In this document: positions 1 to 28,156 of the stretch, piece after piece
Position numbering within the stretch: position 1 is the first letter of the stretch
Layout of the letters: the number at the start of each line of letters is the position of its first letter
Virus record (IMG/VR): IMGVR_UViG_3300048029_000116
Coordinates: 1-28,156 of that record
Source: a virus
DNA length: 28,156 nucleotides
Direction: 5' to 3' (one strand)
Translations under genes and position numbers: made by a program
Notes under the pieces: generated by a model
The model's input: only the letters and a program-made list of their open reading frames with translations
Databases searched by the model: none
What the model was told of the DNA's origin: nothing

Positions 1-25
1 CTAGAGAAAAAATGGAGGTTAGAGC

Positions 26-376
26 ATGAACACGATGTTGCGCGGAAAAACAGAAAGTGAGCGGGCGGCAGAAATGCTGGCATATGAGCGGCTGCAAGTC
101 TCGTTGGGAAAACGAGACGCATTGCCATGCGACAAACGAAACTGGGGGGCGGCAGTTCAGATGCACCCAAAAGACGCGCGGGTGTTAGATGTCATCCAAC
201 GCAAGGGGCCGATTAGTGCGCGGGACGTAGCGCGGGAATTAGATATGACCTCAAGGGACGTAAGCACACTTATTCAGCGTTTGAAAAAGATGGACAAGGT
301 GACAACCGCAGAAGTGCAAAGAGTTTACAGCCACGGTAGACCATACAGCACACATTTATATAAGGCAGCAAAATGA
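26..376 (+). CDS. Winged-helix DNA-binding protein (MarR-like fold)
   Basis: A 116-residue protein. The C-terminal half, from about residue 48, reads as a winged helix-turn-helix: a helix (DARVLDVIQRKG), then PISARDVARELDMTSRDVST as the turn and recognition helix, then a wing rich in basic residues (RVYSHGRPYSTHLYK). The layout resembles small MarR/Rrf2-type or phage replication-associated wHTH proteins, so a role in transcription control is inferred; the target is unknown. The start is well supported by GGAGG at 14-18, seven bases before the ATG. Its stop overlaps the next start (ATGA), so the two are translationally coupled. The N-terminal 45 residues match nothing I recognise. Confidence 0.75.
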   Translation: MNTMLRGKTESERAAEMLAYERLQVSLGKRDALPCDKRNWGAAVQMHPKDARVLDVIQRKGPISARDVARELDMTSRDVSTLIQRLKKMDKVTTAEVQRVYSHGRPYSTHLYKAAK

Positions 377-654
377 GCGAACAGGCAAAAGACATATTAC
401 AAATGTGCAAAGGGGTGCTTGCACAACGCGGGCAGGAATACGGGGACGCGGGAACGCTCTTCGAACAGATCGCAAAACGGTTTAGCTTAGTCTTGGGGCA
501 TGACATCGACAACATCACGGCTGCGCGGCTAATGGTGGAATTGAAGTTGGCGAGGCTAGATCGTGGGTACAAAGGCGATAGCGTGGTGGACGCTATAAAC
601 TATCTAGCCTTGGCAGGGGCGCTGCATGGGGCCACCAATGAGCAAAAAGAGTAG
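373..654 (+). CDS. DUF6378-like (MazG-like) phage protein
   Basis: A 93-residue protein. The pattern is an N-terminal helix with QRGQEYGD, a middle IAKRFSLVLGHDI, then AARLMVELKLARL and a final helix starting DSVVDAINYLALAG. This is the signature of the small DUF6378 family, common in phages and prophages, which resembles an all-alpha MazG-type fold. Nucleotide pyrophosphohydrolase activity is sometimes suspected for such proteins but I see no proof here. An SD-like AAGG (362-365) lies seven bases before the ATG, and the ATG overlaps the previous stop. The 3' end overlaps the next gene, so it sits in a three-gene early cluster. Confidence 0.75.
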   Translation: MSEQAKDILQMCKGVLAQRGQEYGDAGTLFEQIAKRFSLVLGHDIDNITAARLMVELKLARLDRGYKGDSVVDAINYLALAGALHGATNEQKE

Positions 655-1144
655 ACCGCACCAAGGAACATCAGATTTCGGCACACGCGAAAGATTACAG
701 CACACAGAGGGCATAGCCTACGAAAACACAGATAAGAGGCTGGGAAGCCCAAAGCGTATGCGGGTGACCACACAGACGCCGCTAGACAGGTATTACGCGC
801 GGGAACAGATCACGCGACGACAGTTTGAGGCGGGTCAACAGCTTTACGCAATTTGGCGTCGTGCTGGACGCGCTCAGAGGCTAACTGCGAACTATGATGC
901 AAACATAGTTGACGGGGGCAAAAACGATGCTGACAGCGGGGCAGATGCATTCACAGAGTATCTCAGCATCTTGCGCGAGATCGGGCGGGATTTAGCGGGT
1001 ATCGCGCAGTGGGTTTGCGTTCAGGGTAGCAGTGCAAACGAGTGGGCGAAGAATAACGGGCATGATCCAAAAGGCGGCATTGTTGCGCTTAGGCTAACGC
1101 TGGACGCCTTGGGGGATGTCTTTAAGATGCCGAGGGACGGGTAG
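626..1144 (+). CDS. DUF6456-like protein, possible phage regulator
   Basis: A 172-residue protein from the ATG at 626. An ATG at 638 (MSKKSR) is an equally good start: AGGGG about eight bases upstream favours 626, while less overlap with the preceding gene favours 638. The core (LDRYYAREQITRRQFEAGQQ, then RAQRLTANYDA, then ALRLTLDALGDVF near the end) resembles the DUF6456 domain found at the C terminus of alphaproteobacterial helix-turn-helix proteins. The recurring layout is R..Y....I...Q..AG..L, then a helix, then a final LRL.LDAL helix. It is the last rightward gene before the late region, where phages often encode a late-gene activator or antiterminator, but that role is inference from position only. 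Its 3' end overlaps the convergent gene by 23 bases. Confidence 0.65.
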   Translation: MGPPMSKKSRPHQGTSDFGTRERLQHTEGIAYENTDKRLGSPKRMRVTTQTPLDRYYAREQITRRQFEAGQQLYAIWRRAGRAQRLTANYDANIVDGGKNDADSGADAFTEYLSILREIGRDLAGIAQWVCVQGSSANEWAKNNGHDPKGGIVALRLTLDALGDVFKMPRDG

Positions 1145-1307
1145 GGGTTAGCCATTCCGGCTTATCCACCATCTTGTCGCAGTGTTGGCACGTGAGGCCA
1201 GACCAAGCGAAGTGATAAACAGTTCCACATTCTTTGCAGTGGGGGCAGTAAATGACGCGCCCATCACGTGGGGCGCGAGTGTAGCTTGTGACAGGTGCGA
1301 GGGTCAT
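1122..1307 (-). CDS. Small zinc-ribbon protein
   Basis: A 61-residue reverse-strand protein with cysteines arranged as CPHC.EC near residues 21-26 and CQHC near residues 40-43. This is a classic zinc-ribbon spacing with one extra cysteine in the first knuckle. Aromatic residues (VYHFAW) lie between the knuckles, as in rubredoxin-like ribbons. It probably binds one zinc ion; nucleic-acid or protein contact is possible but not shown. The start overlaps the stop of the upstream reverse-strand gene (ATGA at 1304-1307), so it is the last gene of a leftward coupled operon. Its 3' end runs 23 bases into the convergent rightward gene. Confidence 0.7.
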   Translation of the reverse strand: MTLAPVTSYTRAPRDGRVIYCPHCKECGTVYHFAWSGLTCQHCDKMVDKPEWLTPTRPSAS

Positions 1308-1534
1308 TTGTCGGCGTCCTTTTGCTTGGCAAAGTATGAGCGTTCAAGGGTCAACAGCGATACAGCAAGACGCAAACTTTCGATTTCTTCTGCCGCACGT
1401 AACATTTCACGTGTCGCACGTGGGTGAACCTCGGCAAGATTGCGGGCGTACTCTTGGAATGCCTCGACGTTGATCTGTGGCTTCTTTGGGTCAACGCAGC
1501 GCAAACCGTGAAGGATGTTTTCTTCAAGGGTCAT
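1304..1534 (-). CDS. Small hypothetical phage protein
   Basis: A 76-residue, mostly helical protein of unknown function. It has a charged helical middle (QEYARNLAEVHPRATREMLR) and an Ala/Glu/Leu-rich stretch continuing to about residue 66 that could form a short coiled coil. There is no membrane segment or recognised domain. A GAGG sequence overlapping the stop codon of the 36-residue upstream gene provides the SD, and its stop overlaps the zinc-ribbon gene. The linkage on both sides argues that the frame is real, even though long open frames also exist on the opposite strand here. Confidence 0.6.
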   Translation of the reverse strand: MTLEENILHGLRCVDPKKPQINVEAFQEYARNLAEVHPRATREMLRAAEEIESLRLAVSLLTLERSYFAKQKDADK

Positions 1535-1544
1535 TTGTTCAACC

Positions 1545-1655
1545 TCATGTTAATACTGACAGCGCTGCAAACAGCGCGATAAATAGGGAGAGTGCGCCCG
1601 CTACATCAGCGGGCGAAACCTGGCGAAAGATTGTTGATAGTTCACGCAGGGTCAT
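1545..1655 (-). CDS. 36-residue single-pass membrane peptide
   Basis: This very short gene lies between two larger reverse-strand genes. It starts MTLRELSTIFRQVSPADVAG and ends in a hydrophobic stretch (GALSLFIALFAALSVL), so residues about 20-35 form one likely transmembrane helix with a charged cytoplasmic N terminus. The ATG overlaps the upstream stop as ATGA (1652-1655). The stop is followed ten bases later by the next gene, whose SD overlaps this stop. That tight coupling on both sides is the main support. Function is unknown; small phage membrane peptides include exclusion, lysis-timing and membrane-signalling factors, but nothing here picks one. Confidence 0.6.
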   Translation of the reverse strand: MTLRELSTIFRQVSPADVAGALSLFIALFAALSVLT

Positions 1656-1954
1656 TGGGCCAACTCTATGGGCTGGTTTTCTGTGAACGTCATGCGTTCA
1701 TCTTTTGCGGCATCAACATTGACGAAAACATAACCTTCGCCATGATTGCTTCCGCCGACCCAATCGCCATGCCAGCCCATTTTTGCTGCAAAGGCCATTG
1801 CTGCCGCCTTGTGATTGTGTTCGACACGTAGGCTGTAATCCCAATCAATAGTGATTGATTGAGGTGTGCCAGCGTATGACGCAGACTGACGCGCCTTGAT
1901 GCGTGATCCGCGCTTATTGGTCGGGCCGAGGTATTTTGTGATGATCGTTTGCAT
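1652..1954 (-). CDS. Conserved phage protein of unknown function
   Basis: A 100-residue protein beginning MQTIITKYLGPTNKRGSRIK. It carries the features of a short protein family I recognise from proteobacterial phages and plasmids: the opening I.TKYLGPTN.RGSRIKA, a beta strand (SITIDW), then a central helix (NHKAAAMAFAAKMGW) and a closing HGEGYVFV. No enzymatic motif is visible and the function is unknown. The SD is AAAGGA, about seven bases before the ATG, in the leader AAGGATAAGCA shared almost exactly with the gene just upstream. The stop overlaps the start of the 36-residue peptide. Confidence 0.75.
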   Translation of the reverse strand: MQTIITKYLGPTNKRGSRIKARQSASYAGTPQSITIDWDYSLRVEHNHKAAAMAFAAKMGWHGDWVGGSNHGEGYVFVNVDAAKDERMTFTENQPIELAQ

Positions 1955-1972
1955 TTGCTTATCCTTTCCCGT

Positions 1973-2215
1973 TTACAGGTTGGCGGTGTTTACTGCGCGG
2001 ATAACGCCGTGGCGGGTCATCCATGCCGTGTTGTTGATTAGGAAGCGCTCACCATCGTTTTGTGTGACAGTTAAACCCTCATCTTGAGCGGCTTGCGCCA
2101 TTGCGGCGGTGTCGCCGTAGGGCAAATCAAATGCGCCAGATTGAATAAGGTAATAATCAACTATTGCGCCGTGGTTTGCTGCGCGGTGCATTGTTGTGGT
2201 TATGATGTTTTTCAT
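1973..2215 (-). CDS. Small hypothetical protein, first gene of the leftward operon
   Basis: An 80-residue protein starting MKNIITTTMHRAANHGAIVD. The open frame extends 22 codons further upstream, but the ATG at 2215 is chosen because it is preceded by GAAGGATAAGCAC, nearly the same leader as in the next gene. The upstream extension is AT-rich and looks like control DNA. Residues about 18-50 look helical (DYYLIQSGAFD, then AAMAQAAQDEG), and the C terminus (FLINNTAWMTRHGVI) may be a strand-helix pair. No known family is recognised. It would be the first gene transcribed from the divergent control region. Confidence 0.6.
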   Translation of the reverse strand: MKNIITTTMHRAANHGAIVDYYLIQSGAFDLPYGDTAAMAQAAQDEGLTVTQNDGERFLINNTAWMTRHGVIRAVNTANL

Positions 2216-2352
2216 GTGCTTATCCTTCACGATTATTTTATTCAGATATGAATAAAGTACATGAATATTTATATAGAGCAAGAAAAAAATAGAATATTTT
2301 ATTCATAATCGTTAAATAATAGGGCAGACATAACGAATAAAAGGAATAACAA
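2216..2352. promoter_or_regulatory. Divergent AT-rich control region
   Basis: This stretch separates the leftward small-gene operon from the rightward gene at 2353 and is far richer in A/T than the flanking genes. It must hold the leftward promoter, because there is no other upstream space. TATAAA-like elements occur around 2265-2275 on the reverse strand. A rightward promoter is also possible (TAAATAAT-like element near 2313-2322). I cannot fix -35/-10 pairs with confidence. A 7-bp inverted repeat inside it, listed separately, could be an operator. Confidence 0.5.
2237..2256. promoter_or_regulatory. Inverted repeat, candidate operator
   Basis: TTTATTC (2237-2243) and GAATAAA (2250-2256) form a perfect 7-bp inverted repeat around a six-base centre (AGATAT). 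It lies about 20 bases upstream of the leftward gene start, a suitable place for a dimeric repressor to block the leftward promoter. A/T-rich DNA makes chance inverted repeats more likely, so this is a weak call. Confidence 0.35.
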
Positions 2353-2820
2353 ATGGCTAACGAGGTTAAAAACCTAGGTGGACGGCCAAGAGGCAGCGGA
2401 ACAGGCCAACAGATCACAGCGCGGCTGAGAAAAGAGATTTATTCCGCGCTGGACATTACAAAGAAGGCTGGAAAGCCTCTGGATATGCTAATCGCGGATC
2501 AATTACAGCAAGACGCGGCTGGAACTATAAACAAACTCAGTAGGTTATTGCCACAAGAGGTTAAACTTGACGGCGCTGGCAGTGAGTTTGCACTCGCTCT
2601 TGCTGATGTTGCTACCAGGATTCAAGAAGCTAATCGCATAATTGACGCTAAACCCGTACATTTATCTGGTGAAGGTAAAGGCGAACAGGTGCAAGATGCT
2701 GTAATCATTGATGAATCTGTACATAATCTGGAACCAGAGGCGGATATGGTTCCAAAAATCAAGAAAAAATCTGGTCGGCCATCTCGTTTTGCCGCAGAAA
2801 AATCGCAGGATGACGCATGA
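2353..2820 (+). CDS. Probable small terminase subunit / AT-hook DNA-binding protein
   Basis: A 155-residue protein with an AT-hook-like GGRPRGSG at residues 9-16 and a second one (SGRPSRF) near the C terminus, both suited to minor-groove DNA contact. The centre is helical (TARLRKEIYSALDITKKAG, LDMLIADQL, and a helix containing LLPQEVKL). The segment around KLSRLLPQEV resembles the helical part of small terminases and TerS-like proteins, and the next gene is the large terminase, so a role in recognising phage DNA for packaging is likely. It could instead be an unrelated regulator, because 260 non-coding bases and a terminator separate it from terL. Start: ATG at 2353 with AAGGA about seven bases upstream. 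Confidence 0.5.
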   Translation: MANEVKNLGGRPRGSGTGQQITARLRKEIYSALDITKKAGKPLDMLIADQLQQDAAGTINKLSRLLPQEVKLDGAGSEFALALADVATRIQEANRIIDAKPVHLSGEGKGEQVQDAVIIDESVHNLEPEADMVPKIKKKSGRPSRFAAEKSQDDA

Positions 2821-2904
2821 CCCCCCCCGTCACTAAAATGCACGGGGCGCTATATATGTGGATACACCCCACACCAACCGAACACCAATATTCAAATCAG
2901 CATA

Positions 2905-2933
2905 TTGACAGCGGCCCGTATAACTGATATTTG
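2905..2933 (+). promoter_or_regulatory. Possible sigma-70 promoter ahead of terL
   Basis: A perfect consensus -35 TTGACA (2905-2910) is followed after 17 bases by TATTTG (2928-2933), a weak -10. The hexamer fit and spacing are what is seen; promoter activity is inferred. It reads toward the terminator at 3016-3052, about 75 bases from the expected transcription start, and then toward terL. Confidence 0.4.
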
Positions 2934-3015
2934 CATATATAATCACTCGGTTTGTCTCGACTGCTTATCCATCCCTAGCAAACCTTGTGGTGCATTCATT
3001 TATACTTCTCGATTG

Positions 3016-3052
3016 CCCTCGTTAGCCCCCTAGCTAACGGGGGTTATCTTTC
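3016..3052 (+). terminator. Strong hairpin terminator before terL
   Basis: CCCTCGTTAGC (3016-3026) pairs with GCTAACGGGGG (3033-3043) over 11 bp with one T-G wobble and a six-base loop, followed by TTATCTTTCT. The stem is GC-rich at its base and followed by a moderate T tract, as expected for an intrinsic terminator. It stands between the candidate promoter and the large terminase, which suits either an end for the upstream unit or an antitermination-controlled leader. Confidence 0.75.
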
Positions 3053-3079
3053 TACCAACCCCCCCCCTTGGGTTGGCGA

Positions 3080-4504
3080 ATGGAGATAACATCCCGTATG
3101 CCCGCGAAAAATTCACAGCAAACCACTGCTGATATCCTTTTGCAGCTTCACGGTGACCCTGTGTTGTTTGTGCAATCTGTGCTGCAAGCGGAGCCACAGG
3201 GTTGGCAGAAGACAGCTTTAGAGAACATCCGTGACAACGATAGGGTTGCTATCCGCAGCGGTCACGGCGTTGGCAAGACGGCCTTTTTGAGTTGGGTTAT
3301 CCTTTGGTGGGTCACGACGCATTATCCGTGTAAGGTTGCTTGCACGGCGAACTCTGCATCACAGTTGGAGCAGGTGTTATGGCCTGAGATATACAAGTGG
3401 ATGCAGAATATGCCCAAGGGTTTCCAGACTGAACTTGATTTCAAGTCTGACAAGGTTGTGTTGAAGAACGCCCCTGATAGCTTTGTGGTGGCGCGGACAA
3501 GTCGGCGGGAAAATCCTGAGGCATTGCAGGGTTTTCACAGTCCGAACATGTTGTTCATCATCGACGAAGCCTCTGGTGTTCCTGATATTATCTTTGAGGT
3601 TGGCCAGGGTGCGATGAGTACAAAGGGTGCTAAGACTGTTATGGTTGGCAACCCTACGTCTGGCACGGGTTTCTTTGCTGATGCGTTTGACGGCGGTGGT
3701 CGTTGGACGACGCAGACTGTGAGTTGTGAGGATGCGGATTACGTTGATCCAGCGTTTATCGAGGACATGAAGCGCCAGTATGGCGAGGATAGCAACATTT
3801 ATCGGGTGCGGGTATTGGGTTTACCCCCTGAGAGTGATGATGACAGTTTGATACCGCGTCATTTGGTTGAGGCGGCGTGTCAGCGTGAGGTTGACGCTAT
3901 GATGGTTGCGCCTTTGTGGGGGTTAGACCCTGCGAGGTATGGTGATGACAGGACGGCTTTAGCTAAGAGGCGTGGGAATGCGCTGGTAGAGCCTGTCAAG
4001 AGTTGGCGTGGCAAAGATACTATGGAAACAGTTGGTTTGGTACTTGCAGAGTATGAAGCCACGCCGTTCATGGATAGACCGAGTGAAATCTTGGTTGACA
4101 GTATTGGCATTGGGGCAGGGGTTGTTGATCGACTTCGTGAGTTGGGAATGCCCGCCCGTGGTGTGAATGTGGCTGAGAGTCCGGCTTTGGGGACGCGTTA
4201 TCAGAAGTTGCGTGATGAGCTGTGGTTTCGGTGTCGTGAGTGGTTTGAAGCGCGGGATTGTTCTATGCCGGAGCAAGAAGAGTTAATCCATGAGTTGGTG
4301 TCTGCGCGGTTTAGCATTTTGTCTTCGGGTAAGTTTAAGGCTGAGGGTAAGGATCAGATGAAAAAGCGCGGCTTGAAGTCGCCTGACTTGGCTGATGCGT
4401 TTATCTTGACGTTTGGCTCTCAGGCGGTTCGTGCTGCTGGGTCAGTGAATGCCTACGGGTATTCTGGTGATTTGAATTACGGGAATAGTAGCTGGATAGT
4501 GTGA
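3080..4504 (+). CDS. terL: Terminase large subunit
   Basis: The packaging motor ATPase and nuclease. Walker A is GHGVGKT (about residues 61-67), Walker B is LFIIDEA (about 158-164), and the coupling segment VMVGNPTSGTG follows. The C-terminal RNase H-like nuclease shows its acidic residues in GLDPARYGDD, ILVDSIGIG and SPDLADAF. Length (about 474 residues) is normal for TerL. Start choice is uncertain: a TTG at 3068, ATG at 3080 and ATG at 3098 are all in frame. GGAG at 3082-3085 lies 12 bases before the 3098 ATG, and none has an ideal SD. The stop overlaps the following gene (TGATG). Confidence 0.95.
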   Translation: MEITSRMPAKNSQQTTADILLQLHGDPVLFVQSVLQAEPQGWQKTALENIRDNDRVAIRSGHGVGKTAFLSWVILWWVTTHYPCKVACTANSASQLEQVLWPEIYKWMQNMPKGFQTELDFKSDKVVLKNAPDSFVVARTSRRENPEALQGFHSPNMLFIIDEASGVPDIIFEVGQGAMSTKGAKTVMVGNPTSGTGFFADAFDGGGRWTTQTVSCEDADYVDPAFIEDMKRQYGEDSNIYRVRVLGLPPESDDDSLIPRHLVEAACQREVDAMMVAPLWGLDPARYGDDRTALAKRRGNALVEPVKSWRGKDTMETVGLVLAEYEATPFMDRPSEILVDSIGIGAGVVDRLRELGMPARGVNVAESPALGTRYQKLRDELWFRCREWFEARDCSMPEQEELIHELVSARFSILSSGKFKAEGKDQMKKRGLKSPDLADAFILTFGSQAVRAAGSVNAYGYSGDLNYGNSSWIV

Positions 4505-4689
4505 TGTTTACTGCGGTGATACTGGTTTGTGTTCAGCAAGCCTGTTTTGCTGTGGGTGGGCCTGTGACGGCGAGTGTTGAGGCGTGTCGGGCTGATGTTA
4601 GGCAGTATGGGGCGCGTTATGTGCGGTCTGTCTTGCCTGAAGCGGTTATCCTTGATTGGCAGTGTATTCCGTGGGGAAAGGCGACTTAA
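4504..4689 (+). CDS. Small exported Cys-containing phage protein
   Basis: A 61-residue protein starting at the ATG that overlaps the terL stop; a GTG one codon upstream is also possible. The N terminus (MFTAVILVCVQQACFAVGG) is hydrophobic like a short signal peptide or membrane anchor. Two later cysteines, in EACRADVRQYG and DWQCIP, fit a disulfide in the periplasm. The layout of signal-like start, then EAC...A..Y......LP......W.C, recurs in small phage proteins of unknown function next to terminase or portal genes. Its job is not known. Confidence 0.6.
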   Translation: MFTAVILVCVQQACFAVGGPVTASVEACRADVRQYGARYVRSVLPEAVILDWQCIPWGKAT

Positions 4690-4983
4690 ATGGCGAAGGT
4701 TAGCAGTGTTAAGCGGTTGCCGAGCGGTCGCCTGAAGTACAACGGTGAGACTTACCCTGGGTATAACAAGCCTGTGCGGCAGTCTGGTGAGGCTAAGTCT
4801 ATGAGGGTCTTAGCTAAGAAGGGTGACGAAGTTAAGAAAGTCACTTTTGGTGATCCTGATATGCCTATTCGCAGCAGTAACAAGGCGGCTAAGGCCAGCT
4901 ATTGTGCGCGATCTGGTGGGATAAAGGGTAAAGATGACAAGTTTTCCGCGAATTACTGGTCACGTAGAGCGTGGAAGTGTTGA
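4690..4983 (+). CDS. Conserved small basic phage protein (FGDPDM family)
   Basis: A 97-residue lysine/arginine-rich protein with the pattern KKVTFGDPDMPIRSSN, then KASYCARSGG and finally ANYWSRRAWKC. This matches a widespread short family in marine phages (…FGDP.M.I....…R.S..AR......K..A.YWS...W), usually found beside terminase and portal genes. It lacks the histidine of the usual ARHNC segment. It is probably a DNA-associated or assembly-related protein, but no function has been shown to my knowledge. It starts directly after the preceding stop and is followed by three more small basic proteins. Confidence 0.7.
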   Translation: MAKVSSVKRLPSGRLKYNGETYPGYNKPVRQSGEAKSMRVLAKKGDEVKKVTFGDPDMPIRSSNKAAKASYCARSGGIKGKDDKFSANYWSRRAWKC

Positions 4984-4992
4984 GGTGAATTT

Positions 4993-5172
4993 ATGCGATA
5001 TATGAAGATGTATAGTCGGCCAAAACCTAATAAAATGAAGGAAATGGCAGACGCAGTTGATGCGATGGTTGAAGAGGTTAAGCCTGAGAAAAAGACCAGC
5101 AAGCCCCGCCGTGCATCATATAAGCGCCGTATGTCTGGCGTGAAAACGGGGAAGTATTCATCTGATGCCTAA
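4993..5172 (+). CDS. 59-residue basic protein
   Basis: A short gene starting MRYMKMYSRPKPNKMKEMAD, then an acidic helix (AVDAMVEEVKPE), then a strongly basic tail (KPRRASYKRRMSG) ending YSSDA. GAGGTG (4982-4987) overlaps the previous stop and acts as SD five bases before the ATG. The next gene starts inside its last codons (8-base overlap). This head-to-tail coupling and the clean SD make it very likely real. No family is recognised; it belongs to a run of small basic proteins between terL and portal. Confidence 0.7.
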   Translation: MRYMKMYSRPKPNKMKEMADAVDAMVEEVKPEKKTSKPRRASYKRRMSGVKTGKYSSDA

Positions 5173-5332
5173 GAAAGCGCCTGTTCGCAAGAAAGCCCCT
5201 GTTCCTAAAAATAAGGCTTTGTATTCGCGGGTGAAGTCTGAGGCTAAGAAGAAATTTGACGTTTATCCGTCAGCTTATGCGAATGCTTGGTTGGTGCGGG
5301 AATATAAGAAGCGCGGCGGGACGTATGTCTGA
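5165..5332 (+). CDS. Conserved 55-residue basic phage protein
   Basis: Starts MPKKAPVRKKAPVPKNK and continues ALYSRVKSEAKKKFDVYPS, AYANAWLVREYKKRG. The segment Y.RVK.EAK.KFDVYPSAYAN.WLV.EYK.RGG is a well-conserved short module in marine and alphaproteobacterial phages, placed near the portal gene. The Lys-Pro-Ala-Val N-terminal tail is a basic linker. It overlaps the preceding gene by eight bases and the next by the A of TGATG. Function unknown; its abundance of basic residues suggests contact with DNA or the acidic surface of the capsid. Confidence 0.75.
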   Translation: MPKKAPVRKKAPVPKNKALYSRVKSEAKKKFDVYPSAYANAWLVREYKKRGGTYV

Positions 5333-5535
5333 TGGCGTATCGTGGTGGTTTAACGAAATGGTTTGCTGAGGATTGGCGTGACGTCAAAACGGGTAAGCCA
5401 TGTGGTCGCAGCGGGAAAAAAAACAAAGACAGACCGTATCCAGCGTGTCGCCCCGCCAGCAAGGCGAGAACGGCGAAAGCTAAAAAGGCTGCGAAGCGGA
5501 AAACAAGTTCAACCCGCATAAGCTGGGACGTTTAG
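5332..5535 (+). CDS. Conserved small phage protein (WFAEDW / CGR family)
   Basis: A 67-residue protein starting MAYRGGLTKWFAEDWRDVKT, then GKPCGRSGKK and RPYPACRPASKA, ending in a Lys/Arg/Ala-rich tail. The pattern WF.EDW.D...GK.CGR......YP.C.PA.KA is common in marine phages and I believe it corresponds to DUF5872-type proteins, without certainty about the name. The two cysteines could bind metal together with other residues. The gene is coupled to the previous one (TGATG) and followed by an AGGAG that serves the 17-residue peptide. Confidence 0.75.
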   Translation: MAYRGGLTKWFAEDWRDVKTGKPCGRSGKKNKDRPYPACRPASKARTAKAKKAAKRKTSSTRISWDV

Positions 5536-5545
5536 GAGATTTATC

Positions 5546-5599
5546 ATGCCAGGATATCACAAAGGTAAGAAAAAAGGTAAGGGCGGTAAGAAGAAGTAA
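5546..5599 (+). CDS. 17-residue polybasic peptide
   Basis: Encodes MPGYHKGKKKGKGGKKK. AGGAG at 5534-5538 lies seven bases before the ATG, a better SD than most genes here have. The stop (TAA) overlaps the portal start as TAATG. Ten of the 17 residues are basic (nine lysines and a histidine). It may be a real DNA- or RNA-binding mini-protein, or a leader whose translation delivers ribosomes to the portal start, which has no SD of its own. Similar tiny Lys/Gly-rich frames before portal genes are something I recall from marine phages, but I cannot verify that here. Confidence 0.6.
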   Translation: MPGYHKGKKKGKGGKKK

Positions 5600-7593
5600 T
5601 GGCACAGATGGATGAACTGCGCTTCCGCAGCATATTGCAGCATGAGATACAGAGCGCGGTCAACTATTATGACTCAGAGTTTAGTGCTGATCGCTCGGAG
5701 GTTTTGGACTATTACCTAGGCCAGCCTTTTGGGAATGAGGTGCCAAACAGGTCGCAGGTTGTTGCGACTGAGGTTTCTGACACGATTGAGTATATTATGC
5801 CGTCGTTGATGAAAATGTTTGCGTCATCTGGCGATTTTGTGCGTTTTCAGCCGCGTGGGCCAGAGGATGTTAAGGCTGCTGAACAAGCGACTGACTTGGT
5901 GAATTTTGCGATTAACGAGGATAATCGCGGGTTTACCGTGCTGCACAACTGGTTCAAGGATGCCTTGCTGTTTAAGCAGGGGGCTGTGAAGTTTTATTGG
6001 GATGAAACTGAGACAGTTGTTAATGAAACATATGAGAACTTAACTGAGGACGAAGTTACTTTGCTGTTGGATGATCCAGCGGTTGAGGTTGTGTCTCAGG
6101 AAGTTATCGAAATGGGCGTTGTGGCTGCGGATGGCCAAGAGTTGCCTATGGATGTGCGTTATAATGTTGAGGTCAATGTTAAGAAGCGCAGCGGCAAAGT
6201 TAAGATTGATAACATCCCGCCTGAAGAGATGATTTTCTCGCGTCGTGCGACGTCTTTAGAAGAGTGTGGGTTTATCGCGCATAGAACACAGGTTCGTGCG
6301 GGTGACTTGATTGAGCAAGGTTATGACGAAGAGACTGTCATGTCCTATGCGGGTTATGATGACCTAGATGACGAAGGTGAGCGTCAGGCACGTTTCGAAG
6401 AGTTGGAGAGCGGTGATCGCTTTGAAAGCCATGATCCGTCTATGCGCGAGGTCTTGGTGACAGAGGCGTACATACGTGCTGACTTTGACGGAGATAATAT
6501 CCCTGAGTTACGTCGTGTTGTTGCTTTGGGTGATGGGGTGGAGATTTTAGAGAACGAGCCGTTTGACCACGTGCCGTTTGCTGTTTTATCACCAATTTTG
6601 ATGCCACACAGAATGGTTGGCCGTTCTGTTGCTGAAATGGTTATGGACTTGCAGATGATTAAGTCCACGATCATGCGTCAAATGCTGGATAACTTGTATT
6701 TGACCAATAACAGCCGCGTTGCTGCTGTTGAGGGTCAAGTTAATTTAGATGACTTATTGTCATCCCGCCCTGGTGGTGTTGTGCGTACCCGTGCGCCTGG
6801 GATGGTACAGCCTTTGGCCGTGCCTCAGATCGGGTCTACTGCGTTTGCTATGCTTGAGTATGTAGATCAGGTCAGAGATCAACGCACAGGCTTTTCTAAG
6901 GCGTCTATGGGGCTTGATCCGTCTACTTTGCAGTCTACCACTGCCAGCGCGGTTAATGCGACCATACAGGGCGCACAGTTAAAGATAGAGATGATTGCCC
7001 GCGTGTTTGCTGAAACGGGTTGCCGTGAGTTGGCGCGTGGCGTTTTAGCGTTGTTGCAAAAGCACCAAGACGAAGAGCGTGTCGTGCGTATTCGTGGTGA
7101 ATTTGTCAGCATTGATCCTCGCGCTTGGGTAAACGGCTTTGACATGTCGATTGATGTTGGCTTGGGCAATGGCCGTGAAGACGAAAAAATGTCTATGTTG
7201 CTGCAAATCTTGGGCAAGCAAGAACAGTTGTTGCAGCAGTTAGGGCCGAATAACCCTGTTGTTAAGCCGTCGCAGTATGTAAACACGTTGAAACGCATTG
7301 CTGAAATGGCTGGATTTAAGGATACGTCGCAGTTCTTTAACTCTGGTGAAGAGATTGACCAAGCGTTGGCGCAGGGTCAAAGCGAAGAGCAAGGCAACTC
7401 GGCAGAAATGCAGAAGCTGCAAGCTGAATTGCAGTTGAAGCGTGAGAAAATGCAAGCTGAACTGGCGCTTGAGCGCGAGAAAATGCAGATGGAAATCGAA
7501 CTACGTCGCCAGGAGTTGCAAGCTGAATTGCAGCTACGTCAGCAAAAGTTGGCTTACGGCGGTAACGTATCGGACAACTTACCAAGAGCATGA
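5599..7593 (+). CDS. Portal protein (SU10-like)
   Basis: A 664-residue portal that forms the twelve-subunit ring at one capsid vertex, through which DNA enters and leaves. The N-terminal segment (SEVLDYYLGQPFGNEVPNRS, then SDTIEYIMPSLMKMF) and the middle (HRMVGRSVAEMVMDLQMIKS, then TTASAVNATIQGAQ) fit the SU10/Bcep22-like portal family found in podoviruses. Residues 608-651 consist of four 11-residue repeats (consensus QAEL.L.REKM), predicting a long continuous helix or coiled coil at the C terminus. The start overlaps the stop of the 17-residue peptide. The stop overlaps the next start (ATGA). Confidence 0.9.
   Translation: MAQMDELRFRSILQHEIQSAVNYYDSEFSADRSEVLDYYLGQPFGNEVPNRSQVVATEVSDTIEYIMPSLMKMFASSGDFVRFQPRGPEDVKAAEQATDLVNFAINEDNRGFTVLHNWFKDALLFKQGAVKFYWDETETVVNETYENLTEDEVTLLLDDPAVEVVSQEVIEMGVVAADGQELPMDVRYNVEVNVKKRSGKVKIDNIPPEEMIFSRRATSLEECGFIAHRTQVRAGDLIEQGYDEETVMSYAGYDDLDDEGERQARFEELESGDRFESHDPSMREVLVTEAYIRADFDGDNIPELRRVVALGDGVEILENEPFDHVPFAVLSPILMPHRMVGRSVAEMVMDLQMIKSTIMRQMLDNLYLTNNSRVAAVEGQVNLDDLLSSRPGGVVRTRAPGMVQPLAVPQIGSTAFAMLEYVDQVRDQRTGFSKASMGLDPSTLQSTTASAVNATIQGAQLKIEMIARVFAETGCRELARGVLALLQKHQDEERVVRIRGEFVSIDPRAWVNGFDMSIDVGLGNGREDEKMSMLLQILGKQEQLLQQLGPNNPVVKPSQYVNTLKRIAEMAGFKDTSQFFNSGEEIDQALAQGQSEEQGNSAEMQKLQAELQLKREKMQAELALEREKMQMEIELRRQELQAELQLRQQKLAYGGNVSDNLPRA
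7420..7551 (+). repeat. Four hendecad repeats in the portal C terminus
   Basis: Residues 608-618, 619-629, 630-640 and 641-651 of the portal are QAELQLKREKM, QAELALEREKM, QMEIELRRQEL and QAELQLRQQKL. The DNA period is 33 bases with partial conservation (CAAGCTGAA recurs in three units). An 11-residue period is a hendecad, suited to a long, nearly straight helical bundle or barrel. Confidence 0.9.
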
Positions 7594-7847
7594 CAGATTT
7601 AATTAACGAACAAGATCGCGGGGCGAAAGCTGCTGCGATTTTACGTGAGCCTTTAATCCAAGAGGCGTTTGAGGAATTGCGGAAAACGTATGTCGATGGT
7701 TGGTCACAGAGTGACCCCGCAGACACCGAGTTTCGTGAGCAATGTTTCCACTTGCTGAAAGCGTTGGAAGCGTTTGAGGGACACTTTGAAAGCGTCGTGA
7801 CGACGGGGAAAATGGCCTCTCAGCAAATGGAAGCATTGCGAACTTAA
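7590..7847 (+). CDS. Small conserved head-associated protein
   Basis: An 85-residue, almost entirely helical protein. It has the pattern AAAILREPLIQEAFEELRK, then DTEFREQCFHLLKALEAFEG and a closing SVVTTGKMASQ. I recognise this pattern from short proteins encoded right after portal in several phage groups (…A..IL.....EAF..L……D...RE.....L..L......L..V..TGKMA…). Position between portal and scaffold points to a head-assembly role, but none is proven. ATGA overlap with the portal stop shows coupled translation. Confidence 0.7.
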   Translation: MTDLINEQDRGAKAAAILREPLIQEAFEELRKTYVDGWSQSDPADTEFREQCFHLLKALEAFEGHFESVVTTGKMASQQMEALRT

Positions 7848-7871
7848 AATCAACTATATTGGAGATTTAAT

Positions 7872-8816
7872 ATGTCTGGTACTCCACAGGAATCCAGCCT
7901 ATCGCAGCATGATGCTGTCAATCTACTTTTGAACACCGAAGCCCCAGAAATGGCAAGCGAGGATGATCAAGAGGTTACTGCCGAAGCTGATGCAGAGGCA
8001 CCCGAAGAGGAAACTTACGAAGCTGAGGCCGTCGATGACCAAGCCGAAGTAGAAGAGGTTGAGGCTGCGGAGGACGATGATGTCTACGAAGAGGTAGAAT
8101 ATCACCGTGTAAAAGTTGATGGGCAAGACTACGATGTCACTTATGACGACTTAGTTAAAGGCTATCAGCTTGAGCAAACTGCTTATAAGCGGCTTGAAGC
8201 TGCAACCAAGGAAAGACAATCCTTAGACGCAGAGAAAGCCGAAACTGAGCAAGTTCGTACTCAGTATGAACAGGCTTTGAATTTAATGGCTCAACAATTA
8301 CAGGCGGCAGACATGCCGAAAGACCAAGCATATTGGGATTCCCTGTATGAGAATGATCCACTTGAATACGTCAAGCAACGTGACACAGAGCGTGACAATC
8401 AGACAAGATTTCAAGCTGTGCAGCAAGAGCAACTGCGCTTGAAGCAAGAGTATCTTGTGAAAGAACAGGCAAAGCTAATTGAGAAAATCCCAGAGTGGAA
8501 GGATCAAGAGGTCGAGCAACGCGAAAAAGCTGCATTGGTGCAATATGCCCGCGCAAACGGGTGGACTGATGCTGAATTGGCTGAAACAGCCGACAGTCGT
8601 TACGTCGAGTTAATGCGTAAAGCCTATCTTTACGACAACTTGCAGTCGGGCAAACCGATAGCCAAGAAGAAAGTAAAGACGGCTCCTAAGATGGTGAAAA
8701 GTGGTCAACCAAAGAGCAAAGCCGACTCTGCTACAGACCGAAAGCGTAAGGCTTTTGACAATTTGAGGAAAAAGGGCAGCAGAAAAGCTGCTGTTGAATA
8801 CCTCTTAACTCGTTAA
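7872..8816 (+). CDS. Capsid scaffold protein
   Basis: A 314-residue protein just before the major capsid gene, the usual place for a scaffold. The first 80 residues are extremely acidic (runs such as EAPEEETYEAEAVDDQAEVE). The middle is a long charged helix (from about residue 105) with many Gln/Glu/Lys residues, and the C terminus is strongly basic (KPIAKKKVKTAPK, then KADSATDRKRKAF). Acidic start, coiled-coil centre and basic capsid-binding tail are typical of internal scaffolds that direct shell assembly and then leave. TTGGAG (7859-7864) is the SD. No protease motif is seen, so it is not a scaffold-protease fusion. Confidence 0.8.
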   Translation: MSGTPQESSLSQHDAVNLLLNTEAPEMASEDDQEVTAEADAEAPEEETYEAEAVDDQAEVEEVEAAEDDDVYEEVEYHRVKVDGQDYDVTYDDLVKGYQLEQTAYKRLEAATKERQSLDAEKAETEQVRTQYEQALNLMAQQLQAADMPKDQAYWDSLYENDPLEYVKQRDTERDNQTRFQAVQQEQLRLKQEYLVKEQAKLIEKIPEWKDQEVEQREKAALVQYARANGWTDAELAETADSRYVELMRKAYLYDNLQSGKPIAKKKVKTAPKMVKSGQPKSKADSATDRKRKAFDNLRKKGSRKAAVEYLLTR

Positions 8817-8830
8817 CTTAGGAGGCCATT

Positions 8831-9775
8831 ATGGCTACATATACAAGTTCGACGGCTGTTGGTGAACGTGAAGACCTTTCAGACGTCATCTATAGAATCG
8901 ACCCAGACGAAACGCCCCTAGTGAGCAATTCGCAAAAGGAAACTACAAAAGGTATTTTCCATGAATGGCAAGTTCAAGAATTGGCTGCCGCGTCTGCGAC
9001 CAACTATGCGAACGAAGGTGCGGATTATTCGTACACTAACCCAACTGCAACAGTACGCCACGGCAACTATCACCAGATCAGTGTCCAAGCGGCGTCAGTG
9101 TCAAACACACTGGATGTTGTAGACAAAGCGGGCCGCGACAAAGAAACGGCAATGGTTAAGGTACTTAAGGGTATCGAGCAACGCCGTGACATCGAAAAGT
9201 CGTTGTTTGCAAACGAAGCGCGTTCAGGTTCAGACCCACGTAAGGCTGCAAAGCTAATCAACTGGATCACCAACGGTGACAAACCATCTGATATGGCGTT
9301 TGCAACAGGCGACGGTTCTGATGCTGCTGACCTAACAGGAACAGCACGTGACCTTACTTTGGCGCAAATTGATGCAGCTATGCTTGCTGCTTATAATGAC
9401 GGTGGTCAGCCTAACATGTTGCTGATGTCACCAGCGAATAAACAGAACTTCTCTGACCTGTCATCAGGTTCAGTTGCGACAGCGCAGTTGCAGTATTCTG
9501 CGCCACGCGACATCGCAATCGTTGGTTCTGTTTCATTGTATTTGTCTGACTTCGGTGAACTAGCTGTTACGATTGATCGTCAGGCAAATGCTTCAGAGAT
9601 TTATCTCATTGACACAGATTACGTGTGCATCGGTTCCCTCCCTGGCCGTATGTTTAGCGTATCTGATGTGGCATCAACGGGCGATGCTACTAAATTTGCG
9701 ATAGTCTCTGAATGGACGCTTATCGTCAAAGCACCAAAAGCACACGCTGCGGTGATCGGGCTTTCAGGCTCATAA
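8831..9775 (+). CDS. Major capsid protein (DUF5309 / SU10-like)
   Basis: A 314-residue shell protein. Its opening (EREDLSDVIYRIDPDETPLV, FHEWQVQELA, then NYANEGADY and HGNYHQISVQAASVSNT) and the helix with EQRRDIEKSLFAN follow the DUF5309 major capsid family (HK97 fold), typified by phage SU10. The start has a near-perfect SD (AGGAGG, 8820-8825). It follows the scaffold by 14 bases and is followed by a hairpin terminator, a common way to make capsid protein more abundant than downstream products. No accessory Ig-like domain is seen at the C terminus. Confidence 0.92.
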   Translation: MATYTSSTAVGEREDLSDVIYRIDPDETPLVSNSQKETTKGIFHEWQVQELAAASATNYANEGADYSYTNPTATVRHGNYHQISVQAASVSNTLDVVDKAGRDKETAMVKVLKGIEQRRDIEKSLFANEARSGSDPRKAAKLINWITNGDKPSDMAFATGDGSDAADLTGTARDLTLAQIDAAMLAAYNDGGQPNMLLMSPANKQNFSDLSSGSVATAQLQYSAPRDIAIVGSVSLYLSDFGELAVTIDRQANASEIYLIDTDYVCIGSLPGRMFSVSDVASTGDATKFAIVSEWTLIVKAPKAHAAVIGLSGS

Positions 9776-9800
9776 AATATAACTCCATACAAAACCTTTA

Positions 9801-9829
9801 AAGGGGCGCTTTCGAGCGCCCTTTTTTTA
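9801..9829 (+). terminator. Terminator after the capsid gene
   Basis: AAGGGGCGCT (9801-9810) pairs with AGCGCCCTTT (9815-9824) with a stable TTCG tetraloop and one G-T wobble, followed by a run of seven T (9822-9828). This is a textbook intrinsic terminator. The downstream connector gene starts 14 bases later with no room for a new promoter, so the terminator is probably leaky and attenuates the transcript. Confidence 0.9.
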
Positions 9830-9842
9830 TTGGGATTCTTCA

Positions 9843-10160
9843 ATGAAAAAACTGATTAACTCCGACCCGCTTACAGGTAAGAAGACTTACTTTGAGAGCG
9901 ATGCGGATGGACACCGAGTTACAACGACGGTCAATGTTGATCCAGTGAAAGACTTGGCGAAAGAAAGCGCCAATGAGTATCGCTACGGCTCCATGATCGG
10001 AAACACACAGAAACACAAGCACAAGATCGGTGAAATACCAACTGTGCTGTATTACCACCTTTTGGAGAAATTCGGTCAGCCGAAGGATAATCCGAAAGCG
10101 TGGTTAAAATGGCTTGAAGAGAACAAGGGCTTCAAAGCGACAGGCGGTAGGCTGGTATAA
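9843..10160 (+). CDS. Conserved small structural protein after capsid
   Basis: A 105-residue protein starting MKKLINSDPLTGKKTYFESD. The opening (DPLTG...YF..D.DG), the middle acid-base helix (DLAKESANEYRYGSMIGN) and the closing WLKWLEENKGF..TGGRL follow a short family I recognise directly downstream of capsid genes in marine podoviruses. Its function has not been established as far as I know; a head-completion or capsid-associated role is inferred from position. The stop and next start share an A (TAATG). It is the first gene past the capsid terminator. Confidence 0.7.
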   Translation: MKKLINSDPLTGKKTYFESDADGHRVTTTVNVDPVKDLAKESANEYRYGSMIGNTQKHKHKIGEIPTVLYYHLLEKFGQPKDNPKAWLKWLEENKGFKATGGRLV

Positions 10161-10780
10161 TGGCAATCACGACGTATGCAGAACTTCAGACGGCGGTATC
10201 TAATTTCTTAGCCCGTTCTGATGTGACAGATCGCATTCCTGAATTTATCTCTCTTGCAGAGGCGCGAATGAGCCGTGAACTTAATTCACGTTCTCAGGAA
10301 AAACGCGCCACAGCAGCGACAATTTCAGGTGATGAATTTATCTCTCTGCCTACGGACTTGCGTAAAATTCGTTTGGTGAAGCTGAACTTAGACCCTGTTG
10401 TGGTGTTAGAGTATGCGGCACCGAAGGACTACTACGAAACATATGCATCATCGGGCGGCGGGCGTCCAAAGTATTACACTGTGATCGGTTCTGAGATTGC
10501 GGTGCGTCCTGTTCCAGACGGTATATACACCTTGGAATTGATTTACGGCGAGGACATTGACTCGCTGTCTGACGCAAACACGACTAACACGATTTTGAGC
10601 CGTCATCCCGACGTTTACCTATATGGCTCATTGTCGGCTGCGTATCTGTACTTGATGGATGAAACGCGGGCGGCACAGTACGACGGGCTGTTTGGCCGAG
10701 CGATTGCTGAAATCAACAACAACAATGACAAGGCTTATTACAGTGGAACGCTGTCAATGAAGTCGGACTATATGGCTTAA
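10160..10780 (+). CDS. Head-tail adaptor protein (SU10-like)
   Basis: A 206-residue adaptor of the type that attaches under the portal in podoviruses. The pattern TYAELQTAVSNFLARSD, IPEFISLAEARMSRELNSR, the strand FISLPTDLRKIRLVKL and the helix PDVYLYGSLSAAYLYLMDE are characteristic of the family annotated as SU10 adaptor or phage head-tail connector. These form a helical bundle with a beta insertion. It follows the small structural gene with a one-base overlap and precedes the fibre and nozzle genes. Confidence 0.85.
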   Translation: MAITTYAELQTAVSNFLARSDVTDRIPEFISLAEARMSRELNSRSQEKRATAATISGDEFISLPTDLRKIRLVKLNLDPVVVLEYAAPKDYYETYASSGGGRPKYYTVIGSEIAVRPVPDGIYTLELIYGEDIDSLSDANTTNTILSRHPDVYLYGSLSAAYLYLMDETRAAQYDGLFGRAIAEINNNNDKAYYSGTLSMKSDYMA

Positions 10781-10796
10781 GTAGAAAGGCTAAAAA

Positions 10797-11177
10797 ATGA
10801 GTTTCTCAGATTATTTAGAAACGGAAGTCTTGGAGTTTGCCTTTACGACTTCTGGTGGCACACGGCCTACTGCATGGTACTTGGCGCTATTTACGGCTGC
10901 ACCGTCAGATAGTGGTGGTGGTACCGAGGTATCTGGTGGGGCATACGCCCGTCAGTCACTTACGTTTACTGTAAGCGGAAACACGGCAACAAATTCTGCT
11001 GAAATTGAGTTTCCTGTCGCAACTGCAAATTATGGATCAGTCACGCATGTTGGTGTTTTTGATGCGTCATCTGCTGGGAACCTTTTGGCTCACGCGGCAT
11101 TGACGTCATCCAAAACGATAGAAACAGGCGACGCATTTAGGGTGCAAGCCTCAGAGTTAGACATAACGCTGAACTAG
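10797..11177 (+). CDS. Gp80-like phage structural protein
   Basis: A 126-residue, strand-rich protein. The sequence TAWYLALFTAAPSDSGGGTE, then GGAYARQSLTF, a pattern of small residues around an N-x-A-E-I-E-F strand and GSVTHVGVFD, matches the phage Gp80-like family. In that family YLALF.AAP is followed by GT.V.GG.YAR. These are single beta-sandwich proteins, annotated as putative tail-fibre or decoration proteins. AAAGG lies about seven bases before the ATG. The exact position in the particle is unknown. Confidence 0.75.
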   Translation: MSFSDYLETEVLEFAFTTSGGTRPTAWYLALFTAAPSDSGGGTEVSGGAYARQSLTFTVSGNTATNSAEIEFPVATANYGSVTHVGVFDASSAGNLLAHAALTSSKTIETGDAFRVQASELDITLN

Positions 11178-11187
11178 GGCGCGACGA

Positions 11188-11892
11188 ATGGGTTACGGAC
11201 TAGGTTTATACGGCTCCTGGGCTTACGGAGTTACAGGGACTTATAAAGACGGCACTGCTTCTATAAATGCCGTGTCTTCTACAAGTTTTGGCCGTGTTCG
11301 TGTTCGTGACGTATCAATAAACATATCTGCGACAAGTCAAACAAGCGTAAACTATGAAAGAGTAGTTCAACGTAGCATACCAATTTCTGCATTGGCAGAT
11401 ATGACGCCTATCGGCGCAGTAAATGCATCGGGTTCTGCCACTGTTGCAGCGGCAATGTCTGCAAGTGCGGGCGCAATCAGGGTTGCAAGTTCAAGCGTGT
11501 CAATCACGCCGTCTTTGAGCGTCACTAATTCTGGTGAGCGTATACGAACCGCATCAGCGACTGCATCACCGAGTGCGTCTATATCTGCCTCAGCGGTTTT
11601 TATTGCGGGGGCGTCTTCTACTGTGTCTGCATTGGCGTCGGTGTCCGTTGCGCCAAACCGCATTCAAATAGCAACTGCAAGTACATCCGTTGCGGCGATT
11701 ATAGCGGCGACAGGGCGCTTGCTTTGGGAGCCAGAGTTGCCTGATGGCGAAACATGGTCTGAGCAAGCGGTTGGCACAGAGACATGGACAAATGTAGCCG
11801 CAGGATCAGAAACGTGGAGTGATCAGTCAGTGGGATCAGAAACTTGGTCAGACATAGCAGATTCATCAAACGTCTGGAATGAGGCTGCATAA
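11188..11892 (+). CDS. Ser/Ala-rich repeat structural protein
   Basis: A 234-residue low-complexity protein. After a Gly/Tyr-rich start (MGYGLGLYGSWAYG), residues about 20-180 are dominated by Ser, Ala, Thr and Val in alternating strand-like patterns (VRVRDVSINISATSQTSV). The last 50 residues carry five tryptophans spaced exactly ten residues apart in units such as GSETWSDQSV. I do not recognise a named domain; the composition suggests an extended beta-fibre protein or linker feeding into the large fibre gene that follows (shared TAATG). The start has only a weak SD. Confidence 0.6.
   Translation: MGYGLGLYGSWAYGVTGTYKDGTASINAVSSTSFGRVRVRDVSINISATSQTSVNYERVVQRSIPISALADMTPIGAVNASGSATVAAAMSASAGAIRVASSSVSITPSLSVTNSGERIRTASATASPSASISASAVFIAGASSTVSALASVSVAPNRIQIATASTSVAAIIAATGRLLWEPELPDGETWSEQAVGTETWTNVAAGSETWSDQSVGSETWSDIADSSNVWNEAA
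11746..11889 (+). repeat. Tandem 30-bp repeat with periodic tryptophan codons
   Basis: TGG codons occur at 11755, 11785, 11815, 11845 and 11875, exactly 30 bases apart, within units coding for (G/S)(T/S)ETW(S/T)(D/N/E).(V/A). The middle three units share the strings TCAGAAAC and GATCA, so they look like recent tandem duplications. Confidence 0.85.
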
Positions 11893-14627
11893 TGGTTACG
11901 ACGACAACACAATATAGCTTTCAAAAGCCTACTGTTGGTGATGATGAAGATGCTTGGGGCGGTTATTTAAACAACAACTTTGACAGCATTGATAGCTTGT
12001 TGCGCGGTGCGACTTCTTTGTCGTCTTTAAGTTTGACGGGCAACATTACGTTTGGCGACAACGACAAAGCCATCTTCGGTGCTGGGTCTGATTTGCAGAT
12101 TTACCATGATGGGTCTAATAGTTATATCAGCGATCAAGGCACAGGCGATCTAAGGGTACTAGCAGGTCAGTTTAATGTAAAATCTGCCAGTGGTAACACT
12201 GATATGATTTATGCTGTGAATGGTGACGCAGTAACTTTATACCATAATGGCAACGCCAAACTCGCCACCACCAGCACAGGTGTAGACATCACTGGGACTT
12301 TGACCAGCGATGGGCTGACTGTGGACAAAACAGACACTGCCACATATTCATCTACAGCAGTTGATGACACTCTTTTAATAACTCGCAAGAACAGCAGTGG
12401 AACTAATAATCAAGTTGTCGGAATTGAGTTTGACGTAACTCAAGCATCAGGTGTTACAACAGGTATTGCAGGTATATCTGCCGTTCAGACTACAAATGCT
12501 AGTTCTGCTGACCTTGTATTTCAAACTAGAAATGCAGGGACTATTGGCGAACGTATGAGAATTGATAGTGGCGGCGACATCAGCTTCTACGAGGACACAG
12601 GCACCACGCCAAAGTTCTTCTGGGATGCGAGTGCTGAGAGCTTGGGCATTGGGACGACTTCGCCCAGCACAACACTGCATATTGCAAGCACATCGCCAAG
12701 TTTCCTTTTAGATGATACCGATAGCAATGTTGTTTTGCGGGTGCTGGCTGGCTCAGATGCTTCTTATATTCAAAGTGGAACAGACCTTGTTTCTGACAGT
12801 GCGGCTCCATTAGTTTTTGGATCAATTTATAACGCAACTGAATGGATGCGCATCACATCGTCAGGTAAGTTAGGTGTAAATGTTCAAGCCCCAGATGGCA
12901 GACTTGAGGTACAGCAAGCACAAAACTCTGCGACAGCAGGTAGTTTCTCAGGTCCACACTTACGTTTAAGCAACAGTACAACCACTAACAACACAGGGTT
13001 TACTGGTATTGCTTATTCTGGCTCTCCTGCTGACAACTACGGTTGGACATCAGGTGTTCAAAGAACAAGCACCAACGGTACAGAAGTAGACTTTATATGG
13101 CGGCATCACAGTAACAGTGCTACTGGCACGGAAGTCATGCGCATCGACAGCAGCGGTAATCTCTTACTAGGAACATCGACACACGCTGGGTATGGCCTTT
13201 TGCAAGTAGGTAGTACATCTACAGCAAGCAACATCATACAAATGCTTGCACAAACAAATGGCTATAACACAATTCACTTTGGGGATGGAACATCAGGAAC
13301 TGATAGGTATAGGGGGTATGTTCAATATAACCATACTGATGAAGCTATGCTTTTTGGTACAAGTGCTTCAGAACGCATGCGCATCGACAGCAGCGGTAAC
13401 TTGCTGGTGGGTAAGACTAGTGCGACTTACAATACAGCGGGCATACGTTTAAATGGTCTTGGGTTTACTCAGAACACTCGTGATGGAGATGTAACAGCAT
13501 ACTACAACAGGACAACCTCTGACGGCGACATTGTTCAATTCGCCAAAGACGGCACCACTGTGGGGAGTATTGGGGTTGCCGCAGGAAACAGGCTTACCAT
13601 TGGAGATGGTGACACAGGGTTAAGAATGTCTGGTTCTCTAAATACCATAGTCCCTTGGAATGTTTCTAATAACACGCTGGTTGATAATGCTATTGACTTA
13701 GGTGAGTCTGTGGGCCGCTTCAAAAACCTCTACCTGTCTGGCACTGCTTATGTAGGTAATAGAATATCTCACGATGGTGATACTGATACTTACATACAAT
13801 TCGGTACAAATACCATCTATCTTGTCACAGGCGGTTCTAGTGAAATCACAGTCAACACCACAGGTGTACGTCTAGGCGACACAGGCAACGGCTACTTCCA
13901 ACCTGTCTCTGGCAACTATGGCTCTATCCAGATTGATGGTGGTGCGCATGGTGGCTGGGAAGGTTATAGCATTGGTGGTATTGCTGTGTTTATGACAAAT
14001 AGTACAAGTCACATGGGTTTGTACAATGATGCTAATAATCAGTGGGCGTTATACAGTGCATTTAATGGTGAAACTCAAATCCATCATGCTGGGGTGAACA
14101 AGATAAACACAACCAGCTCTGGTGCAAATATACAGGGCGATCTTAATGCTGTAGATAATATTTATGTTGCAGCTAACATTTACCATGAAGGTGATACTGA
14201 TACCTATGTGGGGTTTGGTACTAACGCCATTAGCCTTGTGGCAGGTGGCATTTCTGGACACTACATAACACCTTCATATACATCAACAAATGTACCGTTT
14301 TATAACTATGCTATCTACTACGAAGATTATGATGCACTATCTGGCACATCTGTCACGGTAAACTGCGACACTGCCCAAGCATTTAGCTTAACGATGACAG
14401 GCGATACCACGTTTACATTTAATAGTGTAAGTAGCGCATGGTCTACTGGGTTCGTCCTAGAGTTAACAGGCAACGGCGGCACAGTCACATGGCCTACATC
14501 TGTTGATTGGGCAGGTGGTACTGCGCCTGATGCACCCGCAAGTGGTGAAACAGATATTTACGTTTTCTGGACAAGAGATGGCGGAACAACGTGGTATGGC
14601 GTCCATTCAATAGACGCAGCATCTTAA
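11892..14627 (+). CDS. Large tail fibre / receptor-binding protein
   Basis: A 911-residue fibre. The N terminus (TQYSFQKPTVGDDEDAWGGY, then NNNFDSIDSLL) is the start seen in marine phage fibres that attach to the tail. The body is a beta-rich array with repeated turns: DLQIYHDGSNSYI, ERMRIDSGG, EWMRITSSGK, EVMRIDSSGN and ERMRIDSSGN, plus two copies of H(D/E)GDTDTY..FGTN. The last about 100 residues (from DYDALSGTSVTV) form a separate domain that also ends the 269-residue fibre at 23577. There is no chaperone domain of the S74 type here. It probably binds the host surface and is expected to be trimeric. Confidence 0.85.
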   Translation: MVTTTTQYSFQKPTVGDDEDAWGGYLNNNFDSIDSLLRGATSLSSLSLTGNITFGDNDKAIFGAGSDLQIYHDGSNSYISDQGTGDLRVLAGQFNVKSASGNTDMIYAVNGDAVTLYHNGNAKLATTSTGVDITGTLTSDGLTVDKTDTATYSSTAVDDTLLITRKNSSGTNNQVVGIEFDVTQASGVTTGIAGISAVQTTNASSADLVFQTRNAGTIGERMRIDSGGDISFYEDTGTTPKFFWDASAESLGIGTTSPSTTLHIASTSPSFLLDDTDSNVVLRVLAGSDASYIQSGTDLVSDSAAPLVFGSIYNATEWMRITSSGKLGVNVQAPDGRLEVQQAQNSATAGSFSGPHLRLSNSTTTNNTGFTGIAYSGSPADNYGWTSGVQRTSTNGTEVDFIWRHHSNSATGTEVMRIDSSGNLLLGTSTHAGYGLLQVGSTSTASNIIQMLAQTNGYNTIHFGDGTSGTDRYRGYVQYNHTDEAMLFGTSASERMRIDSSGNLLVGKTSATYNTAGIRLNGLGFTQNTRDGDVTAYYNRTTSDGDIVQFAKDGTTVGSIGVAAGNRLTIGDGDTGLRMSGSLNTIVPWNVSNNTLVDNAIDLGESVGRFKNLYLSGTAYVGNRISHDGDTDTYIQFGTNTIYLVTGGSSEITVNTTGVRLGDTGNGYFQPVSGNYGSIQIDGGAHGGWEGYSIGGIAVFMTNSTSHMGLYNDANNQWALYSAFNGETQIHHAGVNKINTTSSGANIQGDLNAVDNIYVAANIYHEGDTDTYVGFGTNAISLVAGGISGHYITPSYTSTNVPFYNYAIYYEDYDALSGTSVTVNCDTAQAFSLTMTGDTTFTFNSVSSAWSTGFVLELTGNGGTVTWPTSVDWAGGTAPDAPASGETDIYVFWTRDGGTTWYGVHSIDAAS
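13136..13399 (+). repeat. 24-bp direct repeats, 240 bp apart, in the fibre gene
   Basis: The 24 bases at 13136-13159 and at 13376-13399 are identical (beginning CATGCGCATCGACAGCAGCG). The protein period is exactly 80 residues (MRIDSSGNLL…). Two more diverged copies of the motif lie upstream, near 12549 and 12843. Confidence 0.9.
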
Positions 14628-14641
14628 CAAAGGAGAGTAAA

Positions 14642-14857
14642 ATGGCTGAAGAAAAAAAGGCTACTATTACGCTAGATGACAAAGAATACTCAGTGGATCA
14701 GCTTACAGATGAGCAAAAGATGATGGTAAACCACATCAACTCATTGCAGCAAAAGATCACATCGGCAGAGTTTAACCTAGACCAACTGCGCGTTGGGCAG
14801 AAAGCATTTATAGAGATGCTGAAGTCCAGCTTAGATGAATTAGACAAAGCAGCATAA
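14642..14857 (+). CDS. DUF6447-like small phage protein
   Basis: A 71-residue protein starting MAEEKKATITLDDKEYSVDQ. The start at 14642 is chosen over upstream in-frame ATGs because AAAGGAGAG ends four bases before it and it falls after the fibre stop. The pattern TLDDKEYSVDQLTDEQKMMV, then helices containing LQQKITSAEFNLDQLRVGQK and FIEML, is the DUF6447 family, frequent in marine phages. It combines a short beta hairpin with a coiled-coil pair of helices. Function is unknown; adjacency to fibre and nozzle genes suggests an assembly factor. Confidence 0.8.
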   Translation: MAEEKKATITLDDKEYSVDQLTDEQKMMVNHINSLQQKITSAEFNLDQLRVGQKAFIEMLKSSLDELDKAA

Positions 14858-14867
14858 GGCTTAAAAA

Positions 14868-16331
14868 ATGATAACTTTTGGCGAATGGCTCCCAGATCAG
14901 TCTGATCTGAACAGTAGTGGTGTGACTGTTGCTCAAAATGTCATTCCTGGTGCGCGAGGGTATCGGCCATTCTATGGGTTATCTGAAGTAAGTGGTGCGG
15001 CCACTAATCGTTTGCGCGGAATCTACGCGACGAAAGATGACAGTAATACGGTTTTTGTTTTTGCTGGCGATCAAGGCAAGCTGTACAAAATGAACAACGG
15101 CACATTTGCATTGGCCGACATAAGTGACACTGGTGGTTACGGGATGTCTGGTGAGGAGCAATGGAAGTTTGTGAAGTTCGGCAACGACGTAATCGCGGCA
15201 GGAAGCGATAGCGATACTTTGCAAAAGTTCACTGTTGGAACTGACACAGCGTTTTCTGCTATTTCTGGCGCTCCCGCAGCTAAATATATGGCGGTTGTCA
15301 GAGATTTTGTCGTGACGGCGAATGTCGCATATTCGAGCAACACTTATCGCTCCCGTGTGCGTTGGTCGCAGATTAATGATGCAACCGCGTGGACAGTTGG
15401 TACAGCGCAAGCCGACGTTCAGGACATTGCTGATGCTGGCCACATAACTGGCCTTGTTGGCGGCGAGTTTGGCGTGGTTTTACTTGAAAAAGCAATTGCT
15501 CGGATGCAGTATGTTGGGTCACCCTTAATCTTTACCTTTGAAAAGGTAGAGACAGGCCACGGGTGTAACTATCCAAACTCTGTTGCGGCACTTGGCCCAA
15601 CACAGGTTTTCTACTTGGCTGATGATGGTTTCTTCTTTTTCAACGGCAATCAGTCGGTTCCAATTGGTGCCGAAAAGGTAGACAGCTTTTTCTTTGATGA
15701 CGTCAACTTCAAATACATTGATCGCCTTAGTTCAGTGATTGATCCTGAAACGCAGACCGTGATGTGGTCCTATGCAGATCGGGAAAGCACTGGTGAGCCT
15801 AATCGCATACTTGTCTACAACTATGCAGTGCAAAAGTGGTCAATTATACATCTTGAGCATGAATTTTTGGGGTCATCACTCACGCCAAACCTAACGCTCG
15901 AAGCGCTAGACAACTTAAGTTCTAGTATTGATGCCTTGGATACATCTTTAGACTCACGGTTCTACGCTGGCGGGTTTTTTCAGTTATCTGCAAGTAAGGA
16001 CAAAAAGTTGCAAACGCTTACGGGCCAGCCGTTGGATGCGGTGCTTGAAACGCAAGAGTTTGAGGGCGCAAACATGCGCAAGTCGTTGCTGAGAGGTGTA
16101 ACGCCCTATGTTACAGCACGTGACGTTGCCCCAACAATCTCTATCCAGGTAAGCTCACGTAACAAGCAGATTGACCCTATTACCTTCGGTGCAGAGGTAT
16201 CGCTTAATGACGACAACAACTGCCCTGTCCGTTCTAACGGACGTTATCACCGAGTGCGTGTGAACGCGAGTGGCACTTGGCGGTACGCGCTTGGTGTTGA
16301 TGTCGATGCTGTAGCGCTTGGCAAACGATGA
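14868..16331 (+). CDS. Tail nozzle / stabilisation-type protein
   Basis: A 487-residue protein rich in beta strands with propeller-like repeats: NTVFVFAGDQGKLYKMNNGT, WKFVKFGNDVIAAGSD, GEFGVVLLEKAIARMQYVG and DDGFFFFNGNQSVPIG. This is the organisation of the podoviral tail nozzle or gp10-like stabilisation proteins that sit below the adaptor and close the channel. The opening FGEWLPDQSDLNSSGVTVAQ NVIPGARGY is typical of this family in marine and Bcep22-like phages. ATGA overlap with the next gene. Exact structural role is inferred from pattern and order. Confidence 0.75.
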   Translation: MITFGEWLPDQSDLNSSGVTVAQNVIPGARGYRPFYGLSEVSGAATNRLRGIYATKDDSNTVFVFAGDQGKLYKMNNGTFALADISDTGGYGMSGEEQWKFVKFGNDVIAAGSDSDTLQKFTVGTDTAFSAISGAPAAKYMAVVRDFVVTANVAYSSNTYRSRVRWSQINDATAWTVGTAQADVQDIADAGHITGLVGGEFGVVLLEKAIARMQYVGSPLIFTFEKVETGHGCNYPNSVAALGPTQVFYLADDGFFFFNGNQSVPIGAEKVDSFFFDDVNFKYIDRLSSVIDPETQTVMWSYADRESTGEPNRILVYNYAVQKWSIIHLEHEFLGSSLTPNLTLEALDNLSSSIDALDTSLDSRFYAGGFFQLSASKDKKLQTLTGQPLDAVLETQEFEGANMRKSLLRGVTPYVTARDVAPTISIQVSSRNKQIDPITFGAEVSLNDDNNCPVRSNGRYHRVRVNASGTWRYALGVDVDAVALGKR

Positions 16332-16651
16332 CAGAAATTAATTATATCAAGCTGCCAGCGAGTGGCGGCTCACCAAGAGAAACGGCAAACGTCGTAAATC
16401 TTTTGGTGGACGGAAAGATTAATGCAGCGGGTGAAGTAACACTTGCTGCAAGTGCGGCTACGACTACGGTGACTGATTACCGCGTCGGGTCGGAGAGCGT
16501 GATAGTCTTCACGCCGACAACTGCAAACGCTGCTGCCGAGCAAGGTGGCGGGACAATGTACCTATCAACGCGGGCAAAGCAGAGTTTCACAATAAGTCAT
16601 GCCAACAACGCACAGACGGACAGAACGTTTATATATATCGTAATCGGATGA
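16328..16651 (+). CDS. Conserved small tail-associated protein
   Basis: A 107-residue, strand-rich protein. The sequence ANVVNLLVDGKINAAGEVTL, then AATTTVTDYRVG and VIVFTPTTANAAAE, and finally QSFTISHANNAQTDRTFIYI is a conserved phage pattern. In the family, VV..LLDGK.NA.G.VTL is followed by D.R.G..S.I...P.TA.AA and F...H.N....DRTF.Y. It is usually found near nozzle and ejection genes. The fold may be a small beta-barrel. Its stop overlaps the next start (ATGA). Confidence 0.75.
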   Translation: MTEINYIKLPASGGSPRETANVVNLLVDGKINAAGEVTLAASAATTTVTDYRVGSESVIVFTPTTANAAAEQGGGTMYLSTRAKQSFTISHANNAQTDRTFIYIVIG

Positions 16652-17073
16652 AAATTATCCCCATTGCTGCGCCTTTGCTGACGGATGTCTGGCCGCATGT
16701 CGCACCTCTATTGGATAAGGCTGTTAGCCTTTCGCCAGAGTTAATCAAAATTCAGGACGTCTATGAGGCAGCGATGTCTGGCGTCTATGTCGTTTGGGTA
16801 GCTGTAGACGAAGAAAGTGGCGAGTTCATCGGTGTGATTACGACACGCATAATTAGTTACCCGCGATGCAAAGCTATGGCGATGGATTTTATCGGCGGGA
16901 AAAGAATGAAGGAATGGCTGGGAATGGCTCACGAAGCGATTGAAGAACACGCAAAGCGCAACGACTGCTCTCACTTAGAAGGGTATGGTCGTCGTGCCTG
17001 GTCGCGCTTCCTTGAACCGCATGGTTGGGAGCAGGCCTATATAACTTATAAGAAGGACTTGACTGATGGGTAA
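16648..17073 (+). CDS. GNAT-like protein in the structural operon
   Basis: A 141-residue protein with the strand-helix layout of a GCN5-related N-acetyltransferase. It has a strand pair GVYVVWVAVDE and FIGVITTRIIS, then a long helix with KEWLGMAHEAIEEHAKRN, then SHLEGYGRRAWSRFLEPHGW. The canonical acetyl-CoA-binding motif (Q/R-x-x-G-x-G/A) is not seen, so it may have lost catalysis. Similar GNAT-like proteins occur in podoviral structural operons next to internal-protein genes; their role is unsettled. The 3' end overlaps the following gene by eight bases. Confidence 0.7.
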   Translation: MKIIPIAAPLLTDVWPHVAPLLDKAVSLSPELIKIQDVYEAAMSGVYVVWVAVDEESGEFIGVITTRIISYPRCKAMAMDFIGGKRMKEWLGMAHEAIEEHAKRNDCSHLEGYGRRAWSRFLEPHGWEQAYITYKKDLTDG

Positions 17074-19150
17074 GGGTAGCAGCAATTCAACTGTCACTAA
17101 TGTTCAAAAGCTACCCGACGCGGTAGAGAAAGCCTTAAACGAGGCGTATGAGGGCTTTAACCCGTTTGGCAAAACGTTTGACGCCATCGGTGAGTTTAAC
17201 CCGCAAGTCTATGACGGCCCAACAATGGCAGAGTTTTCTGCGTTGCAAAATGCGGCTATTTCTAATGCGGAAAACTTGATTGATAGGCCCGCTTATTTAG
17301 ATCAGGCGCAAAGCACATTTACTAACTTTGCCCAAGGCAACACGGGTATTGGCTTTGACGATGCAAATCTTCAACGGTTGGTGAATGCAGCAAACCCAAA
17401 TGCAGTCAACTATGACCCAACTGGCTTACAAGCTGTTGCGGCTGCAAGAAATCCAAACACTGTTGGCTTTGACCAAGCGCGTTTTGACACTGCGTTAGGG
17501 CAGTCGGGCTTTGATCCTAGCGGATTGCAGCGCATGGCGACGTCACGTGGTACAGAACGTGTTGGCTTTAATGACGCGAACCTAAGTCGCTTGTCAAATC
17601 AAGTCGTGGACATGTCCAGATTAGAGGGATTGTTCGGCAGTCAAGACCCTGCTGTTGCGCAGCTACAAAATTTGTCACAGCAGACAACCGGCCTTGACCC
17701 ACTGACAGCACAGCAGAACAGAGAAAACCTTGCAACAGGTTTGCTTGGTGCGCTTGCGATTGACCCTGGCACAAACCCAATGCTGCAACAGCAGGTGGAC
17801 AGTGCCATTTCTGGTGCGGTTGATAAAGCTACTTCACAATACGCAACAGCGGGTCGCTTAGGTTCTAATGCATTTGGAAGTGCATTAGGTGCTGGCATAA
17901 CAAACGCTGCGGCTCCGATCATTGCGCAAAATCTACAACAAGACAGAGCCAACCGTTTGGCTGCGGCACAAGCCTTGGGCAACGTATCAAGTGATGACTT
18001 GTCACGTGAAGCTAATCTTGGCCAGAACATCGTGGGCGCGGGCCAAACAAATTTGACGAACCAGGTGGATGCAACACGTGCATTGTCTGCTGCCTTCGGT
18101 CAAAATCTTGCGCAGAATACTGATATTGCCTCTAACTTAATTAGCGCAAATCAAGCAGACTTAGCGCGTCAGTTACAAGCGTCTGACTCTTTAGCGCGTA
18201 ATCAGATCACAACGTCACAGGCGAATGCTGACTTGGAACAGCAAGATTTGGCGCGTCAGCTACAGGCTATTAACCAACTTGCAGCAAATCAACAAACTGA
18301 TGCTGGCCGTCAAGCTGATTTGTTAAGTACGTTGTCAGGTCGCCAGATTGATGCGTCCAGCGCGAATGCAGATATTGCGGCACAAGATTTGGCGCGTCAG
18401 TTGAGTGCAGAACAATCCTTGGCGACTAACCAGCTTGGATTGTCTGAGGCAAATGCAAACCTAGCTGCGCAAGACTTGTCACGTCAGTTACAGGCGGCGA
18501 ACACATTAGCTGGCAATCAGTTGTCAGCATCACAGGCGTCTGCGGCGGCACAACTTGACGCGGCCTCTCGCCTACCTAGCTTGCTCACAGCCGATCAAAG
18601 TCGGATTTCAACGCTGCAAGATTTGGGAGCGCTACAGCAAGCGCCAGAGCAAGCGGCGATTGATGCACGGATTCAACAAATTAACGCTCAGAACGCAGCA
18701 GCTCAAAACCAAATTAACGCGCTACTTGCTGCATCTGGCATGGGGCAGGGCATGTTTGGCTCCACTACAACACAGACAGGCGGCGGGCCGTCAGCCTTAT
18801 CATCTGGCCTTGGTGGCGCTCTTGCGGGTGCAAGCCTTGCGAACACGCTTGGCATTGCGGGACTTACGCCGTCCATGGGGGCTATCGGGGGCGGCTTGCT
18901 TGGTCTTTTGTCAGACAGGCGGCTTAAGAAAGACATCAAGAAAATCGGCACACACGCAAATGGACTGACAATTTACAAATGGAATTGGAACTCTGAAGCC
19001 AAAGACCTTGGATTTGATATTTATCCGACGCAGGGATTCATGGCCCAAGAGGCTAAGGAAGTTTATCCGCAGCACGTTTACACGCATCCTAGCGGCTACA
19101 TGATGCTGGATTACGCTTCACTGAATAACGAGATAGCGGGGGCGGCTTAA
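17066..19150 (+). CDS. Large Gln/Ala-rich virion protein with C-terminal S74-type chaperone domain
   Basis: A 694-residue protein. Residues about 20-330 contain recurring turns such as NPNAVNYDP and FDQARFD. Residues about 350-500 are low in aromatics and rich in Gln, Ala and Leu, with four copies of DL(A/S)RQL(Q/S)A at 29-, 47- and 29-residue spacing, predicting long helices. Near the end SDRRLKKDIKKIGTHANG (from residue 616) begins an intramolecular chaperone auto-processing (Peptidase S74) domain; S616 and K621 fit the Ser/Lys pair used for self-cleavage. The domain is short, about 79 residues. It occupies the first of three large internal/ejection positions. Whether it is an ejection protein, a fibre or both is unclear. 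Confidence 0.75.
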   Translation: MGKGSSNSTVTNVQKLPDAVEKALNEAYEGFNPFGKTFDAIGEFNPQVYDGPTMAEFSALQNAAISNAENLIDRPAYLDQAQSTFTNFAQGNTGIGFDDANLQRLVNAANPNAVNYDPTGLQAVAAARNPNTVGFDQARFDTALGQSGFDPSGLQRMATSRGTERVGFNDANLSRLSNQVVDMSRLEGLFGSQDPAVAQLQNLSQQTTGLDPLTAQQNRENLATGLLGALAIDPGTNPMLQQQVDSAISGAVDKATSQYATAGRLGSNAFGSALGAGITNAAAPIIAQNLQQDRANRLAAAQALGNVSSDDLSREANLGQNIVGAGQTNLTNQVDATRALSAAFGQNLAQNTDIASNLISANQADLARQLQASDSLARNQITTSQANADLEQQDLARQLQAINQLAANQQTDAGRQADLLSTLSGRQIDASSANADIAAQDLARQLSAEQSLATNQLGLSEANANLAAQDLSRQLQAANTLAGNQLSASQASAAAQLDAASRLPSLLTADQSRISTLQDLGALQQAPEQAAIDARIQQINAQNAAAQNQINALLAASGMGQGMFGSTTTQTGGGPSALSSGLGGALAGASLANTLGIAGLTPSMGAIGGGLLGLLSDRRLKKDIKKIGTHANGLTIYKWNWNSEAKDLGFDIYPTQGFMAQEAKEVYPQHVYTHPSGYMMLDYASLNNEIAGAA
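18158..18500 (+). repeat. 29-residue helical repeats in the S74-domain protein
   Basis: The motif D-L-(A/S)-R-Q-L-(Q/S)-A starts at 18158, 18245, 18386 and 18473. Spacing is 87, 141 and 87 bases, so a 29-residue unit with one 18-residue insertion. Each copy is followed by a (S/A/N)-x-L-A-x-N-Q segment. Confidence 0.8.
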
Positions 19151-20928
19151 TGGCGAGCATTTTTGATAACTTAAATCAGCGCATAAGCGGCTTGGGATTG
19201 CCTGGTAACTTAGGCTTGCTAACCACAGGGGCAGGACTGTTAGATGGTCAAAACCCGCTGCAAGCTATTCAAGCTGGTCTTGGCGTTTATGGTTCAATGA
19301 CTGAAGACGAAGAGCGTCGTCGTCGCAAGGGTGCTTTAGCCAAGTTAGGTGAGCAATATGCGAATGACCCAAGACTAAAAGCAATCATTGATGCTGACCC
19401 AGATGCGGGCTTAAGCCTGATTGCGCAGTTGGAAGCCAATAAACGTGCGTATCGTGCGCCAACACTTACGACTCAGCGTAAAAACTTAGCCGAAGCATTG
19501 GGATATGCGCCAGATAGTCAGGAATATCGTAACATTCTTGAAACAGGTAGTTCTGTCGGGCCGTCATACGGTACGAAAAAAGCTGGCGACGGCTTTATGT
19601 ATTACACTGAGGGGCCAAACAAAGGTCAAAGAGTTTTTCCTGATGTAACGCTGCCCCCTGCCGCTGCTGTTAGTCCAATTGGCAAGCTGGCGCAGGATTT
19701 CCAAGCGGGTAATATTACATTAGACGCATATAATGCGGCGATCGCTAAAGCGACAAATGTTCCTGATACTTTATTGCAGCAACGTGTAAAGCTAGCAGAA
19801 GCATTAAATTATGCCGCTGGTACGCCACCGTACGAAAGCATCTTATCGACAGGCAAGTATGAGGCACCAAGCGCACAATCAGCCATTGGTAAGTTAGTCT
19901 CTGACTATGACAATGGTGTAATTGGAGTGAATGCGTTTGATAAAGGTCTGGCAAAGCTAACCAACATTCCCGATACTTTAGTTACGCAGCGTAAGAACCT
20001 TGCGACAGAGTTGGGCTTTTCAGCGGGGACGCCACAATACATCGAAGTTCTTACAACGGGTAAATATGAGGGCGTTCAGGCACAGACTGAACTTGCTAAA
20101 CTCAAGCAAGACTTTGACAACAACCTTATTACTGAGGGAACCTATAATAACCGTGTTGCTAAGTTGGCAACTACGCCACCACCCTCTGCAAACGTCAAAA
20201 ACTACGTGGCAGACCAAGACGTCACTATTGGCAATCAGACATATACTGCTGGTACTGTGTTTGGAGTCAATCAGAATGACCCTGACGCGCTTGGAGCGGT
20301 TCTTGAAGCGGGTGGGCGTCTGGCACCAACGCGCACTGAGTCTACGGTTACAAATACGCCAGCGAATGCGACTGCTGCAAATACCATCTTGTCAGAGGCC
20401 ACTAGCGCAGCGGCAACAAGCGTTGAGTCAAGCCCTACAATTGACATTGTTCAGGCGGGCGGTGGAGATATTGGTGGTGTTGTAACAGATGTACTTAACA
20501 CTGCTGCTGGTTTCTTTGGAACAACGTTTAACGCTACAAGAGAAGAGCAGAAAGCGACAGTAAACGCTGCAAACAATGCTATTCGTGAGCCGCTTGTTAA
20601 AGCACTTAGCCGTTCTGGTTCAGTATATACGCAGAAACAAATTGCGCAGCTATTACCTAGCCCGAATGACGGCAACGAAAAGTTTATCCAAAAAGCTGAG
20701 GCTCTAATTCCTACGCTTGAGAATGAAATGAGGTACCAGGCTAGTATCATAGCTACAAGCACCGACGCGATTGAACAACAGGCGGCAGAAAATTCTCTTC
20801 AAGATTTGGTTAAATACACCGAGGGCATGAAAGCAGCTATCAGGAAATACCGTGAAGACAGGCCAAGCGGCGGGGTAAGCGCGGCTCAGAAAAGGGCTGA
20901 CGAGATTTTAAGGCGGAGTAGAGATTAG
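19150..20928 (+). CDS. Internal virion / DNA-ejection protein with 69-residue repeats
   Basis: A 592-residue protein, second of three large ejection-type proteins. The N terminus has Gly/Leu-rich amphipathic segments (ISGLGLPGNLGLLTTGAGLL) and a basic stretch EERRRRKGALAK. Residues 175-243 and 244-312 are a duplicated 69-residue unit ((P/A)IGKL..D...G.I....…NIPDTL..QRK.LA), with a third, truncated copy from 313. The unit includes a short SHOCT-like helical hairpin (DF..G.IT...Y). The C terminus is Ala/Thr-rich, then helical and basic. The start overlaps the previous stop (TAATG). Role inferred from size, order and composition. Confidence 0.7.
   Translation: MASIFDNLNQRISGLGLPGNLGLLTTGAGLLDGQNPLQAIQAGLGVYGSMTEDEERRRRKGALAKLGEQYANDPRLKAIIDADPDAGLSLIAQLEANKRAYRAPTLTTQRKNLAEALGYAPDSQEYRNILETGSSVGPSYGTKKAGDGFMYYTEGPNKGQRVFPDVTLPPAAAVSPIGKLAQDFQAGNITLDAYNAAIAKATNVPDTLLQQRVKLAEALNYAAGTPPYESILSTGKYEAPSAQSAIGKLVSDYDNGVIGVNAFDKGLAKLTNIPDTLVTQRKNLATELGFSAGTPQYIEVLTTGKYEGVQAQTELAKLKQDFDNNLITEGTYNNRVAKLATTPPPSANVKNYVADQDVTIGNQTYTAGTVFGVNQNDPDALGAVLEAGGRLAPTRTESTVTNTPANATAANTILSEATSAAATSVESSPTIDIVQAGGGDIGGVVTDVLNTAAGFFGTTFNATREEQKATVNAANNAIREPLVKALSRSGSVYTQKQIAQLLPSPNDGNEKFIQKAEALIPTLENEMRYQASIIATSTDAIEQQAAENSLQDLVKYTEGMKAAIRKYREDRPSGGVSAAQKRADEILRRSRD
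19672..20181 (+). repeat. Tandem 207-bp (69-residue) protein repeats
   Basis: Units begin with codons for SPIGKL (19672), SAIGKL (19879) and TELAKL (20086), each 207 bases apart. The third copy stops after about 32 residues. A half unit (TQRKNLAEALGY…ILETG) also occurs upstream, near residues 107-133. Confidence 0.85.
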
Positions 20929-23577
20929 ATGGCAACAGCAGATCAGTACGCCAATTGGCTTGACAAAAACCAAGACAAAATAGGCACTCCCGAGTTTGAA
21001 ACAGTTAAGCAAGCCTACCTTGAGACAAGGCCGTCAACAGCGGGCGAAAAATTTGAAGCAGTCGGGCGAGGGATCAACACGGGCCTCATTGCTGATGTTC
21101 TTGGTGCTCCTGTTGACGCAATAAACAACCTTCCGAGGCTAGTGAACTTGCTGCCAGGTGAGCAAGGTGTTGGCCCTATTAGCGAAAACCCTATTGGCGG
21201 CTCACAGTCAATTCGTAACACGATGTCAAACCTGTTTGACTTGGGATACAAAGACATAAACGATCTGCCCGCAAGTCAACGTCCATACGCTGTTGGTGGC
21301 GAGGTGGTTGGTCAAGGTGTTGGCTTGATGCTTCCCGTTTTAGGTGCAGCCAAAGGTGTCAGCGCGGCAAATGCAGCCGCGCAAACGGCACCAAAGGCTA
21401 ACGTTGTTTCCCAGACTGTAGATGACATTGTAAAAGCAACGGCACGTAATCCAGCAACGGCGACTGCGTTAGAGACAGGTTTATCTATCGCACCCGCAAT
21501 TGGCGCTGGTGTGGCAGAACAGATCAATCCTGGCGATCCAACCACACGCATGTATGGCGAACTGGCTGGATCATTTAGTCCAGTTATACTAACAACAACG
21601 CTGCCTAAGCTAACAGCAAGCCTAGTACGGGCCGTTGAAACACGCTTACCTGGTGGCGTTCAGAGACAGGCTGCGGAGACATTGCAAGGCAGTTTAGCTG
21701 CTGGCGGTGAAGACATTGCGGCAACTGCTGCTACATTGCGTGAGTCAACGGGTGCTGGCACGGCGGGTCAGGTTAGTGGTAGCCCACGCTTGTTGGCGAT
21801 TGAAAATGAGTTGGTCGCGGCTGGTGGTAAAGTAAGCGAAGACATTGCAGCGCAAACGCAGAAAGCGATTAACGAGTTTAACGCGGCTTATCGTGCAGCA
21901 ATCACAAGTGGCGACCCTGACTTGGTTCGGCAAGCGGCCCAAGCCCGCCAAGACTACTTGGTGCAGACATTAAGCGCACGTGTGGCGAATGCTGAAAAAC
22001 GCGCCAGCGACATTCAAACCACTAACTTGCGCACAGCTGACCCAGCGAAAACAAGCGCAGCAGCAAGAAACATCCTTGAGGATGCGCTGACAACAGCACG
22101 TGCAACAGAAAACCAGCTTTGGTCAGGTGTTGATCGAACACTAAAACTGCGGGCAGATAATACACTGCTGACTTACAACGAGTTAAAAGCAAGTTTGGCT
22201 TCTGGCGAAGAACTGCCAGCGCCTTTGAAAGCAGTTGTATCTGACATCAAGAAAAACCAGAAAAAGCTAAACTTGGGTAAAGGTGAAACAACGTCTGGCA
22301 ATCTGTTGCGCACACGTAGTCGTTACCTTGAATTGGCCCGTGAAGCGCGGGCGCAGAAAAAGTTTGGCGATGCGCGGATGTATCAGACCGTCGCTGACGC
22401 TATGCTGAAAGACCTAGACCCTGTTGTCGGTGATGCAGCAAAGGTTGCGCGTGAGTTTTCACGTGAGTTGAATAAGAAGTTTACGCAGGGCTTTGTCGGC
22501 AAAACTTTAGGGTATCAGTCTGACGGTGGTTTGCGAGTTGACCCAACACTGACACTTGAGCGGGCTGCGGCGGGGTCAGATCAGCAACAGTTGCTTAACT
22601 TGCAAGCTATGCAGACGGCTGCGGGCGACCAGGCTGGTGATATGGCAGCACTGCAACAGCAGTTTTTCCAAAATCTAGCGGCTGACACAACGAACTTTGA
22701 CGGCACGGTGAACCCAAAAAACTTAGAGAGTTTTATTTCTAACAATCGTGCAACGATAGATCAGCTTGGTCTAACAAATGTTCTAACTGACCCAGCGAGT
22801 GCGACACGTATTGCTGAACGGGTTGCCAATCAGGCTAAAGCGGGGACTGCGTTTGCTACGCAGAAATCGGCTGCTGCGGGCGTCCTGAGAACAAACAACA
22901 TGAATGAGTATGTGCAAAGCATACTACGCTCAAACAATGTTTCTGGTGGGTTAGATGATGCCGCACGTCTGGCAAAGCGGAGCCGTGATCCTGCGGTCAT
23001 GGATGGTTTGCGGTATTCAATCTATGAAACATTCCTAGATACAGCAAAGACAGACGGCGGCTTGATATCCGGCAATAGATTAGAAGCGCTGCTAAATGCC
23101 AAGTCTGGCAATCAGACCTTGCGTCAAACATTGCTGAAAAACGGCACCTTTACATCAGGTCAGATGCGCAACATTGACCGCCTGATTAACAAGACCAAGC
23201 AGTTTGAGACTGCTTTGGCAAACACCAGCCGAGCCGAAGACTTGCTTGGCGGTGAAGACATATTCTTTGACCTTTTGCTTCGCATTGGCGGTGCGACAGT
23301 TGGTGGTAACAGTGTAATCGGTAATGCGGCAGGAACACCATTGGTGGCGGCTGGCGCTGGTTCACGCGCGTCACAAAAGCTGTTCGACAAGGTGCCGAAG
23401 TTAAGGGTGAAAAGCGTTATAGCCGAGGCAATAAACGACCCTAAGCTGATGGCTACACTGCTAGAAAAGCCTACCACGGTAAAAGCCAAGGCGGCACGGG
23501 ACAAGCGCTTGTACGCAGCATTGCTGCAAGCGGGTTTACTTGACGGGTCAGAATTGATCGGAAACGAGGTAGAGTAA
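20929..23577 (+). CDS. Largest internal virion / DNA-ejection protein
   Basis: An 882-residue, mostly helical and Ala-rich protein. The opening (ADQYANWLDKNQDKIGTPEF, then GLIADVLGAPVDAINNLPRL) is a recurring start in large phage internal proteins, where DxLGAPVD precedes amphipathic glycine-rich segments (GGEVVGQGVGLMLPVLGAAK) that may insert into the host membrane. The rest is long helices with many Gln, Arg and Ala. No transglycosylase or lysozyme motif is seen. As the third large gene before the second fibre set, it is the likely partner of the two preceding proteins in forming the ejection channel. It starts right after the previous stop, without a gap. Confidence 0.75.
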   Translation: MATADQYANWLDKNQDKIGTPEFETVKQAYLETRPSTAGEKFEAVGRGINTGLIADVLGAPVDAINNLPRLVNLLPGEQGVGPISENPIGGSQSIRNTMSNLFDLGYKDINDLPASQRPYAVGGEVVGQGVGLMLPVLGAAKGVSAANAAAQTAPKANVVSQTVDDIVKATARNPATATALETGLSIAPAIGAGVAEQINPGDPTTRMYGELAGSFSPVILTTTLPKLTASLVRAVETRLPGGVQRQAAETLQGSLAAGGEDIAATAATLRESTGAGTAGQVSGSPRLLAIENELVAAGGKVSEDIAAQTQKAINEFNAAYRAAITSGDPDLVRQAAQARQDYLVQTLSARVANAEKRASDIQTTNLRTADPAKTSAAARNILEDALTTARATENQLWSGVDRTLKLRADNTLLTYNELKASLASGEELPAPLKAVVSDIKKNQKKLNLGKGETTSGNLLRTRSRYLELAREARAQKKFGDARMYQTVADAMLKDLDPVVGDAAKVAREFSRELNKKFTQGFVGKTLGYQSDGGLRVDPTLTLERAAAGSDQQQLLNLQAMQTAAGDQAGDMAALQQQFFQNLAADTTNFDGTVNPKNLESFISNNRATIDQLGLTNVLTDPASATRIAERVANQAKAGTAFATQKSAAAGVLRTNNMNEYVQSILRSNNVSGGLDDAARLAKRSRDPAVMDGLRYSIYETFLDTAKTDGGLISGNRLEALLNAKSGNQTLRQTLLKNGTFTSGQMRNIDRLINKTKQFETALANTSRAEDLLGGEDIFFDLLLRIGGATVGGNSVIGNAAGTPLVAAGAGSRASQKLFDKVPKLRVKSVIAEAINDPKLMATLLEKPTTVKAKAARDKRLYAALLQAGLLDGSELIGNEVE

Positions 23578-24386
23578 TGGCTAAAAACAGTATTACCGAC
23601 TTTAGCGCTACTGCTGCGTCTAATACAGACATCCAGAATGTTGACATAGACGAGGGCTGCGCACCAAGCGGGATTAACAATGCTATCCGCGAATTGATGG
23701 CTGACCTAGCTGATGTAAACGCGGGGACGGTGGCTTTAACGTCGCCAAACTTTACGGCGTTTTCTGTTGGCGGGACGACGATTACAGCAACGGCTGCTGA
23801 GTTAAACTTCGTAGACGGCGTAACCAGCAATATCCAAACGCAGTTAGACGCAAAAGGTACAGCGTCATCATTGTCCGACCTTGGTGTAACGGCGACGGCC
23901 TCTGAGTTAAACGTGCTTGACGGATTTACGGGTGATCTAAACGACATCAACATTGTTGACGTAACAACACTCGGTATCTCACAGGCCAGCAAGGCGGTAA
24001 CTGCGGATGCAAATGGCGATGTTAATATTTCGGAAGAATTTAAGGCCAAAAGTTACAACGAGACTTTTACGTCTATAACATCCTCTAGTGGCACGGCTAC
24101 TTTAGACTGTGAAGCTGGGAATGTGTTTTCATTAACTTTGAGTGAAAACGTAACCACATTCACTTGGAGCAATCCACCCGCAAGCGGTACAGCTTACGGC
24201 TTTTCATTAAAAGTTGTTCAGGGATCAAGTACGTACACTGTTTCTTGGCCTCCAGCAGTAGATTGGCCTAATGCTTCAGCCCCAACACTAAGCTCTGGAT
24301 CAGGTGATGTAGATCAGTTTGTGTTTTACACCCATGACGGTGGTACGACTTGGTATGGCTTCATAGCAGGTCAGGATATGGGATAA
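23577..24386 (+). CDS. Short tail fibre protein
   Basis: A 269-residue fibre-like protein. Its N terminus (MAKNSITDFSATAASNTDIQ, NVDIDEGCAPSGINNAIREL) is a typical marine phage fibre start. Two copies of the (T)ATA.ELN.(L/V)DG(V/F)T motif follow (TATAAELNFVDGVTSNIQTQ and TATASELNVLDGFTG). The last 100 residues (from YNETFTSITSS to HDGGTTWYGF) are related to the end of the 911-residue fibre. The start is the TAATG overlap with the ejection gene. It may be a second receptor-binding fibre or a connector for the glycine-rich adhesin encoded next. Confidence 0.8.
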   Translation: MAKNSITDFSATAASNTDIQNVDIDEGCAPSGINNAIRELMADLADVNAGTVALTSPNFTAFSVGGTTITATAAELNFVDGVTSNIQTQLDAKGTASSLSDLGVTATASELNVLDGFTGDLNDINIVDVTTLGISQASKAVTADANGDVNISEEFKAKSYNETFTSITSSSGTATLDCEAGNVFSLTLSENVTTFTWSNPPASGTAYGFSLKVVQGSSTYTVSWPPAVDWPNASAPTLSSGSGDVDQFVFYTHDGGTTWYGFIAGQDMG

Positions 24387-24392
24387 TACAGC

Positions 24393-25268
24393 ATGAGTAA
24401 CGTTAAAAAGTTAATGATGACAGCAGCAGCAGGCGGTGGCGCGGGTGAAGCTATCTTTACAAATACAGGCTCAAATACTTGGGTGTGTCCTGCAGGGGTG
24501 ACATCCGTAAGTGTAGTTTGCATTGGTGGTGGCTCTGGAGCAGGTAGGGGCCAAAACTTTTTTATGACCGCAACTGGAGGTGGTTTGGGGTATAAAAATA
24601 ATATTTCAGTAACAGCAGGTACAAGTTATACCGTACAAGTTGGCGCAGGCGGTGGCGGAATGTCAGCGGCAGGTTCTGGCCTCTCAACGGGCGGTGATAG
24701 TTATTTTATTAGCTCTGCAACTGTACAAGGCGAAGGCGGCGGTTATGGCAATGGTCAAGTAGACGGCGGTCACACTGGCGATGGCGGCGGGGATGGCGGC
24801 GGAAACAATAGTGCCAGAGGCGGCGGTGGTGGTGCTGGCGGATATTCGGCAGACGGTGGTTTCGGCGGTGGAGACGGTGCAGGCGGTTCGGCAGGTTCAG
24901 GTGGATCGGGCGGCGGCGGCGGCGGTGGTCTATTATCTGGACAAACACGATATGCTGGAGGAGGCGGCGGAGGGGTTAACCCTTACGGCACTGGCTCTAA
25001 TGGATCAGCAGGTGGCGTCAACAATGGCGGCGGCGGCGGTTCAGGAGGTGGCAACGGCTCTAACGGAAGTTTTATTACAGGTGGAGATGGCGGCCTTTAT
25101 GGTGGTGGTGGAGGCTGTGGAGGCTATGCAGGTGTATCTGGCGCAGGGGGTGACGGTGGGCAAGGTGTTGTCCGTATCGTTTGGCCCGGCGATGAAAGGT
25201 CTTTCCCAAGCACAGATATAGACCAAACCAGTTCCGCACAAATATACATAAACAACGTGCTGCAGTAA
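24393..25268 (+). CDS. Glycine-rich tip adhesin
   Basis: A 291-residue protein. Residues about 21-95 form a beta-rich attachment part (FTNTGSNTWVCPAGVTSVSV, VCIGGGSG). Residues about 95-260 are dominated by glycine runs separated by short loops (GGGGGAGG, GSGGGGGGG), as in polyglycine-II sandwich adhesins such as T4-like gp38 of phage S16. The ending GGQGVVRIVWPGDERSFPST is a hallmark of glycine-rich phage adhesins in marine phages. The variable loops between glycine runs would bind the receptor. It lies six bases after the short fibre gene. The base composition is strongly G-biased on this strand because of glycine codons. Confidence 0.8.
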   Translation: MSNVKKLMMTAAAGGGAGEAIFTNTGSNTWVCPAGVTSVSVVCIGGGSGAGRGQNFFMTATGGGLGYKNNISVTAGTSYTVQVGAGGGGMSAAGSGLSTGGDSYFISSATVQGEGGGYGNGQVDGGHTGDGGGDGGGNNSARGGGGGAGGYSADGGFGGGDGAGGSAGSGGSGGGGGGGLLSGQTRYAGGGGGGVNPYGTGSNGSAGGVNNGGGGGSGGGNGSNGSFITGGDGGLYGGGGGCGGYAGVSGAGGDGGQGVVRIVWPGDERSFPSTDIDQTSSAQIYINNVLQ

Positions 25269-25279
25269 GGAGACGCTAA

Positions 25280-25744
25280 ATGTATGTAAAAGTAAACACC
25301 TCTGGTGATGCAGAGCAGTATCCCTATACACTTGGAATGCTGCGTAGCGATAACCCAAATATATCATTTCCAAGAGAAATGTCTGAGAGCATTTTGTCAT
25401 CTTATGGGGTATATAGTGTATCTATTTTGGATAAGCCTTCATACGACAAAAGAACCCAAAAAATAGAGCAAAATGCGTCTCCATCTTTTAATGGAGAGGC
25501 TTGGGAACTTTCCTACAATGTAATAGATAAGTCTAGCTCGGAGATTTCTGAATATGACACCTCTTTTGGTAATGCAGTCAGAACCAAACGAGACAGCCTT
25601 TTAGCGGAAACAGACTATCTTGGTTTGTCGGATCATACAATGTCTGCGCAGATGGCAGCATACCGCCAAGCACTGCGTGACATCACAGCACACGCCAACT
25701 GGCCTTACCTAAATGACGACAATTGGCCTACTAAACCTGAGTAA
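25280..25744 (+). CDS. Tail assembly chaperone-like protein
   Basis: A 154-residue protein. The C-terminal part RTKRDSLLAETDYLGLSDHT, then AAYRQALRDITAHANWP and NWPTKPE fits the Phage_tail_APC-type family, where R..RD.LL..TD….D….....YRQALRDI….WP.P is conserved. The N-terminal 70 residues are strand-rich and carry DNPNISFPREM. AAGGAG (25267-25272) is the SD. In related phages such genes follow fibres and help their folding or assembly; no frameshift partner is seen here. Confidence 0.75.
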   Translation: MYVKVNTSGDAEQYPYTLGMLRSDNPNISFPREMSESILSSYGVYSVSILDKPSYDKRTQKIEQNASPSFNGEAWELSYNVIDKSSSEISEYDTSFGNAVRTKRDSLLAETDYLGLSDHTMSAQMAAYRQALRDITAHANWPYLNDDNWPTKPE

Positions 25745-25749
25745 TTACC

Positions 25750-25944
25750 ATGGACAAACGAACTGTGGCTTCGGCGCATAGCCGCATTGATGGCCTTGAG
25801 AAAGAGGTTATCGAAATCAAAACTGAGGTTAAAATTCAGTTTAAAGACTTGTTTGGTCGCGTTAAACGCCTTGAGGCAATCATGCTTGGCGCGGCTGGAT
25901 CAATCATCGCCTTGCTGTTCACTGTATTGATTAAAATGGGATGA
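25750..25944 (+). CDS. XhlA-like membrane protein of the lysis cassette
   Basis: A 64-residue protein with a charged helical N terminus (RIDGLEKEVIEIKTEVKIQF, about residues 12-31) that should form a coiled coil, and a C-terminal transmembrane segment (IMLGAAGSIIALLFTVLI, about residues 44-61). Coiled coil plus tail anchor is the layout of haemolysin XhlA-like holin helpers. It is the first gene of the lysis region. SD support is weak. Could also be a structural accessory anchor, but context favours lysis. Confidence 0.7.
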   Translation: MDKRTVASAHSRIDGLEKEVIEIKTEVKIQFKDLFGRVKRLEAIMLGAAGSIIALLFTVLIKMG

Positions 25945-25948
25945 TAAC

Positions 25949-26416
25949 GTGGCTATACTTGAGAGTATCGCTGCTGCGAATGCCGCTTATTCGGTCATCA
26001 AAACTGCTCTTGGAAACGGTAAAGAAACTGCGGGACTTATTAGTGCGGTTGGCAAATTTCTTTCAGCTGAAGAAGACGTCAAAGACGCAGTAAATAAAAA
26101 GAAAAACAGTCCAATCACGGCTATCACAGGTAGTTCTGAGGGGGATTGGGAAGAGTTCCAGCATCTTGAAAATCTACGCCAAAAGCGGGCTGAATTGGAA
26201 TCCTATTGCCGCTTGTATGCCCCGCCAGGCACTTGGGACAGGTGGCAGCAGTGGCAAGCGGAAGCTAGAAAACAGCGGCAAGCGGCAAAAAAGGCAGCAA
26301 GGCTGGCGCATGAAAAGCGCATGGAAACGATCCAAATTGCTGCTGGCATAATTCTGTCGATCACAACCTGCGTTTTAGGCGTTTACTATTTAGGGGTCTA
26401 TCTTGACCGTTGGTAG
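25949..26416 (+). CDS. Membrane protein of unknown function, lysis region
   Basis: A 155-residue protein starting with GTG at 25949, four bases after the previous stop. The N-terminal half is helical (AAANAAYSVIKTALG, GLISAVGKFLSAEEDVKD). The middle has WEEFQHLENLRQKRAELESY and the PPGTWDRWQQWQ segment, then a strongly basic helix (ARKQRQAAKKAARLAHEKR). Residues about 130-150 form one transmembrane helix (IQIAAGIILSITTCVLGVYY). Proteins with this layout recur in marine myo- and podoviruses without an assigned role. A spanin- or pinholin-helper role would fit position, but no lipobox or paired spanin gene is visible. Confidence 0.7.
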   Translation: MAILESIAAANAAYSVIKTALGNGKETAGLISAVGKFLSAEEDVKDAVNKKKNSPITAITGSSEGDWEEFQHLENLRQKRAELESYCRLYAPPGTWDRWQQWQAEARKQRQAAKKAARLAHEKRMETIQIAAGIILSITTCVLGVYYLGVYLDRW

Positions 26417-26529
26417 AACTCGCTGAGATTAGAAGCGGCGTTTATGCGGTCTACAAAGACGGCAAGGTCGTCATCATTACATCTAACAAACGAATAGCGG
26501 AGCATTACTATGGTCGAAGTCACGGCTAA
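26410..26529 (+). CDS. 39-residue hypothetical protein (TTG start)
   Basis: A short frame overlapping the end of the previous gene and the start of the next. From TTG at 26410 it reads (M)VELAEIRSGVYAVYKDGKVV and continues IITSNKRIAEHYYGRSHG. The alternation of a helix, a beta hairpin (GVYAVYKDGKVVIIT) and a second helix looks like a folded domain and not random reading. AGGGG at 26392-26396 is 13 bases before the TTG, longer than ideal. It fills the only gap in the lysis cassette. Moderate support; no function known. Confidence 0.5.
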   Translation: MVELAEIRSGVYAVYKDGKVVIITSNKRIAEHYYGRSHG

Positions 26530-26770
26530 GTATATTGATGATTTGAAAATACTGCCACGCCTTATGATGCTGGCGGTCACAGTCCTAACCTACAAGGCCG
26601 TCTTGTGGTTTATGACATTGCCTGATCCAACAGTTGCGCAATCTGGTCTTGTCTCGGTGTGCATGGGCGCACTTACAGGCTGCTTTGGCATTTGGATGGG
26701 CAAAGAGGCAAAAACAACCGTAACGCAAACGCAGACAAGTTCCAAAGTTGACTACGATGTGGACGGCTGA
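26510..26770 (+). CDS. Holin-like two-TM protein
   Basis: An 86-residue protein with two transmembrane stretches: LPRLMMLAVTVLTYKAVLWF (about 15-34) and GLVSVCMGALTGCFGIWMG (about 46-64), then a polar tail (TTVTQTQTSSKVDYDVDG). This pattern matches a common marine phage holin-type family near endolysins. A holin lets the endolysin cross the inner membrane at a set time. GGAG lies seven bases before the ATG. The 32-residue frame at 26757 begins inside its last codons. Confidence 0.75.
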   Translation: MVEVTAKYIDDLKILPRLMMLAVTVLTYKAVLWFMTLPDPTVAQSGLVSVCMGALTGCFGIWMGKEAKTTVTQTQTSSKVDYDVDG

Positions 26771-26855
26771 GGACTTAGCCACCTTTTTGTTGGTGAAATT
26801 ATTGGAGTTTTTGCTTGGCGTTGAAATGACACTTTACGAGGGAGTTTTAGTTTGA
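26757..26855 (+). CDS. 32-residue hydrophobic peptide between holin genes
   Basis: Starts in the last codons of the holin gene (ATG at 26757) and ends with TGA overlapping the TTG start of the next gene (26852-26855). It reads MWTAEDLATFLLVKLLEFLL and continues GVEMTLYEGVLV. The central TFLLVKLLEFLLGV is an amphipathic, membrane-active-looking helix. It exactly bridges the two neighbours, so it could couple their translation or be a small lysis peptide. It may also be a chance frame, as no SD is clear. Confidence 0.45.
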   Translation: MWTAEDLATFLLVKLLEFLLGVEMTLYEGVLV

Positions 26856-27202
26856 TCGGTCAAATCATAGGAAGCCTTGGCGGTCTTGCCACGGCATGGG
26901 TAGATGGAAAAACAGCAGTCCAAAAAGCGAACGCTGAAATCAAACTTAAACAGGCAACTGGTGAGATTGATTGGGAACTTGAAGCTATACGTTCTGCACA
27001 GAACTCGTGGAAGGATGAACTTTGGACAATTGTGTTCGTGCTTATTCTTGCTGCTAATTTTGTTCCTAGCTTACAAGACACCATGGCGCAAGGATTTGCC
27101 AACCTTGAGACTACCCCCCTGTGGGTGCAATGGGGCATGTATGCGTCGATTGCCGCCTCGTTTGGAATAAGAACCATGAGAGGCTTAGGAGGCAAGAAAT
27201 GA
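26852..27202 (+). CDS. Holin-like protein (3TM/GTA-holin-type)
   Basis: A 116-residue protein starting at TTG (26852); GAGGGAG at 26837-26843 is a strong SD in the right place. The N-terminal part is a helix (AVQKANAEIKLKQATGEIDW, ELEAIRSAQNSW) and the C-terminal half has two hydrophobic segments (ELWTIVFVLILAANFVPSL and WVQWGMYASIAASFGIRT). It resembles the 3TM holin family of phages and gene-transfer agents and marine phage proteins beside endolysins, so it probably controls lysis with the 86-residue holin. The end overlaps the endolysin start (ATGA). Confidence 0.7.
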   Translation: MIGQIIGSLGGLATAWVDGKTAVQKANAEIKLKQATGEIDWELEAIRSAQNSWKDELWTIVFVLILAANFVPSLQDTMAQGFANLETTPLWVQWGMYASIAASFGIRTMRGLGGKK

Positions 27203-27837
27203 GTGAAGGACTACGTAATCTGCAAGCTAAGTGTGGCTGCACACCAGACGGAAATTTTGGCCCGAATACGGCACGTGGCATAATGAAGTATTACGACATG
27301 TCACCAGAGAGGGCTGCGCACTTTTTGGGGCAAGTCGTGATTGAGAGTGCTAACTTTCAAGCGGTTGAGGAAAACCTTAACTACTCGGTGGACGCGGTAA
27401 TGCGTGTTTTCAGGCGCTACTTTGACAGCCATGTTGAAGCAAAGCCATACAGCCGCAACCCACGTGCATTAGCAAACTACGTCTACATGGACAAAAACCG
27501 CACCAGCAAGTCCCAACTTGGTAACGTCAATCCTGGTGATGGTTACGCATTTCGTGGTCGCGGATTTATCCAAGTTACAGGTCGGGCAAACGTAGAGAAG
27601 TTTGCGAAGGATAAAGGCTTGCCAGAGGTGGTTGATAACCCAGACATCATTGCGACTGAGTATCCAATGGAGTCGGCTTTGTGGTACTTTGATCGAACAC
27701 GCGGGCTGTGGAAGTTGTGTGACGGCAAGGTCACTAAGCAAAGCTGCAAGGACATCACTAAGAAGGTCAATGGCGGTTATAACCACTTACATGAGCGCAC
27801 CGAGGAAACCTTCAAGATTTACGGTTGGCTAAAATAA
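27199..27837 (+). CDS. GH19-type endolysin
   Basis: A 212-residue muralytic enzyme that cuts peptidoglycan glycan strands at the end of infection. The start at 27199 is chosen over ones upstream because GGAGG stands seven bases before it and its ATGA overlaps the holin-like gene. GH19 features are visible: HFLGQVVIESANFQAVEENL with likely catalytic Glu49 and Glu58, then NVNPGDGYAFRGRGFIQVTG, which is the chitinase/lysozyme core motif, and a substrate-groove segment YPMESALWYFD. No signal peptide or cell-wall binding domain is visible, so release depends on the holins. Followed by a strong terminator. Confidence 0.9.
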   Translation: MSEGLRNLQAKCGCTPDGNFGPNTARGIMKYYDMSPERAAHFLGQVVIESANFQAVEENLNYSVDAVMRVFRRYFDSHVEAKPYSRNPRALANYVYMDKNRTSKSQLGNVNPGDGYAFRGRGFIQVTGRANVEKFAKDKGLPEVVDNPDIIATEYPMESALWYFDRTRGLWKLCDGKVTKQSCKDITKKVNGGYNHLHERTEETFKIYGWLK

Positions 27838-27866
27838 AAAACCCCGCTGTAGTAGCAGCGGGGTTT
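27836..27866 (+). terminator. Terminator after the endolysin
   Basis: CCCCGCTG (27842-27849) and CAGCGGGG (27856-27863) form a perfect 8-bp stem with a six-base loop (TAGTAG), flanked by A6 and TTT, so it can work in both directions. It closes the late transcription unit. Confidence 0.9.
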
Positions 27867-27983
27867 CCATATCCAACGAACCGAGGAGACCAATCCCCGG
27901 GCTGTATCTAAAACGCACCCAAACCGTAGAAGCGTGTTTGAGGCAAAACTACCAAAGCGGTCAAAGTCCGTCAATCGTTGTAA

Positions 27984-28043
27984 TGGTTCCAACATGGTTC
28001 CAGATTCGATAAATCGTTTTGGAACCAAATAGCCTTGGTTCCA
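27984..28043. repeat. Four TGGTTCCA motifs, candidate integrase arm-type sites
   Basis: TGGTTCCA occurs on the plus strand at 27984-27991, 27995-28002 and 28036-28043, and inverted (TGGAACCA) at 28020-28027. The first two are 11 bp apart, about one helical turn, so an integrase could bind side by side. Four copies of an 8-mer in 60 bp is not expected by chance. The location 60-120 bp from the tRNA core matches arm-type sites of tyrosine integrases. That they bind an integrase is inferred. Confidence 0.6.
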
Positions 28044-28055
28044 CGTATTCCTTAG

Positions 28056-28074
28056 ATATTCATGCGGTGAATAT
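28056..28074. promoter_or_regulatory. Inverted repeat next to the att region
   Basis: ATATTCA (28056-28062) and TGAATAT (28068-28074) form a perfect 7-bp inverted repeat around TGCGG. It is 30 bases from the tRNA segment. It could be a binding site for an excisionase or a host bending protein, or an operator for a gene outside the window. Confidence 0.4.
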
Positions 28075-28103
28075 TTCATAGCCCTTGTTTATATGGCTAT
28101 ATT

Positions 28104-28148
28104 TGGAGCGGGCGATGAGATTCGAACTCACGACATTTACCTTGGCAA
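28104..28148 (-). tRNA. 3' half of tRNA-Gly (GCC), probable att core
   Basis: On the reverse strand these 45 bases read as the anticodon loop TTGCCAA (28148-28142), 3' anticodon stem GGTAA, variable bases ATGTC, T arm GTGAG-TTCGAAT-CTCAT, acceptor strand CGCCCGC and the TCCA tail. The anticodon is GCC (glycine). The sequence beyond the loop, TTATT, would pair with GGTAA only through two adjacent U-G wobbles instead of the expected TTACC, so tRNA identity seems to end at the loop. The 5' half is outside the window. It is either a partial tRNA gene or, more likely, the copied 3' end used as an attachment core. The T-arm and acceptor sequence fits alphaproteobacterial tRNA-Gly. Confidence 0.7.
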
Positions 28149-28156
28149 AATAATAT

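Follow-up and report, generated by a model that had tools for sequence, protein, structure and literature searches.

Arm-type sites, tRNA-derived cores and heterobivalent integrases are textbook components of phage integration systems. The described systems closest to the locus reported here are: the lambda-type attP (lambda Int, PDB 1z1b and 5j0n), which likewise combines a core with separate arm-type sites and whose integrase likewise consists of a small N-terminal β-sheet domain, a core-binding domain and a catalytic tyrosine domain; the attP of the Cluster K1 mycobacteriophages CrimD, Anaya, Adephagia and Angelica, in which, as here, the 3' end of an RNA gene forms a core upstream of int, and for which covariation of arm sites and integrase N-terminus has been described, the arm-type sites differing between relatives in register with N-terminal substitutions (at positions 17 and 19; Pope et al. 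2011, PMC3203893); the attP of the T7-like cyanophages S-TIP37 and P-SSP7, which is again part of a host tRNA gene (tRNA-Leu) in a marine phage with int linked to it, these phages following a lytic cycle without stable lysogens (PMC8776855); and phage C72C1 (OQ984150.1), whose terminase large subunit is the closest in the phage collection to that of our phage (54.7% identity).

The locus departs from each of these. Unlike lambda attP, its core is the 3' half of a tRNA-Gly, and the array of sites seen lies to the P side, the integrase side having one copy at most; the identity of the integrase to lambda Int is low, at 15-16% by structural alignment. In Cluster K1 the core is a tmRNA and is flanked by two pairs of 11-bp sites (PMC3203893), whereas here arm sites and N-terminal domain have diverged much further, over a stretch bounded by the endolysin end and about int codon 70-90. 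The cyanophages differ in host, tRNA and phage type (PMC8776855), and a CI-like repressor module is present here. The annotated genes of C72C1 name no integrase.

The window, by which we mean the whole stretch of 28,156 bases analyzed, is an IMG/VR virus record with genes for terminase, portal, major head protein and endolysin. Its right end is very probably the attP of a temperate tailed phage of marine Rhodobacteraceae with a genome of about 36 kb, the TGGTTCCA copies forming a P arm that is gripped by the phage's own integrase; the identity of the core to a host tRNA, an integrase linked to it in a sister contig and the conserved geometry of the sites all point in this direction. The features of the region are:

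27199 to 27837, plus strand: endolysin (PHROG 181, E 4e-49), bordering the P arm, as it does in relatives L081-L092.
27837 to 27868, placed on the minus strand by a consensus scan, the palindrome reading on either strand: terminator-like hairpin directly after the endolysin stop.
27984 to 27991, plus strand: putative integrase arm-type site 1 (TGGTTCCA), offset -121 from the core, extra in comparison with other groups.
27995 to 28002, plus strand: putative arm-type site 2 (TGGTTCCA), offset -110, starting the conserved +/-/+ triplet.
28020 to 28027, minus strand: putative arm-type site 3 (TGGTTCCA, inverted), 25 bp from site 2.
28036 to 28043, plus strand: putative arm-type site 4 (TGGTTCCA), 16 bp from site 3.
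28104 to 28148, minus strand: attP core with the crossover segment, 45 bp without a difference from the 3' half of the Rhodobacteraceae tRNA-Gly(GCC).
28149 to 28156, no strand assigned: first 8 bp of the P' arm, where the contig breaks.

Read on the minus strand, the core spans the encoded CCA, the 3' acceptor strand, the T arm, the variable region and the 3' strand of the anticodon stem, followed by the anticodon loop up to its 5' end. GTDB genomes hold 62 matches to it over at least 44 exact bases, in 60 contig stretches, and 58 of the 62 are complete tRNA-Gly(GCC) genes by ARAGORN; the titles of the contigs with the exact 44-bp core are mostly Rhodobacteraceae or Alphaproteobacteria, and by blastn the core is identical at 45 of 45 positions at several host and phage loci. 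A mark of the lambda-type attP, identity of its core to a host attB that is usually a tRNA 3' end, is thus seen in 58 complete tRNA-Gly genes (44 bp exact), and these genes supply what a first-pass annotation of the window had predicted for Rhodobacterales: genomes of Rhodobacteraceae contain full tRNA-Gly genes with precisely this 3' half. Next to the core, hosts have GGTAACGCTC (with the 5' anticodon strand TTACC) and the window has AATAATAT; the break from TTACC to TTATT noted in the annotation falls at this same position when set against the host genes. A complete tRNA running on into host DNA, which the annotation had named as speaking against its reading, is not what the region shows: the sequence leaves the tRNA at TTATT, and no complete tRNA was found in the 28,156-base window.

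Several variants and other occurrences of this core were observed. The attP cores of L081, L082, L083 and L092 have GAAGAGATTCGAACTCTCG in place of GATGAGATTCGAACTCACG, a paired T-stem change, and look as if taken from another host tRNA-Gly allele. The core of L088 (1702-1745) shows divergence at either end (AAAGAGAGCG...CGTAACTA), perhaps through decay or through adjustment to another tRNA. In L047 a half-core lies 2.2 kb from a complete tRNA-Gly (2130 and 4348) and the flank sequence is matched in the viral contig L005, a case of the same tRNA-Gly being used by a different type of element. More distant integrases (33-46% identity) adjoin the same core in L011, L018 and L004; no TGGTNNC array was found left of the core in the sequence covered for these three.

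What lies beyond the window is supplied by a sister contig, L009 (92-93% identical), which spans both window ends and provides the missing ~8 kb: window positions 26864-28156 correspond to L009 579-1870 (92.1% over 1,299 bp), and positions 2-1137 to L009 9935-11070 (93.4% over 1,136 bp). Judged by these overlaps, the genome when closed would measure about 36 kb. The order in L009 from the left is: endolysin, repeats, core, 197 bp, tyrosine integrase, a CI-like repressor on the opposite strand, a Cro-like HTH protein, a PD-(D/E)XK protein, exonuclease, annealing protein, cytosine methylase, primase/helicase and the window start. As no host DNA lies within this join, the region is an attP rather than an attL or attR. 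The window hence presents the attP of a free genome, closed or concatemeric, and is a fragment of an uncultured temperate phage; the first-pass annotation, which had considered a free or circularized genome, largely holds. Its statement that the window lacks an integrase gene stands, that of the window's own phage being deduced from the 92-93% identical sister. It had looked for an integrase within 2 kb past the core and facing it: in L009 a tyrosine integrase gene does lie 198 bp away (2060-3184, its start about 197-198 bp right of the core), but it reads away from the core.

The L009 integrase matches the Pfam Phage_integrase model (2.4e-22), and R221, K253, H319, R322, H345 and Y356 are invariant in the integrase alignment; a tyrosine integrase with its catalytic residues is accordingly linked to the core in L009 and the relatives, outside the window itself. 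The Pfam arm-binding model gave no match on the L009 integrase. In an AlphaFold2 model, of which the catalytic part is of low confidence, residues 1-60 form a β-sheet and a helix (pLDDT about 90 over residues 1-50), and the best Foldseek matches of the model are full-length lambda Int on DNA (1z1b, 5j0n). The predicted fold thus argues for an N-terminal arm-binding domain. Queried with the integrase, the phage collection gave distant matches only, of about 27% identity or less among those listed and mostly from Streptococcus satellite phages; no close cultured relative of the attP region was found, and an integrase profile together with three DNA patterns added zero new contigs to the family. 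Assemblies break near the core in the window (8 bp past it) and in the relative L008 (19 bp past it), and the host contigs L028 and L060 begin at most 8 bp away. The 45-bp stretch, being common to phages and host tRNA genes, probably breaks assemblies, and the early end of the window would then be due to further copies of the core elsewhere in the sample.

A trace of integration is seen in the single-cell genome of the Rhodobacteraceae isolate AH-326-E22 (G403). Here the 196 bp after a complete tRNA-Gly are 92% identical to phage L087 and cover the core, three TGGTCAC sites at the same offsets and the last part of the endolysin gene. At a distance of 7.6 kb lies a second half-core adjoining normal host DNA, the same DNA that is found directly after tRNA-Gly in the related genome G404. 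We read this locus as an integration scar with an attL and an attR-like end, the phage body having been replaced by other genes; it shows that the tRNA-Gly site has been used by this phage type. Host attL/attR junctions were hence found for the related TGGTCACG group and not for the window's own lineage. The 7.6-kb islet between the phage-type attL and the second half-core (L204, G403:C14:8500-20500, at 1811-9460) has three large ORFs and no integrase of this attP family, and could represent either the remains of a prophage together with cargo or an element mobilized in trans. An integrase search for intact prophages of this family found none close in 397 Rhodobacteraceae genomes, and there was none close in 16 genomes of the G403 genus.

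The four TGGTTCCA copies (+,+,-,+), 61-121 bp left of the core, and the tRNA-Gly-like stretch next to them lie exactly where the first-pass annotation had placed them. The whole window has six copies of TGGTTCCA as against 0.89 expected, and none of 100 shuffles gave six; an 8-mer present at least four times in the 266 bp from endolysin stop to core arose in 30 of 20,000 dinucleotide shuffles. The remaining two copies, at 2729 and 2747, are within an ORF and were not seen in terminase-region relatives; we take them as chance. On the integrase side, where the window reaches 8 bp past the core, L009 has a single copy (2003-2010) and the relatives have none. Other repeats were also observed: TGAATA-type repeats flank the core in several relatives, including on the integrase side, and a conserved GGGTAAA...TTTACCC palindrome lies directly upstream of int (both in L009:1862-2060 and relatives). 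These are possible accessory or regulatory sites, or sites of a further protein.

Twelve relatives (L081-L092) share the endolysin and attP region, and int follows the core in every one whose contig reaches that far (L090 ends before the integrase). All 12 have three sites in the order + - + with spacings of 25 and 16-17 bp, and in most of them no base of the core has changed. The window and L009 have the triplet about 12 bp nearer the core, with a fourth copy taking the outer position. The motif falls into classes in which all copies are altered at once, namely TGGTTCCA, TGGTTCCG, TGGTCCCG or TGGTCACG (TGGTCAC(G)), the sole exception observed being the last L009 copy, which is TGGTTCCG. The P arms of L089 and L083 are 88% identical and show the same T-to-C change at all three sites. 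In a nucleotide profile of L086 against L089, divergence is confined to three stretches, with identity at 61% in the P arm, 70% in P' and 52% over int codons 1-68; outside them the values are 87% and 81-93%, and the core is unchanged (100%).

Apart from the core, the region thus has repeated sites in four copies, whose geometry is conserved and which change in concert with the integrase N-terminus. The N-terminal 68 residues, taken as this N-terminus, are 91-100% identical inside the TGGTCAC group and 38-45% identical to those of the TGGTTCCG/TGGTCCCG phages; over the remainder of the integrase the two sets are 76-85% identical. When the distant L009 is set aside, the integrase N-terminus tracks motif distance most closely (r 0.82, permutation p 0.010), the remainder of the integrase does so more weakly (r 0.59, p 0.019), and six other proteins or domains tested show no correlation with it; these p values are indicative only, since there are four motif classes, and hence few independent events, and the phages are related. 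With L009 included, the two integrase parts are not separated (N-terminus r 0.64, remainder r 0.76). Fixed differences between L089 and L083/L088 at positions 17, 37, 58 and 67 of the N-terminal domain, those at 17 and 37 being R/K and K/R, are no more than a lead, three sequences being compared; residues 17 and 37 are candidates for setting the T/C preference. This sorting of the motif with the integrase, strongest for the N-terminal domain when L009 is set aside, marks the repeats as putative arm-type sites, and the TGGTTCCA copies are most likely docking sites of the phage integrase. That the integrase binds TGGTTCCA is something we infer, now with comparative evidence behind it.

Short repeats in the neighborhood of attP or int are targets of excisionases and repressors as well, and the TGGTTCCA copies of a genuine attP might serve another phage protein of this sort, which we regard as rather improbable. 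An excisionase was not identified here and could be an unrecognized small ORF. As for the CI-like repressor, its HTH domains are 94-100% identical between the TGGTCAC and TGGTTCCG/TGGTCCCG groups, where complete, and 100% identical in L083, L086 and L089, which have three different motifs; the motif is also not present around CI/Cro in L009. Once L009 is set aside, the motif differences follow neither CI, nor the Cro-like HTH protein, nor the other linked proteins tested, and both CI and the Cro-like protein were rejected as motif readers.

The inverted pair of sites could instead be an RNA hairpin, a terminator or attenuator after the endolysin operon, with the motif changes as compensatory base pairs: TGGAACCAAATAGCCTTGGTTCCA in the window is flagged as terminator-like, and both stem strands change together. 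However, the third, direct copy shows the same change with its distance kept, L089 and L086 have no T-run after the hairpin, and a stronger terminator-like hairpin already stands at 27837-27868; as this reading also leaves the covariation with the integrase N-terminus unexplained, we consider it very unlikely. Half tRNA genes are common debris, and the contig ends at most 8 bp from the core, as might suit a tRNA remnant that has no activity and is present by chance, or a junction between prophage and host, rather than a functional attP. This is hardly credible in view of the relatives with linked integrases that have the same layout, the base-for-base conservation of the core in most of them and the attL scar in a host; L009, too, contradicts it unless that contig is chimeric.

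In the functional attP that we favor, integration into tRNA-Gly(GCC) would replace the 3' half of the host gene by the 45-bp core and, as the core supplies this half, the host tRNA would stay intact. The N-terminal arm-binding domain of the phage's tyrosine integrase, the gene for which would sit directly right of the window end, would grip the TGGTTCCA copies, with the catalytic domain of the enzyme cutting the core at the same time, in the manner of lambda. The concerted change of the sites along with the integrase N-terminus, and the attL scar in the host of a related group, are consistent with such a process at the sequence level; in the window's own phage, actual binding and integration would proceed in the same way, presumably with involvement of IHF/Xis. 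More speculatively, and with considerable doubt on our part, the arm sites and the arm-binding domain may together make up a single specificity cassette that can be exchanged while the tRNA core between them stays invariant; phages competing for the same tRNA-Gly site would then control their integration separately and be unable to act on one another's prophages.

With this attP family, uncultured marine phages provide a further natural case, and a more strongly diverged one, of arm sites covarying with the integrase N-terminus; it is not a new kind of system. It ties an uncultured group of marine phages to Rhodobacteraceae hosts by sequence and indicates that this group is temperate. It also offers a natural series of matched variants of arm sites and integrase domain on one nearly unchanged core, so that the code by which arm-binding domains recognize their sites can be tested directly.
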